NCBI RefSeq assembly: GCF_003428625.2
Contig: NZ_QVQT02000004.1
Span: 124,001 to 188,000, forward strand
Direction: 5' to 3'
Origin: Paracidobacterium acidisoli
Lineage (GTDB): Bacteria; Acidobacteriota; Terriglobia; Terriglobales; Acidobacteriaceae
Length of the DNA: 64,000 nt
Program-made: the position numbers and the translations under genes
Notes under the pieces: model-generated
What the model was told of the DNA's origin: nothing
Seen by the model: the letters and a program-made list of their open reading frames with translations, nothing else
Databases searched by the model: none
Part shown: piece by piece, positions 1 to 64,000 of the stretch
Layout of the letters: every line of letters starts with the position of its first letter
How positions within the stretch are numbered: the stretch's first letter is position 1

Positions 1-1289
1 TCGCGCTCGAACGGCATCACCTGCTCGATCGCATCCACGAGCTGCGCGCCGAGCTCTACGGCTCGCTCGCCCTCACCGGACACGGACACGGCACCGATCG
101 CGCCATTCTCCTCGGCCTCAGCGGAGAAGAGGCCGCCACTATCGACCCCGGCACCATCGACAGCAAACTCGCAGCCATCCGCGCCTCCGGCTCGCTCTCG
201 CTGCTCGGCATGCACGCCATCGCGTTTCGCGAGCCCGACCATCTTCTCTTTCATCGCGATCAGATGTTTCCACCCGGCGCCGTCACGCAGCATCCCAACG
301 GTCTCCGCTTCACCGCCCTCGACGTCTCCGGCCATACGCTCCTGCAGCAGACTTACTTCTCCATCGGCGGAGGCTTCATCGTCGCCGACGGACACGACTC
401 CGCCGCGCCCGGCCTCACCACCACCGCTCTGCCTTATCCCTTCCGCAGTGCCGCCCAGCTCCTCGATATGGCCGCATCGCACAACATCTCCATCTGGCAG
501 CTCATGCTTGCCAACGAGTCCGCGCTCCGCCCCGCAGACGAAGTCCGCTCCGGCATCCTTCATCTCTGGAGCATCATGCAGAGCTGCATCGAGCGCGGTA
601 TCGCGACCGAAGGCATTCTTCCCGGCGGCCTCAGTGTCCGCCGCCGCGCGCCGCGTCTCGCTGCACGCCTGCGTGAGAAAGGTTCCGTAGACCCCCTGTC
701 CCCGCTCGACTGGATCACCATATACGCCATCGCCGTCAACGAAGAAAACGCCGCCGGAGGCCGTGTCGTCACCGCGCCCACCAACGGAGCCGCCGGAGTC
801 ATCCCCGCCGTCGCCCGTTACTACAGCGGCTTCATCCCCGGCGCAGACAACGAAGGTATCCTTCGCTTCTTCCTCACCGCCGCCACCATCGGCATTCTGT
901 ATAAGGAGAACGCCTCCATCAGCGGAGCCGAAGTCGGCTGTCAGGGAGAAGTCGGCGTCGCCTGCTCCATGGCCGCCGGAGGTCTCGCCGCCGCAGTCGG
1001 CGGCAGCAGCGGCCAGATCGAACACGCCGCCGAAATCGCCATGGAACACAACCTCGGCATGACCTGCGATCCCATCGGCGGCCTCGTGCAGATCCCCTGC
1101 ATCGAGCGCAACGCCATGGGTGCGGTCAAAGCCGTGCAGGCCTGCCGCATTGCGATGAACGAGACCGAAGGACACAAGGTTTCGCTCGATCAGGTGATCC
1201 ACACCATGTACCAGACCGGCCTCGACATGCAGTCCCGCTACAAGGAAACCTCACTCGCCGGTCTGGCCCTCAATATCATCGAGTGCTGA
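1..1289 (+). CDS. sdaA: L-serine ammonia-lyase (iron-sulfur dependent), 5' end cut by window edge
   Basis: Deaminates L-serine to pyruvate and ammonia in the cytoplasm, using a [4Fe-4S] cluster. The reading frame is open from the first bases of the window; the residues before the first Met at 210 ([20 protein letters not shown], about positions 60-122) are typical of the family N-terminal domain, so the true start lies to the left. The alpha domain has the conserved NGAAGVIPA segment and the Cys residues expected for the cluster, in [10 protein letters not shown] and in [16 protein letters not shown]. The 3' end overlaps the convergent methyltransferase gene by 14 bp. The family is clear; only the start is missing. 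Confidence 0.95.
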
Positions 1290-2040
1290 GTTGCCCGTAC
1301 ACCACTGAGCACTCATACTCGATCGTCACCACGCCGTCTCGTTCGTTCTTTTCAAACAGCCGTTCAATCGCCTCGCGCATCGTCACATAGCGCACCTCAC
1401 CCGCCTGCGGCATATACGACGACGACACGATCCGCCCCTCCAGCCCTTCGAGCGTCAGCCTCTGCGCATTCGGAAACACAGCTTCCTTCGCCACCGACGG
1501 TGCAAAAAACGCAGCCAGCTTCTCCGGCGTCATATGCCTTTCCTGCACAGCCAGATAATCGCCTCCGAACTCCCGCAGGATCTGCTCATATCCATCGTGA
1601 AACCCATCGCCGCCCATCCGCCGGTGGTTATAGATCACCGCGCACCATCCGCCTGGCCTGAGCACCCGCGCAAACTCTTTTCGCGTTCTCGCCAGATCGA
1701 ACCAGTGCATCGCCTGCGCCACCGTAATCAGATCGGCCGACCTGTCCGGCAGTCCCGTCGCCTCCGCCGTCCCATCGCTGCATCGCAGCCGCGGCCACCG
1801 CTCGCACAGCGTCTCACATGCCGCCCGCATCGATGCATTCGGCTCGATCGCATCGACCGCATAGCCGCGCTCTAAAAAGATCTCCGACAGCAGCCCCGTT
1901 CCCGCCGCCACATCGGCAATCATTACCGTCTGCGTCAGCCCGCACTCCCGCTCCAGCAGACCGGCAATCTCTTCCGGATATCCCGGCCGGTAACGCCGAT
2001 ACACCTCAACCCGCGTCGAAAACCGCTCCGTTGGTTTCAT
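1276..2040 (-). CDS. class I SAM-dependent methyltransferase
   Basis: A 254-residue Rossmann-fold methyltransferase of the UbiE/COQ5-like (Methyltransf_11) type. Motif I, DVAAGTG, lies near residue 45 and binds S-adenosylmethionine; the acidic loop DAIEPN follows, and the post-motif segment [16 protein letters not shown] is typical of small-molecule methyltransferases. The substrate cannot be read from the sequence. I chose the ATG at 2040 because the protein then begins [20 protein letters not shown], the usual start of this group, although an in-frame Met lies five codons upstream. Its 3' end overlaps the serine dehydratase gene tail to tail. Confidence 0.85.
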
Positions 2041-2087
2041 ATCGATTCCATGCACTCTATATCGCTGGAAGCACGTCCATGACGTAC

Positions 2088-2118
2088 TCCTCTGTGCTCT
2101 CTGTGGTGAAAATTTTCA
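2088..2118. repeat. degenerate dispersed repeat, 'ctctgtggtgaaa' type
   Basis: The stretch contains TGTGCTCTCTGTGGTGAAAA, closely matching the copy at 4641-4670. It sits in the gap between the methyltransferase and thiolase genes, where no gene is seen. Short sequences of this kind are scattered between genes in many bacterial genomes; here they look like decayed copies. Confidence 0.5.
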
Positions 2119-2170
2119 CTCGCGCGCAGGCGCGTACGCCGTGCGGCGAGCACTGCGTTTGCCTGGACAG

Positions 2171-3355
2171 CTAGTCCTTCTCCACGGCCAGCGCCACTGA
2201 ATTCCCGCCGCCCAGACACAGCGCCGCCACACCGCGCTTTACATCGCGCCGGATCATCTCATGAATCAGTGTCACCAGCACCCGCGCGCCGCTCGCTCCG
2301 ATCGGATGCCCGATCGCCACCGCTCCGCCGTTCACGTTCACTTTGTCGAAGGGAATCCCCAGCTCGCGTGTCACCGCCATCGCCTGCACCGCAAACGCCT
2401 CGTTCAGCTCAAACAGGTCCACACTCTCCATCGTCCATCCGGCCCGCGACATCACCTTCCGCACGCCGCTCACCGGGGCCATCATCACCCACTTCGGCTC
2501 GACTCCGCTCGTTGCCTGCGCGCGAATCGTAACCATCGGCTTCAGTCCCAGCGCTTTTGCCTTCGCCGCCGACATCACCACCAGCGCCGCGCCCGCATCG
2601 TTCACCCCCGGAGCATTCCCCGCCGTCACCGTTCCATCTTTTTTGAACGCCGGCTTCAGCGCGCGCAGCGCTTCGATCGTCGCATCCTCCCGCACCGACT
2701 CATCCCGATCAAAGATCACAGCCGGTCCCTTCTTCTTCGCCGGAATCTCCACCGGCACTACCTGCGAATCGAACCGCCCTTCCCTCCATGCCGCCGCCGC
2801 CTTCTGATGCGAGCGCAGCGCATATTCATCCTGCTCCTCGCGCGAGATGCCGTACTTCTCCGCAACGTTCTCCGCCGTCATGCCCATGTGGTAGTCGTTG
2901 TACACATCCCACAGGCCGTCATGCACCATCGAATCCACCGCCACCGCATTCCCCAGGCGAAAGCCGCTTCGCGCCTGCGGCAGCAGATACGGCGCATTCG
3001 TCATCGACTCCATTCCCCCGGCCACCACAATCTCCGCATTGCCTGTCTGAATCGACTGCGCCGCCAGTGCCACCGCCTTCAGCCCCGATCCGCAGACTTT
3101 GTTAATCGTCATCGCGCTCACTTCCGGAGTCAGCCCTCCGAACAGCGCCGCCTGCCGTGCCGGATTCTGCCCCAGCCCTGCCGACACCACGTTGCCCATG
3201 ATGCACTCGTCCACCTGCTCCGGCTTCACGCCTGCACGCGTCACCGCTTCACGCACCGCAATCGCGCCCAGCTTTGTCGCAGAGATATCCGACAGCGATC
3301 CCTGAAACTTCCCCACCGGCGTCCGCACCGCCGACACAATCACAATCTCTTCCAT
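2171..3355 (-). CDS. acetyl-CoA C-acetyltransferase (thiolase)
   Basis: Condenses two acetyl-CoA to acetoacetyl-CoA, or cleaves 3-ketoacyl-CoA in the reverse direction, in the cytoplasm. At 394 residues it has the normal thiolase length. The nucleophilic Cys is in [10 protein letters not shown] (about residue 88), the active-site His in [16 protein letters not shown], and the second Cys in [11 protein letters not shown] near the C-terminus. The ATG at 3355 ([15 protein letters not shown]) matches the family start; an upstream in-frame GTG at 3373 would add six residues. It stands alone between unrelated genes, so a role in fatty acid degradation, in isoprenoid supply or in polyhydroxyalkanoate synthesis cannot be told from context. 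Confidence 0.93.
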
Positions 3356-3450
3356 AGCTGCCCCGTTTCTCACTCCCGCTTCCGCGCATCGCCGTTCCCT
3401 GTTACTCTTCGATGCCTGCCCGCACTCATTACACTCAGAGATGCGAACCG

Positions 3451-4215
3451 ATGAACATACCAGAGAATGACGCTCTCCCGCATCCGTCCGAGCCCTCCGT
3501 CAGCGGCGGCAATCCATCCCCCGTCCCGCCGCGCCTGATCGCGCCTCTGTGGCACACCTGCCTTCTGGTTCTGCTCTTCATCGGCATCTCTGTCTCCGGC
3601 GCGCTGCATGCGACGAAACCCTCCGCAGCGCAGCACCGCATCATCCAGTACCTCATTACCCTCGGCTTTGAATGGATCATCGCCGCCATCGCCTGGTGGG
3701 GCATTCGCCTGCGCCGCACGCCCATCACGCAGCTCATCGGTGAACGCCGCCGCGGATTCGAGGCATGGCGCGACGATATCGCTGCCGCTGCCGTCTTCTG
3801 GATCGCCGCCTCCATCCTGCTCGTCCTCATCGGCTCTCTGCTGCGGCTCGTCCATCTCTCCGCTCCCGCAAAGACCATCGCCCCGCAGTCGCTGCTCGAA
3901 ATCATTCTCTGGATCGCGCTCAGCATCAGCGCCGGCATCTGCGAAGAGTTCGTCTTCCGCGGCTATATGCTGCAGCAGTTCACCGCCCTCACCCATCGTC
4001 TCTGGGCCGGCATTCTCATTTCATCGATCCTCTTCGGCCTCAGTCACGGATACGAAGGCGCTGCCGGCATGATCGCCATCACCGCGTATGGAGCGATGTT
4101 CTGCGCTCTGACTCTCAGTCGCCGCTCTCTGCGCCCCGGCATCATCGCGCATGCCTGGCACGATTCCTTCAGCGGAATCATGCTCGCGCTTGCCCGTCAT
4201 CTTCGTCTGTTGTGA
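3451..4215 (+). CDS. CPBP family intramembrane glutamic endopeptidase
   Basis: A 254-residue polytopic membrane protein of the CAAX protease and bacteriocin-processing (CPBP/Abi, Rce1-like) family. The catalytic motif [10 protein letters not shown] (EExxxR) lies about two thirds along, followed by FGLSHG (FxxxH) and HAWHDSF (HxxxD), all inside predicted membrane helices. An N-terminal Pro/Ser-rich stretch of about 25 residues precedes the first helix. Substrates of these enzymes in non-pathogens are mostly unknown. I chose the ATG at 3451 (MNIPEND); an ATG at 3412 would add 13 residues without similarity to the fold. The gene is divergent from the thiolase gene. Confidence 0.88.
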
Positions 4216-4290
4216 TGCGGCTCGATCCATAAAATGGACGCGCATGATTTCCGGAAGAGGACCAGCTTCACAAATTTCGCTATTTTTTTC

Positions 4291-4319
4291 TTGACACACC
4301 TTTTTCAGGACTCTATACA
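4291..4319 (+). promoter_or_regulatory. sigma-70 type promoter of the 22-residue minigene
   Basis: TTGACA at 4291-4296 is a perfect -35 box and TATACA at 4314-4319 is a five-of-six -10 box, separated by exactly 17 bp. Transcription would start near 4326, just before two tandem hairpins and the short lysine-rich coding sequence. It is one of the clearest promoter matches in the window and stands out from the GC-rich surroundings. Confidence 0.8.
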
Positions 4320-4327
4320 TTCGTTAA

Positions 4328-4365
4328 CTGCAGCATTCGTGCTGCAGCTTCGATGTCACATCGAA
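4328..4365 (+). promoter_or_regulatory. two tandem hairpins in the minigene 5' leader
   Basis: Hairpin 1 (4328-4347) is a perfect 8-bp stem, CTGCAGCA/TGCTGCAG, closed by a TTCG tetraloop. Hairpin 2 (4349-4365) is a 7-bp stem, TTCGATG/CATCGAA, with a three-base loop. They are one base apart, begin almost at the predicted transcription start and end directly at the ribosome binding site AAGGGAG (4366-4372). A 5'-terminal stem-loop commonly protects bacterial mRNAs from decay; regulation of translation is a second possibility. Their existence is seen directly; their function is inferred. Confidence 0.7.
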
Positions 4366-4383
4366 AAGGGAGAATAGAAAACA

Positions 4384-4452
4384 ATGGCAACCAAAAAGGC
4401 AGCTAAGAAACCAGCGAAGAAGGCAGCAAAGAAGGCCGCGAAAAAGAAGTAA
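4384..4452 (+). CDS. 22-residue Lys/Ala-rich basic peptide (histone H1 tail-like)
   Basis: The ATG at 4384 is preceded by the good ribosome binding site AAGGGAG, about 11 bases upstream. It opens a 22-codon frame ending at TAA 4450-4452. The product is almost entirely Lys and Ala with one Pro and one Thr, built on KKAAKKPAKK-type repeats like the C-terminal tails of histone H1, bacterial histone-like proteins and lysine-rich HU extensions. More than half the residues are Lys. Promoter, leader hairpins, RBS and terminator all flank it, so it looks like a complete monocistronic gene of roughly 180 nt. A DNA- or RNA-binding, polyamine-like role is inference only. It could alternatively be a small RNA that happens to carry the frame. 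Confidence 0.72.
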   Translation: MATKKAAKKPAKKAAKKAAKKK

Positions 4453-4465
4453 GCGGTCAACAGGC

Positions 4466-4504
4466 AACACAGAAGGGGGACGCGAAAGCGTCCCCTTCGT
4501 GTTT
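4466..4504 (+). terminator. Rho-independent terminator of the minigene
   Basis: A long GC-rich hairpin: the left arm ends in GGGGACGC, the loop is GAAA (4484-4487) and the right arm is GCGTCCCCTTCGTGTTT, with two single-base bulges. It begins 14 bases after the minigene stop codon and ends in a short T-rich run. Confidence 0.75.
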
Positions 4505-4795
4505 CTGCATGCGCTGCGCGGAAAACATCCTCGTTACCCGGCGTATGCCTGCGAAATGCGCAGAGGCAAAATGCGCTCCTGTTGACGCGAGCGCGCCGCG
4601 CATCGGCCTGTATTGCGAAGAGGACACAATGTTGCAGGCTCCGTGCTCTCTGTGTCCTCTGTGGTGAAATCCTTCTGCGCCCTCTGCGCGTTCCGCCTCC
4701 CTGTGCTGAATACACGCCTCTCGCTCTCCGGACGGCCACGGCTTTCGCTGGAGAATCACCTGTGCCCTGTGTTCTGTCTTCTGTACCCTGTTCTT
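4505..4795. repeat. intergenic block with degenerate repeats
   Basis: No gene is supported here. At 4641-4690 lies a second copy of the 'tgtcctctgtggtgaaat' dispersed repeat followed by a 'ctgcgccctctgcgcg' segment. At 4761-4793, directly before rsmE, is a pyrimidine-rich tract of CCCTGT-like units (tgccctgtg, ctgtaccctgt). Read on the minus strand the block gives long open frames rich in His, Arg and Glu, typical of these repeats and not of protein genes. Confidence 0.55.
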
Positions 4796-5527
4796 ATGAC
4801 ACGCCGCCGCTGGATCGCCGACTCATGGGATGAAGCCACCGCTTCGCTTACCGGCGAGCAGGCCTCGCATCTCATCCGCGTCCTGCGCGCGCAGCCCGGC
4901 ATGGAGTTCGACATCGTCGCCGGCGATCGCGTCTGGCACGCCGTCATCGCCGGCATCTCCGGTGACTCTGTGCGCTTCAACCTCCTCGCTGAAGAAAAAG
5001 CCGATCCCGCACTTCCCGTCACGCTGCTGCTCTCTGTCTTCCGCTTTGAGCGTATGGAGTGGGCCATCGAGAAAGCCACCGAGCTCGGCGTCGAGCGCGT
5101 CCTGCCCGTCATCGCCCGCCGCAGCGAAAAGCACCTCGCGCAATCCGCGAAGACGCGCGCCGAGCGCTGGCGCCGCATCGCGCGTGAAGCTGCAAAGCAG
5201 TCGCGCCGCTCCGACGTCCCCGTCATCGACGATCCTCTTCCGCTTAAAACCGCCCTGCAGCAGGAGAAGCAGGGCGCCCGCCTTCTGCTCGCCGAGCAGG
5301 AGCGCTCCACCACACTCCGTCACGCGCTCACCGAAGCTCTCGCCGCCTCCGGCGATCAGATGCCGCTCATCTCCATGGCCGTCGGGCCCGAAGGCGGATG
5401 GACCGCCGAAGAAGAAGCGCTCTTCGATGCCGAAGGATGGAAGCCGGTCAGCCTCGGCCCGCGCATTCTCCGCGCCGAAACCGCAGCCATGACCGCGATG
5501 GCCGTCACCGCCGCTCTACTCGAATAG
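4796..5527 (+). CDS. rsmE: 16S rRNA (uracil1498-N3)-methyltransferase
   Basis: Methylates N3 of U1498 in 16S rRNA late in 30S assembly, using SAM; it is a SPOUT-superfamily enzyme with a C-terminal trefoil knot. The protein is 243 residues, the usual size. An N-terminal PUA-like part (MTRRRWIADSW ... GEQASHLIRVLR) leads to the knot motifs MAVGPEGGWTAEEE and LGPRILRAETAA, which are diagnostic. The ATG at 4796 matches the family start; the frame is open further upstream only through the repeat tract. No Shine-Dalgarno sequence is visible before the ATG. Confidence 0.93.
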   Translation: MTRRRWIADSWDEATASLTGEQASHLIRVLRAQPGMEFDIVAGDRVWHAVIAGISGDSVRFNLLAEEKADPALPVTLLLSVFRFERMEWAIEKATELGVERVLPVIARRSEKHLAQSAKTRAERWRRIAREAAKQSRRSDVPVIDDPLPLKTALQQEKQGARLLLAEQERSTTLRHALTEALAASGDQMPLISMAVGPEGGWTAEEEALFDAEGWKPVSLGPRILRAETAAMTAMAVTAALLE

Positions 5528-5584
5528 ATCCGCTCATTTCATGCCGGACGCCCATGTCCGGATTTTCGGAGATGGGAAGATATC

Positions 5585-5619
5585 AAAAAAAATCAGGGAC
5601 CTCAGCCCCTGATTTTTTT
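5585..5619. terminator. bidirectional Rho-independent terminator
   Basis: An inverted repeat, AAAATCAGGG ... CCCTGATTTT, with an 8-base loop is flanked by A-runs on the left and T-runs on the right. It therefore works in both directions, for rsmE (plus) and for the hrcA-grpE-dnaJ operon (minus). Confidence 0.88.
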
Positions 5620-5638
5620 CATCGGTTGATCCCTGTTT

Positions 5639-6784
5639 CTACGAAAACATCTCCTTCACCTTGCCGAACAGGCTCCGCGACGTAGGAGTGTTCTCCACCG
5701 AGACCGTTTCGCTCAGCTGGCGCAGCAGCTCTCTCTGTACCCTGGTCAGCTTCGTCGGCGTCTGCACCACAATCTGCACAATCAGATCGCCGCGGCCATG
5801 TTCGTTCAGATACGGCACGCCCTTTGCGCGGATGCGAAATTCCTTCCCGCTCTGCGTGCCTTCCGGAACCTTCAGCTTCGTCTCTCCGTCGATCGTCGGA
5901 ATCACGATCTCTGTACCAAGCGCCACCTGCGGAAACGAAACCGGCACCACGCAGTGCAGATCGTTCCCGTCGCGCTCGAAGAACTTGTGCGGCTTCACCT
6001 GCAGCACGATGTACAGATCGCCCGACGGTCCGCCAAACCGCCCCGCGTCGCCTTCACCCTGATAGCGAATGCGCGTGCCGTCCTCGACGCCCGCCGGAAT
6101 ATGCACCGTAATCGCATGCTGCCGCTCCACGCGTCCGTCTCCGCGGCATCCCAGGCACGGATCGGTAATCACCGTCCCTGTTCCTCCGCAGTGGTTGCAC
6201 GTCCGCGCAATCGAGAAGAACCCCTGCTGGTACCGCACCTGTCCGCGTCCCTGGCACTGCGCGCATGTCGTCGGTCCACGTCCGCTCGCCGTTCCCGTGC
6301 CGCGGCAGTCCCTGCAGGCCTCCCGTCTGTGAATGCTGACCTGGACCTCTTTGCCGAAGACCGCGTCTTCGAACTCGATCGTCAGATCATGGCGTGCATC
6401 CTGTCCCTTCTGCACGCGCGATCCGCGGCGATTGCCTCCGCCGCTGCCGCCCATATTGAACATCTCCCCGAAGAAGTCTCCGAAGATATCGCCAATATCC
6501 TGCACTCCGGCAAACGGGCTGCCGTCAAAGCCGCCCGCTCCGCTCACGCCCGCATGGCCGTAGCGGTCATATGCGGCGCGCTTCTGCGCATCACTCAGAA
6601 TCTGATAGGCTTCGCTGCACTGCTTGAACTTTTCCTCCGCCTCGGCGTTATCCGGATTGCGATCCGGATGATACTGCAGTGCCAGTCTGCGATAGGCGGC
6701 CTTCAGCTCCTGATCGGAGGCCGTGCGGCTAACACCCAGAACTTCATAGTAATCGGCTTTAATCACGTTTCCGGTTCTGCTCAT
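5639..6784 (-). CDS. dnaJ: chaperone protein DnaJ (type I Hsp40)
   Basis: Co-chaperone that delivers unfolded clients to DnaK and stimulates its ATPase. The 381 residues show the full type I layout: a J domain with HPD at 39-41, a Gly/Phe-rich region (about 78-125), a zinc-binding domain with four CxxCxGxG repeats (Cys pairs at 157/160, 174/177, 196/199 and 210/213), then the two beta-barrel client domains. Its ATG overlaps the grpE stop codon (ATGA), indicating translational coupling. It is the last gene of hrcA-grpE-dnaJ and ends before a strong terminator. dnaK is not in this cluster. Confidence 0.97.
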
Positions 6785-7395
6785 GCTTCCTTCTGCTGCG
6801 AATTGCTTGCAACGCGAACCAGCGCCGGGCGCAACAGACGCTCCCGGATCCGGTAACCGCGCCGCACTTCATCAAATACCTGATGATCCGGCAGGTCGTT
6901 TCGTTCCACCATCTCCAGCGCCTCATGCACCCGCGGATCGAAGACGGCTCCCACCGTCTCCACCGGCTGCACGTTCAGAGAGCGCAGCGCCTCTTCCATC
7001 TGCTTCACAATCAGTTCCACGCCCGTGCGCAGCTGCTCCGCTGACCCCGTCGATTTCAGCGCCAGCTGAAAGTTATCCAGCACCGGCAGAATCTGCTCCA
7101 CCGCTCCGGCTACCGCATAATCGCGAAACTCGTTCCGCTCCCGGGCCTCGCGCTTGCGCGCATTCTCAAACTCGGCCTGCGTCCGCGCCAGCCGCTCGAC
7201 CAGATTGTCCCGCTCCGCCTTCAGCCGGTCGTACTCTTCCTTCGATACGCCCGCATCGGCTCGCTGTGCCGTCTTTCCGGCAGCGGCTTCCTGCTCCGTC
7301 TCCGCCGCGTCCGTCATGCCATCGTTTTCAGCAGACTCGCGCTGCTCGTCCCTGATCTTTTTCTCTTCTTTCATCGCTTCCGTGGCTTTGCTCAT
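6781..7395 (-). CDS. grpE: nucleotide exchange factor GrpE
   Basis: Releases ADP from DnaK. The 204-residue protein has a long charged, low-complexity N-terminus (about 60 residues rich in Glu, Lys and Ala), a coiled-coil helix ([20 protein letters not shown]), the core GrpE motif [12 protein letters not shown], and the C-terminal beta-wing with [12 protein letters not shown] and [16 protein letters not shown]. It lies about 90 bp after hrcA and overlaps dnaJ by 4 bp. Confidence 0.96.
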
Positions 7396-7487
7396 AAATT
7401 TCTGATCTCTGGTCTCTTTCTGATATCTCTCTGCGCCTGCTCTGCACGCAGGCCTCTCCTGGCTCAGCCGCCCTTTTGCAAAAACTC

Positions 7488-8552
7488 CTACTGCGGCGGC
7501 TGAAACAATCTGTCGGAAAGCTGTGCGATATAGGAAACTGCGTTCATCGTCTCCTGATACTGGATGCGTGTCGGGCCGATCACCGCCACCGTTCCCACCT
7601 GCTCGGAGCCGAAACGCGCCGGCGCGCCGATCAGCACAAAGTTCTGCATCGCCGGAATCGAATCCTCCAGCCCTACCACCACGCGCACCGTCTGCTGCCG
7701 CGCGTCCACATACGCATTCAGCAGCTCGATCAAGCGCTCTCTGGCCTCAAGCGCCGTCAGCATCGCGCGCAGCCGGTCACGGTCCGCCTCGCCCGCCAGC
7801 AGATTCGCCACACCCTCAATAAAGATCACCGGAGTCGCGTTCGTCTCTCCCGCCAGCGCTCCCTTCCGGTACAGCTCTTCAAGCGATCGCATCAGCCGAT
7901 CGTATTCGCTGCGCTCCGTCTCCAGACGCCGCGCGATCTCCACGCGAATCCGCTCCATCGGCCAGCCATGAAAATTCTCATTCAGAAACCGCGCCGACGC
8001 CTCCAACTCCATGGCCGGCAGATCGTGGTCCAGCGTCAGCACCCGGTCGAGCACCGCGCCGCCGATCGTCACCATCACCGCCAGCACCCGCCCCGGAGCC
8101 AGCCGCGAAAAGTGGATATGCTCCAGCGCATGTGACTCCTGCGTCGCCGCCAGCGCCACACCCACTCCGCACGAGATCAGCGCCAGCACATGCGAGGTGC
8201 GTTCCAGAAACTGCTGGCTCGTGCTGATTCCGGAAAAGCTGTCGTCAATCTGATCGCGACGCTCCTGCGTCAGCGCCGTCCGCCGCGCCGGCCCGTTCAG
8301 ATGCTCCACATAAAACCGGAACGCCCGCGCCGTCGGAATCCGTCCCGCAGACGTATGGGGCTGATCCACCAGTCCCGCATCGCCCAGCGCCGCCATCACA
8401 TTGCGAATCGTCGCCGGACTCATCCCGTCCTTGTTCGCAAACTGGCGCGCAATCGCCTGCGACGCCACCGGCTCGCCGGTCGCGATGTAGCTCTCGATCA
8501 TGGTTGTCAGCACCAGCCGCTCGCGCGGGCTGAGCCGCAGATCGGAAGACAT
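7488..8552 (-). CDS. hrcA: heat-inducible transcription repressor HrcA
   Basis: Represses class I heat-shock genes by binding the CIRCE operator, helped by GroEL. The 354-residue protein has an N-terminal winged helix (SPRERLVLTTMIESYIATG ... SPATIRNVMAALGDAGLV) with the conserved HTSAGRIPT hinge, then the GAF-like and dimerisation domains, including VGVALAATQESHALEHIHF and a C-terminal GPTRIQYQETMNAVSYIA. The ATG at 8552 is preferred; a GTG three codons upstream is possible. It heads the hrcA-grpE-dnaJ operon. I found no CIRCE inverted repeat in the short region before it, so autoregulation through that site is not supported here. Confidence 0.95.
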   Translation of the reverse strand: MSSDLRLSPRERLVLTTMIESYIATGEPVASQAIARQFANKDGMSPATIRNVMAALGDAGLVDQPHTSAGRIPTARAFRFYVEHLNGPARRTALTQERRDQIDDSFSGISTSQQFLERTSHVLALISCGVGVALAATQESHALEHIHFSRLAPGRVLAVMVTIGGAVLDRVLTLDHDLPAMELEASARFLNENFHGWPMERIRVEIARRLETERSEYDRLMRSLEELYRKGALAGETNATPVIFIEGVANLLAGEADRDRLRAMLTALEARERLIELLNAYVDARQQTVRVVVGLEDSIPAMQNFVLIGAPARFGSEQVGTVAVIGPTRIQYQETMNAVSYIAQLSDRLFQPPQ

Positions 8553-8688
8553 GAATCCCACCGTTGCTGCCCCTGCAGCCCTTCGGCGTGCCGGGGAGAT
8601 GACTCCTCTTTAATTTTACGGCATTCTCAGGTACAGGGTGCCATCACACGGACGGGGCATCTTAACTGCTTTTCGCCCATCAACATGG

Positions 8689-10836
8689 TCACCTGCCGTC
8701 TGCCCCGTTCTCCTTTGATTGTCCCTCACACCAGAGCTGCAGCTCCTCCCGCACCCGTTCAGCCAGTGCGCCCCACTCCCCCGGCTCTGCCTGCCGGAAA
8801 AGCCTCGCCGTCGGATACCACGGACTCTCTCCGCGTCCGTCCATCCACCTCCAGTCGGCCAGATGCGGCAGCAGCACCCATACCGGAAGCCCCATCGCCC
8901 CCGCCAGGTGCGCCACCGACGTATCCACGCTGATCACCAGATCGAGCGTCGCCGCCAGCGCCGCCGTCTCCGCAAAATCCTTATGCCGGGAAGATGCGTC
9001 GATCAGACGTGCCCCGGCTTCGTGCACTCTCTGCATCGTTCGAATCTGCGCCGCCGCCGGACCAAACTGCAGCGAGAAGAACGTCACCCCATCCACATCC
9101 AGCAGCGGCTGCAGCGCATCGAGCGTCGTCGAGCGCTGCTCATCGCTCCGGTACTGAGGATTCCCCGCCCACACCAGGCCCACGCGCAGCCTCGCCTCAT
9201 CCCGCGGATACCTCCGCCACGCCGCCGTTACTGCATCCGCGTCTGCTTTGATATACGGAACCACCGCCGGAATGCTCTCGATCTCCGTGCCGAAGGCCAG
9301 CGGCAGGCTCATCAGCGGACAATGCCACGTAAACTCCGGCAGCACTTCTCCGCGCGCCACCACACACGCCGCTCCGGCCATGCCCTGCAGCAAGCATTTC
9401 AGACGCGGCTGCACCTCCAGCACCACCCGCCCGCCGCGCTCTGCCACCAGCGGAAGATACCGCACAAACTGCAGCGTATCGCCCAGCCCCTGCTCGGCAT
9501 GCAGCAGAATCCCCGCACCATCGAGCGCCTCACCCTTCCACTGCGGCTGGGCAAAGCGTCTGCGCCGCAGACCCAGCTCGCGAAACTCCCACCGCCACTC
9601 GTGCCGCTGCCACCCTTCGCGAAAATCTCCCGCCCGCAGACAGCTCAGCGCCAGGTTGTAGTGCGCGCCCGCGCTCTCCGGATCAAGCTCCACACCGCGC
9701 CGGTAGTGGCCTTCCATCTCTGAGCGCCGCCCCAGCTTCAGCAGCACGTTGGCCAGATTGGTATGCGCCGCGGCGTAATCGGGATCGAGCTCGATCGCCC
9801 GGCTGTAGCACTGCCTCGCTTCGTCCGTGCGCCGCTGCTGCATCAGCGCATTGCCCAGGCTGTTATGGTGCTCGGCGCGGCCATCTTCCATCGCCAGCGC
9901 CTGCCGGAAGCACACTTCCGCTCCCGGATAATCGCGCCGGTGCAGCAGAGCGTTGCCGAGGTTGTGCTGCGCGGCTGCCAGCTCCGGCTTCAGCTCGATC
10001 GCGCGCTCGTAGCAGGCCACCGCCTCCACATACCGCCCCAGAGCCGAAAGCGCATTGCCCAGGTTGCAGTGCGCCTTCCCATATTGCGGACGCAGCGCCA
10101 CCGCCCGCCGGTAAGCACGCGCCGCTCCGGTGAAATTTCCCTCGTCGTACAACACGTTGCCGAGGTTCAGATACACCTCCGGAAAATCCGGCCGCCTTCT
10201 CAAGGCTTCGCGGTAGGCCTTCTTCGCTTCTCTTCTCCGGTCTGTCGATACCAGAGCCGCACCCAGGGCAAAGTACAGATCCGCGTTCTCCGGCGACCGG
10301 CGAATCCCCTCCGCATACACGGCCAGCGACTCTTCATACTTTCCCTGCCGGCACAGCAGATGCCCCAGCGCCAGGGCAGCGCGCTCCACGCCCGCCGGCC
10401 TCCGCATCGCGTGCTCATAGGCCGCCTGCGCAGCCTCTTCATGACCGCGCTTCGCCTCGATCTCTCCCATCACCCGCCACGCTCGATCGTTGTCCGCATC
10501 GAGCGCCAGCGACCCTCGGCAGCACACCGCCGCCCGTTCCATATCGCCTGCCGCCAGATGCGCCAGCGCCAGGTTCAGATGCATGTGCGCCGCCTGTGGC
10601 CTTCGCTCCGCCGCCAGCGCCGTCAGCCGGACCGACGCCGCCGGCTGTCCTGCCTGCCGCGCCAGAATTCCCAGCAGCAGCAACGCATCGGCGTCCTCGC
10701 GATTCTCTATCCAGGCGCGCCGGTAACACTCGGCGGCTTCCGGCAATCGTCCATCCGCCTGGTGCAGCAGGCCCTCCCGCAGCGCGGGCGCAAAGCGATC
10801 GGATAAGGGCAATGAAAGTGCTTCTGTCTCATGCAT
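8689..10836 (-). CDS. TPR-repeat protein with C-terminal glycosyltransferase-like domain
   Basis: About 715 residues. The first roughly 410 residues are about a dozen 34-residue tetratricopeptide repeats with the usual pattern, such as AHCNLGNALSALGRYVEAVA and HNLGNALLHRRDYPGAEVCF. The last 300 residues form a GT-B-type domain seen in TPR/glycosyltransferase family 9- or 41-like proteins: LLHAEQGLGDTLQFVRYLP, LRVGLVWAGNPQYRSD, and the nucleotide-sugar segment DLVISVDTSVAHLAGAMGLP followed by SPWYPTARLFRQ. The layout resembles O-GlcNAc transferases, but the acceptor is unknown. The ATG at 10836 has the strong RBS GGAGGAGAT nine bases upstream; further Met codons before it lack one. No signal peptide or membrane helix, so cytoplasmic. 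Confidence 0.85.
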   Translation of the reverse strand: MHETEALSLPLSDRFAPALREGLLHQADGRLPEAAECYRRAWIENREDADALLLLGILARQAGQPAASVRLTALAAERRPQAAHMHLNLALAHLAAGDMERAAVCCRGSLALDADNDRAWRVMGEIEAKRGHEEAAQAAYEHAMRRPAGVERAALALGHLLCRQGKYEESLAVYAEGIRRSPENADLYFALGAALVSTDRRREAKKAYREALRRRPDFPEVYLNLGNVLYDEGNFTGAARAYRRAVALRPQYGKAHCNLGNALSALGRYVEAVACYERAIELKPELAAAQHNLGNALLHRRDYPGAEVCFRQALAMEDGRAEHHNSLGNALMQQRRTDEARQCYSRAIELDPDYAAAHTNLANVLLKLGRRSEMEGHYRRGVELDPESAGAHYNLALSCLRAGDFREGWQRHEWRWEFRELGLRRRRFAQPQWKGEALDGAGILLHAEQGLGDTLQFVRYLPLVAERGGRVVLEVQPRLKCLLQGMAGAACVVARGEVLPEFTWHCPLMSLPLAFGTEIESIPAVVPYIKADADAVTAAWRRYPRDEARLRVGLVWAGNPQYRSDEQRSTTLDALQPLLDVDGVTFFSLQFGPAAAQIRTMQRVHEAGARLIDASSRHKDFAETAALAATLDLVISVDTSVAHLAGAMGLPVWVLLPHLADWRWMDGRGESPWYPTARLFRQAEPGEWGALAERVREELQLWCEGQSKENGADGR

Positions 10837-10956
10837 GATGCGGAAATCTCCTCCGCACCCGGCCTGCCGAAATGAGCTTTGCAATCCTGGAAAATCTTCA
10901 TGACTGCGCTTGCCGCCATCTCCGCTCAGGCTCACTCGATGGCAGGAGAGTGCTCC

Positions 10957-10996
10957 AAAGCGAAAAGGCATCCTCAACGGATGCCCTTTTCGCTTT
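10957..10996 (-). terminator. Rho-independent terminator after gyrA
   Basis: Arms AAAGCGAAAAGGCATCC and GGATGCCCTTTTCGCTTT pair through 17 bp with one bulged G and a 5-base loop. The hairpin lies 12 bases beyond the gyrA stop codon and ends, read on the minus strand, in a T-rich stretch. Confidence 0.85.
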
Positions 10997-11008
10997 CTGA
11001 CTTCCTGC

Positions 11009-13666
11009 TTACTGCAGCAGCGTTCCGTTCTCCGGTTCGATCTTCGCCTCCTCCGGAGGAATCACCACCGCCGCCGCGACCTTGTCGTCTTCTTCCAGAT
11101 TCAGCAGCTTCACGCCCTGCGTCGAGCGCCCCGCGGCACGAATCGTCTTCGTATCGATGCGGATGATCTTCCCGTACTGGCTGATCACCATCAGCTCCGA
11201 CGTCTCATCCACCAGGTTGATCGCCGTCACCTTGCCGTTCCGAGTCGTCGTCTTCAGGTTGATGACGCCCTTGCCGCCGCGCGTCTGCAGACGATACTCA
11301 TCCACATCCGTCCGCTTGCCGAAGCCCTGCGTGGTCACGCTCAGGATCAGACAGGCGCATGCGCCGCCGTCGTCCCCGGTTTTACGCTCCTTCGGCGTGA
11401 CCGCCATGCCGACAACGTAATCGTTCTTCACCAGATCGATGCCGCGCACGCCGTAAGCCGGACGCCCCATCGAGCGAACGTCGTTCTCGTCGAAGCGGAT
11501 CGCCATGCCTTCATACGTGGCGATGAAGACCACCTGGCTGCCGTCGGTGAGACGAACGCCGACCAGCTCATCGTCTTCGTCGATGCCGATGGCGATGATG
11601 CCGCGCGCCATTACATTCGAGAAGTCCTTAAGCGGCGTCTTCTTCACCGTGCCTTTGCGCGTCACAAAGAAGATAAAGCGGCCTTCTTCTTCGAGATTGC
11701 GCACCGGCAGAATGTTGCGCACCGTTTCGCCCGGCTGCAGGTTCAGCAGGCTGGCCATCGATTTGCCCTTGCCCGCCGCGCCCACATCAGGAATCTCATA
11801 CACTTTGAGCCAGTAAACGCGGCCCGTATTGGTGAAGCACAGCAGATACGCGTGCGTCGAGTCGATGATGAGCTGCGAGACGAAATCCTCTTCGCGCGTC
11901 TTCATGCCCAGACGGCCCGTTCCGCCGCGCCGCTGCTGGCGATAGGTCGAGATCGGCGTGCGCTTCAGATAGCCCGAATGCGACACCGTCACCGCCACCT
12001 GCTCATCGGCAATCAGATCTTCGAGCTGCAGCTCGGCCGTCTCATCCAGAATCTGCGTGCGCCGCTCATCGCCATAATCCTTGCGGATGGCTTCAAGTTC
12101 CTTCACGATGACAGCGCGGAGCTTCTTTTCCGACGCGAGAATCGATTCGTACTCCGCGATGTTGCCGCGAACCTCGGCCAACTCCTTCAGCAGCTCGTCA
12201 ATCGAGAGCTGAGTGAGGCGATAGAGTTGCAATTCCAGGATCGCATCGATCTGGCGGTAGCTGAGCGTCAGCGTGGCCGTGATGACGGTCGCAGGATCGA
12301 TGCCGTACTTTGCCGGATCGAGCGTCACGCCCGCCAGCGCCTGATCGCGAACGGTGATCGTGCGCCCCGAGAAGAACTGGAAGAGGTTCTCTCTCGCATC
12401 GGCGCGCGAAGACGATCCGCGAATGATTTTGATGACGCTGTCGAGATGGTCGAGCGCAATCTGGTAGCCGAGCAGAATGTGCTCGCGCTCCCGCGCCTTG
12501 CGCAGCAGGAAGGCCGTCCGCCGGCGCACCACATCGACACGATGGTCGATGAAGTGACGGATCGCATCCGGCAGCGGCAGCTCACGCGGCTGGCCATTGA
12601 CGACGGCCAGGAAGATCATGGAGAAGCTCTCCTGCATCTGCGTGTGCTTGTGCAGCTGGTTGAGCACAATCTGCGCTTCGGCGCCGCGCTTCAGCTCGAT
12701 GACGATGCGCATGCCGTCACGGTCGCTCTCGTCACGCACGTCGGAGATTTCGTCGATCACCTTGTCGTTCACCAGCTCGGCAATACGCTCGATGAGCTTC
12801 GATTTATTGACCTGGTAGGGAATCTCGCTGACGATGATCGACTGGCGTCCCTGCGCCATGTTCTCGACGGCGGCTTTGGCGCGCATGAGGAAGCGGCCGC
12901 GGCCGGTCTTGTACGCCTGAGCGATGCCGCTGCGTCCGTAGATGAAGCCGCCGGTGGGAAAGTCCGGCCCCTGAACGTGCTTCAGCACTTCTGCCAGGCC
13001 CGCATGCGGGTTGTTCACCATCTCGATGGCAGCGCTGATGACCTCGGTCAGATTGTGCGGCGGAATGTTGGTCGCCATGCCTACGGCGATGCCGCTCGAG
13101 CCATTCACGATCAGATTGGGAATGCGCGTCGGCAGAACCGCCGGTTCGAGCGTCGACTCGTCATAGTTCGGCGTAAAGTCCACCGTCTCCATGTCGATGT
13201 CGGCCAGCATCTCGCCCGCAATCCGCATCATGCGGCATTCGGTGTAGCGCATGGCCGCCGGCGGATCGCCGTCGACCGAGCCGAAGTTTCCCTGGCCGTC
13301 GATCATCGGATAACGCAGGCTGAAGGGCTGCGCCAGACGTACCATGGTGTCGTAGATGGCCGAGTCGCCGTGCGGATGGTACACGCCCATCGCCTGCCCC
13401 ACCACCTTGGCGCACTTCGTGTACTTCTTGTTGTGCTGCAGCCCCATCTCGTGCATCGTGTACAAAATGCGCCGATGCACCGGCTTGAAGCCGTCGCGCA
13501 CATCCGGCAGCGCCCGGCCGATAATGACCGACATCGAATAGTCGAGATACGACCGGCGCATCTCCTCTTCAATGTTGATGGGAACAATGCTGGCCGCGCC
13601 CGTGGGACCACCCGTGCCGTCACCGCCGTTGCCAAGAGGAAGCTGAGGATTCTGTTCGTCTGCCAT
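11009..13666 (-). CDS. gyrA: DNA gyrase subunit A
   Basis: Cuts and rejoins DNA in the type II topoisomerase that introduces negative supercoils. The 885 residues contain the breakage-reunion domain from about residue 35 ([20 protein letters not shown]), the catalytic Tyr at 141 in AAMRYTE, the GyrA box [10 protein letters not shown], and the C-terminal beta-pinwheel that wraps DNA. In the quinolone-resistance region, [10 protein letters not shown] carries Ser and Asp at the usual drug-sensitive positions. The start MADEQNPQL is at 13666, with a short Gly-rich N-terminal extension. A strong terminator follows. gyrB is not in the window. Confidence 0.97.
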
Positions 13667-13865
13667 AAGTTAAGGAGGGCCGTTGCACTGCGGAGGGAAA
13701 TCCGGGAAGGATCACAGACAAGCAGCGCCGCAAAGGCTTATCTCTATGATATCGCGGGATTTAGTTCCGCACAATGCCTTCTGGCTCAATGGATTCAGCA
13801 GCTTGCGGCGTCCACTTTCTGACACTTCTACGGCCATAAGAAAAGAAGCTTTATTTACTCTCTTC

Positions 13866-13879
13866 TTAATTTAAATTAA
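13866..13879. promoter_or_regulatory. AT-rich perfect palindrome before the Fic gene
   Basis: TTAATTTAAATTAA is a perfect 14-bp palindrome inside the most AT-rich stretch nearby (about 13845-13905). It lies 36 bp before the Fic start codon and could be an operator, possibly for the winged-helix domain of the Fic protein itself; this is inference. Weak -10-like boxes (TAAACT, TAGACT) follow it. Confidence 0.4.
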
Positions 13880-13915
13880 AGCCATAAACTTTAATTGTTT
13901 TAGACTTTACGGCAG

Positions 13916-15076
13916 ATGAAACGCGGATTGCAGGGAACGTTCAAAAAGCAGATCAGCGACTCACCGGAACCATTTCAGTCTTTCATTCCTGCAAATCTGC
14001 CGCCTGATCCGGCTCTGCAATGGACTCCGGCACTGTATCAGGCCCTCTCGCGTGCCGATCTGATGCTGGGGCGCCTCGATGGAATCAGTCGCGTCCTGCC
14101 CGACACTAATTTGTTTATTTACTTTTACAGCCGCAAAGAGGCTGTTCTCTCTTCTCAGATCGAGGGCACCCAGTCCACTCTGTCAGAGCTACTGTTATTT
14201 GAAGCCAGCGAACTCTTTCCTTCACACAAAGAAGACCTTCTCGATGTTTCGAATTATGTTGCAGCCATGCGTCACGGCCTTTCGCGTCTGGCCAGTGGCT
14301 TTCCTCTTTCCCTGCGTCTGATTCGGGAGATGCACGAGATCCTTGTCCGCAGCGGGCGGGGGAAGCATCAGAACCCCGGAGAGTTTCGAGTCTCCCAAAA
14401 CTGGATTGGCGGCACACGCCCAGGCAATGCAGCTTATGTTCCACCGCCTGTCCAGGAAATGAAGGATTGTCTCAACGCATTTGAGCGATTTCTCCATAAA
14501 GGCGCAAATGAGTTCCCGGTGCTGGTGCAGGCTGCCATGCTGCATGTTCAGTTCGAATCTATCCATCCCTTCCTCGATGGCAATGGTCGCCTGGGTCGGT
14601 TGCTGATTCCACTTCTGCTGATGGATCGCAATGTACTTGTGGAACCGATCCTGTATCCATCTCTGTTCCTGAAGCAGAACCGGTCTCGCTACTATGAGCT
14701 TTTGCAGCAGGTTCGATTTGAAGGCATATGGGAAGACTGGATCGAATTCTTCCTGGAGGCAATCGCTGTGACTGCCGAACAGGCAGTGCAGTTATCGCAA
14801 CGCATCCTTCAACTCTTTCGAGCCGACGAAGAAACAGTTCACAACGGTCGAGCCCGCTCCCGGTTGCCTTCGGTCTATCGCTCCATGCAGAGTTCCCCAG
14901 TTGCTCTTGTAGCTCAGGTGGTTCGTCACACCAAACTGAGCACGCCGACAGTGCTGAAGGCCCTTGAGAAGTTACGTGAGCTGGGAATACTCGACGAAAT
15001 CACCGGGCGCGAACGGAATCGCATCTATCGATACACGAAATACGTCGCGATGCTGAACGAAGGCACCGAACTCTGA
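13916..15076 (+). CDS. Fic family protein with inhibitory motif and C-terminal winged helix
   Basis: Fic enzymes transfer AMP, or a related group, from a nucleotide onto a hydroxyl of a target protein. The 386-residue protein has the complete core motif HPFLDGNGRLGR at 217-228, including the catalytic His. It also carries an N-terminal inhibitory-helix motif (S/T)xxxE(G/N) as S79...E83-G84, making it a self-inhibited class II Fic. A Fic_N-like domain precedes the core, and a winged-helix segment (about 310-370, TKLSTPTVLKALEKLRELGI) follows. No antitoxin gene is adjacent, as expected for class II. Codon use is less GC-biased than in neighbours and the upstream gap is AT-rich, suggesting acquisition by transfer. 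No clear RBS. Confidence 0.93.
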   Translation: MKRGLQGTFKKQISDSPEPFQSFIPANLPPDPALQWTPALYQALSRADLMLGRLDGISRVLPDTNLFIYFYSRKEAVLSSQIEGTQSTLSELLLFEASELFPSHKEDLLDVSNYVAAMRHGLSRLASGFPLSLRLIREMHEILVRSGRGKHQNPGEFRVSQNWIGGTRPGNAAYVPPPVQEMKDCLNAFERFLHKGANEFPVLVQAAMLHVQFESIHPFLDGNGRLGRLLIPLLLMDRNVLVEPILYPSLFLKQNRSRYYELLQQVRFEGIWEDWIEFFLEAIAVTAEQAVQLSQRILQLFRADEETVHNGRARSRLPSVYRSMQSSPVALVAQVVRHTKLSTPTVLKALEKLRELGILDEITGRERNRIYRYTKYVAMLNEGTEL

Positions 15077-15127
15077 CCTCACTTCGATACACTGGCTGAG
15101 AACCCGAAATTCATACCCCGGCCAGCG

Positions 15128-16300
15128 ATGTCCAGACCCTCAGTCCACCGCCTGCGCAAGTTCCGTTTCGAGCGTCCCCAGCAGATCGCAGCCCTTCTGC
15201 TGCTCCTCTTCTTTGGCCAGTGTCTCTGGATCAGCGCCCATCGCACTCTCTCCGAAACCGACTATCAGTATGCCCGCTGCGGCCGCGAAACCTGGGAAAA
15301 GCCCGCGCTCCTCACCGGCTACTTCACCACCTGCGGCAACATCCCCGACGGCATCCTCGCCTGGCGCGCCGCCGGTCTCCCGCTCACCATCGATCGCATC
15401 CTCTCCGGCGAATCCGCTTCCACCTCCACATGGGAGATGCGCCACGAGATCTGGTCCATCCGTCTGCTCGTCCGCCTGCCCTTCATGCTCGCCGGCCTCG
15501 CCCTCGGCGCCTGCCTCTGGTGGGTCACCCGGCGCCTCTTCGGAAACACCGGCGGCTACATCGCGCTCGCGCTCTACTGCTTCTCGCCGCCCATCCTCCG
15601 CGCCTCTACCGTGCCCAACAGTGAGATCCTCGCCGCCTTCGGCATCTTCTCTGCCGTGTACACCGCCATCGGCGTTTCGCACGCTCTCCAGGGTCCGCGC
15701 CGCAAATGGAGACCGCGCATCATCCTCCTCGCCGTCATCCTCGGCTTCACCGCCGCCGCGCACATCTCCGCCTTCGCGCTGGCGCTGCTCTTCTGCATCG
15801 CTTTCATGGCCTGGGTCGCGGAAGGCAAACGCGCGCTCATCCCCACTCTGCTCATCTTCTGGATCGTCTCGGCCTTTCTGCTCCTCTTCGCCGCCTACTC
15901 CTTCCGGCTTGACGCCTTCAGCTACATCTTCCGCAGCGCCGCCGGCATGCTCTGGATATCGCTCGAGCCCGCCCGCTGGTTCTTCACACGCCTCACCAGC
16001 GTCATCTTCACCATAGCCATCGCCGGCTCGCTCGCCCTTTACGCCGCGCAGCGCCGCTCCCGCTACTTCGGCAACACCGCGCCGCTCATCGTCGCCGTTG
16101 TGCTCTTCCTCGTCATCACCACCGGCGTTCACTCCGAACCCTGGCTCTGGGCGCTCCCCTTCTTCATCACCTTCATCGCCGGCATCTTTGCCGATGTTCT
16201 TGAGACCCGCCATCGCCGCCTCTTCCTCTTCGTCACCGGAGGTATCCTGCTCGCTCAGGCCGCGCTTTGCCTCGCTACCCTGCCGCTGCTGACGCAGTAG
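15128..16300 (+). CDS. polytopic membrane protein, PMT/ArnT-like glycosyltransferase fold suspected
   Basis: A 390-residue integral membrane protein with one N-terminal helix (IAALLLLLFFGQCLWI), a roughly 70-residue loop containing SETDYQYARCGRETW, and seven or eight more helices. The layout (helix, long first outer loop with acidic residues, then many helices, including SPPILRASTVPNSEILAAF) recalls GT-C glycosyltransferases of the GT39/GT83 type, which use a polyprenyl-phosphate sugar. I cannot identify the substrate and would not name a gene. The frame ends at an amber codon, TAG (16298-16300), after which the same frame stays open for 55 codons with protein-like composition; see the next entry. 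Confidence 0.7.
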   Translation: MSRPSVHRLRKFRFERPQQIAALLLLLFFGQCLWISAHRTLSETDYQYARCGRETWEKPALLTGYFTTCGNIPDGILAWRAAGLPLTIDRILSGESASTSTWEMRHEIWSIRLLVRLPFMLAGLALGACLWWVTRRLFGNTGGYIALALYCFSPPILRASTVPNSEILAAFGIFSAVYTAIGVSHALQGPRRKWRPRIILLAVILGFTAAAHISAFALALLFCIAFMAWVAEGKRALIPTLLIFWIVSAFLLLFAAYSFRLDAFSYIFRSAAGMLWISLEPARWFFTRLTSVIFTIAIAGSLALYAAQRRSRYFGNTAPLIVAVVLFLVITTGVHSEPWLWALPFFITFIAGIFADVLETRHRRLFLFVTGGILLAQAALCLATLPLLTQ

Positions 16301-16468
16301 GTTTTGAAACCCGAAAGCTCTCCTCCGCGTCTCAGGCACCACTATGGAAACGCCGATTATGTTCTGTTCGATAACGGCTGGCAGTTCCAGATGGCGCTCG
16401 AGAGCCCGCTTTCGCTCGACGCCGCCAGGGTTGCCGACGCCGCTGCCACCGCACCGGCAACCCACTGA
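16301..16468 (+). pseudogene. in-frame continuation after an amber codon: possible severed C-terminus of the membrane protein
   Basis: Directly after the TAG at 16298 the same reading frame continues for 55 codons to TGA at 16466. It encodes a natural-looking segment with HHYGNADYVLFDNGWQFQM and ALESPLSLDAA, using codons typical of the neighbourhood. The most likely readings are a nonsense mutation (CAG or TGG to TAG) that removed the tail of the membrane protein, or a sequence error. A separate small gene starting at the TTG at 16304 is possible but has no convincing RBS. Confidence 0.5.
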
Positions 16469-16522
16469 AGCCTGTTTGCCCGATCGGCCCGGTCATGTTC
16501 GCGCATCAGCCGCTGGTTTGCA

Positions 16523-17029
16523 CTAAGGCTCGACCGACTCTGTCACAGAGGTGTCGCGCTCCCAGCCTTCGTTCTCCAGCCTGATATGTTCGATGGCGAC
16601 GGCGTTCGCATCCGAGCTCAGATCCGGCAGAGCCTCATATTCCGAAGGCCAGCAGCGCAACACGTTGTACGCATACACCAGCTGGCCTGCTTCGTTGTAC
16701 AGCTCAATCCGAATATCCTTGCGAAACTCCTTCAGCGCGACCTCCGCGCCCAGGGCAGCGCCCAGTTGCCACACAAGGTTGGCCCATTCTTCGAAAGCCC
16801 GATCCTGCGTCAGCCCGCGCTCCAGAGTGATTGGCTCGAACTCCGTCAGTCCCGGCGACTTCCGGCTGGTGCTCGGATCGCCGCCCTCGCGATGCGCCAC
16901 CACCTCCGTGGTGCGTTTGAGCCCGGTGACTTTCGAGACGCCGGCAACATATTTGCCGTCCCACTTCACGCGAAATTTGAAGTTTTTGTAGGGGTCGTAG
17001 CGAGTCGGATTTACAGGAAATTCCGCCAT
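16523..17029 (-). CDS. phage tail tube protein (T4 gp19-like / contractile injection system tube)
   Basis: A 168-residue protein of the gp19-like tail-tube family (TIGR02241 type), the inner tube of contractile phage tails and of extracellular contractile injection systems. It shows DPYKNFKFRVKWDGKYVAGV at the start, then VTGLKRTTEVVAHREGGDP, EPITLERGLTQDRAFEEWAN, and an IELYNEAGQLVYAYNVLRCW strand. Length and motif order fit the family well. No sheath, baseplate, spike, LysM or ATPase gene of such a system is nearby, so it is an orphan in this window. I chose the ATG at 17029 (MAEFPVNPTRYDP); an ATG at 17041 would add four residues. Confidence 0.87.
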   Translation of the reverse strand: MAEFPVNPTRYDPYKNFKFRVKWDGKYVAGVSKVTGLKRTTEVVAHREGGDPSTSRKSPGLTEFEPITLERGLTQDRAFEEWANLVWQLGAALGAEVALKEFRKDIRIELYNEAGQLVYAYNVLRCWPSEYEALPDLSSDANAVAIEHIRLENEGWERDTSVTESVEP

Positions 17030-17078
17030 GCGCGGAAGCATACCACCGAAGTCTGCACCTGCAACCAGACAAATTTCA

Positions 17079-17113
17079 GGGCACACGCGCCGGCTCTTCC
17101 TGGCCGTGTGCCC
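17079..17113. terminator. hairpin between GH47 and tail-tube genes
   Basis: GGGCACACG (17079-17087) and CGTGTGCCC (17105-17113) form a perfect 9-bp stem around a 17-base loop. It lies between the end of the GH47 gene and the start of the tail-tube gene, both on the minus strand. Without a clear T-run it could be a terminator, an attenuator or simply a structured leader. Confidence 0.45.
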
Positions 17114-17256
17114 CGCTTATGTCTCTACCCCCGCGGCCACGACGGATGGCAGCCCTGGCCTTTCGTGAACGCCGTCAGCGCCTGATCGGCCGACACCAAT
17201 GTCTCGCTGCAGCAATACCCCAGTGAATCGTAGCCGCCTCTTCGGCCAGTGCCGGA

Positions 17257-18645
17257 CTACTTCAGCCCCAGTGCCCGCTTCATCGGGTGCGCCTCCGTAT
17301 TCAGAATCACCGCATTGAAATCCAGCGTCGAGGGAGGCGCAAAGAGCAGATACAGATACTTCATCGTCTCTGCAAAGAAGAAGCTCTCCATATCATCGGC
17401 TTTCTCTTTGGTCTGCACATTTTTAAGCGCGGCAAAGCCGTCGTCCGTGCGGCAGTACTTCTCGATCGCATCGAAGAAGCCCTTGCCCATCTCCAGATAC
17501 TTCGCATCGTGCGTGTAGTGATACAGGTAATACGCCGACTCGATAATCTCCGGCCGCAGCGGATAATCCGCCGCCGTGATCTGCCCGGTTGCGTAGTTGT
17601 ACTGATCCGGCTCGATCCCCGCGACGTGCCACATCCGATTGCTCGAATCCTCCAGCCGCGCCGCACGGTTCACGTCACCGCCCAGCGCCAGCAGTGCCGG
17701 AAAAAACGCATCCAGCGCTCCGTAGTACGTGGTCGTGCGCTTTCCCGTATTCATGTCGGCCTGCCCATACCACAGCCCGTCCGGACGCTCGTCCGCCAGA
17801 TAGCGGTTGATCGCCACCAGGCTCGTCTGCCACATGCGCTCGCAGTCCTTATCGCCGAAGAGAATCGCCGCCTTCAGCAGGTACTCGTAATACGAATCGA
17901 TCCCGCCCATGATTCCTGCCGCCGTATCGGTCCACTGCCCGGTCTCCACATTGATCCCCAGCCCCACCAGCCCTGTCTTCGCGGAGCGCCGGTCGTACAG
18001 CGCCACCATCGCCTTCTTCGCCTTGTCGTAGTACTCCTGTTTGCCCGTCAGCCGCGCCAGCATGCCGTACTCGATCAGCAGGCTGCCCACCTCCGCCGGA
18101 TTGCTGTTCACGCCCCGCACCGCGCCCGTCTTCAGGTTCACGTACTCATACGGCATACCCGTCGGCGAGTCGAACATCGGCAGCATGCGCCGCCCCAGAT
18201 CATCGGCCAGTTCCAGCAGCCGCTTGTCTCCGGTCAGTTCGTAATTCGACTGCAGCGCGCCCAGCAGCCGGATCGTGATCTCGAAGTCCTTCACATAAAT
18301 GTCCTGATCGAGGTTCAGCTGCGTGTCGATCAGCTTCCGCGCCTCATCCGCCTGCGGCTTCAGCCCCATCAGCGTCAGCGTGTCCAGAGCGTCCACCGGC
18401 GTCATCAGCAGCGAGTGCCCGCTGCCGTACCAGTCATACGGCGCATGGCTCAGCGGCTTCAGCGCGTCATGCCCCCACGCATATTTTTTGTAGCCCTCCC
18501 ATGCGCGCAGGCACTCCGCGCGCACCTTCTGCGCCATCTCCGCCTTCTGCGCATCGGTCATCGGCACGGTGGAAACAGAAGCGCTCTGCGCAAAGCAGAC
18601 CGGCACAGCCAACGCGGCAAACAGAACCCAAAAACGCATTTTCAT
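17257..18645 (-). CDS. secreted glycoside hydrolase family 47 alpha-1,2-mannosidase
   Basis: Inverting, calcium-dependent exo-alpha-1,2-mannosidase family, best known for trimming N-glycans in the eukaryotic ER and Golgi but also present in some bacteria. The 462-residue protein starts with a signal peptide (MKMRFWVLFAALAVPVCFAQS), so it is exported. Family signatures along an (alpha/alpha)7 barrel include WYGSGHSLLMTPVDALDTL, DFEITIRLLGALQS, VGSLLIEYGMLARLTG, DSYYEYLLKA, LRPEIIESAYYLYHYT, DDMESFFFAETMKYLYLLF, and the terminal NTEAHPMK whose Thr ligates calcium. The start at 18645 gives a normal signal peptide. It could act on fungal or plant mannans or glycoproteins. Confidence 0.92.
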   Translation of the reverse strand: MKMRFWVLFAALAVPVCFAQSASVSTVPMTDAQKAEMAQKVRAECLRAWEGYKKYAWGHDALKPLSHAPYDWYGSGHSLLMTPVDALDTLTLMGLKPQADEARKLIDTQLNLDQDIYVKDFEITIRLLGALQSNYELTGDKRLLELADDLGRRMLPMFDSPTGMPYEYVNLKTGAVRGVNSNPAEVGSLLIEYGMLARLTGKQEYYDKAKKAMVALYDRRSAKTGLVGLGINVETGQWTDTAAGIMGGIDSYYEYLLKAAILFGDKDCERMWQTSLVAINRYLADERPDGLWYGQADMNTGKRTTTYYGALDAFFPALLALGGDVNRAARLEDSSNRMWHVAGIEPDQYNYATGQITAADYPLRPEIIESAYYLYHYTHDAKYLEMGKGFFDAIEKYCRTDDGFAALKNVQTKEKADDMESFFFAETMKYLYLLFAPPSTLDFNAVILNTEAHPMKRALGLK

Positions 18646-18781
18646 GCCCACCACTCTAGAGCAAACCGCGCAGAAGGTGAAACATTCCATTCACACAGCC
18701 CTGTCATCTTCCAGCCACTTTGATTCTGCATTCAAACTCCACAGCCAATGCCCTGTACCATAGTTGAGGAAGCGAGGAGCA

Positions 18782-21295
18782 GTGAGCGAAGGTCGGTGGG
18801 TTTTGTTGATTGCAAGTGAGGTCGGCGGAACGGACTCCGTGTCCGATCGCGCCATGGAGCGTCTGGTCGAGGCCATCGGTCAGGAAGGCTACGAGGTCGT
18901 CCGCACCTCCACGCCTGAAGACGGTCTGGCGCTGGTCAAGTCCGACCCATCCCACTCCGCCATTCTGCTCGACTGGGATCTGACCGGCGACCGCGAGTTC
19001 GACGAGCGCGCTGCGCTGCGCATCATCCGCGCCGTCCGTCATCGCAACAAAAAGGTGCCGATCTTCCTCATCGCCGACCGCACCCTCGTCAGCGAGCTGC
19101 CCCTTGAAGTCGTCAAGCAGGTGCACGAATACATCCACCTCTTCGGCGACACACCCGCCTTCATCGCCAACCGCGTCGACTTCGCCGTCGACCGCTATAA
19201 CGAGCAGTTGCTGCCGCCGTATTTTCGCGTGCTGAAGAAGTACACCGACCAGGGCGCTTACTCCTGGGACGCACCCGGCCACATGGGCGGCGTGGCGTTT
19301 CTGAAGCATCCCGTCGGCATGGAGTTTCACAAGTTTTTCGGCGAGAACATCCTGCGCTCGGACCTCGGCATCTCCACCTCGCCGCTCGGCTCCTGGCTCG
19401 ATCACATCGGCCCTCCGGGCGAGTCGGAGCGGAACGCCGCCCGCATCTTCGGCGCCGACTGGACCTTCTACGTTCTCGGCGGCTCTTCCACCTCGAATCA
19501 GATCGTCGGCCACGGCGTCATTGGGCAGGACGACATCGTTCTCGCCGACGCCAACTGTCACAAGTCCATCTGCCACGCCCTTACCATCACCGGCGCGCGG
19601 CCTGTTTACTTCACGCCCACGCGCAACGGCTACGGCATGATCGGCCTGGTGCCGCTCAAGCGATTCCACCCCGACTATATCCGCGGGCTGATCGCGAAAA
19701 ATCCGCTGACCGCGAAGGCCGCATCGCCCGACGCGACCTACGCCGTCGTCACCAACTCCACCTACGACGGCCTCTGCTACGACGTGAACCGCGTCGTCAC
19801 GGAGCTGGCGAAGTCTGTTCCGCGCGTTCACTTCGACGAGGCCTGGTACGCCTACGCGAAGTTCCATCAGATCTATCGCGGCCGCTTCGCCATGGACGTG
19901 CCCGACGAAATGCCCGACCGTCCTGCGCTTTTCGCCACCCAGTCCACGCACAAAATGCTGGCGGCGTTTTCCATGGCCTCGATGGTTCACGTCAAGCTCA
20001 GCCCGCGCGCGCCGCTCGACTTCGATCAGTTCAACGAGTCGTTCATGATGCACGGAACCACCTCGCCCTTCTATCCGCTCATCGCCTCGCTCGACGTCGC
20101 CGCCGCCATGATGGACGAGCCCGCCGGCCCCACGCTGATGGAAGAGACCATTCAGGACGCCATCAACTTCCGCAAAGCTATGTCCTCGGTCGCTCACCGT
20201 CTGCGCACCGCCGAAGACGGCAACAACGGCTGGTTCTTCCGCCTCTTCCAGCCCGAGATGGTCACCGATCCCGAGGATGGCCGGCGCTATGTCTTCGAGG
20301 AAGCCGACGACGAGCTGCTCGCCACCTCATCGAGCTGCTGGACCCTCAAGCCCGGCGAGACCTGGCACGGCTATCAGGACGAAGATATCGCCGACGAATA
20401 CTGCATGCTCGACCCCACCAAGGTCACCATCCTCATGCCGGGTGTCGATGCGCAGGGAAACGTGGGCGAGTGGGGCATTCCCGCCGCCATCCTCACTGAA
20501 TTCCTCGACGCGCGCCGTGTCGAGATCGCCCGCAACGGCGACTACACCGTGCTCGTGCTCTTCTCCGTCGGCACCAGTAAAGGCAAATGGGGAAGCCTGC
20601 TCGAAAACCTCTTCGAGTTCAAGCGCCTCTACGACAATGAAGCCACGCTCGATGAGGCTCTGCCCGACCTGGTCGCGAAATATCCCAGCCGCTATCGCAA
20701 CGTCACCCTCCGCGAGCTGAGCGATGAAATGCACGCCGCGATGACCGCCCTGCGCCTGGCCGCGCTCGCCGGCCAAGCCTGCGACGTCGATCCCGATGTG
20801 GTCCTCACGCCTTCGCAGACCTATCAGAAGCTGCTCCGCAACGGCACCGACAAGGTCAAATTCAGTGAGATGGCCAACCGCATCAGCGGCGTCATGCTCG
20901 TGCCTTACCCTCCCGGCATCCCCGTCGGCATGCCCGGCGAGCGCCTCGGCGGTCCCGACAGTCCGGTCATCCGCCTCATTCTGGCACTCGAGGAGTTCGG
21001 CAAGCGCTTCCCCGGCTTCGAGCGCGAGGTCCACGGCATCGAAGTCGACGCGCAGGGGGATTACTGGATGCGCGCCGTCATCGAAACCCCGGCATCCTCG
21101 AAGCCGGGCAACGGCAAGACAAAGCCGCCCAACTCCGCGCCGCCGGTCAAGCGCCGCAGGCGGGCTGCCCTGGCGCAGACCGCGCCCGCAGCCGATGCGC
21201 CGCACGCTCCGGCCCCGGCGACGGACCCGGATTCGATCCCGGACCCGGCCGCGGATCACGAGTCACCATTGCCGCCTGCGCCCCACGGGGAATAA
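18782..21295 (+). CDS. Orn/Lys/Arg decarboxylase, arginine decarboxylase (AdiA)-like
   Basis: PLP-dependent fold type I decarboxylase of the acid-resistance group. The 837 residues comprise an N-terminal response-regulator-like wing domain (about 5-140), the PLP core with SWDAPGHMGGVAF, HFDEAWYAYAKFHQIY, the PLP-binding Lys in ATQSTHKMLAAFSMAS (about residue 391) and FMMHGTTSPFYP, then the C-terminal domain. The DEAW form of the aspartate motif is closer to arginine than to lysine decarboxylases, but substrate is not certain. A final Pro/Ala-rich tail of about 60 residues is extra compared with AdiA. GTG at 18782 is preferred (GAGGA upstream); TTG at 18764 is an alternative. No antiporter gene is adjacent. 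Confidence 0.9.
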   Translation: MSEGRWVLLIASEVGGTDSVSDRAMERLVEAIGQEGYEVVRTSTPEDGLALVKSDPSHSAILLDWDLTGDREFDERAALRIIRAVRHRNKKVPIFLIADRTLVSELPLEVVKQVHEYIHLFGDTPAFIANRVDFAVDRYNEQLLPPYFRVLKKYTDQGAYSWDAPGHMGGVAFLKHPVGMEFHKFFGENILRSDLGISTSPLGSWLDHIGPPGESERNAARIFGADWTFYVLGGSSTSNQIVGHGVIGQDDIVLADANCHKSICHALTITGARPVYFTPTRNGYGMIGLVPLKRFHPDYIRGLIAKNPLTAKAASPDATYAVVTNSTYDGLCYDVNRVVTELAKSVPRVHFDEAWYAYAKFHQIYRGRFAMDVPDEMPDRPALFATQSTHKMLAAFSMASMVHVKLSPRAPLDFDQFNESFMMHGTTSPFYPLIASLDVAAAMMDEPAGPTLMEETIQDAINFRKAMSSVAHRLRTAEDGNNGWFFRLFQPEMVTDPEDGRRYVFEEADDELLATSSSCWTLKPGETWHGYQDEDIADEYCMLDPTKVTILMPGVDAQGNVGEWGIPAAILTEFLDARRVEIARNGDYTVLVLFSVGTSKGKWGSLLENLFEFKRLYDNEATLDEALPDLVAKYPSRYRNVTLRELSDEMHAAMTALRLAALAGQACDVDPDVVLTPSQTYQKLLRNGTDKVKFSEMANRISGVMLVPYPPGIPVGMPGERLGGPDSPVIRLILALEEFGKRFPGFEREVHGIEVDAQGDYWMRAVIETPASSKPGNGKTKPPNSAPPVKRRRRAALAQTAPAADAPHAPAPATDPDSIPDPAADHESPLPPAPHGE

Positions 21296-21311
21296 GCAGG
21301 GCTCGGTCGGG

Positions 21312-21346
21312 TTCCCCGCTCAAGCCATCTTCTGGCCTGAGCGGGA
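21312..21346 (+). terminator. hairpin after the decarboxylase gene
   Basis: TTCCCCGCTCAAGCC and GGCCTGAGCGGGAA pair with one mismatch around a short loop, 16 bases after the decarboxylase stop codon. There is no T-run, so termination is likely but not certain. Confidence 0.5.
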
Positions 21347-21447
21347 AACAGCGGCAGCCGTGCCATAAAGGCTGCATCCCTGAGATCTGAACCCTGTGAC
21401 CTGCGCCCTGTCCGCAGCGCCCTGTCCGCTGTTAGACTCCGAAGGAA

Positions 21448-22482
21448 ATGCCTCGCACACACGATGATCCCGACCGGCTGGTAAGTGCCGCGCGCTCCGA
21501 AGACGAAAACTCCTTCGAGCTCAAGCTGCGCCCGCGCCGCCTGAAAGAGTTCATCGGCCAGGAGAAGGCGAAGGAGCAGCTCGCCATCGCCCTCGAGGCC
21601 GCCAGATCGCGTGGCGAGGCCCTCGACCATGTTTTGCTCTTCGGCCCTCCCGGCCTCGGCAAAACCACCCTCGCGACCATCATCGCCAATGAGCTCGATG
21701 TCGGCTTCCAGCAGACCTCCGGCCCTGCGCTGCAGATCCAGGGCGACCTCACCGCCATCCTCACCAACCTGCGCGACCGCCAGGTGCTCTTCCTCGACGA
21801 AATCCACCGTCTGCAGCCGGTGCTTGAGGAAAAGCTGTACACCGCGCTCGAAGACTACAAGCTCGACATCATCATCGGTCAGGGTCCGGCGGCGCGCACG
21901 CACGTCATGGACATCAGGCCCTTCACCTTCGTCGCCGCCACCACGCGCCCCGGCCTGCTCTCGTCGCCGCTGCGCTCGCGTTTTGGTATTCTCCTGCGCC
22001 TCGAGTTCTACACCGACGACCAGCTGCGCTATGTCGTCGAGCGCTCCGCTGAGGTTCTGCAGATCCCCATCGACCAGGACGGCGCGGCGGAGATCGCCAT
22101 GCGCTCCCGCGGCACGCCGCGTATCGCCAACCGTCTGCTGCGCCGCGTGCGCGATTACGCGCAGGTGCGCGGCTCGGGCCGCATCGACCGGGCAACTGCC
22201 GAGCAGGCGCTGAAGATTCTAGAAGTCGATGCCCACGGCTTCGACGAGCTCGACCGCCGTCTTCTGCTCACCATCATCGAGAAGTACGACGGCGGGCCAG
22301 TCGGGCTGAACACCCTTGCCGCCACGCTTGCCGAAGAGCAGGACGCCCTCGAAGAGGTTTACGAGCCCTTTTTAATCCAGATCGGCTTCCTCGACCGCAC
22401 TCCGCGTGGTCGCGTTGCCACACGTCTCGCGTATGAGCACTTCGGCCTGCCCCTGCCGCGGAAGCAGACGCCGCTATTCTGA
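21448..22482 (+). CDS. ruvB: Holliday junction branch migration ATPase RuvB
   Basis: Hexameric AAA+ motor that drives branch migration of Holliday junctions with RuvA. The 344-residue protein has the canonical [11 protein letters not shown] start of the motor domain, Walker A GPPGLGKT at 66-73, Walker B with LFLDEIH ending at 120, the sensor/arginine-finger segment [16 protein letters not shown] (slightly divergent from the usual AGLLTSPLRDRFG), and a C-terminal winged helix with [20 protein letters not shown] lies just before the ATG. A tract of CCCTGT-like units lies upstream (21388-21431). ruvA and ruvC are not in the window. Confidence 0.97.
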
Positions 22483-22517
22483 AATCGCCTGCATGGAAAT
22501 GAAACATGCCGCGGCTC

Positions 22518-23087
22518 TCAGATGATCTTTTCGATCCTCTGGTCGGGAACGAACCACACCATCGCGTTCAGCAGATACAACGCAATCGCGATCCACGGCC
22601 GGTAATACGCCAGCGGAATCGCCACCGCATAGACAACGAGTGAGATCGTCGCCTTCCTGTCGTTCCCCACCGCGCGCGCCAGTTTCGAATCGTATCCGTT
22701 GCAGGCCATAATGGCCTTTTCCAGCAGCAGATAGCTCAGCGCGGACATCACCAGGTCCACTCCGTACGATGCCGTCGGCGTGGCTGCAAAATGCGTCTCA
22801 TCCATCCAGCGAATGGTGAAGGGCATCAGCGAAATCCAGAAGAGCAGAAGAAGATTCGCCCACAGCACCTTTCCATCCACCTGCTCCGTGGCCTGCAGCA
22901 TGTGATGGTGGTTATTCCAGAAGATGCCGACGTTGACGTAGCTCAGCGCGTACGCAAAAAACACCGGAAGCCCGGAAGTCAAAGCCGCAAGGGTTCCCCC
23001 CTGCGGCAGTTTGATCTCCAGCACCATGATCGTGATGATAATCGCGATCACGCCGTCGGTAAAAGCTTCCAGCCGCCCTTTATCCAT
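22518..23087 (-). CDS. TMEM175-family (DUF1211) membrane protein, putative potassium channel
   Basis: A 189-residue six-helix membrane protein. Helix 1 carries the family signature as EAFTDGVIAIIITIMVLEIK (FSD-type motif, here FTDG), which lines the ion pore in bacterial TMEM175 potassium channels. One six-helix repeat per chain means the channel would be a tetramer, as in other bacterial members. It ends within 35 bp of ruvB (convergent) and follows galU by 12 bp in the same direction, so galU and this gene may be co-transcribed. Channel function is taken from the family. Confidence 0.87.
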   Translation of the reverse strand: MDKGRLEAFTDGVIAIIITIMVLEIKLPQGGTLAALTSGLPVFFAYALSYVNVGIFWNNHHHMLQATEQVDGKVLWANLLLLFWISLMPFTIRWMDETHFAATPTASYGVDLVMSALSYLLLEKAIMACNGYDSKLARAVGNDRKATISLVVYAVAIPLAYYRPWIAIALYLLNAMVWFVPDQRIEKII

Positions 23088-23099
23088 CGCTCCTTCGAA

Positions 23100-23975
23100 C
23101 TAAAGCGACAACGTCTTCAGATACTCCCGGAACGCCGGCCCAAGATCATCGCGTTTGAGGGTAAAGTCGACCGTGGCCTTCAGCATGCCCAGTTTGTCGC
23201 CCGCATCGTGGCGTGTGCCCTCGAACGTATACCCGTAGACCTTCTCCGACTGCAGCAGACCCTTGATGCCATCGGTCAGCTGCAGCTCGCCTCCCGCGCC
23301 AAGCGGCGTGGTCTCCAGCAGATCGAAGATCTTCGGCGTAAGAATGTAACGGCCGATGATCGCATTCTTCGATGGCGCCTCTGCCGGCTTCGGCTTCTCC
23401 ACCAGCCCCTTCACATCCATCACCCGCGCGTTGCCGGCATGGGGTGAGCCATCGAGCACGCCATAAGCTGATATTCCCGGCCCTTCGATCACCTGCGTCG
23501 CCAGGATCGATCCCTGTACCTGTTCAAAGAGATCCACCATCTGCTTCAGGCAGGGCACCTGAGCGTCGATCACGTCGTCGGGCAGAATCACCGCGAACGG
23601 CTCGTCGCCCACCAGATCCCGCGCCATCAGCACCGCGTGTCCCAGACCCATCGCTTCCTTCTGGCGCACATACGAGAGCCGCACCATATTCGAGACATTC
23701 CGCGACAGTGCCAGCAGCTCCGTCTTGCCGCGGCGCTCCAGTGTGGTTTCCAGTTCGAAGCTCACATCGAAATGATCTTCAATCGCGGACTTGCCGCGCC
23801 CTGTGACGATAATGATCTGGTCGCACCCGGCGGCAAGGGCCTCCTCGACGCCATACTGAATAATCGGCTTATCGACCAGCGACAGCATTTCTTTGGGGAT
23901 GGACTTGGTCGCGGGCAGGAAGCGGGTTCCAAAACCCGCAGCGGGGAAGACTGCTTTGCGTACCCTGGTTTTCAT
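23100..23975 (-). CDS. galU: UTP-glucose-1-phosphate uridylyltransferase
   Basis: Makes UDP-glucose from UTP and glucose-1-phosphate for polysaccharide, glycolipid and galactose metabolism. The 291-residue protein has the nucleotide-binding signature AVFPAAGFGTRFLPATKSIP near the N-terminus, KEMLSLVDKPIIQYGVEEA, the LPDDVID metal-binding segment, VEKPKPAEAPSKNAIIGRYI and a C-terminal GELQLTDGI motif, all as in bacterial GalU. The start MKTRVRKAVFPAAG is standard. It precedes the TMEM175-like gene and is separated from the DUF885 gene by about 190 bp with no further gene. Confidence 0.95.
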   Translation of the reverse strand: MKTRVRKAVFPAAGFGTRFLPATKSIPKEMLSLVDKPIIQYGVEEALAAGCDQIIIVTGRGKSAIEDHFDVSFELETTLERRGKTELLALSRNVSNMVRLSYVRQKEAMGLGHAVLMARDLVGDEPFAVILPDDVIDAQVPCLKQMVDLFEQVQGSILATQVIEGPGISAYGVLDGSPHAGNARVMDVKGLVEKPKPAEAPSKNAIIGRYILTPKIFDLLETTPLGAGGELQLTDGIKGLLQSEKVYGYTFEGTRHDAGDKLGMLKATVDFTLKRDDLGPAFREYLKTLSL

Positions 23976-24162
23976 TGTGCTTTTCTGTTACGAATTCCTT
24001 CCTTGAGATTCACGGCAGAAATATTGCGGAACACCGCAGTAAGATGCGCTCTCGCCGCGGATGGCGGTCCTGGGAACCACATCTCCAATCATTTCACACA
24101 GGACGCGAAGGAATCGAACAGATCCCGGGAAATGTCGAAGTTTTAAATAGCTCTGAACTCTT

Positions 24163-25938
24163 CTACAGCGTCGGTGAATCGTCTCCCAGCATGGCTCTGC
24201 GAACAATCCGGATCGGAGCGCCTCCCTGCTTCATGAAATCGTCGTGAAACCTCTCCAGGGAAAACGCCGCGCCCTCTTTCTTCTGAACGTCCGCGCGCAG
24301 CTTCATAATCTCCAGCTTCCCGAGAGTGTAATACAAATACGTGGGATCGGATGTGCCGCGTTTGGTCTCCACATCGGCAATCGAGCGCGACTGATAGCCC
24401 TCATCGACGAAGAACTCCCGCGCCTGATCAAGCGTCATTTCCTGCGTGTGCATTTTGATGCCGACCACGAACCGCGCATCGCGCAGCAGCGCGTCCTGCA
24501 GCTGCCCCAGGCGGATCAGCCGTGACTCCCGCTCGTCTTTCGCGCCCACGCCCGGCTGGTTGTAACCCTGATCGAGCATCATCTGTTCGCAGTAGTGCGC
24601 CCAGCCCTCGACATTGGTATTCGACGTGATCAGCTTGCGCACCGTACTCAGATGCGTCTGGTTCACCCAGAGAAACTGCACGTAATGACCGGGGTACGCC
24701 TCGTGCACCGACGTGCTGATAATCGTCCCCACGTTGAAGGCGGCCATATGTTCCGCGATATGCGCTGCGGTCCAGTCCTTCTCCGGCAGCGTGACGTTGA
24801 AGTATGCCGTCGTCGAATGCTTCTCAAACGGTCCCGGCGAATCCATCGATGCCTGTGTCGTCGCCCGCATAAACGGCGGCGTCTCTTCGAGCACCGGTTC
24901 CACCGTCGAAGGAATCGTGATGATCTGCTTCTGACGGATAAACGAGATCAGGCTCTCAAAGGTATTGTGAAAGCTCTGCAGCAGCTGATCCGGCGCAGGA
25001 TGAATTCCCGCCAGCTCCGCCAGTACCTCCTTCGGTGTCTTCGACGGATCGACCTCCTTGGCCACACGCTGGAACTCCGCCTGGTTCTTGTGCATGTCCG
25101 CGTAAGCAATCTCCAGCAGCTTGTCCAGCGGCGTATCCACCATCTCGTCATATTCGAGCTTTTTGCGATACGTATCCGCGCCGATGCGGAAATCCCCGTG
25201 CGACTGCGGCAGCAGATCCGTCTTCAGCCACGTCTGATACTGTTCGAGCGCGGCAATCACGGCCGCATTGGTTTGGTGAAACTCCGCAATGGTCGCCGCG
25301 TCCTTTGCGTCCTCAAATGCCTCCGGCACATCGTGCTGAAAAAAGCTGATCAGATCCGGAAGCTGCTCCAGCGCAATCTCCGTATAGATCTGCGGCGGAT
25401 TCTTCAGGTTCTTCCGCGCCGCGTCAAACACGGCAGGCATCTGTTTCTCGCGTGCAATCAGCGACCGCAGCCGGTCATCGGGTGGAGCGAACCTCCGCTC
25501 CATCAGCGAAAACGCGCTGTTCGTAATGCCGCTCGAATAATTATCCGGATTCTTCTCCCACGGACGAATCGTCTCCAGCATCAGCAATGTCCCGCGAATA
25601 TTGTTGCGGACCATCGCCAGATCGCCCTGCGTGCTCTCATCCAGCCCGGCTTCGCTTACCGCGTCGAACTTCTTCTCGAACGCATGCAGCGTTGCAATCT
25701 GCGCCTCGACTCCGGCGCGGCTGTAATCTTCCAGCTTCGCGTCATACTGGTGCAGACCCGCAAGCGTTCCATTCGTCGGCGAATACCGGAAGACCACATC
25801 CGCAAAATACTGATCCACCAGCGCGCGAAACCGTGCCGCCGCATCCTGCGTCTGCGCGTGAACAAACGATGCTGTGGTCATAAAGCTCCCGCATATCAGG
25901 AGTACAGCGATGCCTTTTACTCTCATGGCTGCCTGCAT
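24163..25938 (-). CDS. DUF885 family exported protein, putative metallopeptidase
   Basis: A 591-residue DUF885 protein with an N-terminal signal peptide (MRVKGIAVLLICGSFMTTAS, from the second Met at 25926), so probably periplasmic or secreted. The hallmark HEAYPGH (HExxPGH) and the later EGWAHYCEQMM form a zinc-site-like arrangement similar to gluzincin peptidases, and the family is placed among putative carboxypeptidase- or dipeptidase-like enzymes. Substrate unknown. Two starts, 25938 and 25926, are four codons apart and equally weak in RBS. It is divergent from hemL, with only 62 bp between them, so the two promoters must be close or overlapping. Confidence 0.85.
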   Translation of the reverse strand: MQAAMRVKGIAVLLICGSFMTTASFVHAQTQDAAARFRALVDQYFADVVFRYSPTNGTLAGLHQYDAKLEDYSRAGVEAQIATLHAFEKKFDAVSEAGLDESTQGDLAMVRNNIRGTLLMLETIRPWEKNPDNYSSGITNSAFSLMERRFAPPDDRLRSLIAREKQMPAVFDAARKNLKNPPQIYTEIALEQLPDLISFFQHDVPEAFEDAKDAATIAEFHQTNAAVIAALEQYQTWLKTDLLPQSHGDFRIGADTYRKKLEYDEMVDTPLDKLLEIAYADMHKNQAEFQRVAKEVDPSKTPKEVLAELAGIHPAPDQLLQSFHNTFESLISFIRQKQIITIPSTVEPVLEETPPFMRATTQASMDSPGPFEKHSTTAYFNVTLPEKDWTAAHIAEHMAAFNVGTIISTSVHEAYPGHYVQFLWVNQTHLSTVRKLITSNTNVEGWAHYCEQMMLDQGYNQPGVGAKDERESRLIRLGQLQDALLRDARFVVGIKMHTQEMTLDQAREFFVDEGYQSRSIADVETKRGTSDPTYLYYTLGKLEIMKLRADVQKKEGAAFSLERFHDDFMKQGGAPIRIVRRAMLGDDSPTL

Positions 25939-25986
25939 ACAGCATCAGTATCTTTCATCGCCGGGCCGCCTGCCACCCCTCACTCA

Positions 25987-25992
25987 TATACT
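25987..25992 (+). promoter_or_regulatory. -10 box of hemL, candidate leaderless start
   Basis: TATACT lies 8 bases before the hemL ATG. A start point 7 bases downstream of the box would fall at or next to the ATG, giving a leaderless mRNA. This agrees with the absence of any Shine-Dalgarno sequence, but no matching -35 box is visible. Confidence 0.4.
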
Positions 25993-26000
25993 AATTTTGT

Positions 26001-27305
26001 ATGCTCAGACAGCTTGCCCGCTCCCGTGCGCTGCAGCAGCGCGCTGAAAAGTTCCTGCCCGGCGGAGTCGACTCGCCCGTCCGCGCCTTTCGCGCCGTCG
26101 GCGGCGATCCGCCCTTTGTCGTCCGCGGCGAAGGCGCATATCTCGAAGATGCGGACGGCAACCGCTATCTCGACTACTTCGGCTCCTGGGGACCGATGAT
26201 CCTCGGCCACGCCTTCCCCGCCGCCGTCGAAGCCGTCCGCGAAGCCGCCGCGCACAGCGCCAGCTTCGGCGCCTCTACCCCCGCCGAAGCCGACCTCGCC
26301 GAGCTGGTCATCGAAGCCTTCCCCTCCATCGAAAAGCTGCGCTTCGTCAGCTCCGGAACCGAAGCCACCATGTCCGCCATCCGTCTGGCCCGTGGCTTTA
26401 CCGGCCGCAAATACGTTATCAAGTTTGAAGGCTGCTATCACGGCCACGCCGACGGCCTGCTGGTAAAAGCCGGCTCCGGTGTCGCGACCTTCGGCATTCC
26501 CGGCTCTGCCGGCGTGCCCGAGGAGATCGCGCACTTCACGCTCGCGCTCCCGTTCAACGATCTTTCAGCCGTCGAAGCCGCCTTCGCCGCGCACCCCGGC
26601 GAAATCGCCTGCATCATCGTCGAGCCAGTCATCGGCAACGCAGGCTGCATCCCTCCGGCGGCCGGATATCTTCAGGCGCTGCGTGAAATAACCAGCCGCG
26701 ACGGCGCGCTGCTCATCTTCGATGAAGTGATGACCGGCTTTCGCATTGCCTTCGGCGGCGCGCAGCAGCTTTACGGCATCCGCCCCGATATGACCACTCT
26801 CGGCAAGATCATCGGCGGAGGCCTTCCCTGCGGAGCCTTCGGAGGCCGCGCCGACATCATGAATCAGCTTGCGCCGCTCGGCCCTGTCTATCAGGCCGGA
26901 ACGCTCAGCGGCAATCCGCTCGCCATGGCCGCCGGCATCGCGACCGTGGGGCATCTCCGGGAGAATCAGAAACAGATCTATCCTCAGCTCGAAGAACGAA
27001 GCGCCGCTGTTGCCGAAGGAATCGCTGCCGAAGCGGCGAAGGCAGGCGTCTCCATCGTGACGAATCGCATTGGCTCGATGTTCACCTGGTTCTTCACGCA
27101 GGCTCCTGTCACCGACTTCACCACCGCCGCGGCTTCCGACACGCAGCGCTTCGCAGCCTTTCATCGCGGCATGCTTGACCGTGGCATCTGGCTGCCGCCC
27201 TCACAGTTTGAGGCTGCCTTTCTCAGCACCGCGCATACCGCAGGACACGTTCAGGAAACGATTCGCGCCGCCCAGGAAGTCTTCGGCGTCATCGCCACAG
27301 CCTGA
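26001..27305 (+). CDS. hemL: glutamate-1-semialdehyde 2,1-aminomutase
   Basis: Converts glutamate-1-semialdehyde to 5-aminolevulinate in the C5 route to haem. The 434-residue class III aminotransferase-fold protein has [12 protein letters not shown] at the start, [32 protein letters not shown], the aspartate of the [12 protein letters not shown] motif, and the PLP Lys in [18 protein letters not shown], followed by [15 protein letters not shown]. The start is fixed by similarity to family N-termini, although no RBS precedes it; it may be leaderless. A terminator follows within 10 bases of the stop. It is divergent from the DUF885 gene. Confidence 0.96.
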
Positions 27306-27313
27306 CACACAAA

Positions 27314-27343
27314 GCCCCGCGCAAAGCACTGCTTCCGCGGGGC
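27314..27343. terminator. terminator hairpin after hemL
   Basis: GCCCCGCG (27314-27321) and CGCGGGGC (27336-27343) form a perfect 8-bp GC stem just after hemL and before the convergent end of the next gene, so it may serve both. The T-run is missing. Confidence 0.55.
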
Positions 27344-27362
27344 ATCTGCAGACTGACACTGT

Positions 27363-27887
27363 TTACGGAGCGCCGAACAGCCGCACCTCCGGCTTGTTCG
27401 GGTTATTCGGATTCGCCCGTGCATACCACAGCTCCAGGCTGTTGATCACTCGCCGTCCTCCCGGCAGCACGATGCGCTGGCTGCTTCCGCCCGCGCGAAT
27501 GAACGCATTCACCGGCAGCGGCTGTGCATAGCCGTCTCCATAATGAATCACCACATGATCGAAGCGAATCGGAGCATACCGCACGCGCAGCACGATCGAG
27601 TGATAGCGCCCGGCATAGCGGCCCACTTTGATGTCATCGTGATCCACCGGACCATCCACATGCGCCATGCCCAGAAAAAGCATAGGCGCGCGCATCGGTG
27701 GCGGAGGCGGGGGTCCCTGTGCCAGCATCGGCAGAGCAAGGCTGACGGTCAGTGCAAGGGCCATCGTCGACAAAACAGGTTTCCAGCATCGTATACGTAG
27801 ATTTCCTCCCGGAATGTCGCGAGCGATCCTTTCCGGTTTCTCGCTTTCATCCGTTCTCTGTTTCGTTGACCCGGCAATATCCCGCAT
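27363..27887 (-). CDS. small exported beta-rich protein, DUF2541-like
   Basis: The C-terminal 110 residues (MAHVDGPVDHDDIKVGRYAG, then YHSIVLRVRYAPIRFDHVVI and RVINSLELWYARANPNNP) look like a DUF2541-type beta-sandwich domain; function unknown. They follow a hydrophobic signal-like segment (LSTMALALTVSLALPMLAQ) and a PPPPPP stretch, so the mature domain should be periplasmic. The start is uncertain: the ATG at 27887 leaves about 40 polar residues before the signal, while the strong RBS GGGAGGAAAT at 27801-27810 is followed, at the right distance, only by an ATA codon in frame. It lies 7 bp downstream of the polysaccharide deacetylase gene in the same direction. Confidence 0.65.
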   Translation of the reverse strand: MRDIAGSTKQRTDESEKPERIARDIPGGNLRIRCWKPVLSTMALALTVSLALPMLAQGPPPPPPMRAPMLFLGMAHVDGPVDHDDIKVGRYAGRYHSIVLRVRYAPIRFDHVVIHYGDGYAQPLPVNAFIRAGGSSQRIVLPGGRRVINSLELWYARANPNNPNKPEVRLFGAP

Positions 27888-27894
27888 GTTGCGG

Positions 27895-28653
27895 TCATCC
27901 GCGGTTTTCGGCGCCGGATGATCTCTCATTCCATGCATCCACCGTTACAAATCGCGCCTTCTGCAGCGCGCTTCTCTCGATCAGCATCCGTGTTGCTGCA
28001 ACGCTGTGGCTGCGATCCTGGCCAATACCAGCCTGCCCGCCATCATGCAGCAGCAGATTCGAGCCCCGTTCCGCGCGCCGGTTATGGGCGATGCCGCGAT
28101 CCAGATTGGCCAGCACTCGTTCCGCAGTAGTCGCCTTCCAGTCGTAGCCCATCGCGTTCCACAACACCGGAGTCAGTCCCAGCTCCCGCGCGCATCGCAA
28201 CACATCCGGCCGCCTCGCTCCATGCGGAGGACGGAACCATCGCACCGCTTCGCCGATCGCATCCTCGATAGCCGCATTGCACCCCGCCAGTTCCTCGCGC
28301 ACGCGCCGTGGCGGCTGGAAAAGCAACACCGGATGCGTCACCGTGTGATTGCCCACCAGGTGCCCCGCCGCCCGAATCGCCCGCACAATCTCCGGGCGCT
28401 GGCGAACAAATCGGCCGATCACAAAAAATGTGGCTCTCACTTCATGCCGCGCCAGCAAATCGAGAAGCTGATACGTATACGGATCGTTCGGTCCGTCGTC
28501 GTATGTCAGCGCAAACTCGGCTGGATCGTTCCCTGCAATGATGGCTCTGCCGAAAATCTGCGAGGAGGGCCACATGCCCGCGTAGGCATAGCCGCCCGCT
28601 GCAAGGCCCGCAACCGCCGCTCCTGCCAGAACCGTAGTGATCGTAATCGCCAT
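27895..28653 (-). CDS. polysaccharide deacetylase (NodB homology, CE4)
   Basis: Removes N- or O-acetyl groups from chitin-like sugars, peptidoglycan or exopolysaccharide. The 252-residue protein has an N-terminal hydrophobic segment (MAITITTVLAGAAVAGLAAG) that anchors or exports it, then the CE4 motifs in order: TYDDGPND (catalytic base and metal Asp), HTVTHP (metal His pair), FRPPHGARRP (motif 3), a Trp-containing motif 4 around NAMGYDWKA, and LLLHDGG (motif 5). All catalytic residues appear present. I chose the ATG at 28653; four codons upstream is another start. The DUF2541-like gene follows closely, so the two may be co-transcribed. Confidence 0.9.
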   Translation of the reverse strand: MAITITTVLAGAAVAGLAAGGYAYAGMWPSSQIFGRAIIAGNDPAEFALTYDDGPNDPYTYQLLDLLARHEVRATFFVIGRFVRQRPEIVRAIRAAGHLVGNHTVTHPVLLFQPPRRVREELAGCNAAIEDAIGEAVRWFRPPHGARRPDVLRCARELGLTPVLWNAMGYDWKATTAERVLANLDRGIAHNRRAERGSNLLLHDGGQAGIGQDRSHSVAATRMLIERSALQKARFVTVDAWNERSSGAENRG

Positions 28654-28811
28654 GTGTAGAATCAAAATCCCGCAGCAACTGCCGGAGAGTAGCCCCGCAG
28701 GTACCCTTTCATACTATGCATCGCACCGTCAGAGCAGGTGTGGTATCTTCGTATTTCATTCGCTTCATTTCGAGATCTCCGGCAGGAAATTCCTCTCGTC
28801 AGGCAGTCATT

Positions 28812-29459
28812 ATGGGCAATCTCTTCGATTTACCTCACTTCATCGCCGTCGAAGGCCCCCTGCGCGTGGGCAAGTCGACGCTCGCTCAGCTGCTCTCTGA
28901 GACCCTGCACGCCCGCCTCCTCACCGACCCCGACGACAATCCCTTCCTCGACCGCTTCTATCAGGCGCAGTCCGGCATGGCCTTTGCCACGCAGATGTGG
29001 TTTCTGATGGAGCGCAGCGCGCAGATGAGCCTGGTCGGAGACTCGGAAACACCGGTGGTCTCCGACTACCTTTTTGAAAAGGACCGGCTGTTTGCCTACG
29101 TCAATCTCAACGATGCCGAGCTCGCGCTCTACAACCGCTACTATCAGATGTTCTCAAAAACGTCGCCCGCACCCGACCTGGTCATCTATCTGCAGGCCAC
29201 GCCGGACGTCCTCCGGCAGCGGATGAAGCGCAAGGGTGTTCCCGGAGAGCGCGCCGTCAGCGAGAAGTACATCGAGCAGATCATCCACGCCTACGAGCAC
29301 TTCTTCTTCCACTACACCGCCAGCGATCTGCTCGTGGTCAATACCAGCGACATCGACTTCGTGAACAACAACCGCGATCTGCAGTTGTTGCTCAGGCGTC
29401 TCTCCGAACCCGTCAAAGGAACGCAGTACTTCCTGCCGCTCAGTAACGGTGCAGCCTGA
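28812..29459 (+). CDS. deoxynucleoside kinase (deoxyadenosine/deoxyguanosine kinase type)
   Basis: Phosphorylates salvaged deoxynucleosides with ATP. The 215-residue protein has a P-loop (VEGPLRVGKSTLAQLL, near residue 13), a middle MERSAQMSL segment, the FEKDRLFAYVNL region that in this family binds substrate, and a LID-like Arg-rich stretch (RQRMKRKGVPGER). The fold and length match dAK/dGK rather than thymidylate kinase. The ATG at 28812 (MGNLFDLPHFIAVEG) was chosen because it gives a normal distance to the P-loop; the frame is open further upstream without similarity. The base specificity is not clear from the sequence. Confidence 0.88.
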   Translation: MGNLFDLPHFIAVEGPLRVGKSTLAQLLSETLHARLLTDPDDNPFLDRFYQAQSGMAFATQMWFLMERSAQMSLVGDSETPVVSDYLFEKDRLFAYVNLNDAELALYNRYYQMFSKTSPAPDLVIYLQATPDVLRQRMKRKGVPGERAVSEKYIEQIIHAYEHFFFHYTASDLLVVNTSDIDFVNNNRDLQLLLRRLSEPVKGTQYFLPLSNGAA

Positions 29460-29509
29460 CGCCGCTGATCTCGACCGGAGTGTCAGAATAAACAGGCAGA
29501 CGATACCGG

Positions 29510-30034
29510 CTACTTCATCGCCGGCATGCCGTCTCCATGCTGTACGTGGTTATCGTCCTGCTTCGGCGGAATGAAGTGCTCCGGCATCTTGTGCCCGCGA
29601 TGGCAGGTGCCGCACATCACATGCTTGTCCTCCGGCATCGCATCCGGATCTTTCACCTGCGACATAAAGTTCTCATTGATGTCGTGCGTCATCTTGAGCA
29701 TGATGCGCGCAATCTGCTTGTCTTCCTTTGCATCGGAGGCAAAATCCAGGTGGTGCGTCTGCGCGTTGCGCATATGGCAGAACTCGCACTTCACCCCCAG
29801 CGCGCCCTCAAACCCGTGCATGACCTTGATCACGTCTTCCGGTGGCATATTCTTCGGCAGAACCTGAAGGTTGACCGGTTTGGGCAGCGGCCGATGCATG
29901 CCCGGTCCACCCTCTGCGGGTGCGGATGAACCTGTTCTGGAACTCTCCTGCGGAGCAGCGTGGCTGCAAACTGGCACAAGAATCAGCAACAATGCGGCCG
30001 CAACAGAGCCGCCAACAAAAAATCTTCTCTGCAT
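29510..30034 (-). CDS. exported dihaem c-type cytochrome (reaction-centre cytochrome-like family)
   Basis: A 174-residue protein with a signal peptide (MQRRFFVGGSVAAALLLILV) and two covalent haem sites, CEFCH and CGTCH. The segment NLQVLPKNMPPEDVIKVMHG before the first haem site and the Met-containing helix between sites resemble the photosynthetic reaction-centre cytochrome c family (CytoC_RC), whose short non-photosynthetic homologues are common in Acidobacteria. The product should be periplasmic and carry electrons; its partners are unknown. The C-terminal tail is His/Asp/Met-rich. No other cytochrome or oxidase gene is adjacent. Confidence 0.87.
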   Translation of the reverse strand: MQRRFFVGGSVAAALLLILVPVCSHAAPQESSRTGSSAPAEGGPGMHRPLPKPVNLQVLPKNMPPEDVIKVMHGFEGALGVKCEFCHMRNAQTHHLDFASDAKEDKQIARIMLKMTHDINENFMSQVKDPDAMPEDKHVMCGTCHRGHKMPEHFIPPKQDDNHVQHGDGMPAMK

Positions 30035-30171
30035 CGATGTACTTTCCTGGGAAGTGCTGAAGTGGAAGCAGGGCCTTGTCCGTCATCTTACATAACGGAC
30101 ATGCAAAAGCGCAGCAAACCGCCTTCGTCCTGAAAGAAGACTTCCGTATCGCCAACGGAGTCGCCACGCAT

Positions 30172-30774
30172 TCATCCACCGGAAACAAAGCGATTGCCTT
30201 CCAGCAGAAACCGCAGCGGACGTTCTGCCGCTTTACGAATTCCGATCCGCGGTGTCGCCATGATGCTCCCGGCGAAAAAGCCATCCTCCTCCACCTGCAG
30301 ACCGCTCTCCGCATCGGTCACATCGAGAGCGTTGTGTATGGCTCGCGTGATTCCCAGCGCCTGGCACAACCGTCCCGGCCCGGAGGTCAGCAGCCGCGGC
30401 TTTGCATGCGGAGCCAGCCCGCGCAGCCTCGCCATCGTCTCCAGCCCGCCCACCGGCTCCAGTGCGCGCAGCAGCACGCATCCGGCCTGCCCCTCCGGCT
30501 CGCAGGAAATATTCAGGCAGTAGTGCATTCCGTAAATGAAATACACATAGGCGAATCCGGGCGGGCCGAAGATCACCTCGTTCCGTGCCGTCTTTCCCGA
30601 CGCAGAATGGGCCGCCGGATCACCCAGGCCAAAGTAGGCTTCGACTTCGACAATTCGTCCCGTCAGCAGCTCTCCATCCAGCCGCCGCACCAGAAGCTTG
30701 CCGAGCAGATCGCGCGCCACAATATCCGGAGAACGAAGATAAAAGGTCCGTGGAAGAGTACGCGCCTGCTTCAT
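30172..30774 (-). CDS. DNA-3-methyladenine glycosylase (AAG/MPG type)
   Basis: Removes 3-methyladenine and other damaged purines to start base excision repair. The 200-residue protein matches the AAG/MPG fold: LARDLLGK-like N-terminus (DIVARDLLGKLLVRRL), the catalytic Glu and following residues in RIVEVEAYFGLGDPAAHSA, the Tyr-rich AYVYFIYGMHYCLNI segment that holds the flipped base, LLRALEP, and GPGRLCQALGI. The length is normal. It ends the short minus-strand run with the peroxiredoxin gene, 16 bp upstream, so the two are probably co-transcribed. Confidence 0.93.
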   Translation of the reverse strand: MKQARTLPRTFYLRSPDIVARDLLGKLLVRRLDGELLTGRIVEVEAYFGLGDPAAHSASGKTARNEVIFGPPGFAYVYFIYGMHYCLNISCEPEGQAGCVLLRALEPVGGLETMARLRGLAPHAKPRLLTSGPGRLCQALGITRAIHNALDVTDAESGLQVEEDGFFAGSIMATPRIGIRKAAERPLRFLLEGNRFVSGG

Positions 30775-30790
30775 TTTCCAGTACTGCCGC

Positions 30791-31258
30791 TCAGTCCTTT
30801 TTCATCTCTTTCAGAACCTTCAGCACCTCTTCGGCATGCCCTTCAGGCTGAACTTTGGGAAAGATCTTCAGCAGCGTGCGGTCCGGACCGATCAGAAAGG
30901 TGGTCCGCTCAATGCCCATCACTTTCTTCCCGTACATATTCTTTTGCTTCAGCACGCCAAACTGTTTGCAAACAGTTTCGTCTACATCTGCAAGGAGCGT
31001 ATACGGCAGATCGTATTTTTCGCGGAACTTCTTCTGCGCCTTTGGCGTGTCGCGTGAAATGCCCAGCACCACCGCGCCCGTGTTCTGAATCTTCCTGAAC
31101 TGGTCGCGGAAGCCGCATGCCTCGATCGTGCAGCCGGGAGTATCCGCCCTGGGATAAAAAAACAGCACGACGGGTTTTCCGGCATAATCGCTCAGGCTGA
31201 CGGTCTTGTCCTCATCCGTCTGAAGCGTGAAATCGGCAACTGTGTCATTGACTTCCAT
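30791..31258 (-). CDS. bcp: thioredoxin-dependent peroxiredoxin (BCP/PrxQ)
   Basis: Reduces hydrogen peroxide and organic hydroperoxides with electrons from thioredoxin. The 155-residue protein has the PrxQ-type active site PRADTPGCTIEACGFRD, with the peroxidatic Cys and the resolving Cys five residues later, and FFYP just before it. The segments VVLGISRDTPKAQKKF and TTFLIGPD follow. The second of two adjacent ATG codons (31258) is preferred because it is better spaced from the GAGGAAG ribosome binding site. It lies 16 bp before the methyladenine glycosylase gene, so the pair suits a damage-defence unit. It is divergent from the exported repeat protein gene. Confidence 0.93.
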   Translation of the reverse strand: MEVNDTVADFTLQTDEDKTVSLSDYAGKPVVLFFYPRADTPGCTIEACGFRDQFRKIQNTGAVVLGISRDTPKAQKKFREKYDLPYTLLADVDETVCKQFGVLKQKNMYGKKVMGIERTTFLIGPDRTLLKIFPKVQPEGHAEEVLKVLKEMKKD

Positions 31259-31331
31259 CATCTTCTTCCTCGCGGCAGATGCGCGCATCAGGCCGTTGCG
31301 TCATCATAAATTGTTTCGCGGTTCAGGCACT

Positions 31332-32768
31332 ATGTCATCGTTTCCGGAGCGTCAACGTCATCTCTCCCGCCGGCGGCTTCTCTGTACCTGCGCTCTCGCC
31401 GCCGGCCTCACCCTCCCCGCCTGCGCTCAGTATCCAGGTCACGTCGATACCACTCAGACGGACAATCAGCCGCACCTGCGCGCCACCGGCGTCTATGAAT
31501 ACACCGGCGATCTGACCAGCCCAAAGGCCAGCCGCCTCATTCCCATCGCCGTATGGGACGGCACCCGCTTCCAGCCCGGCGGCCTCTATCTCGCGCAGCC
31601 CGCGCCTCTGGCCGTCGAGGCTGGAACACTCTATGAGCTCCAGACCGCCGGCCAGCGAAAAGGCCTCTTCGACATCAGGGAAGCCGAAGATGTCGGCGGT
31701 TCATGGATTGGCGTCGGCGTCTTCCAGAAGGAGAAGCCGCCGCAGCCGCCAAAGCTCCGCGCATCGAAACACCTTCCTCAGGTCGTCAAAGACTACGACC
31801 CCGATAAGCCGCACTTCGCCCATCTCCCCTCGGATGAAGGTCCCGGCAGCGCCGGAAGCAGCGGCAGCGCCGGCAATTCAGGAAAGAGTACTTCCGGCTC
31901 GGCTGCCAGCGCTCCACCCATCGATCCCGACCGGCCCACACTCCACAAACGCTCCTCTTCCGGCGATGACACCAGCACTGCATCCGGAAACGCACCCGCA
32001 CCGCAGGTCCCGGTCGACGTGGACCCCGATCGCCCGACGCTCCACAAGCGCAGCGATGCCGGCTCCGCAGCGGCATCCAGCCGCGCCGATGCGCCTCCCG
32101 TCGATCCCTCCCGCCCTCGTCTTGCATACGGACGGCCGGAAACCACGGAGGCCATCGACAAGCCCGACGCCCTCACCGGCACTCCCTCCGGCATGGAGCA
32201 GATCGTTGCCGTCTCCGATCCACAGCCCGGAGAGCCGCATCCCTTCGCCTATAGCTGGCCCGATCCTTCTGACATAACAAAGACGCAGACCGCGCTCGAG
32301 ACGATCGCCTCCAAAGCGCTCGCGCCGCCTGCGCCACCGGCTCCAAAAACGAAGCTCGCACCACGCAGCACCACCCGCGCGCGCACCGTGCATCGTCCGG
32401 CCGCGCCACCCGCTTCTCCCGGCCTGACGAATGAGGAGTTCCACGCCTACGAGCTCGCTTACGGAGCCGGCGCAACCTTCGTTTTTTCCGCTGAGAAAAA
32501 GACACCGGACGGCTCGATGAAGTACATCACGCTCATCGCCAAACCCGATTTTTCCGGCAATCCACAGGTCATGCTGCAGCACATCACCAGCGATAAAGAG
32601 CTCGAATTCAACCCTCGCATGCAGCTGGTCGACGCCGTGGACGCCGACGGCGATCATCGCGCCGAGCTGATCTTCGAGCTGCGCGGCAAAAGCGATCGCC
32701 AGTTCGCCATCTATCGCGTGGCATATGGAAGCGCCGAAAGCGTCTTCACCACGGCATCCCTCCACTAA
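31332..32768 (+). CDS. exported low-complexity protein with DPDRPTLHKR repeats
   Basis: I do not recognise this 478-residue protein. It begins with an export signal containing SRRRLLCTCALAAGL, Tat-like, and ending LPAC, which could be a lipobox. After a folded N-terminal part (about 40-145) there is a Ser/Gly/Pro-rich linker holding four related units: DPDKPHFAHL near 156, DPDRPTLHKR near 198 and 231, and DPSRPRLAYGRP near 258. A second Pro/Ala/Arg-rich linker leads to a C-terminal domain with ITLIAKPDFSGNPQVMLQHI and LVDAVDADGDHRAELIFELR, which resembles FG-GAP/EF-like acidic loops. Cell-envelope location is inferred. The unit repeats agree at protein level but differ in silent bases. Confidence 0.75.
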   Translation: MSSFPERQRHLSRRRLLCTCALAAGLTLPACAQYPGHVDTTQTDNQPHLRATGVYEYTGDLTSPKASRLIPIAVWDGTRFQPGGLYLAQPAPLAVEAGTLYELQTAGQRKGLFDIREAEDVGGSWIGVGVFQKEKPPQPPKLRASKHLPQVVKDYDPDKPHFAHLPSDEGPGSAGSSGSAGNSGKSTSGSAASAPPIDPDRPTLHKRSSSGDDTSTASGNAPAPQVPVDVDPDRPTLHKRSDAGSAAASSRADAPPVDPSRPRLAYGRPETTEAIDKPDALTGTPSGMEQIVAVSDPQPGEPHPFAYSWPDPSDITKTQTALETIASKALAPPAPPAPKTKLAPRSTTRARTVHRPAAPPASPGLTNEEFHAYELAYGAGATFVFSAEKKTPDGSMKYITLIAKPDFSGNPQVMLQHITSDKELEFNPRMQLVDAVDADGDHRAELIFELRGKSDRQFAIYRVAYGSAESVFTTASLH

Positions 32769-32816
32769 AGCAGAAATCCCGCGAACCGGCCGCTGTCAGC
32801 CCTTTCCGCGCAGATT

Positions 32817-34310
<1,494 letters not shown>

Positions 34311-34312
34311 CG

Positions 34313-35581
34313 CTATCTGCCTCCGCCCGTTCCTGGCCCCGGCGCGCCGGACTCGCCCTCTCCGCCTTCGTGTTCGCTTTGCGGCTGCACCACCCGCACC
34401 GGTTCGCCGTCGACAATCGAGTCCGGCGGATTCTGAATCACGCGGTCGTCCGCCTCGAGCCCCTGCACCACCTGCACGGTGCGCCCGTCATCCTGGCTGA
34501 TCGTGATCGGCACCAGCTTCGCCTTGTTGTTGCTGTCGACAATCGCGACCCGCAGCCCCTCTGAGCGGAAAATAAGCGCCGGAACAGGAAGAATCAGCGC
34601 CGGCCGTGAGCTCTTCACGTGGAAATGAACTTCCGTATATGCTCCGGGGAAAATCTCGCCCTTGCTGTTGTTGACATCCACTTCCACCAGCAGTGTGCGC
34701 GACGTTGGATCAATCGAATCGGCGGTGCGAACGATCTTTCCCTGCACCTGCACGCCAGGCCGCTCGGCGAACGTCAGATCGGCGGCCACGCCCGGTCTGC
34801 AGCCGGCCGATTCCACCTGCGGCACATTTACATACACGCGCAGCACGTGTTCGTCGGCCATGTGAAACATCTCTTTGTTCGCTCCCGCGTCGATCAGCGT
34901 TCCTGTATCCACATCGCGGGCTGTAATCACGCCGTCAAACGGCGCGTAGATATTTTCGAACGACACCAGTTCCTGAAGACGCTGCACATTCGCCAGGGCC
35001 GACTTCACCTGTGTGGACGTTGACGCTTCCTGCGTCACGAAGTTGTCCGTGTCCTGTTTGGTCACCGCGTTCTGCTGCAGCAGATCCTGATAGCGGGCCG
35101 CCTGAATCTTCGCGTTGTGCGCGTTGGCCTCGGCCGTAGCCAGATCGGCCTTTGCCTGAGCCAGTTGCTGATCCACCTCCGGGCTTTCAATCACCGCCAG
35201 CAGCTGCCCCTTTTTCACACGGGAGCCGATGTCGAAATGCCACTGCTTCAGATAGCCGCTGGTTCGCGCATAGATCGGTGAATCAGTCCATGCATAGATA
35301 TTGCCCGGCAGCACAATCTCCTGCGTCGGCTGGCCCGGCTTTGGATTGGCGACCATGACCGCGGGAACGGCCAGTGCCTCCGTCTCCTTTTGCAGAGTGC
35401 TTTTTTGTCGCAGGCGCGGCAGAATGCCTGCCACGGCAAGCGCAACAGCTACGACCAGCAGCAGAAAGAGCAGCAACAGAACCTTCCCGACGGAGATCGG
35501 GGTATGCCCCTGACCTCCGGAACCGGAAGCAGCAGCGCCTTCCGGCGCGTCATGATGTGGTGTCTGCGATTCGTGTGACAT
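34313..35581 (-). CDS. RND efflux periplasmic adaptor (membrane fusion protein)
   Basis: Links the inner-membrane pump to the outer-membrane channel. The 422-residue protein has a short cytoplasmic N-terminus, one transmembrane helix (VLLLLFLLLVVAVALAVAGI), a barrel-sandwich lipoyl half-motif (DIGSRVKKGQLLAVIESPEV), a coiled coil (QQLAQAKADLATAEANAHNA), then the second half-motif YAPFDGVITARDVDTGTLID and beta-barrel domains. The C-terminus is Gly/Glu-rich and low in complexity. The ATG at 35581 (MSHESQTPHHD) lies 4 bp after the pump stop codon; the frame is open further upstream but that part overlaps the pump gene. Middle gene of the operon. Confidence 0.93.
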   Translation of the reverse strand: MSHESQTPHHDAPEGAAASGSGGQGHTPISVGKVLLLLFLLLVVAVALAVAGILPRLRQKSTLQKETEALAVPAVMVANPKPGQPTQEIVLPGNIYAWTDSPIYARTSGYLKQWHFDIGSRVKKGQLLAVIESPEVDQQLAQAKADLATAEANAHNAKIQAARYQDLLQQNAVTKQDTDNFVTQEASTSTQVKSALANVQRLQELVSFENIYAPFDGVITARDVDTGTLIDAGANKEMFHMADEHVLRVYVNVPQVESAGCRPGVAADLTFAERPGVQVQGKIVRTADSIDPTSRTLLVEVDVNNSKGEIFPGAYTEVHFHVKSSRPALILPVPALIFRSEGLRVAIVDSNNKAKLVPITISQDDGRTVQVVQGLEADDRVIQNPPDSIVDGEPVRVVQPQSEHEGGEGESGAPGPGTGGGR

Positions 35582-35585
35582 GATG

Positions 35586-38500
35586 TCAGATCTCCTGCAG
35601 CGCAGGTTTTCCCTGCCTGCGGCGAGCCTCGCGTTCACGGCGCCGGCGCTCGATCCGGCCGTGCAGTACGCTGAAAAATGTGGGGACGAAGAAAAGTGTT
35701 GAGACCGTTGCAAACAACAATCCGCCGATCACGGCCCGGCCCAGCGGAGCATTCTGCTCGCCGCCGTCGCCCAGGCCAAGCGCCATCGGGACCATGCCGA
35801 TAATCATGGCCAGCGCCGTCATCAGCACCGGGCGGAAGCGCACATAGCCCGCATTCAGCGCCGACATGGCGGCATCGCCCACGGTGATCTCCAGCTGCTC
35901 ACGGGCAAAGCTGACCACCAGAATGGAGTTGGCCGTCGCCACGCCCATGCACATAATGGCTCCCGTCAGTGCGGGCACGCTGACGCGCGTATGCGTCAGG
36001 AAAAGGAACCATACAATTCCCGAAATCGCCGCCGGCAGCGCCGAGATAATGATGAACGGATCGAGCCATGACTGGAAGTTGATGACGATCAGCAGGTACA
36101 CCAGCAGAATCGAAAACACCAGACCGCCCAGCAGTCCGATGAACGAAGACCTCATCGTCTCCACCTGCCCGCGCACTACAATCCTCGATCCGCGCGGAAG
36201 GCCGCTCTTCGACTCGGCAATGATCTTCTCGATCTGCTTGTCCACACTCGCCAGATCGGTGTTCACCACGTTCCCGTAAATATCGATCACCGGAGCGATG
36301 TCATAATGCGACACCGTGCCCATCTCGGTCGTCGGCTTCACGGAGACCAGATTCCCCAGCACCTGAATCGGCTGTCCTCCCATCGGCGTATTAGCCGGAA
36401 GAGCCGTCCCCGCCGCTCCGCTGATCGAGCTCGCCGGTGGAACCGTGGCCGCGGAGCTGCCGTTGGTGACCGGGATATTCGCAATATCCTGCAGCGAATC
36501 GAGCGAGTACTGCGGCGCCTGAACCGCAATGTCGTAACTTACGCCATTGCGCGGATCGAGCCAGAAGGCAGGAGCCGTCTGGAAGCTTCCGCTGGTCGCC
36601 ACCAGCAGGCTTTGCGCCACGTTACTCTGCTTGAGGCCAATCTGCTCGGCGCGCGTGCGATCGACGTTGACGTAAAGCTCCGGATCATCGAAGGGCTGCT
36701 GAATGCGCAGATCCGCCGTGCCGCCGACGTATTTGATTTTGTTCAGCAGCTTCTCGGCAAACGCCCGGTCGCCCTGCAGATCGCGGCCCACCACCTGAAT
36801 ATCAATCGGGGCCGGCAAGCCGAAGTTCAGAATCTGCGTGACCATATCCACCGGCAGCTCATAAAAGATCGTGCCCGGAAACCGGTTGGCCAGAGTCGCG
36901 CGCAGCTTCTGTACATACTCGTCGGTAGGATGATGCTTCTCCGTGAGCAGCACCTGAATGTCGGCATCCGCCGGACCGATCGGTGCGGAGTTGCTGTACG
37001 TGGTATTGATACCGCTGTACGGCAGGCCGATATTGTCGATGATGGTGACGAGCTCGCTCTTCGGAATCGTCTCCCGGATCGTTTTGTCGACATCGTCGCA
37101 CAGCCGCGCCGTCTCTTCGATGCGTGTTCCGGTGCGCGCGCGCATGTGTATCTTGAACTGCCCGCTGTCTACCGAAGGAAAGAAGTCCTGCCCGAGAAAC
37201 GGATAAAGCAGCGCGGCTGAAACCACGGCGAAGCCCAGAAAAACCAGCAAAAACACGGTCGAGTGTTCAATACAGAACGCCAGAATATCCCGGTAGCCGC
37301 TGCGCATCTTTTCGAAGTAATGCTCGAACCCCATCTGAAAACGGATAAACGGGTTGCGGCTCACCCGCTTTTGCTTAGCTGCTTCTTCGCTGTGTTCCTG
37401 CAGAAGATACTTGGCCATTGTCGGCACGACCGTGCGCGACAGCAGATACGAGGCCAGCATGGCAAAGACCACGGCCTCCGCCAGCGGCACGAAGAGATAC
37501 CGCGCCACGCCGGTCAGAAAGAACATCGGCACAAACACGATGCAGATGGACAGCGTGGAGACGAAGGCCGGAACCGCAATCTGCGCCGCGCCATCCAGAA
37601 TCGCCTGCTCGATCGCCTTGCCTTCCTCGAGATTGCGATTGATGTTTTCGATCTCCACCGTCGCATCGTCCACAAGGATGCCGACCGCCAGCGCCATACC
37701 GCCCAGCGTCATGATGTTGATCGTCTCGCCGATTGCGCTCAGCACCAGCAGCGACGTGAGAATCGAAAGCGGAATCGAGACCGCGATGATCAGCGTGCTT
37801 CGCCAGCTGCCCAGAAAGATCAGGATCATGATGGCCGTCAGACAGGCCGCGATGATCGCCTCTCGTACCACCCCGTCGATCGAGGCGCGCACGAACAGCG
37901 ACTGATCGGCCAGCGGCGTGATCTTCAGCTGTGGCGGAAGCTGCGCCCTGATCTGCGGCAGCACATTGCGTATGCCCTTCACAATGTCCAGCGTCGAGGC
38001 ATCGCCTGTCTTGATCACGCTGATCAGCGTGGCGCGCTGGCCGTCCACGCGCACAATATTCGTCTGCGGCGGAAAGCCGTCGCGGACATGCGCCACGTCA
38101 TGGATGTAAACCATCGCCCCGTTCACGGAGCGGATGGGAAGATCGTTCAGCTCCGCAATCGTCTGCGGCGCGCTGTTCGTCTCCACCTGATACTCGAACC
38201 GTCCAATCTTCGCCGTGCCTGCAGGCAGAATCAGGTTCTGCGCTGCAATCGCGTTGACCACATCCGAGGGAGACAGCCCCTTCGACTGCAGCGCCTGCAG
38301 GTTGAGATCGACCTGCACCTGACGCTGCTTGCCGCCATAGGGATAGGGCACGCCCGCGCCTGGAATCGTTACCAGCTGCGTCCGGATAAAGTTGAGACTG
38401 AAGTCGTTGAGCTGCGACTCGGAAAGTCCCTCGCCGGAAACACCCAGCTGCAGAATCGGCACGCTCGATGCGTTGTACTGCAAAACCAGCGGCGGTGTTG

Positions 38501-38870
38501 TCCCTGCGGGAAGCTGCCGCAGCTGCGTCTGCGCAATCGCCGTCACCTGTGCCACCGCGTCCGCCAGGTTCACCTTCGGCTGAAAGTAGATCTTGACGAT
38601 GCCCACGCCATTGATCGACTGCGACTCGATGTGCTGAATGTCGTTGACCGTGGTCGTCAGCGACCGCTCGGTAAAGTACACGATGCGGTTTGCCATCTCC
38701 TCCGGTGAAAAACCCTGGTACTGCCACACCATGGCGACTACAGGAATATCGATATTCGGAAAGATATCCGTCGGCGTGTTGAGCACGGCCAGAGGGCCCA
38801 GTATGAGAAGCAGTAAGGCAAAGACTGCGAAGGTATAAGGCCGTCGCAGTGCGAGACGAACAATCCACAT
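35586..38870 (-). CDS. RND multidrug efflux permease (HAE1/AcrB family)
   Basis: Inner-membrane proton-driven pump of 1094 residues with 12 transmembrane helices and two large periplasmic loops. It shows the family start RPYTFAVFALLLLILG, PNIDIPVVAMVWQYQG, the porter segment GVGIVKIYFQ, and the TM4 motif GGMALAVGILVDDATVEIEN with the Asp pair needed for proton transfer. The C-terminal half has GAIMCMGVATANSILVVSFA and PLGRAVIGGLLFATVSTLFF. A non-conserved insert (near TVPPASSISGAAGTALPANT, about residues 820-840) lies in the second periplasmic loop. First gene of the operon with adaptor and outer-membrane factor. Substrate not predictable. Confidence 0.95.
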   Translation of the reverse strand: MWIVRLALRRPYTFAVFALLLLILGPLAVLNTPTDIFPNIDIPVVAMVWQYQGFSPEEMANRIVYFTERSLTTTVNDIQHIESQSINGVGIVKIYFQPKVNLADAVAQVTAIAQTQLRQLPAGTTPPLVLQYNASSVPILQLGVSGEGLSESQLNDFSLNFIRTQLVTIPGAGVPYPYGGKQRQVQVDLNLQALQSKGLSPSDVVNAIAAQNLILPAGTAKIGRFEYQVETNSAPQTIAELNDLPIRSVNGAMVYIHDVAHVRDGFPPQTNIVRVDGQRATLISVIKTGDASTLDIVKGIRNVLPQIRAQLPPQLKITPLADQSLFVRASIDGVVREAIIAACLTAIMILIFLGSWRSTLIIAVSIPLSILTSLLVLSAIGETINIMTLGGMALAVGILVDDATVEIENINRNLEEGKAIEQAILDGAAQIAVPAFVSTLSICIVFVPMFFLTGVARYLFVPLAEAVVFAMLASYLLSRTVVPTMAKYLLQEHSEEAAKQKRVSRNPFIRFQMGFEHYFEKMRSGYRDILAFCIEHSTVFLLVFLGFAVVSAALLYPFLGQDFFPSVDSGQFKIHMRARTGTRIEETARLCDDVDKTIRETIPKSELVTIIDNIGLPYSGINTTYSNSAPIGPADADIQVLLTEKHHPTDEYVQKLRATLANRFPGTIFYELPVDMVTQILNFGLPAPIDIQVVGRDLQGDRAFAEKLLNKIKYVGGTADLRIQQPFDDPELYVNVDRTRAEQIGLKQSNVAQSLLVATSGSFQTAPAFWLDPRNGVSYDIAVQAPQYSLDSLQDIANIPVTNGSSAATVPPASSISGAAGTALPANTPMGGQPIQVLGNLVSVKPTTEMGTVSHYDIAPVIDIYGNVVNTDLASVDKQIEKIIAESKSGLPRGSRIVVRGQVETMRSSFIGLLGGLVFSILLVYLLIVINFQSWLDPFIIISALPAAISGIVWFLFLTHTRVSVPALTGAIMCMGVATANSILVVSFAREQLEITVGDAAMSALNAGYVRFRPVLMTALAMIIGMVPMALGLGDGGEQNAPLGRAVIGGLLFATVSTLFFVPTFFSVLHGRIERRRREREARRRQGKPALQEI

Positions 38871-39286
38871 ATCGTTTCAGCTTCTCCTGCGGCATTGCTG
38901 CTCGCCGGGTGTTCCCGAAGCGACGCCGGATCGAGCCGGAAGGCAGCGCTTGGAATGACAGATTCTCTAAATGATCAACTTCCAGGAATGATTGGCGAAA
39001 CAATCATCTCTTCAGGACTGGCGCACCTTCCATGGTACCCCGTCGCCGAGATGCACAGCCAGCCTGAACCTGAAACAGGATTATCTGCAGTTACACTTTA
39101 TGATCTTTGACGATTGAAACATGCCCCGGAACGGCCCCGGTTCTGCGGCGCATGTCCTGCATAGACGATTGGATCGTGCAAAAGGACTCGTAAGGCTGAA
39201 AGCGCTCCGGAAAACAAAGAGCACGCAGACGCTGAAATGGATGTTTCAGAGCTCGTGACGGATTCAAAAATCGCTGGCTGCCGTCT
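38871..39286. other. intergenic region upstream of the RND operon
   Basis: No gene is supported in these 416 bp. Part of it, read on the minus strand (about 38905-38975), resembles the degenerate 'gtcattcc-agcgc' dispersed sequences found between genes in many genomes. A 20-bp inverted repeat lies at 38988-39007. A frame at 38895-39110 gives a lipoprotein-like start but then random-looking sequence, and I do not accept it as a gene. Confidence 0.4.
38988..39007. promoter_or_regulatory. 20-bp inverted repeat, candidate operator of the RND operon
   Basis: ATGATTG and CAATCAT are perfect 7-bp arms around a 6-base GCGAAA spacer, 118 bp before the pump start codon. Size and symmetry suit a TetR- or MarR-type repressor site, common before RND pumps. 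No regulator gene is next to it, so the link is inferred; a small RNA hairpin is the alternative. Confidence 0.45.
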
Positions 39287-40045
39287 TCAGACGTTCAGCT
39301 TTTTGAAGATACTCCGCGGGACGCTCCGCAGAATCAGCATGATGATGGCCCAGAACGGCGGCGTGTAGATCACGTCTTTGCGTTTTCGGATCGCTCCCAG
39401 AATGTCCTTTGCCACCTGCTCCGGCTGAGCGAAAAGCGGATTCGGCTTGATGTGCGCCGTCATCGGCGTCGCCACAAAGCCCGGCTTGATGGTCAGAACA
39501 TGCACGCCCGAGCGGTCGATGCGGTTGCGTACTCCATCCACGAAGACGTTCAGTGCGCCTTTCGATGCTCCATACACATAGTTGCTCTTCCGCCCGCGGT
39601 CTCCCGCGACCGAAGAGATCACCGCCAGACAGCCCTGCCGGCTCGCTTCGAAATAATTCGCCAGCCAGGTGATCAGTGAAACTGCTGACATGAAATTCGT
39701 CCGCAGAATCGCCTCAGCCGCCGCATAGCTAGCCTCCGCGTCCGCCTGTTCACCCAGTACTCCATGCGCCAGCAGCGCAAGGTCGATGGTGCCCAGCGAC
39801 TCCGCAGCCTTTTCCAGCATCGCCGGATGCGCTGCCGTGTCGTCCAGGTCCATGACATAGGCCGTCACCGCGCTCGCGCCCCGCGTCAGCAGGTCATCGC
39901 TCACCGCCGAGAGCTTCTGCGCATTCCGTGCCACCAGAAAAAAGCTCGCGCCTGACTCAGCCAGCGGCCGCAGCGTGGCTTCGGCAATCGCCGACGTGGC
40001 GCCCAGCGCCAGAACCCGCGAGGGCAGTCCCTTCCCTTTACTCAT
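39287..40045 (-). CDS. SDR family oxidoreductase, DprE2-like
   Basis: A 252-residue classical short-chain dehydrogenase. NAD(P) binding is by the variant motif LALGATSAIAEATL, DLDD follows strand 3, and the catalytic Ser and Tyr-Lys are in VISSVAGDRGR and YVYGASKGAL. The C-terminus ends in a membrane-associating hydrophobic stretch (FWAIIMLILRSVPRSIF). These features, and an 8-bp overlap with the DprE1-like gene, match DprE2, which reduces the 2-keto prenyl-phospho-pentose to prenyl-phospho-arabinose with NADH. The exact prenyl chain and sugar are inferred from mycobacteria. Third gene of the ubiA-dprE1-dprE2 set. Confidence 0.87.
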   Translation of the reverse strand: MSKGKGLPSRVLALGATSAIAEATLRPLAESGASFFLVARNAQKLSAVSDDLLTRGASAVTAYVMDLDDTAAHPAMLEKAAESLGTIDLALLAHGVLGEQADAEASYAAAEAILRTNFMSAVSLITWLANYFEASRQGCLAVISSVAGDRGRKSNYVYGASKGALNVFVDGVRNRIDRSGVHVLTIKPGFVATPMTAHIKPNPLFAQPEQVAKDILGAIRKRKDVIYTPPFWAIIMLILRSVPRSIFKKLNV

Positions 40046-41372
40046 CGATCGGCCTCCGCCCGGTTACCCGCTGCCAGAAAGCGGAATCGAAACCGGGATC
40101 GATATAGCGCGCAAACTCCTGCCATTGCGGATAAAAGGTCTGGTACTGGGCAGCCGTCATCCGTGCGTCCTTGGCCGAATACATGCGTCCTCCGTGCTCC
40201 AGCGTGATCTTCGCCAGGCGCTCCAGCAGATCGAAGCTGACCTCTTCCCTGATCGGAAAATCAAGCGCCAGCATGATGCCGGGCTGCGGAAACGACATCA
40301 TCCCCAGCGACGGGATATCGCCAAAGAACTTGATCACAGCCAGAAACGACGCGAGCCCGGAGCGCGTGATCGCCTTCAGAATTTCGATCATGCCTTCGCG
40401 GCCCGAGGCATGCGGCAGCACATTCTGAAACTGCAGCAGCCCATTCTTTCCATACATCCGGTTCCAGTGCAGCACGCTGTCCAGCGGATAAAAGAACGGC
40501 TCATAATCGACTTTGGCTGTCTTCTGCTTCGGAAACTGCTTGTGATAATAGACCGTGTTAAATGCGGCCATGCTGAAGCGGTTCAGCGCAACGGCCGGAA
40601 GATCGAACGGAAAGCTCAGCCACGGCTGCGGGCTCTTCTTCAGCTCGCCCGGCTCCTTTGTATGTTCGCCCTGCATAAAAATGCCGCGCGCAAAGTTCTT
40701 CCCTGTCGCCACGCAGTCAATCCACGCAACGGTATATTCAGCCTTTGCATTGCGTGACAGCGTCAGAAATTCATCGATGCCGACAAACTTCTCTCCGTGA
40801 TAGTCGATCTGGCGCGACACAATGGGCCGCAGCTTCACCTCGGCCCATGCAATCATCCCGGTAAGCCCCATCCCGCCGATCGTCGCCGCAAACCAGCTGG
40901 CGTTGACCGTCGGACTGCACAGAATGCGGTTGCCGTCCGAGCGCACCAGCTCAAACTGCAGCACATGATGGCCGAACGTGCCCGCCACATGGTGATTTTT
41001 CCCGTGAATATCGTTGGCAATCGCCCCGCCGACAGTGACATATTTCGTCCCTGGCGTGACGGGAAGAAAGAACCCGCGTGGCACTGCGAAGTCCAGAATC
41101 TGCGCCAGCGTCACTCCCGCCTCACAGCGCAAAACTCCCGTTTCGCGATCAAAGTGCAGCAGGCGATCCATGCCGAGCGTCTGAATCAGCGTGCCATTCT
41201 CCAGCAGGCACACATCGCCGTAGCTGCGCCCGGCTCCCACCACCAGCTGTTTGGCTGCAGGCGGCTTTGCCAGTGGATAATCAGCGGTCCAGTGCAGCGG
41301 AACAACCTCCGCCTGCATTTCGGGATATCTGCCCCACGACTCAAAACGGGGACGGGAATCAGATCGAGCCAT
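40038..41372 (-). CDS. FAD-dependent oxidase, DprE1-like (prenylphosphoryl-ribose 2'-epimerase oxidase)
   Basis: In mycobacteria DprE1 oxidises the 2'-OH of decaprenylphosphoryl-ribose, the first half of epimerisation to the arabinose donor. This 444-residue protein has the FAD_binding_4 domain (LVVGAGRSYGD, GVTLAQILDFAVPRGFFLPV, GGAIANDIHGKNHHVAGTFG, whose conserved His-Lys segment is diagnostic), a substrate domain, and a C-terminal GGRMYSAKDARM with the conserved Lys. In SFPQPGIMLALDFPI the mycobacterial Cys387, the residue trapped by benzothiazinone drugs, is Ala (about residue 369). I chose the ATG at 41372; a TTG at 41402 is possible. It overlaps the SDR gene by 8 bp. Confidence 0.88.
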   Translation of the reverse strand: MARSDSRPRFESWGRYPEMQAEVVPLHWTADYPLAKPPAAKQLVVGAGRSYGDVCLLENGTLIQTLGMDRLLHFDRETGVLRCEAGVTLAQILDFAVPRGFFLPVTPGTKYVTVGGAIANDIHGKNHHVAGTFGHHVLQFELVRSDGNRILCSPTVNASWFAATIGGMGLTGMIAWAEVKLRPIVSRQIDYHGEKFVGIDEFLTLSRNAKAEYTVAWIDCVATGKNFARGIFMQGEHTKEPGELKKSPQPWLSFPFDLPAVALNRFSMAAFNTVYYHKQFPKQKTAKVDYEPFFYPLDSVLHWNRMYGKNGLLQFQNVLPHASGREGMIEILKAITRSGLASFLAVIKFFGDIPSLGMMSFPQPGIMLALDFPIREEVSFDLLERLAKITLEHGGRMYSAKDARMTAAQYQTFYPQWQEFARYIDPGFDSAFWQRVTGRRPIDE

Positions 41373-41398
41373 ACGAAATACGGAGTCCTTGTTCCTTG

Positions 41399-42859
41399 TC
41401 AAAAAGCTGCCAGCACCGCGATCAGCACCGCAGCGGCGCCGGTCAGTAGGCTCATGCGGTCCGTTACGGCAAAAATAACGGGATCTTCATCCATCTCACC
41501 ACGAGAAGCCAGCAGCCATACCCGGCTCAGCCAGAAAATCATCAGCGGAGTCATCAGCCACATGCGTCCTGGATGCCTGTAAAGCGCCATCACGTCGCCG
41601 TTGCTGATATACAGCGAAAACACCACAACCGACGCATACGCGCTGGCCGTTCCAAAGCTGCGCAGCTGCTCGATATCGGCCAGCAGATACCCTCGCCCAT
41701 TCGACAGAATGCTTCCCTGCGCCCGCGCATTCTGCAGCTCGCTGAATCGCTTGACCATGGCCAGGCTGAGAAACAGAAAGATCGAAAATCCCGCCAGCCA
41801 GGGGGAGAAGAAGACCTGCGCCGCCGCACCGCCTGCCAGCAGCCGCAGCGTATACAGCCCTGAAAGCAGGATCACGTCCACCAGCCCCACCCGCTTCAGC
41901 CACAGCGAGTACAGCAGCGTCGAAACCAGATACAGCAGCAGCCAGCCCAGAAAATCCGGCGGCAGCAAAACAGCGGCAATCGTCAGCGACGCTGCCAGAA
42001 ACAGTGCCACGATCCCTATTCCTGCCACCGGCGACAGATCTCCGGAGGCAAAAGGGCGGAAGCGCTTTTTGTGATGACGGCGATCCGCTTCAATATCCAG
42101 CAGATCGTTCACAATATAGGTGGCCGATGCGCAGAGCGAAAACGCCAGAAATGCGTAAATGGCGCTCAGAATCGTCTGCAGCTGAAGAGCATGCGCCAGC
42201 AGCAAAGGGACAAAGATAAGAACGTTTTTGGCCCACTGATGTACCCGGACCGCCTTGCGAAAGACCCGCAGGCGAGGAGATCGGTCGCGAAACTCCCGTC
42301 CGATCGTGATCCGCTGGCTGCGAAGCCCTGCGCGCAGCGCCGCATGGGGATTCGCCACCATCGCCTCTCCGGCATGGGCCAGCAAAGGCAGATCGGGCGT
42401 TGCGTTGCCTACGTAATCGAAGCCTTCCCCGGCAAACCTCTGCTGCAGGCTCTCCAGCTTATTCTTCCCTGTCAGATTGGTCGCGCCGTCACTCGCCAGC
42501 ACCGCATCGAAGATGCCCAGATGCGCCGCAATACGCTCCGCCAGCTGTCCGTCGGCTCCGGTTGCCAGATAAATCCTGCGCCCCTCGCCGCGTTGCTCTT
42601 CGAGATACGTCAGCAGATTCCGGTTATACGGCAGACAGGACACATCGAGCGACACCAGCGAGGTGATGCGCGCCTTGAAGCCTGCCTTTCCAAAACGGAG
42701 CCACAGCGGCAGCTGCAGCGCGGCAAGCGGGCGGCTGCGCACCAGCAGCAGAATGGAATCAAGCAGCGTGTCGCTTTTTACCAGCGTACCGTCCAGATCG
42801 ACGCATAAAGGTCTTTGCGAAGCGGTCGGCGTCAGACTGCTGAGTTGCACCTGGTCCAA
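41399..42859 (-). CDS. HAD phosphatase-UbiA prenyltransferase fusion (prenyl-phosphate phosphoribosyltransferase-like)
   Basis: A two-domain protein of 486 residues. Residues about 17-195 are a HAD hydrolase: nucleophile motif DLDGT at 21-25, YLATGADGQLAERI, and GNATPDLPLL in place of the usual GDSxND motif. Residues about 200-486 are a UbiA-type integral membrane prenyltransferase with NDLLDIEADRRHHKKRFRPF (251-270), almost the Rv3806c (decaprenyl-phosphate 5-phosphoribosyltransferase) motif. In mycobacteria the transferase and the phosphatase that removes the 5-phosphate are separate; here a phosphatase may be fused. With the next two genes this gives the whole prenyl-phospho-arabinose route. 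Assignment is by motif and context. Confidence 0.85.
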   Translation of the reverse strand: MDQVQLSSLTPTASQRPLCVDLDGTLVKSDTLLDSILLLVRSRPLAALQLPLWLRFGKAGFKARITSLVSLDVSCLPYNRNLLTYLEEQRGEGRRIYLATGADGQLAERIAAHLGIFDAVLASDGATNLTGKNKLESLQQRFAGEGFDYVGNATPDLPLLAHAGEAMVANPHAALRAGLRSQRITIGREFRDRSPRLRVFRKAVRVHQWAKNVLIFVPLLLAHALQLQTILSAIYAFLAFSLCASATYIVNDLLDIEADRRHHKKRFRPFASGDLSPVAGIGIVALFLAASLTIAAVLLPPDFLGWLLLYLVSTLLYSLWLKRVGLVDVILLSGLYTLRLLAGGAAAQVFFSPWLAGFSIFLFLSLAMVKRFSELQNARAQGSILSNGRGYLLADIEQLRSFGTASAYASVVVFSLYISNGDVMALYRHPGRMWLMTPLMIFWLSRVWLLASRGEMDEDPVIFAVTDRMSLLTGAAAVLIAVLAAF

Positions 42860-43065
42860 AGCTCGGTCTCCTGTACGCAGATAGGCCGCCAGGTGGGGCC
42901 AAAAGACATTCAGTTCAGCAAAGAAATTCCGGGCTTCACATCCGATGATGGAGCAGCGTTACTAAGCCGGAGTATACCATCGCAGCCCGCTGCGAGTTTG
43001 AACACAGCGTGACTCGCAGCACCGCAATTCCTGATCAAAATGTGCTTATGACCGATACAAAATTC

Positions 43066-44844
43066 TTACCGCCGGTCACCCGCCAGGACCGCCTCCGGCG
43101 CCTCACTGGCCTGCTTCACCGCCTGCTCCGGATAGTACGCGTCGATAATGTACTGCTCGAGCATGCGCTGCGTGTTGAAGAACGACCCGTTCAGCGCGAT
43201 CGTTGAGCGCATAATGCGCTGCCATTGTTCCGGCTGCTCGTGGTAAATCGGAAGAATAATCTTCTCCAGGTGGTCATAGAGCGAAGCCGCCTCTTCCGTA
43301 TCGAGATCGTGGTCGTAGATCGCCCAGCCCGTTACGCCTTCGATCCAGCCCTCGATCCACCATCCGTCGAGCACGCTCAGGCTCGGAACCCCGTTCAGTG
43401 CCGCCTTCATGCCGCTCGTACCCGAGGCCTCATAAGGCCGCTTCGGCGTATTCAGCCACAGATCCACACCGCCCGTCAGCAGCGCCCCCAGCGCCCACTC
43501 ATAATTTTCGAGATAGACGATCTTCAGCGTTTCGTTGCTCAGCGCATGCGCCAGCTCGATCACATGGCGAATCTTTGCCTTGCCCGGCTCATCTGCGGGG
43601 TGCGCCTTGCCGCTGTACAGAATCTGCAGACCGCCCTTTTCCCGCGCGATCCGCGCCAGCCGCTCCGCATCGGTAAAGAGCAGATCCGCGCGCTTGTAGG
43701 TGGCCGCTCGCCGCGCAAATCCGATGGTAAAAATCTCCGCATTCAGCTCGACGCCGGTCCGCTGTCTCACCGCCTCCATCAGCACTCGCTTCGAGGCCGC
43801 ATGCGCCTCGACAATCTCGTTCTCCGGAATATCGATCGCATAGCGCAGCGTCACATTGTCCTGGCGCCAGCGCGGCAGGTGTTTATCGAAAAGCTCCAGC
43901 ACCGCCGGTGAGGTCCAGGTTGCCGCATGCACGCCATTGGTAATCGCATCGATCGTGTACTCGGGAAACATCTCCCGCGATACCTTCCCGTGCTGCATCG
44001 CCACCCCGTTCACGAAGCGGGAAAATCGCAGCGCGACGTAGGTCATGTTCAGCAGTCCATCGTGCAGACAGCCGAATCTCTCCAGAACAGCCAGCCGTTC
44101 ATGCCCAAGAATATGCTCCGCCTGCTCGGTCGAGAACCGGTCGTGGCCTGCCGGCACCGGTGTATGCGTGGTAAAGACGCAGCTCTGCCGCACCGCCTCG
44201 TGATCGCTCTCCGTCGCCGCATCCAGACCGGCAATGCCCATCCGCCGCTCCAGAAGCGCTACCGTCAGCAGCGCGGCGTGGCCCTCATTCATATGGCAGA
44301 CGGCAGGCTCATAGCCCAGGGCATAAAGCATGTGCGCGCCACCGATACCCAGAACCGCTTCCTGGCGCAGACGATAGTTTGTGTCCCCGCCGTACAGAAA
44401 ATCCGTCAGCCCGCGATCCGCCGGATCGTTCTGCTCCATATCCGTGTCCAGAAAATAGACCGGAATGGTGTGGCCGGTCACTCCCTGCAGGTCATATCGC
44501 CACGCCCGAATGGCAACCGGACGCCCTTCGATGGTGATCGTGATGATTGGCTCTTCGCCATGCAGCGTCTTCTCCGGATTCCACGGCTGCGTCTCTTCAC
44601 TCTGCACTCCATTCGCATCCAGATGCTGCTGGAAATATCCCTTGCGATGGGCCAGCGTCACTGCACCCAGCCGCAGGCCCATATCGGCTGCCGCACGCAG
44701 CGTGTCTCCCGCCAGAACGCCCAGACCGCCGCTGTAGGTCGGCATCTCCGGCGTAACGGCAATTTCCATGGAAAAATAAGCGACAAAAGCTGCATTCCCG
44801 GAAGCGTCCTGGGAAGAAAACTGCGAACGATGTTCAAATCGCAT
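43066..44844 (-). CDS. glgP: alpha-glucan (glycogen) phosphorylase, GT35, short form
   Basis: Releases glucose-1-phosphate from glycogen or maltodextrin, using PLP. The protein is 592 residues, the short 'alpha-glucan family phosphorylase' type, not the 800-residue E. coli type. It begins with AYFSMEIAVTPEMPTYSGGL, holds GDTNYRLRQEAVLGIGGAHM, CHMNEGHAAL and TTHTPVPAGHDRF, then ITNGVHAATW, RRAATYKRADLL, and the PLP-lysine region PYEASGTSGMKAALNGVPSL followed by LDGWWIEG. All key sites are present. GGAGATG lies 8 bases before the ATG. galK, upstream in the same direction, is about 200 bp away, so the two form a sugar-phosphate group. Confidence 0.93.
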   Translation of the reverse strand: MRFEHRSQFSSQDASGNAAFVAYFSMEIAVTPEMPTYSGGLGVLAGDTLRAAADMGLRLGAVTLAHRKGYFQQHLDANGVQSEETQPWNPEKTLHGEEPIITITIEGRPVAIRAWRYDLQGVTGHTIPVYFLDTDMEQNDPADRGLTDFLYGGDTNYRLRQEAVLGIGGAHMLYALGYEPAVCHMNEGHAALLTVALLERRMGIAGLDAATESDHEAVRQSCVFTTHTPVPAGHDRFSTEQAEHILGHERLAVLERFGCLHDGLLNMTYVALRFSRFVNGVAMQHGKVSREMFPEYTIDAITNGVHAATWTSPAVLELFDKHLPRWRQDNVTLRYAIDIPENEIVEAHAASKRVLMEAVRQRTGVELNAEIFTIGFARRAATYKRADLLFTDAERLARIAREKGGLQILYSGKAHPADEPGKAKIRHVIELAHALSNETLKIVYLENYEWALGALLTGGVDLWLNTPKRPYEASGTSGMKAALNGVPSLSVLDGWWIEGWIEGVTGWAIYDHDLDTEEAASLYDHLEKIILPIYHEQPEQWQRIMRSTIALNGSFFNTQRMLEQYIIDAYYPEQAVKQASEAPEAVLAGDRR

Positions 44845-45045
44845 TCGAAATCCATCTCCGGCGTTTGTGTTCGTGCCGCAGGCTCGATCAACACGCAGAA
44901 TTGCCGGGCTTCGCCAGCTGCCTGCTTCTCTGATTCTTACATCCGGAGCGGAATTCGGTTGCGCTGACTGTGGAAACTTTGATCCCGCGTTGTAAACAGG
45001 AACCCTTCCGGATTCTCAGGATCGCCTTTGCATCGCCGAAAGCCC

Positions 45046-46236
45046 TTAGCAGCTCTTGTCTTCCGGCCACACCCGGTGCGCCGCGGCCGACGCATGGCAG
45101 CGGTAAATCTCCGCGTCGATGCCCGTCGCCTCGCGGTATCCCTCGTGCAGCCGTTCGGCAAATATCGCCGATTGAGTGGTTTCGACCAGATTGACCGTGC
45201 AGCCGCCAAATCCTCCGCCCGTCAGCCGCGCTCCCACGCATCCCTGCTGTCTGCCCGCAAGCTCCACCATCACATCGGCCTCCGGACAGCTCGCCTCGAA
45301 ATCATCGCGATAGCTGGCGTGGGCCTCTGCCATCAACTGTCCCAGCTTCTTCAGATCACCCGACTCCAGCGCATCGGCCGCGGCCACGGTCCGCAGATTC
45401 TCCGTTACGATATGGCGGCAGCGCTTCAGCACGCTCTCCGGCATCTCCCCGCCCCACCGCTCCAGATCTTCCATCGTCGCATCGCGCAGCAGGCGAATCT
45501 CCGGCCGGTGCTCCCGCAGAATCGCCGTACCCTCCTCTACCTCGGCACGCCGCGTGTTGTACTCCCCGCCCGCATGCGAATGCTTCACCATCGTGTTGGC
45601 GATCACCAGGCTCAGATGGCGCGGAATCGGTGCCAGCCGGTATTCCAGCGACCGGCAGTCGAGCAGCAGCGCATGATCCTCGGCCCCGCAGCAGGCGATG
45701 AACGGGTCCATAATCCCCGTCGACGCGCCCACATACTGGTTCTCCACCCTCTGGCAGAGCTGAGCCATCACCTGCGGAGCCAGGCTCGCCTTCGCCACAT
45801 GCAGCACAGCCAGCATCGACGCGACTTCGAGCGACGCCGAAGAGCTCAGGCCTGCCCCCAGCGGCACATTGCCGTTCAGCGTCATGCTGAACCCCCGGCT
45901 GGATTCCCGGCCCGCTATGCCCTCCCGCCGCAGGATCTCCACCACTCCCAGCGGATAATCGCTCCAGTGGTGGCGTCCCCGCTCCGGCAGCGTCCCCACA
46001 TCCTGCTTCACCTGCTCCTGAAAATTCTCCGACCAGATGAGAATGCGGTGATCCTCCCGCTCACTCACCGCCGCCAGCGTGGCAAAATCGATCGCTGCCG
46101 GCATCACGAATCCGTCCGCATAATCCGTGTGTTCGCCAATCAGGTTTACGCGCCCCGGAGCAGTGAACACCTCCGGCTCCTTCGCGAAACGCCCGGCGTG
46201 GAGATTTCTGATACCGCTTACACCCGGGGCTGTCAT
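45046..46236 (-). CDS. galK: galactokinase
   Basis: Phosphorylates alpha-D-galactose to galactose-1-phosphate (Leloir pathway). The 396-residue GHMP kinase shows the galactokinase signature GRVNLIGEHTDYADGFVMP, the ATP-binding PLGAGLSSSASLEVA, the catalytic Asp region QYVGASTGIMDPFI, and the C-terminal motif ARLTGGGFGGCTVNLV. The ATG at 46236 (MTAPGVSGIRN) gives the normal length; the frame is open upstream but that part overlaps the epimerase gene in the wrong phase for coding. It lies 55 bp after the aldose-1-epimerase-like gene in the same direction. galT and galE are not in the window. Confidence 0.94.
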   Translation of the reverse strand: MTAPGVSGIRNLHAGRFAKEPEVFTAPGRVNLIGEHTDYADGFVMPAAIDFATLAAVSEREDHRILIWSENFQEQVKQDVGTLPERGRHHWSDYPLGVVEILRREGIAGRESSRGFSMTLNGNVPLGAGLSSSASLEVASMLAVLHVAKASLAPQVMAQLCQRVENQYVGASTGIMDPFIACCGAEDHALLLDCRSLEYRLAPIPRHLSLVIANTMVKHSHAGGEYNTRRAEVEEGTAILREHRPEIRLLRDATMEDLERWGGEMPESVLKRCRHIVTENLRTVAAADALESGDLKKLGQLMAEAHASYRDDFEASCPEADVMVELAGRQQGCVGARLTGGGFGGCTVNLVETTQSAIFAERLHEGYREATGIDAEIYRCHASAAAHRVWPEDKSC

Positions 46237-46291
46237 CGATCCGTCTGCTGGCACGAAATCCCGTCCTGAATGAAATGAATCTGCTTTGAAG

Positions 46292-47248
46292 CTACACCTG
46301 CCGCGAAGTCCGCGATACATCGCTGATACAAATCTGCATCTCCCATTCCTCGGACTCGCCCGGAAGCAGCTTCCTCGCCTGGCCCTTTTTCGCCGCTGCC
46401 GCCAGTGAATCAGCGGCGGCCGTACACGGCTCGATCGCAACGCAATACTGCCGGTTCACCCTGCCCTCCGGCCATCCGCCGTAACACAGCCACAAACCCA
46501 GCACCGGCAGCTGTGCCGCATCGAATCGCACCTCGACACGCACTCCATGCCGCATACGTTCCAGCGCCGCCCATCCCTCCGCCGGAGCAGTGGCAAACAG
46601 CTTGTCTCCCACCCCATCGGCCATGCTTCCGGCAAGGCTCAGATCGACGGGCGCACCATCCCGCAGTTGTGTACGTGGCCAGTCATGCATTACGCCCTGC
46701 GCGCCCAGCCGGTTCCCGCCTGAATTCTCCACGATTGCTTTCTTCACCGACGGGGGCAGCAAAATGCGGTCTCCCTCATCCACTGCAAACAGAGGATGCG
46801 CGGACCATGCATATTCCACTGCAAAATCACCCTCATTCCGCACGCTGTAATGGATGTGGAGTATATCGTCTTCCAGTCGCAGCAGCCTCTCGAAATGCAG
46901 CGGAAGGCTCCGTCCCGTCGCCCAAAGCCGCAATTCGTCCCCGTTTTTCTCCCAGGCCCAGGGAATCCGCCAGAAATCTCCATGATCCGGAATGGCTACC
47001 CTTCCGCCCGGCGTCTCCACCTCGCAGGCCGAAACCGACGGCAGACACTCGTCAAAGCCGCTGGCATCGCTTTCCTCGAACCCCATCGTCATGGTGCGCG
47101 CCGCATAAGGAAGCAGCGGCTGCTGCAGCAGCTCCGCATTCTGCCGCACAGCCACCAAAGAGGCAATCTTGCCGCCGGCCGCCGGAATCAGCGTCACGCG
47201 TAATGTATTCGTTTTCATTTCGACGTGTTCCATGCCGCTCTCCGACAA
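46292..47248 (-). CDS. aldose 1-epimerase family protein (galactose mutarotase-like)
   Basis: A 318-residue beta-sandwich protein of the GalM-like family. The region VEYAWSAHPLFAVDEGDRI holds the expected His, and YCVAIEPCTAAADS holds the Glu used for ring opening and closing of sugars. Mutarotation of galactose, next to galactokinase, is the natural job; a broader glucose-6-phosphate-like epimerase role is possible. The TTG at 47248 follows the perfect ribosome binding site AAGGAGG by five bases; an ATG at 47233 with a weaker GGAG would drop five residues. It lies 10 bp after the decarboxylase gene in the same direction. Confidence 0.86.
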   Translation of the reverse strand: MSESGMEHVEMKTNTLRVTLIPAAGGKIASLVAVRQNAELLQQPLLPYAARTMTMGFEESDASGFDECLPSVSACEVETPGGRVAIPDHGDFWRIPWAWEKNGDELRLWATGRSLPLHFERLLRLEDDILHIHYSVRNEGDFAVEYAWSAHPLFAVDEGDRILLPPSVKKAIVENSGGNRLGAQGVMHDWPRTQLRDGAPVDLSLAGSMADGVGDKLFATAPAEGWAALERMRHGVRVEVRFDAAQLPVLGLWLCYGGWPEGRVNRQYCVAIEPCTAAADSLAAAAKKGQARKLLPGESEEWEMQICISDVSRTSRQV

Positions 47249-47258
47249 CCTGGCCTCC

Positions 47259-48635
47259 TTAAACTATCGCATCGTTTACGTTAACGGCCTCATCCAGCCG
47301 GATGCCGATCTCGTCCACCCAGTCCAGATGTTCCGGTTTCATCAACACCGAACGCAGGCAGCTTACCATGCTGTCCTGGGCCTCGTCTTCCTGAGCTCCC
47401 TTCCAGCAGCCCCTTCCCGCAAAAAATCGCACCGGCAGCTGCACCAGCGCAAGATGCAGATCCCGCTCTGCCGCCTGATCGAAAACCTCCTGCGCTCTTT
47501 GCGACGACTCTTCCAGTGTCTTCGCCTGCACAGCCCACACCAGAATATCGAGCTGCGGCTCCGGCCCTGCAATCAATCGCTCGTCTGCAGCCAGCCTCGC
47601 GTGCAGCCTCCGAGCCGCTTCATGTCCGCGCTCCAGTCCCCGGGCGAACTCTCCACCCCGCATCAGCGGCAGTAGCCGCTGTGTCGCCCACAGCGCCGCC
47701 GCCGAGGCCCCGGCTCGCGAGCACTCCAGGCTGATCTCTCCCAGATGCAGCTCGTTCGACGTGAAGTACGTATACGGTGAATCGTGTTTGTAGAAGCGTC
47801 CCACCGCCGGATCGCGAAACAGCACGCATCCGCATCCATACGGCTGCAGCCCGTGCTTGTGCGGATCGATCACAATCGAATCCACTCCTGAGATCGCCTC
47901 GAACGCCCGCCGCGCCTCCTCCTCCAGGTTCGACGCCAGTCGAAAATACCCTCCATACGCCGCATCCACATGCAGCCGGAAGCCATACCGCTCACGCAGC
48001 GCCAGAATCTCTCGAAGCGGATCGACCGCACCCAGCGCCGTCGTGCCCAGCGTCGCCACCACCGTGCCCACATCCCCGGCTTTCAGAGTGTCTTCCAGGG
48101 CAGTGAGATCCATCCGCCCCCGGTCGTCCACCGCAACGGCTGAAAACGGCAGCTTCAGCACCCCGCTGATCCGGCTGTGCGTGTAGTGCGCCTGCGTCGA
48201 AGCGGCGATCTTCTTCCCCGGAGCCAGTTGCCCGGCCACCCACAGCGCTTCGAGATTCGCAAACGTACCACCGCTCGTCAGGTGGCTCAGAAACTCCTGC
48301 CATCCGAACATCGCGGCAATCTCCCGAACCGCCTCCACTTCCATGCGCGAGCTCGCCCGCCCTCCATCCAGCGCATGATTGTTCGGATTCAGCCACATCG
48401 CCATCGCATAGGCGGCCCGCGCCACAGGATGCGGCGGCTTCAGCATCTGCCCGGCATAGAGCGGATGAAAATACGGGTAATTGTCGGCCATCCGTCCAGC
48501 CGCCTCCGCCATCACCCGGGTCATCGCCGCAACATCTTCACTTCCATAGCCTTCCAGCTCCGGAAGACCGGCAAAGCTCTCCTGCAGTCTGGCCAGAGCC
48601 TCATCCAGCAGCGCAACCGAAAGATCCCGCCTCAT
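47259..48635 (-). CDS. PLP-dependent group II decarboxylase (aromatic amino acid/glutamate type)
   Basis: A 458-residue member of the DOPA/glutamate decarboxylase (pyridoxal_deC) family. It shows [10 protein letters not shown]-like [49 protein letters not shown] with the His that stacks on [31 protein letters not shown], and the Schiff-base Lys in [17 protein letters not shown]. The substrate (Trp, Tyr, DOPA, Glu or Asp) cannot be deduced. The start [14 protein letters not shown] at 48635 is preferred; 41 upstream codons are open but look non-coding. It heads a minus-strand run with the epimerase, galK and glgP genes; a metabolic link is not evident. Confidence 0.88.
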
Positions 48636-48972
48636 TCGCTCCAGGCATCCCCCGCCCGCACAGAATACGCCTGAAATGCGACCCTGGCGGCTGACGACAG
48701 CCCTGCAGCAGTCCCTGCAACCGTCCTGCAGCATTCCCGGAGAAGCAGCACGCGCCATTCTTTGCTCGGCTCCGGGTACCTGGCCGCCCTTAAGTGACCC
48801 CTTCGCCGGTATTTAAGTCACAGAGGAGATTACGCATTCCCTTGAGTGGTCTGATAGACTATTACTGCGTTAGATCCGAACCGGGCAAAAGCAGTTTTCG
48901 CCCCGTAGCGGTTTCTGCCAGTGCGGCTCCGATTCACTCCAGCGCAATTTAACGTCAGGAAACAGCACCAAA
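48636..48972. promoter_or_regulatory. divergent intergenic region and long cold-shock leader
   Basis: No gene is seen. It holds the promoters of the decarboxylase (minus) and of the cold-shock gene (plus). Two direct repeats, TTAAGTGAC (48790-48798) and TTAAGTCAC (48813-48821), are spaced 23 bp apart, about two helical turns. If transcription starts near 48860-48870 the cold-shock mRNA has a leader of about 100 bases, as is usual in this family. I could not assign a convincing -35/-10 pair. Confidence 0.35.
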
Positions 48973-49173
48973 ATGGAACAAGGAACAGTGAAATGGTTTA
49001 ACGACGCGAAGGGCTTCGGCTTCATCTCGCGCCAGAACGGCGAAGATGTCTTCGTGCATTACTCGGCCATTAACTCCAATGGCTTTAAGAGTCTGCAGGA
49101 AGGTCAGGCCGTGCAGTTCAACGTCGTCAAGGGGCCAAAAGGCTGGCAGGCAGCGGACGTTCAGCCTCTGTAA
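48973..49173 (+). CDS. cold-shock protein (CspA family)
   Basis: A 66-residue single-stranded nucleic acid chaperone with one cold-shock domain. It has [17 protein letters not shown] with RNP1 (KGFGFI) and RNP2 (VFVHY), all aromatic contact residues present. The family destabilises mRNA secondary structure. The ATG at 48973 gives the standard length, and a perfect terminator follows. It is monocistronic. The start is well supported because family members begin MxxGTVKWFN; an AGGAAA stretch lies 11-16 bases upstream. Confidence 0.97.
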
Positions 49174-49201
49174 TGGACGCAGACAGTTAAAACATGTCAT
49201 C

Positions 49202-49225
49202 AAAGGCGAGCTTCGGCTCGCCTTT
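49202..49225 (+). terminator. Rho-independent terminator after the cold-shock gene
   Basis: AAAGGCGAGC and GCTCGCCTTT are perfect 10-bp arms around a TTCG tetraloop, ending in TTTGTGT. It lies 28 bases after the cold-shock stop codon. Confidence 0.9.
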
Positions 49226-49456
49226 GTGTCTTCTGTGCATGGCGCCGCATCCACTGCCACCACGAAAACCTGCCCCCCCCTGAAAATCTAAGCTGAGCCC
49301 ATTCGCGGCACTCTGATTTTCTCTGCACAACCACTCTTCCTGTGCGCTATGCTTGCTGGCCAGCAGGCGGCGACCGCCGGCCTGCACACTCCGCTCCCTC
49401 CCCCATTCTGAAGCTCGCTCCCGGTCTGCGTTGAACATCCGAAAGGAGACTCAACG

Positions 49457-50353
49457 ATGCGAATCCCCGCTCATCTGTGCGCCACAGCCGTGGCGGCCCT
49501 GATACTGATGTCATGCCTCGCAGCGCATGCGGCCACACAGCCCGCATTCGATGCAATCTACGTCTTCGGCGACAGCTACTGCGATGTCGGCAACCTCTTC
49601 GCCGCCGACGGGGGAACCTATCCGCCCGCCCCTTATTTCAACGGACGCTTCTCGAACGGCCCGCTCTGGGTCGAGCATCTTGCCGGCACCTATGGCGTGT
49701 CGATGACGCCGTCGCTCCTCGGCGGGACAGACTATGCCGTGGGAGGCGCCGAGGTCACCGCCGCCGTGCCGGAAGGCGCCTTCACCATTCCCAGCGTTCC
49801 CCAGCAGGTCGAGCTCTATCTCAGCCAGCACAACTTCCGAGCCGATCCCAAAGCGCTCTACATCGTCGAAGGCGGCGGCAACGACATTCTCAACGCCACC
49901 GGTGGATCGCCCGAGGTGCTGGGCGGCGAAATTGCCTTTGGACTGCTGAGCAGTGTTCGCCTCCTCGAGCACGCCGGAGCCAGGAATCTCCTCGTGCCGA
50001 GGCTCTTCAACGTAGGCCTGCTGCCCGCGGCGCAGGAGGCAGGCATCTCCGCCTTTGCCTCGACGGCGAGCAATGCGCTGAATCTTGGTCTGGACACCGG
50101 ACTGCTCTTCGAGGCCTTTACGCCGGATACCCTCCTCTATCGCATCGACACCTACAGCCTGCTCCAGTCCATCCTCGCCGACGGCACGCACTACGGATTC
50201 AGCGACGTCACTGATCCATGCCTGAACCGGGCTGTTTCCCCGCCAACCCTGTGCAGCAATCCCTACGTCAGCTTTTTCTGGGACGCCGAACATCCGACCA
50301 TCTTCGGCCATGCATTTTTGGCCGTGATGGCGGAACAGGTGCTGAGCCACTGA
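49457..50353 (+). CDS. exported SGNH/GDSL-family hydrolase
   Basis: Secreted esterase or lipase-like enzyme of 298 residues. It has a signal peptide (MRIPAHLCATAVAALILMSC, cleaved near AAHA), block I with the nucleophilic Ser in FGDSYCDVGNLF, the FSNGPLWVEHLAG segment, block III GGGNDIL, and the catalytic Asp/His pair in FFWDAEHPTIFGH. This order is that of plant-type GDSL lipases and of phospholipase/thermolabile haemolysin-like proteins. Substrate unknown. AAAGGAG lies 9-10 bases before the ATG. The gene stands alone, with 283 bp to the cold-shock gene and 186 bp to the M13 peptidase gene. Confidence 0.9.
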   Translation: MRIPAHLCATAVAALILMSCLAAHAATQPAFDAIYVFGDSYCDVGNLFAADGGTYPPAPYFNGRFSNGPLWVEHLAGTYGVSMTPSLLGGTDYAVGGAEVTAAVPEGAFTIPSVPQQVELYLSQHNFRADPKALYIVEGGGNDILNATGGSPEVLGGEIAFGLLSSVRLLEHAGARNLLVPRLFNVGLLPAAQEAGISAFASTASNALNLGLDTGLLFEAFTPDTLLYRIDTYSLLQSILADGTHYGFSDVTDPCLNRAVSPPTLCSNPYVSFFWDAEHPTIFGHAFLAVMAEQVLSH

Positions 50354-50539
50354 TGGTCAGATTCCATTGCAGAGGGCGGGCCTCGCTCACCCTCTGTTCT
50401 TCCTGCGCGCTTAAACCCCCGTCCGTTCTGATCTCATAACCGCCGGTCACCCCGCACCACCCGTTTGTCCCCAGGTCGTATCCCCGGCGTCTTCCATCGC
50501 GTATTATCTTGTTTCTCTTATTTCCTCCCGGAGGGATGA

Positions 50540-52603
50540 ATGCGACCCACCATTTACCTTTTTCTCGCTGCAGCCGTTCTCGGCACAGGCCTCACTCTTT
50601 CCTCTGCGGCCCAGACTTCCGCCGCGCCGGCAAAACAGGAAACATTCAAGCCCATTCCCGGATTCGATTCCTCGGCGATGGACACCACCGCAGATCCCTG
50701 CAACGACTTCTACCAGTACGCCTGCGGAAACTTCGCCAAACTGCATCCCATCCCGTCCGACATGCCGATGTTCGATCAGTTCATCAATCTCTACGAATAC
50801 AACGTCCAGGCGCTACACGGGCTGATCGAAAAAGCGGCAGCCACACACGCGCCCGCCGGCTCGAATGAGCAGAAGATCGGCGATTACTATCAGGCCTGCC
50901 TCGATACCTCCGCGATCGACAGTCACGGCGTCGCGCCGCTCGAGCCCGAGCTCAAAAGCATCGACGGCCTCACTTCGAAGCAGCAGCTCCCCGAGCTCAT
51001 CGCGCACCTCAATAAGGTGGGCGTCGGCGTCTTCTTCGACTTCGGCTCGCAGCAAGACTTCAAAGACGCCACAAAGGAGATCGCCTATATCGATCAGAGC
51101 GGTCTGGGACTCCCTGAAAAGGATTACTACTTCCGCACCGACGCCAAAAGCGTTGAAATCCGGAAGCAGTATGTCCAGCACCTCGCCAACATGCTTCACC
51201 TGCTCGGCGATCCGGAGGCGAAAGCCTCCGCCGAGGCGCAGCAGATCATGGATCTCGAAACCGCGCTGGCCAAAGTCTCCATGGGCAATGTGGAGCGCCG
51301 CGACCCCGAGAACATTTACCACATGATGGCAGTCTCCGCCGTCTCTTCCTCCGCGCCTGCCATCGACCTCCGCCAGTACATTCACTGGATGGGCGCGCCG
51401 GCCGTCGACGAGCTCAATGTGACCGTCCCCGGCTTCTTCACCGGCCTCAGTCAGACCATCGACTCGACCAGCCTCGACACCATCAAGTCCTACCTGCGGG
51501 CCCATCTCGCCGACTCCTTCGCCGACCGGTTGCCTCACGCCTTCGATGAAGAGAACTTCGACTTCTACAGCCGCAAGCTCACCGGCACGCCCGAGCAGTC
51601 CGCCCGCTGGAAGCGCTGCGTCAACGGCGTCGATGGCTCGCTCGGCGAAGCGCTCGGCAAGCTCTATGTCCAGCAGTACTTCACGCCGGACATGAAGAGC
51701 GCGACTCTCGGCATGGTGCATGACATCGAAGGCGCCATGGACAAGGATCTCGATCAACTCGACTGGATGAGCCCCGACACCAAAGTCAAAGCAAAGGAAA
51801 AGCTCCACGCCGTCGCCGACAAAATCGGCTACCCCGACAAGTGGCGCGATTACTCGAAGCTCGACATCAAAGCCGGCGACGCTCTGGGCAACACCCTGCG
51901 CGCCCGCGCCTTTGAGACCGCATATCAGCTCGATAAAATCGGCAAGCCCGTCAATCGCGACGAATGGCAGATGACCCCGCCCACCATCAATGCCTATTAC
52001 GACGACAGCATGAATGACATCAACTTCCCCGCCGGCATTCTGCAGCCGCCGTTCTACGATCCTCACGCCTCCGCGGCCAGCAACTACGGCCACATCGGAG
52101 CCATCGTCGGTCACGAGCTCACGCACGGCTTCGACGATCAGGGCGCGAAGTTCGACGCAAAAGGCAACCTGCACAACTGGTGGACGCCGGAGGACAAGAA
52201 GAACTTCGACGAGCGCACCGCCTGCGTCTCCGGTGAGTACGGCCAGTTCACCGCCGTCGATGACGTGAAGGTGAATGGCAAGCTCACGCTCGGCGAAAAC
52301 ACCGCCGACAATGGCGGTCTGCGTCTCGCCTACATGGCGCTCCTTGCCCGGACAGCCCTGACTCCCGGCGCTGCCGCGAACGGAAAATTTACCCCTGAGC
52401 AGCAGTTCTTCCTTGGTTACGCCCAGAACTGGTGCACCAACGAGCGTCCGGAGTTCCTCCGCATGCTGGCCAATGTCGACCCGCACTCGCCCGACGCTCT
52501 GCGCGTCAAAGGCGTGCTCGTCAATATGCCCGAGTTCTCCCACGCCTTCAGCTGCAAAACCGGCCAGCCCATGGACCCGGCGAAGAAGTGCCGCGTCTGG
52601 TAA
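50540..52603 (+). CDS. M13 family zinc metallopeptidase (neprilysin/PepO-like), exported
   Basis: Exported zinc endopeptidase acting on short peptides. The 687-residue protein has a signal peptide (MRPTIYLFLAAAVLGTGLTL), the M13 N-terminal domain with PCNDFYQYACGNF, NAYYDDSMNDINFPAGILQP and the zinc site VGHELTHGFDDQGAKFD (HExxH), with the third ligand in GENTADNGGLRLAY. The C-terminus CRVW is the standard M13 end. GGAGGGATGA just before the ATG is a good ribosome binding site. Large numbers of M13 genes are typical of Acidobacteria. A bidirectional terminator separates it from the convergent dehydrogenase gene. Confidence 0.95.
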   Translation: MRPTIYLFLAAAVLGTGLTLSSAAQTSAAPAKQETFKPIPGFDSSAMDTTADPCNDFYQYACGNFAKLHPIPSDMPMFDQFINLYEYNVQALHGLIEKAAATHAPAGSNEQKIGDYYQACLDTSAIDSHGVAPLEPELKSIDGLTSKQQLPELIAHLNKVGVGVFFDFGSQQDFKDATKEIAYIDQSGLGLPEKDYYFRTDAKSVEIRKQYVQHLANMLHLLGDPEAKASAEAQQIMDLETALAKVSMGNVERRDPENIYHMMAVSAVSSSAPAIDLRQYIHWMGAPAVDELNVTVPGFFTGLSQTIDSTSLDTIKSYLRAHLADSFADRLPHAFDEENFDFYSRKLTGTPEQSARWKRCVNGVDGSLGEALGKLYVQQYFTPDMKSATLGMVHDIEGAMDKDLDQLDWMSPDTKVKAKEKLHAVADKIGYPDKWRDYSKLDIKAGDALGNTLRARAFETAYQLDKIGKPVNRDEWQMTPPTINAYYDDSMNDINFPAGILQPPFYDPHASAASNYGHIGAIVGHELTHGFDDQGAKFDAKGNLHNWWTPEDKKNFDERTACVSGEYGQFTAVDDVKVNGKLTLGENTADNGGLRLAYMALLARTALTPGAAANGKFTPEQQFFLGYAQNWCTNERPEFLRMLANVDPHSPDALRVKGVLVNMPEFSHAFSCKTGQPMDPAKKCRVW

Positions 52604-52633
52604 ATAGCTCCTCGCTTCTGCCGGACAAAAAAG

Positions 52634-52663
52634 GAAAGGGCCTCGATTTTTCGAGGCCCTTTC
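52634..52663. terminator. bidirectional terminator between M13 peptidase and dehydrogenase genes
   Basis: GAAAGGGCCTCGA and TCGAGGCCCTTTC form a perfect 13-bp stem around a TTTT loop. A-runs precede and T-rich sequence follows, so it serves both convergent genes. Confidence 0.88.
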
Positions 52664-52689
52664 GCTTTGCCCTCGGTGAAGTCTTTCCC

Positions 52690-53889
52690 TTATGCGGCCT
52701 TCTTCAGCACTCCGTGAGGATCGAGCACGAACTTCTTCGCCGCGCCGTGGTCGAAGTCCGTGTAGCCCTGCGGCGCCTGGTTCAGAGGAATGATCGTGGC
52801 ATTCACAATTTTTGCAATCGGCAAACGATCATGCAGAATCGCCTGCATCAGGGCGCGATTATATTTCAGCACCGGCGTCTGCCCGGTATAGAAGCGATGC
52901 GACTTCGCCCAGCCCAGTCCCAGCCGCATTTTCAGATTGCCCTGCTGCGCCGCTTCGTCCTTCGATCCCGGATCTTCCGTCACATACAGTCCCGGAATGC
53001 CGATGCCTCCCGCGGCCCGCGTAATCGCCATCAGCGAGTTCAGCACCGTGGCCGGCGCTTCCGTCTCATGCTGCTGCCCATGGCCTTTCGCTTCAAAGCC
53101 CACCGCATCCACCGACGCATCCACTTCGGGTACGCCGATCACCGCTTCGATCAGTTCCTCCAGCTTGTCGCTCTTCTTCAGATCGATCGGTTCAAAGCCG
53201 ACCGACTTTGCATGCGCCAGCCGCTCGGTGTTCATATCGCCGATCATCACCACTGCCGCTCCCAGAATCCGTGCCGAAGCCGCCGCCGCCAGACCGACCG
53301 GTCCCGCTCCGGCCACATACACCGTTGAGCCAACACCCACACCCGCTGTGACCGCGCCGTGGAAGCCCGTCGGCAGAATGTCCGAAAGCATGGTCAGATC
53401 CGCGATCTTCGCCAGCGCTTTTTCTTTGTCCGGAAATTTGATCAGGTTAAAGTCCGCATACGGAACCATCACAAATTCGGCCTGTCCGCCGACCCAGCCG
53501 CCCATGTCGACATATCCGTAGGCGCCGCCCGCACGGCTCGAATTCACGTTGAGACACACGCCCGTCGCCTGTTCGCGGCAGGTGCGGCATCGCCCGCAGG
53601 CCACGTTGAACGGCACCGTCACAAGGTCGCCGATATTCAGATACTCGACGTCTTTGCCCTTCTCGATAATTTCCCCTGTGATCTCATGTCCCAGCACCAG
53701 CCCCTTCGGAGCCGTGGTGCGCCCACGCACCATGTGCTGGTCTGAGCCGCAGATGTTCGTCGACACGACCTTCAGAATCACTCCATGCTCGATGCTCTTG
53801 CCTGCGGGATTTACAAATTTGGGATAGTCGATCGACTGCACCTCGACCTTGCCCGGACCGAGAAAAACGACTCCATGGTTATTCGCCAT
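52690..53889 (-). CDS. fdhA: glutathione-independent formaldehyde dehydrogenase (zinc alcohol dehydrogenase family)
   Basis: Zinc- and NAD-dependent MDR enzyme of 399 residues, typical of Pseudomonas-type FdhA, which oxidises formaldehyde to formate without glutathione, or dismutates aldehydes. It contains the catalytic zinc Cys in STNICGSDQHMV, LGHEITGEI, the structural zinc site ACGRCRTCREQATGVC, FDH-type LPTGFHGAVTAGV, the NAD loop VYVAGAGPVGLAAAASARIL, and a long insert DAVGFEAKGHG. Start MANNHGVVFLGPGKVEV at 53889 is standard, with GGGGAGG 7-13 bases upstream on the minus strand. Upstream lies a decayed GlcG/HbpS-type fragment. Confidence 0.9.
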   Translation of the reverse strand: MANNHGVVFLGPGKVEVQSIDYPKFVNPAGKSIEHGVILKVVSTNICGSDQHMVRGRTTAPKGLVLGHEITGEIIEKGKDVEYLNIGDLVTVPFNVACGRCRTCREQATGVCLNVNSSRAGGAYGYVDMGGWVGGQAEFVMVPYADFNLIKFPDKEKALAKIADLTMLSDILPTGFHGAVTAGVGVGSTVYVAGAGPVGLAAAASARILGAAVVMIGDMNTERLAHAKSVGFEPIDLKKSDKLEELIEAVIGVPEVDASVDAVGFEAKGHGQQHETEAPATVLNSLMAITRAAGGIGIPGLYVTEDPGSKDEAAQQGNLKMRLGLGWAKSHRFYTGQTPVLKYNRALMQAILHDRLPIAKIVNATIIPLNQAPQGYTDFDHGAAKKFVLDPHGVLKKAA

Positions 53890-53918
53890 AACGGATGAAC
53901 CTCCCCTTCGGGTTGATA

Positions 53919-54107
53919 TGAGAAAGCGGCTGCGCCGGCTTCGGCCACCGCATGATCCTGTTCGCCTGAACCATCTCTTGCGCCGATGGCTCCCGCCACC
54001 TTGCCATTCTTTTTAAGAGCGATGCCGCCTGCGATTACGGCACGAACCGAATGCTTCGCGACGATTGCTGAGGCGGCTGCATCCCTTTCGTTGGATGCCG
54101 GCTCCAC
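53919..54107 (-). pseudogene. remnant of a GlcG/HbpS-type haem-binding-like protein gene
   Basis: On the minus strand these roughly 63 codons read like the C-terminal part of a GlcG/HbpS (DUF336) protein: VRAVIAGGIALKKNGKVAGA then IGARDGSGEQDHAVAEAGAA, which lines up with the family pattern 'GG(I/V)P(V/I)..(D/N)G..(V/I)GA(I/V)G(V)SG.TG.QD..(V)A.A(G/A)AA'. The N-terminal two thirds are absent: upstream the frame runs into the start of the EamA transporter gene on the other strand, and the frame continues past the normal end without a stop. It looks like a decayed gene left between the dehydrogenase and the transporter. Confidence 0.65.
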
Positions 54108-54164
54108 CTGCGGAAGAAGAAGCAATTTCGCCGGACGCGCCGGATATGCGAGGCTAAGAAGACC

Positions 54165-55100
54165 ATGCCCGTCAAACCGGACTTCGCGACGCAGGCCTCG
54201 AGGCACACCCTCGGCTATGCCTCCTGCGCGCTCGCCGGATGCTTCTGGGGCATGGGCTTCTACTTCGGCAAAATCGCGCTCACCGAGCTCAGCGTCGGTC
54301 ACATGGTGCTCTACCGCTTCCTCTTTGCCTGCGCCGGCCTGCTGCCGGTGATGGGAGTGCCGCGCTTCACCCGCCGCCAGTGGATTCTGCTGCTGATTGC
54401 CTCCTTCCTCGGCATTCCGCTGCAGTTTCTTCTGCAGTTCTATGGACTGTCGCTTACCACCGTCAGCCACGCAGCGCTCATGGTCGGCACCATGCCCGTC
54501 ATCCTCGCCGTCGGCGCGACGATCTTCACGCACGAGCGTCTCGACCGCAAGGGATGGGCCGCGCTCTTCACCTCCACCTTCGGTGTTGCGCTCATCGTTC
54601 TCGGCGGCAGCCACGCAGCATCGGCCTCAGGAGACCACCCCACCCTCGCCGGCGACCTGCTCGTTATTCTCTCGCTCGTCATCGCTCTCGGCTGGCTTCT
54701 GCTGAATCAGCGGCTCATGGCCGAAGGCCAGTCCCCTCTCTCCGTCACCGCCTGGGGCCTGCTCACCGGAATGGTCATGCTCGCATTCTGGGTCGTGCTG
54801 CGCGACGGAGTCCCACCCATCCACGGCATCCATCTGCGCGTCTGGATCGCCGTCGCCGCCAGCGGTCTGCTCTGCACCGCCGCCAGCACACTGCTGTGGA
54901 ACTGGGGCATGCATCACGTTCCCGCCTCGCGTGCCGGAGTCTTCCTCAACATCGAGCCTGCTCTCGGCTCCATCCTCGGCGTCGAGCTCCTCGGCGACCG
55001 CCTCGGCCCCGGCGCATGGGTCGGAGGCGCCTGCATCATCGCCGCCGCCATCGTGCTCACCACCACCGGCCGTCCCGAACCGGAAACGCTGCTGCAGTAA
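54165..55100 (+). CDS. EamA/DMT family transporter
   Basis: A 311-residue drug/metabolite transporter with ten predicted helices in two EamA repeats (LAGCFWGMGFYFGKIALTEL in the first, LIVLGG; and VIALGWLLLNQRLMAEG in the second) and the usual AASTLLWNWGMHHVPASRAG and PALGSILGVELLGDRLGP near the end. Such proteins export amino acids, purines or other small metabolites; the substrate is not predictable. The start MPVKPDFATQASRHTLGYAS at 54165 fits. It is divergent from the dehydrogenase and its remnant neighbour, and the secretin gene lies 73 bp downstream. Confidence 0.88.
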   Translation: MPVKPDFATQASRHTLGYASCALAGCFWGMGFYFGKIALTELSVGHMVLYRFLFACAGLLPVMGVPRFTRRQWILLLIASFLGIPLQFLLQFYGLSLTTVSHAALMVGTMPVILAVGATIFTHERLDRKGWAALFTSTFGVALIVLGGSHAASASGDHPTLAGDLLVILSLVIALGWLLLNQRLMAEGQSPLSVTAWGLLTGMVMLAFWVVLRDGVPPIHGIHLRVWIAVAASGLLCTAASTLLWNWGMHHVPASRAGVFLNIEPALGSILGVELLGDRLGPGAWVGGACIIAAAIVLTTTGRPEPETLLQ

Positions 55101-55173
55101 CCCTGAGCGAACCCCACGCCTGCGGCGTCTTTCCAGTGGCCCACGGTATTCCCTCTGCATTTCCCGGAGACCC

Positions 55174-56853
55174 ATGAGCCGTCGTACGCCTGCACGATCC
55201 CTTGCACGATTCCTGTCGCGCCTGCTTCTTCCGCTGCTGTTGCTCGCTTTTACTTCTCTCTCTGCGTACGCCGGCTCATCCCTGTCGGCAAAACAACTTT
55301 ATAAAGACGGCCAGGCCGCGGAAAGCAGCGGCAGCATCACCGTTGCGTATGACGATTACCGCCAGGCCTGCGAGCAGGACCCGTCTGATCTCCGTTACCG
55401 GCTCGCCCGCGAGCGCACCCGCTCCGCCGCCGCTTCAGAATATGTGCGCGAAGGCGAAAAGCTGCGCGACGCGCACCACTCCGTCGACGCTCTCGTTCGC
55501 TTCTACAAGGCTCTTGAAATCGATCCCGCCAACGCCCTCGCCGATCGCGATGCCCGCAGCCTCGAAAAGGAGCTCACCCCCGGCAATGCCTCCGGCAGCA
55601 ATCTGCCGCCCTCGGAGACAGCCCCTCCGCCGCAGCTCAAGCTCACCTCCATCGAGCCGCTCACCCTGCACATGTTCGAGCAGAGTGACTCCGTCTACCG
55701 GGCCGTCGCCAAAACCGCCGGCATCAACGTGCTCTTCGATCCGCAGTACACACCCAAACGCATCGAAGTCGATCTTCGCAATGTGACGATCTACGAAGCG
55801 CTGCGCATCCTCGGTGATCTTTCAGACACCTTCTGGAAGCCGGTCACGCACGACACCATCTTTGTCGCCGCCAACACGCATGCCAAACGCCAGGCCTTCG
55901 AAGAGCAGGCCGTCCAGACCTTCTATCTCACCAACGTCGCCCAAAACACCGATCTCAACGACATCCAGACCGCGCTGCGCAATATGCTCGCCAACGCCCG
56001 CTTTTACGCCATCCCCAGCCAGAACGCCATCGTCATGCACGGCACCCCCGATGAGCTTCTGCTCGCAAAAACCCTAATCAACAGCCTCGATCAGCCAAAG
56101 CCCGAGGTCATCGTCGATATCACCGTCATGGAGGTCAGCCGCGATCTCACGCGTACCATCGGTCTCTCCCCGCCAACCTCGTTCTCCATCACCTCCGGCA
56201 CCTCGCAGACACTCAATCAGATCGCCCGCAGCTCGTCCTACAGCATCTCCATCGGCCAGGCCGCCGCCGATCTGCTTCTCTCCGACTCCGACACGCGCAT
56301 TCTGCAGAACCCGCGTCTGCGCGCCACCGACGGCCAGAAGGCCACCCTCAAAATCGGAGAGCGCCTGCCCGTCGCCACCGGCTCCTACTCCAGCACCGCC
56401 GCCGTCACTGGCGTCGAAACGCAGTTCCAGTACATCGACGTCGGCGTCAACATCGACATGACACCGACCATTCACACCAATCGCGATGTCACGCTCAAGC
56501 TCAGCGTCGAGGTTTCCTCGGAAGGAAATATCGAAACCATCGATGACGTAAGCGAGCCCATCATCAATCAGCAGAAGACCGAGCAGACCGTTCGTCTCAA
56601 AGATGGAGAGGTGAACCTCATCGCCGGCCTTGTGCAAAAGCAGACCAGCAAAACCGTCAGCGGCTGGCCCGGCCTCGGAGAATTCCCCCTGCTCAAATAC
56701 CTCTTCAGCACGCAGGAGCACGAAACAAAGAGTGACGAAATCATCTTCATGGTCGTCCCGCATATCGTGCGCGCAGGACGCGCAGGTCCGCCCGTTTCGC
56801 CTCAGATCGACACCGGTACAGGCACCGCGATTGACCTGCGGCGTCTTCAGTAG
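55174..56853 (+). CDS. secretin (type II secretion/type IV pilus family) with TPR-like N-terminus
   Basis: Outer-membrane pore of the GspD/PilQ family, 559 residues. It has a signal peptide (LLLPLLLLAFTSLSAYAG), a TPR-like segment (about 35-120), a STN/N0-type domain (KRIEVDLRNVTIYEALRIL), a KH-like N1 domain (TALRNMLANARFYAIPSQNA) and the C-terminal secretin barrel with VDITVMEVSR, RILQNPRLRATDGQKATLKI, VGVNIDMTPTIH and GEVNLIAGLVQKQ. No other T2SS or pilus gene is adjacent here, so it may belong to a scattered system. The ATG at 55174 (MSRRTPARSL) is chosen; the frame is open upstream inside the transporter gene. Confidence 0.9.
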   Translation: MSRRTPARSLARFLSRLLLPLLLLAFTSLSAYAGSSLSAKQLYKDGQAAESSGSITVAYDDYRQACEQDPSDLRYRLARERTRSAAASEYVREGEKLRDAHHSVDALVRFYKALEIDPANALADRDARSLEKELTPGNASGSNLPPSETAPPPQLKLTSIEPLTLHMFEQSDSVYRAVAKTAGINVLFDPQYTPKRIEVDLRNVTIYEALRILGDLSDTFWKPVTHDTIFVAANTHAKRQAFEEQAVQTFYLTNVAQNTDLNDIQTALRNMLANARFYAIPSQNAIVMHGTPDELLLAKTLINSLDQPKPEVIVDITVMEVSRDLTRTIGLSPPTSFSITSGTSQTLNQIARSSSYSISIGQAAADLLLSDSDTRILQNPRLRATDGQKATLKIGERLPVATGSYSSTAAVTGVETQFQYIDVGVNIDMTPTIHTNRDVTLKLSVEVSSEGNIETIDDVSEPIINQQKTEQTVRLKDGEVNLIAGLVQKQTSKTVSGWPGLGEFPLLKYLFSTQEHETKSDEIIFMVVPHIVRAGRAGPPVSPQIDTGTGTAIDLRRLQ

Positions 56854-56857
56854 AGTT

Positions 56858-57430
56858 TTATTTCGTCAGCGCTTCTTTGTCGTCGAACAGGCCCGTGGAT
56901 AAGCCGTCGAGACTGCGCATATTCTTCCGGCGGCGATACTCCTCGAGACCTTCGTCGCCCTTCGCTTCGGCCCAGCGCGCAAGCGTATTCCGCTCTCCTG
57001 CGTAGGTGAAAAACGGTACCCCATATCCGCATGAGGTCTGCACCAGATCGACATCCAGCACCACGATCTGGCGTGCACCGGTCATCTCTTTGCCATCGAA
57101 ATTCGATGCCAGCAGCGCGGCGTACTCCGCGGTGCCCCGTCGCAGACTTCGCCCACGCCCATACAGACGCAGAATGGTCGGCGCACCCTCGAGCGCACAG
57201 AACATCAGCGTGAGCCGGCCGTCGATTCGCAGATGAGCCGACGTTTCGCTGCCGCTTCCAGTCAGATCGAGATATGCAGCCGCATGATCGCTCAGAATGC
57301 GCAGCGAATCGGTCCCTCGCGGCGACACATTGATACGGCTGTCTGCCGTGGCGGAGGCGGCGAAAAAAATCCGCTGGCGCTCGATGAACTCACGATGCGC
57401 AGGCTCAATCGAGGAAAATTGCTTGCCCAT
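56858..57430 (-). CDS. pyridoxamine 5'-phosphate oxidase family (FMN-binding split barrel) protein
   Basis: A 190-residue flavin-binding split-barrel protein (PNPOx-like). The N-terminal part (HREFIERQRIFFAASATADS, RINVSPRGTDSLRIL) and the GSGSETSAHLRIDGRLTLMF segment follow the pattern of small PNPOx-fold enzymes, which reduce F420, haem or flavin substrates, or serve as general stress proteins. True pyridoxamine oxidase is unlikely because the sequence is short and lacks the PLP-binding Arg-rich motif. AGGAG lies eight bases before the ATG at 57430 (MGKQFSSIEP). Its end is 5 bp from the convergent secretin gene. Confidence 0.82.
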   Translation of the reverse strand: MGKQFSSIEPAHREFIERQRIFFAASATADSRINVSPRGTDSLRILSDHAAAYLDLTGSGSETSAHLRIDGRLTLMFCALEGAPTILRLYGRGRSLRRGTAEYAALLASNFDGKEMTGARQIVVLDVDLVQTSCGYGVPFFTYAGERNTLARWAEAKGDEGLEEYRRRKNMRSLDGLSTGLFDDKEALTK

Positions 57431-57484
57431 GAGCGAATCTCCTGAAGTCAATTATAGGAAAGACGCTGGAGCTTTATCCCGGTC

Positions 57485-58621
57485 TCACAGCTCCATCGCG
57501 TACTGCTGCGATGCTTCGCCGGGCTGGCCGGCCTTCGGCTCGCTTGCCAGCTCCTGCACCAGCCGTTCCAGCACCAGCCGTTTGTCTGCAGGCTGCGAGC
57601 GCAGCTCCAGATCGGCCTTCGCAATCAGCCGCAGCGCCCGCGTCAGCTCGCGTCGCGATTTATACCGGCGAGCCTGTCGAATCAGATCATCGGCGGCAAA
57701 TGGAGGCATGCGGAATCCCTGCCACAGCGCCTGCCAGATCGCGCGCGAGTCACGCACGTTCTTTTCGAGAATCACCAGCATCTGCCGGAACGTGCGCGCC
57801 AGCATGTACAAATGCCCGATCGCCGAATCCTCTCCGCCGTCAGAAGCATTCAGCAGGCCATGCAGCAGCGCCAGCGCGCGCGCCTTGTCTTTGGCGGAAA
57901 TCGCGTCGGTCAGCTCATAGAGAGAGCGTTGCTTCGCCGCCAGCACCATTGTCTCCACGTCGCCCAGCGTCACATGACGTTTCGCGCCCGTATATAGCAG
58001 CAGCTTCTCGAATTCGCTGGCGATCAGCATCATGTCCGCGCCCAGCGCATCCGTCAGCTCGCGCGCCGCATCCGCATCGAACTGCACCTCCTGCCGCTTC
58101 GCCTCCGAGGTAATCCAGCGCAGTGCGTCCGCCTCGTCCACGCGCGCCAGCTCCACCACGCCGCACCACTCGCCCAGCGTTTCGCGAATGCGCTCGTAGC
58201 GGTTTTTATCTTCCATATCCATGCGCCGCGGATCGGAAGGAATCCGGATATGGTCTGCAACAAACAGCACCAAAGCCTGCGGATTCGGAGAGCGGAAATA
58301 CGCATCGATCGCCGCAAACTCTTCTTTCTTCGCGCCGCGTGTGTACAGGGTTTTGAGGTTGCGCACAAAGAGCACCTGAAAGGGCGCCATCAGTGACGGT
58401 GTCCGCGCGCGATCCAGCGCCTCGAAAATATTCGTCTCCGCCAGATCCAGATCGGAGAGGCAGAAATCTCGCAGCTCCTGCGGAACCAGCGCCTCCAGTA
58501 CGGCACGGCGGCAGCGCTCGTAGAGAAAGATCTCGTCTCCGGCCAGCACATATCCAGGCCGAAGTGCATTCCCGCGCACTTCGTTCAGAAAGCGCTCTGT
58601 CGACGCAAAGCCCGCGCCCAT
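57485..58621 (-). CDS. holA: DNA polymerase III subunit delta
   Basis: Clamp-loader subunit that opens the beta clamp. The 378-residue protein shows the HolA pattern: an N-terminal AAA+-like part with no functional P-loop (YVLAGDEIFLYERCRRAVLE), PFQVLFVRNLKTLY, a middle segment HIRIPSDPRR, and the C-terminal collar ISAKDKARALALLHGLLNAS with HLYMLARTFRQMLVILE and KADLELRS. Start MGAGFASTERFLNEVRG at 58621. It follows lptE in the same direction with a 71-bp gap, an order seen in other Gram-negative bacteria. Confidence 0.9.
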   Translation of the reverse strand: MGAGFASTERFLNEVRGNALRPGYVLAGDEIFLYERCRRAVLEALVPQELRDFCLSDLDLAETNIFEALDRARTPSLMAPFQVLFVRNLKTLYTRGAKKEEFAAIDAYFRSPNPQALVLFVADHIRIPSDPRRMDMEDKNRYERIRETLGEWCGVVELARVDEADALRWITSEAKRQEVQFDADAARELTDALGADMMLIASEFEKLLLYTGAKRHVTLGDVETMVLAAKQRSLYELTDAISAKDKARALALLHGLLNASDGGEDSAIGHLYMLARTFRQMLVILEKNVRDSRAIWQALWQGFRMPPFAADDLIRQARRYKSRRELTRALRLIAKADLELRSQPADKRLVLERLVQELASEPKAGQPGEASQQYAMEL

Positions 58622-58692
58622 TCAGCAGCCCTCCGCAGAGATGCCTTCCGGCAATGCATGCCGCAGCTTCGGCCGGAAATCAGGCATTCGCA

Positions 58693-59226
58693 TCAAAAGG
58701 ACTCCAGAATATCGGACACCGCAGCCTCGGCGAAATCGCGCGACAGCCTTCGCGTCGCGGCAGAATCCTCCTGGATGAAGCTCGCCAGGTTGGTCGTCTC
58801 CTGATACTGCTGCCGGAAGACATACGACCCGTTCTGATACAGCACCCGATGCTCTCGATCCGTCAGCGTCAGCTTCGCCGTGATCGTGATCAGAAAGCTC
58901 GAGGATTCGCCGGTCGTGTTGTTATAGGTCAGCGGAGTCACCTGATAGCCGATGATAGTGCCCTTCAGCGTCGCGTCCGCAGCGGCGTCATCGTTCGTGA
59001 CGATGTGATACGAAGTACGGGTATTGAACTCGCGGATCACCGCTTCTGTAAATGCAATCTCCGTATGATACGACTGCGTATTATTCCGGAACGAAGGAAT
59101 CGCCAGGGTGTGCACCGTCTGCGGAAGATGCACCGCCGAATTGACGGTGTGATAGCCGCAGCCGCTGATAACCATCAGGCAAAAGAGCAGACAGGCGGAG
59201 GGCGCCACAGCGCGGACACGATGCAT
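58693..59226 (-). CDS. lptE: LPS-assembly lipoprotein LptE
   Basis: Outer-membrane lipoprotein that plugs the LptD barrel and helps place lipopolysaccharide on the cell surface. The 177-residue protein has a lipoprotein signal with the lipobox VISGCGYH (Cys near residue 23) and the short GYHT...LPQTVHTLAIPSFRN start of the family, then ITEAVIREFNTRTSYHIV-like and GTIIGYQVTPLTYNN segments. Sequence similarity in this family is weak, so the call rests on lipobox, length, context next to holA and the typical TDREHRVLYQNGSYVFRQQY tail. It is preceded by a terminator of the ftsH gene. Confidence 0.82.
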   Translation of the reverse strand: MHRVRAVAPSACLLFCLMVISGCGYHTVNSAVHLPQTVHTLAIPSFRNNTQSYHTEIAFTEAVIREFNTRTSYHIVTNDDAAADATLKGTIIGYQVTPLTYNNTTGESSSFLITITAKLTLTDREHRVLYQNGSYVFRQQYQETTNLASFIQEDSAATRRLSRDFAEAAVSDILESF

Positions 59227-59274
59227 TCTGGAGTTATTCTCGCAGAAATGACCGGTATCGCTTCCGCAAAAAAG

Positions 59275-59302
59275 AACAGGCAGCCCGTCGGGGCTGCCTG
59301 TT
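59275..59302 (-). terminator. Rho-independent terminator after ftsH
   Basis: AACAGGCAGCCC and GGGCTGCCTGTT are perfect 12-bp arms around a GTCG loop, 16 bases beyond the ftsH stop codon on the minus strand. Read on the minus strand the 3' flank is CTTTTTTGCG, a T-run. Confidence 0.9.
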
Positions 59303-59317
59303 TGTCATGATCGGCGG

Positions 59318-61234
<1,917 letters not shown>

Positions 61235-61463
61235 GTAGGGAAACCTCTTTTTTCTCGTGCGTCACAACAGACCGTATGGAGGAAGTCCATTTCGCGGCCC
61301 CGGTCCCGACTCCGGCCTCAGGCTCGCCGCTTCACATCGGCCCTCATGCATTAGACGTTACAAAGGGAGCGAACGAAGCATCAAACCTTGATGCAGGACA
61401 AAAACTGCTCCCCGTCAACCGAACGCCGTTCACGCATTCTTCATTCTACCCTGCACCGGCACA
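61235..61463 (-). promoter_or_regulatory. ftsH upstream region with inverted repeat and candidate promoter
   Basis: No gene is present. GCATCAA and TTGATGC (61378-61384 and 61388-61394) are perfect 7-bp arms around ACC. On the minus strand TTGATG (61379-61384) could be a -35 box with TAACGT (61355-61360) as a -10 box 18 bp away. The half-site of the repeat thus overlaps the candidate -35 box. Assignment is tentative. Confidence 0.35.
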
Positions 61464-62876
61464 TCAGGGGAGGGATTCGTTCTGCCCCTTTCGCGCAGCC
61501 GGCTCCCCCGTTTCTTCCATAATGCGAAACGGAACCGACGGATCGGGCTCCAGCGTTACATCCTTCATCCAGACGATCTTCCCCTGCCATTCCACCAGCG
61601 GCCAGTTGCGCCGCTCCGCGGCATCCACGCGCAAACGCTCAAAGATCTCCTTTAACGGACGCGGCCCGTGCGTGTACCGCATATACACACGGTCCCCCGG
61701 CTTCGGAGCCCGAAGCCTCGCCATCGTTGCCGGACCCGCCTCATCCCCGGCCAGCGTCGCCGTCAGGCTCAGCTTCCACTTCTCCACCCTCAGCGTCCCC
61801 GGAATCCTCAGCTCCAGCTCCGGCAGCGCCTCCTGATCCTCGCCCGCGGCGGCTTTCCGCTCCAGCCGCAGCTCCCGCAGCGTCCTCTCTGCCATCAGGC
61901 CCTCGCCGAGCATCTCCCGCCGCGCCCGGCCCGACGGCAAAGACGGCTCGCACAGTGCCATAAGCCGCTCCGTCTGCCCGAAGTTCAACTCGTACCCCAG
62001 TCCGGCCGCCGCCGCCCGCACCACACGCCGCCGCATCGCACCATCGAGCGCCCGCAACCGCTCCACTTCCATGCCCACGGTGCCTTCATCCGGATGCGTC
62101 GAAACCGCCCGTCCCCCGCCTCGCACCGCTCTTCCAGGCAGCACCAGCCCCGGCAAAATGCGCTTCAGCTCCGTCTCCCAGTAGGCCTCTTCCTCGCGCG
62201 CAATTGATGCCATATGCGCTAACTGGCTTTTAATCTGCGGGTTATATCCCTCCATCTGCGGCAGCAGCTCATGCCGGACGCGGTTCCGGGTAAACGCCGT
62301 GTCCCGGTTCGACAGATCTTCCCGCCACTCCTGCCCCGTCGCTCGCAGCCATCCCTCAATCTCCGTCCGCCTTACCTCCAGCAGCGGCCGCAGGATGAAC
62401 CCTCCCGGGTACTGAACCCGCGGATGAATCCCCCCCAGGCCTTCCGTCCACGCTCCCCGCAGCAGCTTCTGCACCACGGTCTCCGCCTGATCATCCAGCG
62501 TATGCGCCGTCGCCACCGCGTCCATCTCTTCCGCCGCCAGCAGCTCCCGAAACCACCCATAGCGCAGATTCCGCGCTGCCTCTTCCAGCGTCTCGCCCCG
62601 CTCCTTCGCCACCACAGGTACCTGCACGTGATGCAGCCGGAAAGCCAGCCCCAGCCGCCCGGCCAGCGCCGCCACAAACTCCGCATCCATCTCTGCGTCC
62701 GCCTCCCGCATGCCGTGGTGCACATGCAGAACCGTGAGCACCAGCCCCGCCTCCGAAGCCGCACCCGCCAGCAGCCGCAGCAGAGCTACAGAATCCGCGC
62801 CGCCGGAAACAGCAACCCCCAGCCGCATCCCTGGCCTCAAAAATCTCCGATCGAACGCTGGTGCCTCGCCGCTCAT
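61464..62876 (-). CDS. tilS: tRNA(Ile)-lysidine synthetase
   Basis: Converts the C34 wobble base of the AUA-reading tRNA(Ile) to lysidine with lysine and ATP. The protein is 470 residues with the N-terminal PP-loop VAVSGGADSVALLRLL, the HHGMREADAEMDAEF segment, TAHTLDDQAETVVQKLLRGA, and the EDLSNRDTAFTRNRVRHELLP stretch, all characteristic. A long C-terminal part (about 230-470) contains the usual substrate-binding and TilS_C-type domains. The ATG at 62876 (MSGEAPAFDRR) follows AAAGGG; an ATG seven codons upstream (62897) is an alternative. The gene overlaps no neighbour and is divergent from the GNAT gene. Confidence 0.94.
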   Translation of the reverse strand: MSGEAPAFDRRFLRPGMRLGVAVSGGADSVALLRLLAGAASEAGLVLTVLHVHHGMREADAEMDAEFVAALAGRLGLAFRLHHVQVPVVAKERGETLEEAARNLRYGWFRELLAAEEMDAVATAHTLDDQAETVVQKLLRGAWTEGLGGIHPRVQYPGGFILRPLLEVRRTEIEGWLRATGQEWREDLSNRDTAFTRNRVRHELLPQMEGYNPQIKSQLAHMASIAREEEAYWETELKRILPGLVLPGRAVRGGGRAVSTHPDEGTVGMEVERLRALDGAMRRRVVRAAAAGLGYELNFGQTERLMALCEPSLPSGRARREMLGEGLMAERTLRELRLERKAAAGEDQEALPELELRIPGTLRVEKWKLSLTATLAGDEAGPATMARLRAPKPGDRVYMRYTHGPRPLKEIFERLRVDAAERRNWPLVEWQGKIVWMKDVTLEPDPSVPFRIMEETGEPAARKGQNESLP

Positions 62877-62974
62877 CGAGCCCTTTCGATCCCCCATCCA
62901 TCCCCAAAGGCCGTGGAAACTACCCTGCTCAGTGCAATCCGACCCCGGTCCCGAACGTAGATAATAATGCCCTG

Positions 62975-63469
62975 ATGACAGATTCGTTCGCCACGCGTTT
63001 CGCTCTGCCCTCCGATGCCGCCCTCATCAGCCGCCATCGCCGTCTTATGTTTGCGGACGCCGGACTCGGCACCAGCTCCGATCTCGCGCGCATGGAGCAG
63101 TCTCACGAGCGCTGGGTCGCGCAGCGTATTCAGGATGGCGCCTACATCGGCTGGCTCATCGAAGATCGCAGCCTCGAAAGAGAGCGCCCTGCCGTCGCCG
63201 CCAGTGCCGGCATGCTTCTCCTCGACTGGCCCCCGCATCCCCTCGATCCCGAGGGCTCACAGCGCGCTTATCTGCTCAATGTCTTCGTCGAGCCGGAGTA
63301 CCGCCGTCAGCGCCTGGGCCATTCTCTGATCCAGCTCGCGCTCGCCGAGGCGCAACGTCGCGGGATTCGCGTCACCGCTCTCCATGCAACGGAAAAGGGA
63401 CGTTACCTGTATGAAATCCTTGGATTCAAAACGACAAATGAGATGCACTTCCACGCGCCCGAGGTCTGA
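62975..63469 (+). CDS. GNAT family N-acetyltransferase
   Basis: Transfers an acetyl group from acetyl-CoA to an amino group. The 164-residue protein has the GNAT fold: beta-strand 4 with AYLLNVFVEPEYRRQRLGHS, in which RRQRLG is the acetyl-CoA-binding motif A (Q/R-x-x-G-x-G/A-like), followed by LIQLALAEAQRRGI and the C-terminal HATEKGRYLYEILGFK with the Tyr that may act as acid. The substrate cannot be deduced. The ATG at 62975 (MTDSFATRFALPSDAA) is chosen; longer versions enter the upstream region of tilS. It is convergent with the CDP-alcohol phosphatidyltransferase gene, 12 bp apart. Confidence 0.9.
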   Translation: MTDSFATRFALPSDAALISRHRRLMFADAGLGTSSDLARMEQSHERWVAQRIQDGAYIGWLIEDRSLERERPAVAASAGMLLLDWPPHPLDPEGSQRAYLLNVFVEPEYRRQRLGHSLIQLALAEAQRRGIRVTALHATEKGRYLYEILGFKTTNEMHFHAPEV

Positions 63470-63481
63470 TCCGGCAGGCGT

Positions 63482-64000
63482 CTAAGCGTGCGGAGCCGTA
63501 TGCGCCGGAAGCTCCGCGCCATGCTCCTGCGCCGAACCGGATTCGCGCTGCGCCCGAATCTCCCTCAGAACCAGCGGCTTCGTGTCGGCCACCGGAGCCA
63601 TATCGCGGGTCATCACGTAGGTATAGCGAATGCGGTGGATCACCGTGATCGTCGAGATCACGGCAAGCACCCACAGCACCGGCGCCATCGCTCCCCAGCG
63701 GTCGAACAGTGCGCCCAGAATAATCAGCACGATCCGCTCCGGCCGCTCCATAAAGCCCACCTTGCACTGGCCGATCAGCGCCTCGGCCCTTGCCCGGGTA
63801 TAACTCACCATCAGCGACGTGATCATCACAAACGCCGCCAGAAAGACATAGAACAAACGATTTCCGCGGGCGTAAAAGACCAGCAGACCGAAGAACAGCA
63901 CGACATCGGAGTAGCGGTCGATCACCGAATCGAAGAACGCGCCGAAGACGGTCACCTGCTTCGTCTGCCGCGCCACCCGGCCGTCGACCATATCGAAGAT
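63482..64000 (-). CDS. CDP-alcohol phosphatidyltransferase, 5' end cut by window edge
   Basis: Integral-membrane enzyme that joins a CDP-lipid to an alcohol in phospholipid synthesis. The frame runs out of the window. The visible part begins with the catalytic motif DMVDGRVARQTKQVTVFGAF and FDSVIDRYSD, that is D-x2-DG-x2-AR-x8-G-x3-D-x3-D, with all four Asp present, then three or four helices. The N-terminal helices lie outside the window. It may be PgsA-type, phosphatidylserine-type or phosphatidylinositol-phosphate-type; the alcohol cannot be decided. A polar C-terminal tail ends at TAG, 63482-63484. Confidence 0.92.
   Translation of the reverse strand: MFDMVDGRVARQTKQVTVFGAFFDSVIDRYSDVVLFFGLLVFYARGNRLFYVFLAAFVMITSLMVSYTRARAEALIGQCKVGFMERPERIVLIILGALFDRWGAMAPVLWVLAVISTITVIHRIRYTYVMTRDMAPVADTKPLVLREIRAQRESGSAQEHGAELPAHTAPHA

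What the first reader, a model, noticed from the sequence alone, without database searches (positions are those of the whole stretch)
4291..4504. Self-contained minigene for a 22-residue lysine/alanine peptide with a structured leader
Seen directly: a perfect -35, a five-of-six -10 with 17-bp spacing, two adjacent perfect hairpins (one with a TTCG tetraloop), an AAGGGAG ribosome binding site, a 22-codon frame of almost only Lys, Ala and one Pro, and a terminator with a GAAA loop. This is a complete roughly 180-nt transcription unit. Known: histone H1 C-terminal tails and lysine-rich tails of bacterial HU-like proteins use the same KKAAKKPAKK composition. Inference: the peptide may bind DNA or RNA, act like a polyamine, or be a decoy within a small RNA. 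Such frames are usually missed by gene finders because of their length.
Basis: partly seen in the sequence, partly recalled or inferred. Interest (0 to 1): 0.85.

Follow-up and report, generated by a model that had tools for sequence, protein, structure and literature searches.

The report
Conserved RNA encoding tiny lysine-alanine peptide
A soil-bacterium gene of about 180 bases, missed by standard protein and RNA family libraries, is conserved across Terriglobia: it makes a structured RNA and, in most relatives, a 12-30 residue lysine/alanine peptide, but two genera have lost the peptide and kept the RNA, so the RNA very probably has a job of its own.

Summary
The block at 4291-4504 (promoter, two hairpins, AAAGGGAGAATAG, K/A ORF, terminator) recurs in 116 non-identical copies from Acidobacteriota class Terriglobia, once per genome (73 of 78 sampled genomes of its family), mostly at one syntenic locus. 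The ORF is coding: 76% of codon changes between close copies are synonymous against 21% expected. The hairpins keep pairing by compensatory change.

Unexpected: in two genera (42 copies read) promoter, hairpins and terminator persist at the same locus but the ATG and ORF are gone. In one of them a 33-nt block and three GGCAA motifs are nearly invariant while the flanks have diverged. Trees nest these copies among ORF-bearing ones, so the peptide was lost (once or twice) and the RNA kept. GGCAA is also enriched in the 3'UTR of many ORF-bearing copies.

Best reading: a dual-output RNA, an mRNA for a polycationic micropeptide that is also a regulatory RNA. Hfq is present, CsrA was not found. Rfam, Pfam, NCBIfam and PDB give no match. 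Expression, peptide detection and RNA targets are untested; peptide function (nucleic-acid binding) is inference.

The parts
4281..4290 (+). T-rich stretch immediately upstream of the -35, possible UP-like element
   Evidence: sequence; a T-run before TTGAC recurs in relatives
4291..4319 (+). promoter: TTGACA, 17 nt, TATACA (-10 is 4 of 6 to TATAAT)
   Evidence: TTGAC invariant and TATAC nearly so with 17-nt spacing in almost all of 116 relatives
4328..4347 (+). hairpin 1 at the expected 5' end of the RNA (8 bp, TTCG loop)
   Evidence: fold; covariation (helices 1-2: 93.5% and 88.2% of cells paired; changes on both sides in 6 of 8 pairs); 61 distinct H1 stems
4349..4365 (+). hairpin 2 next to the ribosome-binding site (7 bp)
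   Evidence: fold; 101 of 116 leaders fold into two hairpins; stems TCGATG/CATCGA, TCCAT/ATGGA and others
4365..4377 (+). AAAGGGAGAATAG: Shine-Dalgarno plus strongly conserved flank, predicted unpaired (0.95)
   Evidence: GGGAGAATA invariant in 93 aligned leaders (partly by construction of the scan); GGGAGAATAG only 3 times in the genome; unpaired probability
4384..4452 (+). 22-codon ORF MATKKAAKKPAKKAAKKAAKKK + TAA
   Evidence: coding test; no Pfam/NCBIfam/PDB match
4386..4391 (+). GGCAAC overlapping the start codon; codon 2 is GCA in 115 of 115 relatives with Ala there
4461..4470 (+). 3'UTR CAGGCAACAC, carrying the GGCAA motif that is kept in ORF-less relatives
   Evidence: GGCAA in 57 of 77 group-A 3'UTRs against 11 after shuffling; AAGGCAACACA near-invariant in ORF-less genus g55
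4467..4503 (+). intrinsic terminator, long stem around GGGGGACGC-GAAA-GCGTCCCC, then GTGTTT
   Evidence: the GGGGACGC terminator recurs in relatives; stem covaries in ORF-less copies

Best explanation
The block is an autonomous dual-output small-RNA gene of Terriglobia. A promoter of housekeeping type makes a ~180-nt RNA capped at the 5' end by two hairpins, which probably stabilise it and hold the ribosome-binding site open, and ended by a strong terminator. In most lineages it is translated into a 12-30 residue, roughly half-lysine peptide that most likely acts as a soluble polycation on nucleic acid (ribosomal RNA, mRNA or nucleoid). The RNA has a second role independent of the peptide, most likely Hfq-assisted base-pairing or protein binding through exposed GGCAA(A/C) motifs in the 3'UTR and around the start codon. 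In two genera the ORF was lost and only the RNA role remains. Shown by computation: conservation, coding of the ORF, leader pairing, ORF loss with RNA retention, motif enrichment. Inferred: transcription, translation, peptide target, RNA target, Hfq involvement.
For: 116 non-identical copies in Terriglobia; one match per genome in 73 of 78 family genomes. Coding: 766 of 988 base differences between close copies at third positions, 669 synonymous v 209 non-synonymous codon changes, 76% v 21% expected. Leader pairing: 81.5% of cells paired, 89 double-change cells against 13-33 in slid controls. Locus between thiolase/SdaA/CPBP and rsmE-dnaJ. ORF-less but conserved RNA: model matches in 19 of 19 genomes of g32 and 26 of 28 of g55, 42 of them read; g55 block GGGAGCGCAGGCAAACGCAACC-AGGCAAAGCA near-invariant in 20 distinct copies, window identity up to 0.97 against 0.2-0.5 in most of the upstream flank, with single-base indels so no frame is kept. 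No short K/A gene of this kind relocated elsewhere in 12 genomes of those genera. Trees: ORF-less copies nested among ORF-bearing ones; SdaA tree prefers two losses, one loss not rejected, p-AU 0.12. GGCAA: 3.0 per ORF-less g55 RNA v 0.73 shuffled; g32 2.3 v 0.50; group-A 3'UTR 57/77 v 11/77. Codon 2 GCA 115/115 v 246/540 internal Ala codons. Hfq in 6 of 6 genomes.
Against: No expression data of any kind. GGCAA at the start codon may only reflect translation-initiation preference for GCA as second codon. In group B (KKH peptides) the 3'UTR GGCAA is weaker (11 of 39) and the class outgroups do not show it clearly, so the RNA motif may be a later addition, or the ORF-less RNAs may have gained a new function after peptide loss. 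No RNA target was identified. In g55 the central block does not vary, so its small hairpin cannot be tested by covariation.
Confidence: 0.55

Rival explanations
1. Pure protein gene: a tiny highly expressed mRNA whose only product is a polycationic, histone-H1-tail-like peptide (nucleoid or ribosome associated). The hairpins only stabilise the mRNA; in g32 and g55 the peptide became dispensable and the leftover RNA was co-opted for something new.
For: Strong synonymous excess; ORF present in class outgroups, so ancestral; leader looks like a stabiliser with open RBS; composition like H1 tails. The genomes also carry long K/A-rich proteins.
Against: RNA is retained at the same locus in ORF-less genomes with near-invariant blocks; 3'UTR GGCAA enrichment and codon-2 GCA invariance in ORF-bearing copies.
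Confidence: 0.3
2. Non-coding regulatory RNA whose ORF is translated only to shape the RNA (ribosome occupancy, decoy), the peptide itself being unimportant.
For: RNA kept without ORF; peptide length and order vary freely, 12-30 aa.
Against: Amino acids are kept while codons change; composition held to K/A/T/P with length change in whole codons.
Confidence: 0.1
3. Leader peptide of a lysine-responsive transcription attenuator for the downstream gene (rsmE).
For: Short Lys-rich ORF followed by a terminator, as in amino-acid leader peptides (established knowledge).
Against: Downstream rsmE is in either orientation and in group B lies about 3 kb away; about a third of the residues are Ala; no antiterminator seen in the fold; ORF-less copies keep the terminator.
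Confidence: 0.02
4. CsrA/RsmA sponge RNA acting through GGA motifs.
For: AGGGAG matches the ANGGA core formally (sequence).
Against: No CsrA (PF02599) in 6 of 6 genomes tested, while control genomes give matches.
Confidence: 0.01

Closest known systems
Dual-function sRNAs, e.g. VcdRP of Vibrio cholerae (PMC8672173; 29-aa VcdP plus base-pairing segment); SgrS/SgrT, SR1/SR1P (own knowledge)
   Same: One short RNA with a small ORF, a conserved untranslated segment and an intrinsic terminator; an RNA role separable from the peptide.
   Different: Different phylum, no sequence relation found; peptide is a 12-30 aa lysine/alanine composition rather than a defined fold; RNA targets unknown; ORF wholly lost in two genera.
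Histone H1-like bacterial proteins (AlgP, PMC9239181; Chlamydia Hc2, PMC2848022) and lysine-rich HU tails
   Same: KKAAKKPAKK composition; length variation by repeat units.
   Different: Those are full-size proteins (Hc2 165-237 aa, PMC2848022); here the whole protein is 12-30 aa, with no Pfam/NCBIfam match.
Ultra-small basic ribosomal proteins bL37 and bS22 of Mycobacterium (PMC5876184, PMC6133939)
   Same: Very short, very basic, easily missed by annotation (own knowledge).
   Different: Fixed sequences with defined places on the ribosome; here length and order vary. No PDB sequence match.
Acido-1 RNA, RF01686 (PMC2864571), a candidate non-coding RNA motif of Acidobacteria
   Same: Acidobacterial non-coding RNA.
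   Different: No Rfam match to the block or its relatives.

Membership tests
Dual-function small RNA | short autonomous transcript with promoter and intrinsic terminator | tested here: met
   sequence and conservation; the transcript itself was not observed
Dual-function small RNA | translated small ORF | tested here: met
   by comparative coding test only: 76% synonymous codon changes v 21% expected; no proteomics
Dual-function small RNA | RNA function separable from the peptide | tested here: inconclusive
   RNA conserved without ORF, strong for those genera; in ORF-bearing genomes only motif enrichment
Dual-function small RNA | base-pairing with target mRNAs / Hfq binding | not testable with these tools
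   Hfq gene present in 6 of 6 genomes; no interaction data
Histone H1-like / HC2 proteins | match to a curated family profile | tested here: not met
   no Pfam or NCBIfam match at E up to 10; low-complexity 22-mers score poorly in any profile
Histone H1-like / HC2 proteins | binds and compacts DNA | not testable with these tools
   composition only
Ultra-small ribosomal proteins (bL37, bS22) | sequence match to a ribosomal chain of known structure | tested here: not met
   no PDB chain at E up to 10; a weak test for a 22-mer
Known Rfam RNA families | covariance-model match | tested here: not met
   none in the block; one sub-threshold chance hit elsewhere in a locus
Amino-acid attenuator leader peptide | co-oriented regulated gene directly downstream of the terminator | tested here: not met
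   rsmE in either orientation or about 3 kb away

The most novel reading that the evidence does not exclude
A class-wide RNA of Terriglobia that is both mRNA and regulator: its GGCAA motifs pair with or capture a cellular RNA or protein partner, its K/A micropeptide (down to 12 residues) acts together with that RNA, for example by neutralising or condensing it, and some lineages have stripped the gene down to a pure non-coding RNA, a natural record of an mRNA turning into an ncRNA.
Probability: 0.25. Interest if true: 0.85.

Novelty: new variant of a known kind. Interest (0 to 1): 0.66.

Why it matters
It appears to be an undescribed, near-universal single-copy gene of a major soil lineage, very short for gene finders and absent from Pfam, NCBIfam and Rfam. 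ORF-bearing and ORF-less orthologues at one locus give a natural experiment that separates the peptide role from the RNA role, and culturable relatives (Edaphobacter, Granulicella and others) make it testable.

Tried and rejected
RNAalifold on the mixed 93-sequence alignment predicted no structure, probably because hairpin 2 is out of register between peptide groups; replaced by a stated structure and single-sequence folds. Attenuator of rsmE rejected. CsrA sponge rejected. Non-acidobacterial hits of the genome-contig scan (Motilimonas, Marinobacterium, Crenothrix, Pseudovibrio, Lachnospiraceae and others) are chance matches in longer genes. Relocation of the peptide in ORF-less genera: only longer K/A-rich proteins and one 48-aa K/A ORF without this leader were found. 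Long-range pairing of GGCAAC with GUUGC in hairpin 1 was considered by eye and dropped, since this window's hairpin lacks GUUGC. Papers: no report of MATKKAAKK nor of small RNAs in Granulicella.

Full report
1. The observation. The -10 is 4 of 6, not 5 of 6. The RNA folds far better than shuffles (z = -5.5). The promoter with its spacing occurs only twice in the genome.

2. Conservation. A DNA search of relatives found the block in full in many genera (best E 8.6e-50). From these and, 116 non-identical leaders were extracted. Two peptide forms exist: group A, not ending in H, 14-30 aa, 77 loci; group B, 12-19 aa ending in H such as MATKKKAKKKKKH, 39 loci. A covariance model of the leader finds exactly one copy in 73 of 78 sampled family genomes. 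Outside the family the class sample gives five weak matches, all with a K/A ORF, and in the phylum sample no genome outside the family matches. These broad searches used strict filters, so distant absence is not firmly shown.

3. The ORF is coding. Among close pairs 78% of base differences are at third codon positions; 669 codon changes are synonymous and 209 not, 76% against 21% expected for random changes. The 13-residue MATKKKAKKKKKH is written in seven different ways. Pairs are not phylogenetically independent, so these counts are descriptive.

4. The leader is structured. For a stated two-hairpin structure on 93 leaders, 81.5% of cells pair and 89 cells carry changes on both sides, against 13-33 when the partner strand is slid. 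101 of 116 leaders fold into two hairpins. The GGGAGAATA stretch is invariant in the alignment, partly by construction since the scan required it, and is predicted open.

5. Locus. The gene lies near thiolase (divergent, upstream), sometimes SdaA or a CPBP protease, and rsmE-dnaJ-grpE-hrcA downstream. rsmE may be on either strand or displaced by about 3 kb, so the minigene is autonomous and not a leader of rsmE. Pfam confirms the neighbours here.

6. The unexpected part. In genera numbered g32 and g55 the promoter, hairpins and terminator are kept at the same locus but the start codon and ORF are gone. Some g32 copies still show what looks like ORF debris (GCGACAAGAACGGCGAAAAAGAAGACC). In g55, twenty distinct copies share GGGAGCGCAGGCAAACGCAACC-AGGCAAAGCA and GGCAACACA almost without change, with single-base indels that would break any frame, while most of the upstream flank falls to 20-50% identity. 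The hairpin 1 and terminator stems covary. The rsmE tree puts ORF-less copies in one clade inside ORF-bearing group A; adding Edaphobacter through SdaA suggests two losses, one loss not rejected (p-AU 0.12). Since class outgroups have the ORF, loss is the derived state. No short K/A gene of this kind has taken its place in 12 genomes searched.

7. A shared RNA motif. GGCAA occurs three times in each g55 RNA (0.73 expected), 2.3 times in g32 (0.50 expected) and in 57 of 77 group-A 3'UTRs (11 after shuffling), but only in 11 of 39 in group B (2 after shuffling). In ORF-bearing copies codon 2 is GCA in 115 of 115, against 246 of 540 for other Ala codons of the same ORFs and 18 of 105 for other genes. 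This may be an RNA constraint, a translation-start preference, or both. All six genomes tested have Hfq and none has a detectable CsrA.

8. Interpretation. The peptide is coding and conserved in composition, so it matters in most lineages; the RNA is conserved where the peptide is gone, so it matters there. The simplest account of both is a dual-output RNA. Peptide action on nucleic acids is inferred from charge alone. RNA action through GGCAA is inferred from conservation. That the RNA role already exists in ORF-bearing lineages is supported only by motif enrichment; a later co-option in the two genera is the main rival.

9. Known families. No Rfam, Pfam or NCBIfam or PDB match. It works like dual-function sRNAs such as VcdRP (PMC8672173) but matches no tested family by sequence. 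Literature searches found no earlier description; the held library is incomplete.

Noticed in passing
L222-L247 (genus g55), between hairpin 2 and terminator: The former ribosome-binding site GGGAG now lies in a predicted conserved hairpin GG-GA-GCG-CAGGCAAA-CGC-AA-CC that shows GGCAAA in its loop; g32 copies show a comparable GCGG-TGGCAAAGG-CCGC.
   Followed up: partly
L010, L041, L113 and similar loci, upstream of the -35: A group of relatives shares about AAAATTGTTGCCACTTTTTCCACTC upstream of the promoter, containing GTTGCC, the complement of GGCAAC; possibly a regulator site or part of the divergent gene's promoter.
   Followed up: no
G000:C9:655629-656032; L047, L260, L261, L264, L267, L272, L273: Long lysine/alanine-rich (histone H1-like) proteins also occur in these genomes, several ending in a shared C-terminal domain (AGKQVKTEMHEMREGKLKSGRSGKKVTNPKQAIAIGLSEARKKG).
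   Followed up: no
G000:C1:206359-206379: The GGGGACGC-N-GCGTCCCC terminator stem occurs at only one other place in the genome.
   Followed up: no
L269 (G320:C1:3190820): A 48-aa K/A-rich ORF in a genome that has lost the minigene ORF, without this promoter-leader block.
   Followed up: partly
G000, G320, G006, G051: These genomes hold three Hfq-domain matches each, one strong and two weaker, suggesting Hfq paralogues in Terriglobia.
   Followed up: no

Follow-up and report, generated by a model that had tools for sequence, protein, structure and literature searches.

Does Paracidobacterium acidisoli possess a complete route to a lipid-linked arabinose donor, and if so, where do the enzymes that would use this donor reside? 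The question is raised by a cluster of three genes with intact catalytic residues in all three products, which occupies positions 39287-42859 on the minus strand of the analysed stretch of DNA (64,000 nt, hereafter the window). The genes and the domains of the first gene product are as follows:

41399-42859, minus strand: HAD-UbiA fusion gene (486 aa, TTG start)
42281-42817, minus strand: HAD domain of the fusion (residues 15-193; Pfam PF12710, fold and motifs)
41402-42274, minus strand: UbiA domain of the fusion (residues 196-486; alignment to 8j8j)
40038-41402, minus strand: DprE1-like FAD-dependent oxidase gene (454 aa, TTG start)
39287-40045, minus strand: DprE2-like short-chain reductase gene (252 aa)

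The open reading frame calls agree exactly with the original prediction of a HAD-UbiA fusion followed in the same direction by DprE1-like and DprE2-like genes, the last two overlapping by 8 bp (40038-40045). With its TTG start the oxidase gene also overlaps the fusion gene by 4 bp (41399-41402) across the upstream stop, an in-frame Met at residue 11 being a possible alternative start. The TTG start of the fusion gene is preceded by AGGAG, and a scan for sigma-70 promoters found nothing, a result which is uninformative. All three proteins are conserved in dozens of Acidobacteriaceae, with identities across the family of 63-84 % for the oxidase and 58-72 % for the fusion.

The fusion is predicted to combine a phosphoribose 5-phosphatase (PRP) domain at its N-terminus with a polyprenyl-phosphate phosphoribosyltransferase (PPPRS). 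It matches NCBIfam PRK08238 over residues 12-485 with 608.6 bits (curated cut-off 351), and Pfam assigns residues 21-160 to HAD (PF12710) and residues 220-459 to UbiA (PF01040). Rv3806c of mycobacteria ranks first by sequence (structure 8j8j, E 2e-27) as well as by fold, since the top match of the AlphaFold2 model (pLDDT 84.6) in Foldseek/VIA was 8j8j_A with a Z of 27.2 over residues 196-486, compared to 20.9 for other UbiA proteins. The motif highlighted in the original prediction, NDLLDIEADRRHHKKRFRPF, is present at residues 251-270. In the alignment to 8j8j the residues N251, D252, D255 and D259 correspond to N73, D74, D77 and D81 of Rv3806c, and K211, K322 and R371/E374 to K28, K143 and R192/E195; the N/D residues of UbiA loop II, the R/E residues of loop IV and the PRPP-site residues are kept. 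The roles of N73, D77, K28 and K143 in Rv3806c are known (PMC10994848). Gln135 of Rv3806c is replaced by Thr314, and Lys208 by Asn387 in a weakly aligned loop.

The N-terminal half resembles phosphoserine-phosphatase-type HADs in its fold (Z about 14-17) and carries the HAD motifs D21-x-D23-G-T (DLDGT at D21-T25), T100, K134 and GN(x)3D156. Among 20 fusion homologues D21, T100, K134 and D156 are invariant and D23 is nearly so. The DLDGT motif with D21 is the counterpart of the HAD motif around the nucleophile D18 in ORF15 of Citrobacter youngae.

The second gene product, a member of the Pfam family FAD_binding_4, is predicted to be a FAD-dependent, DprE1-like polyprenyl-phospho-ribose 2-oxidase. 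It matched DprE1 (4aut) with an E of 8e-68, the next family following at 4e-10, and the top Foldseek matches were all DprE1 (E down to 1e-37). Structure prediction, proposed earlier as a check and run on the fusion and the oxidase, thus returned Rv3806c and DprE1 as the respective best folds. The equivalents of His132 and Lys418 of DprE1 are kept (His133, Lys411). Cys387, the benzothiazinone target, is replaced by Ala379, which is invariant in 25 acidobacterial homologues; since M. avium and M. aurum have Ala or Ser at this site (PMC6015584), the cysteine is dispensable in this family. As the protein stays below the cut-off of the NCBIfam DprE1 equivalog NF053785 (339 bits vs 500), which applies likewise to the noe-type and Rhizobium homologues (403-404 bits), we refer to it as DprE1-like and not as the decaprenyl equivalog. 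The deep branches of a DprE1 tree were without resolution because the outgroups were too distant, and the extent of similarity, full-length or restricted to the FAD domain, was used for the placement instead: DprE1 aligns over the whole length, and the similarity to other oxidases lies mostly in the FAD domain. A grouping with sugar oxidases other than DprE1, which would have spoken against the original prediction, was not found in this comparison.

The third product belongs to the Pfam family adh_short, contains the catalytic triad S145/Y158/K162 of short-chain reductases and is predicted to be a DprE2-like reductase acting on the 2-keto intermediate. Its best PDB match, over the whole length, was DprE2 (21gq_C, E 9e-38; next match 2e-18). 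It exceeds the cut-off of NCBIfam PRK07102 (310 bits, cut-off 267) and falls below that of the DprE2 equivalog NF053786 (205 vs 250), as does the protein in the NoeP position (198).

From the presence, family membership, residues, predicted folds and co-occurrence established here for the trio we infer all four steps of the following route in Paracidobacterium acidisoli, and everything downstream of them. The product of the trio is very probably polyprenyl-phosphoryl-beta-D-arabinofuranose, formed at the cytoplasmic leaflet with undecaprenyl phosphate as the most likely carrier. The UbiA half would combine PRPP with polyprenyl phosphate, yielding polyprenyl-phospho-ribose-5-phosphate, from which the fused HAD domain would remove the 5-phosphate on the same cytoplasmic face. 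The DprE1-like flavoenzyme would then oxidise C2, and the DprE2-like reductase would convert the ketone to the arabino configuration. The last two steps have been demonstrated for DprE1 and DprE2 in mycobacteria. Subsequently, D-Araf may be transferred to a glycan of the envelope or outside the cell, or to a glycoprotein, through the action of a flippase encoded away from the trio and an arabinofuranosyltransferase of the GT-C type. The first two steps were demonstrated biochemically in the same-order fusion ORF15 of Citrobacter youngae, and DprE1/E2 homologues sit in loci for Araf-containing glycans (PMC11127046). Homology, fold, residues, co-occurrence, operon context and the ORF15 biochemistry lend strong support to the original prediction of a lipid-linked arabinose donor with HAD as the 5-phosphatase. 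That prediction had offered the HAD-UbiA step as an inference and did not mention the prior demonstration. Counting against this reading are the equivalog scores of oxidase and reductase, the substitutions at Gln135 and Lys208, and the missing linked flippase and GT-C; a study of EPS composition also lists no arabinose, but was performed without an arabinose standard (PMC5259719).

The distribution of the genes points in the same direction. Fusion and oxidase occur together in 11 of 61 related genomes, the fusion alone in one (plus one fusion fragment), the oxidase alone in none, and the rest have neither (Fisher p about 3e-11, uncorrected for shared ancestry). All 12 named oxidase-carrying genomes that were checked contain the fusion, including those of Granulicella, Edaphobacter and Terriglobus in which the two loci are unlinked. 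Equivalent genes form operons in Burkholderia, Rhizobium, Agrobacterium, Paracoccus, Azospirillum and Cereibacter, and also in Flammeovirgaceae, but with an unfused UbiA. In Sinorhizobium alkalisoli the counterparts are the noeCHOP cluster adjoining nodABC, of the noe type which serves the arabinosylation of Nod factors (PMC2443382, PMC10272884).

It might be argued that the pathway ends at polyprenyl-phospho-D-ribofuranose or at a different pentofuranose (xylofuranose, for example), and that oxidase and reductase together act at another carbon or substrate. The fusion is by itself enough to give Citrobacter O1 its ribose donor, a different epimerase yields xylofuranose in Citrobacter O2 (PMC11127046), and in the complete genome G017 the fusion directly adjoins the RND operon, neither oxidase nor reductase intervening, and there is no DprE1-like match genome-wide, so that a ribose output may suffice in that strain. 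However, 11 of the 12 panel genomes whose fusion is full-length have kept the pair, the oxidase resembles DprE1 over its full length, the reductase matches DprE2 best, and Xylf is made with a GalE-like SDR and no DprE1/E2 pair, which renders a donor other than arabinose unlikely. That the genes merely adjoin, with the UbiA half acting as an ordinary prenyltransferase for quinones or related compounds and the other two products as general sugar enzymes, would agree with the unlinked loci in the three genera named above and with the large size of the general SDR and FAD oxidase families. Since the co-occurrence holds even where the genes are unlinked, the set recurs as operons in other phyla, and the UbiA half favours Rv3806c by sequence, fold and PRPP-site residues, we consider this extremely improbable.

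The proposed arabinose route resembles several known systems. The three-component pentofuranose system of Citrobacter youngae O1/O2 consists of the PRP-PPPRS fusion ORF15, a MATE flippase and a GT136 GT-C (PMC11127046). Both systems unite an N-terminal HAD phosphatase and an Rv3806c-like UbiA in one polypeptide, whereas the acidobacterial locus adds DprE1/DprE2-like epimerase genes, indicative of Araf rather than Ribf or Xylf, and lacks an adjoining MATE or GT-C. With the mycobacterial DPA pathway (Rv3806c, Rv3807c, DprE1 Rv3790, DprE2 Rv3791, Rv3789) it would share the chemistry, and transferase, oxidase and reductase are homologous; in the acidobacterium, however, a HAD domain replaces the unrelated phosphatase Rv3807c, a GtrA/Rv3789-type protein is absent from the genome, and the oxidase has Ala in place of the benzothiazinone-target Cys387. 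The noeCHOP operon of Azorhizobium and Sinorhizobium alkalisoli (L187) has UbiA, DprE1-like and DprE2-like genes in equal order, but differs by a GtrA gene between UbiA and oxidase, by its nod context and, in L187, by a NoeC (387 aa) without a full HAD domain. The proteobacterial plasmid operons of the type HAD-UbiA/(GtrA)/FAD oxidase/SDR (Rhizobium L167, Paracoccus L168, Burkholderia L165) have both partners and the same fusion (the L167 protein is 38 % identical over 470 aa), yet GtrA is linked to them and in most cases so is a putative glycosyltransferase with multiple TM segments; the acidobacterial locus has neither.

The three-gene locus contains no linked flippase of the MATE, SMR or GtrA type, and no GtrA-type flippase was detected in the whole Paracidobacterium acidisoli genome. 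GtrA is also absent from eight of the 11 oxidase-positive genomes, and a ninth has only a fragment. As originally stated, no arabinosyltransferase lies adjacent to the trio; no GT-C gene was found at the locus. The suggestion that the GT-C-like membrane protein at 15128-16300 (390 aa, about 10 hydrophobic segments) is the dedicated arabinosyltransferase for the donor made by the trio did not hold up. It lies in the same window, and in Granulicella paludicola (L090) a homologue with 49 % identity is encoded some 7 kb away from the oxidase gene. This is, however, the case in only one of 80 oxidase loci examined, and about 23 of 50 oxidase-negative relatives have homologues, as do eight of 11 oxidase-positive genomes; as these homologues do not track the trio, such a role is very unlikely. 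The protein matches PMT_2 below the curated cut-off (E 9e-4), and a direct Pfam scan assigned it to no family.

The genome encodes 12 PMT_2 proteins and one GT87 protein. None of nine PMT_2-type proteins checked tracks the trio, although absences are weak because several GT-Cs were joined in one query and only 5-8 candidates were scored per genome (C9:147354, C10:679468 and C13:139071 were left out). Five GT-C proteins (C14:76880, C2:11204, C13:127512, C1:306094, C12:435944) are also widespread in oxidase-negative relatives, and three (C10:710247, C12:66811, C11:346925) are not common to the oxidase-positive genomes as a set. The same applies to GT87, whose members in these genomes are not orthologous as a set; in G015 a GT87 gene lies divergently beside the trio. 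A Pfam-less GT-C family which accompanies the trio on plasmids of Rhizobium and Paracoccus (alignment A1) is absent here, and in the panel its occurrence bears no relation to that of the oxidase. In G041 the pair is followed downstream by a 547-aa membrane protein, which is absent from the Paracidobacterium acidisoli genome.

Tuberculosis bacteria build the arabinose of the DprE1 pathway into their cell wall. A biochemically proven relative exists for the fused enzyme at the head of the acidobacterial cluster, so the cluster is real but already known in kind; the HAD-UbiA fusion is no new idea, a same-order fusion having been characterised in Citrobacter youngae ORF15 (PMC11127046), and as the chemistry is established in homologues, the surprise is limited. 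We tentatively propose, as a possibility short of an even chance, that D-Araf is attached to an as yet undescribed glycan or glycoprotein on the surface of Acidobacteriaceae. The donor pathway would in that case operate without the GtrA-type flippase and the neighbouring GT-C seen in other known systems, and flippase and arabinosyltransferase would come from families not yet tied to D-Araf. With the trio, a pathway known above all for the tuberculosis drug target DprE1 would extend to a common soil family. Given Ala379, the DprE1 homologue described here is predicted to be naturally insensitive to covalent (nitro) benzothiazinones, and D-arabinofuranose is predicted in an abundant, poorly characterised envelope or exopolysaccharide.

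The HAD-UbiA fusion gene and the DprE1-like and DprE2-like genes of the original prediction were confirmed as real and consecutive:

42859-39287, minus strand: fusion protein (486 aa), FAD oxidase (454 aa) and short-chain reductase (SDR; 252 aa)

Assuming that the TTG start of the oxidase gene is correct, the fusion and oxidase genes overlap by 4 bp; the oxidase and reductase genes overlap by 8 bp. The TTG start of the fusion gene is immediately preceded by AGGAG. Upstream of the trio lies a glucan phosphorylase gene, downstream of it an RND efflux operon. Judged by the oxidase (identity up to 84 %), the closest relatives of this 5.0-Mb genome are Silvibacterium and further members of the Acidobacteriaceae. 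RND efflux operons recur beside the fusion gene (window 32817-38870; loci L124-L130 of other genomes), the type in Granulicella and Edaphobacter differing from that in the window group. Elsewhere in the window a full-length class I alpha-mannosidase of family GH47, known chiefly from eukaryotes, is encoded on the minus strand (17257-18690, E 4e-120), as is a phage-tail-tube-like protein (16523-17086, Phage_T4_gp19, E 4e-44).

The trio very probably yields polyprenyl-phospho-beta-D-arabinofuranose, whereby the transfer step would be followed by dephosphorylation, C2 oxidation and finally reduction. Based on the usual UbiA topology the HAD domain is presumably located on the cytoplasmic face, as is the PRPP site, and undecaprenyl phosphate is assumed to be the carrier lipid as in other Gram-negatives.

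Besides the HAD and UbiA domains detected by Pfam, the NCBIfam model PRK08238 spans the entire fusion protein (609 bits, cut-off 351), followed in rank by decaprenyl-phosphate phosphoribosyltransferase models. The top PDB sequence match was Rv3806c of M. tuberculosis (8j8j, E 2e-27). In structure comparisons of an AlphaFold2 model built with 20 homologues (pLDDT 84.6), residues 196-486 matched Rv3806c (Z 27.2, 3.1 A, 282 residues; other UbiA proteins Z <=20.9) and residues 15-193 resembled phosphoserine-phosphatase-type HADs (Z about 14-17). The residues N73, D77, K28 and K143, to which Mg-PRPP binding in Rv3806c is attributed (PMC10994848), align with N251, D255, K211 and K322, while T314 stands opposite Q135 in the alignment, and N387 opposite K208 within a poorly aligned loop. 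Among 20 homologues D21, T100, K134 and D156 of the HAD motif are invariant and D23 nearly so. The Citrobacter youngae protein ORF15 likewise consists of an N-terminal HAD (PRP) fused to UbiA (PPPRS); it forms farnesyl-phosphate-ribose from PRPP, and its D18A variant builds up the 5-phosphate (Kelly et al. 2024, PMC11127046). The proposed phosphatase function of the HAD domain has therefore already been demonstrated for a protein of the same architecture. The same study, whose text does not mention Acidobacteria, also found homologues of DprE1/E2 encoded in loci that are candidates for the production of glycans containing Araf (PMC11127046).

In a PDB sequence search the oxidase matched DprE1 over residues 53-436 (E 8e-68), the next-best family (E 4e-10) chiefly covering the FAD domain, and every top fold match of its model was DprE1. 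The equivalents of DprE1 H132 and K418 are retained. Cys387, the benzothiazinone target in DprE1 (PMC6015584), is replaced by Ala379, invariant in 25 acidobacterial homologues, which predicts insensitivity to covalent DprE1 inhibitors. The closest solved structure to the reductase is DprE2 (E 9e-38; runner-up 2e-18). Neither protein reaches the strict cut-off of its NCBIfam decaprenyl equivalog, nor do their noeCHOP counterparts in Sinorhizobium alkalisoli; the two proteins of the window are therefore referred to as DprE1-like and DprE2-like.

Homologous operons of UbiA protein, oxidase and SDR were found on plasmids of Burkholderia, Rhizobium, Agrobacterium, Paracoccus, Azospirillum, Cereibacter and a rhodobacterium, and a Flammeovirgaceae plasmid encodes oxidase and SDR with an unfused UbiA. 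In S. alkalisoli the three genes adjoin nodABC and represent the noeCHOP cluster, which is connected with Nod-factor arabinosylation (PMC2443382; PMC10272884). The proteobacterial plasmid operons often include multi-TM hypothetical proteins and nearly always a GtrA gene, whereas no match to GtrA (PF04138, Rv3789 family) was detected anywhere in the genome of the window's bacterium. GtrA is also absent from eight of 11 oxidase-positive relatives, a ninth having only a fragment. Tandem multi-TM paralogues without Pfam match, located after the arabinose-donor operon on plasmids of Rhizobium (L167 10224-13402) and Paracoccus (L168 10074-14790), are good candidates for arabinosyltransferases. A longer operon in Burkholderia, Agrobacterium, Rhodobacteraceae and Rhizobium tumorigenes (L165 10051-12810, L170 10088-12726, L184 9108-11711, L189 9060-11707) carries additional genes ahead of GtrA for an NAD-dependent epimerase/dehydratase-type SDR and an NAD(P)/FAD oxidoreductase, which suggests a further modified sugar or lipid.

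No GT-C gene adjoins the trio, and the proteobacterial transferase-like family encoded beside the trio on plasmids is absent from the genome of the window's bacterium, in which a profile search detected 12 PMT_2 matches and one GT87 match. The GT-C-like protein at 15128-16300, originally considered a possible arabinosyltransferase, could not be retained in this role: none of the nine PMT_2-type proteins compared, including this one, follows the trio across the panel, although absences are weak since several GT-Cs were joined per query and 5-8 candidates scored per genome. Xylose has been reported in acidobacterial EPS, but the analysis included no arabinose standard and therefore neither supports nor excludes D-Ara (PMC5259719).

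Within a fixed panel of 61 relatives, fusion and oxidase co-occur in 11 genomes (Fisher p about 3e-11, shared ancestry ignored); one genome (G017) has the fusion only, an incomplete genome a fusion fragment, none the oxidase without the fusion, and the remainder neither. In Granulicella, Edaphobacter and Terriglobus the fusion and the oxidase-reductase pair occupy separate loci; despite such separation in some, all 12 named genomes checked encode both fusion and oxidase. Genome G041 encodes a full-length fusion on a separate contig (C75), and just 5' of the pair (L120 9237-9545) it harbours a remnant of 102 aa that is similar to the final part of the UbiA domain, probably the trace of a fusion gene that was moved or replaced.

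The original interpretation was correct for the most part. This kind of system is known already, and the trio adds another member. In G017 (L227 9574-17679) the fusion gene lies immediately before a window-type RND operon, the pair is missing and no DprE1-like protein is encoded in the genome, which offers a natural setting for testing whether ribose is the sole product.
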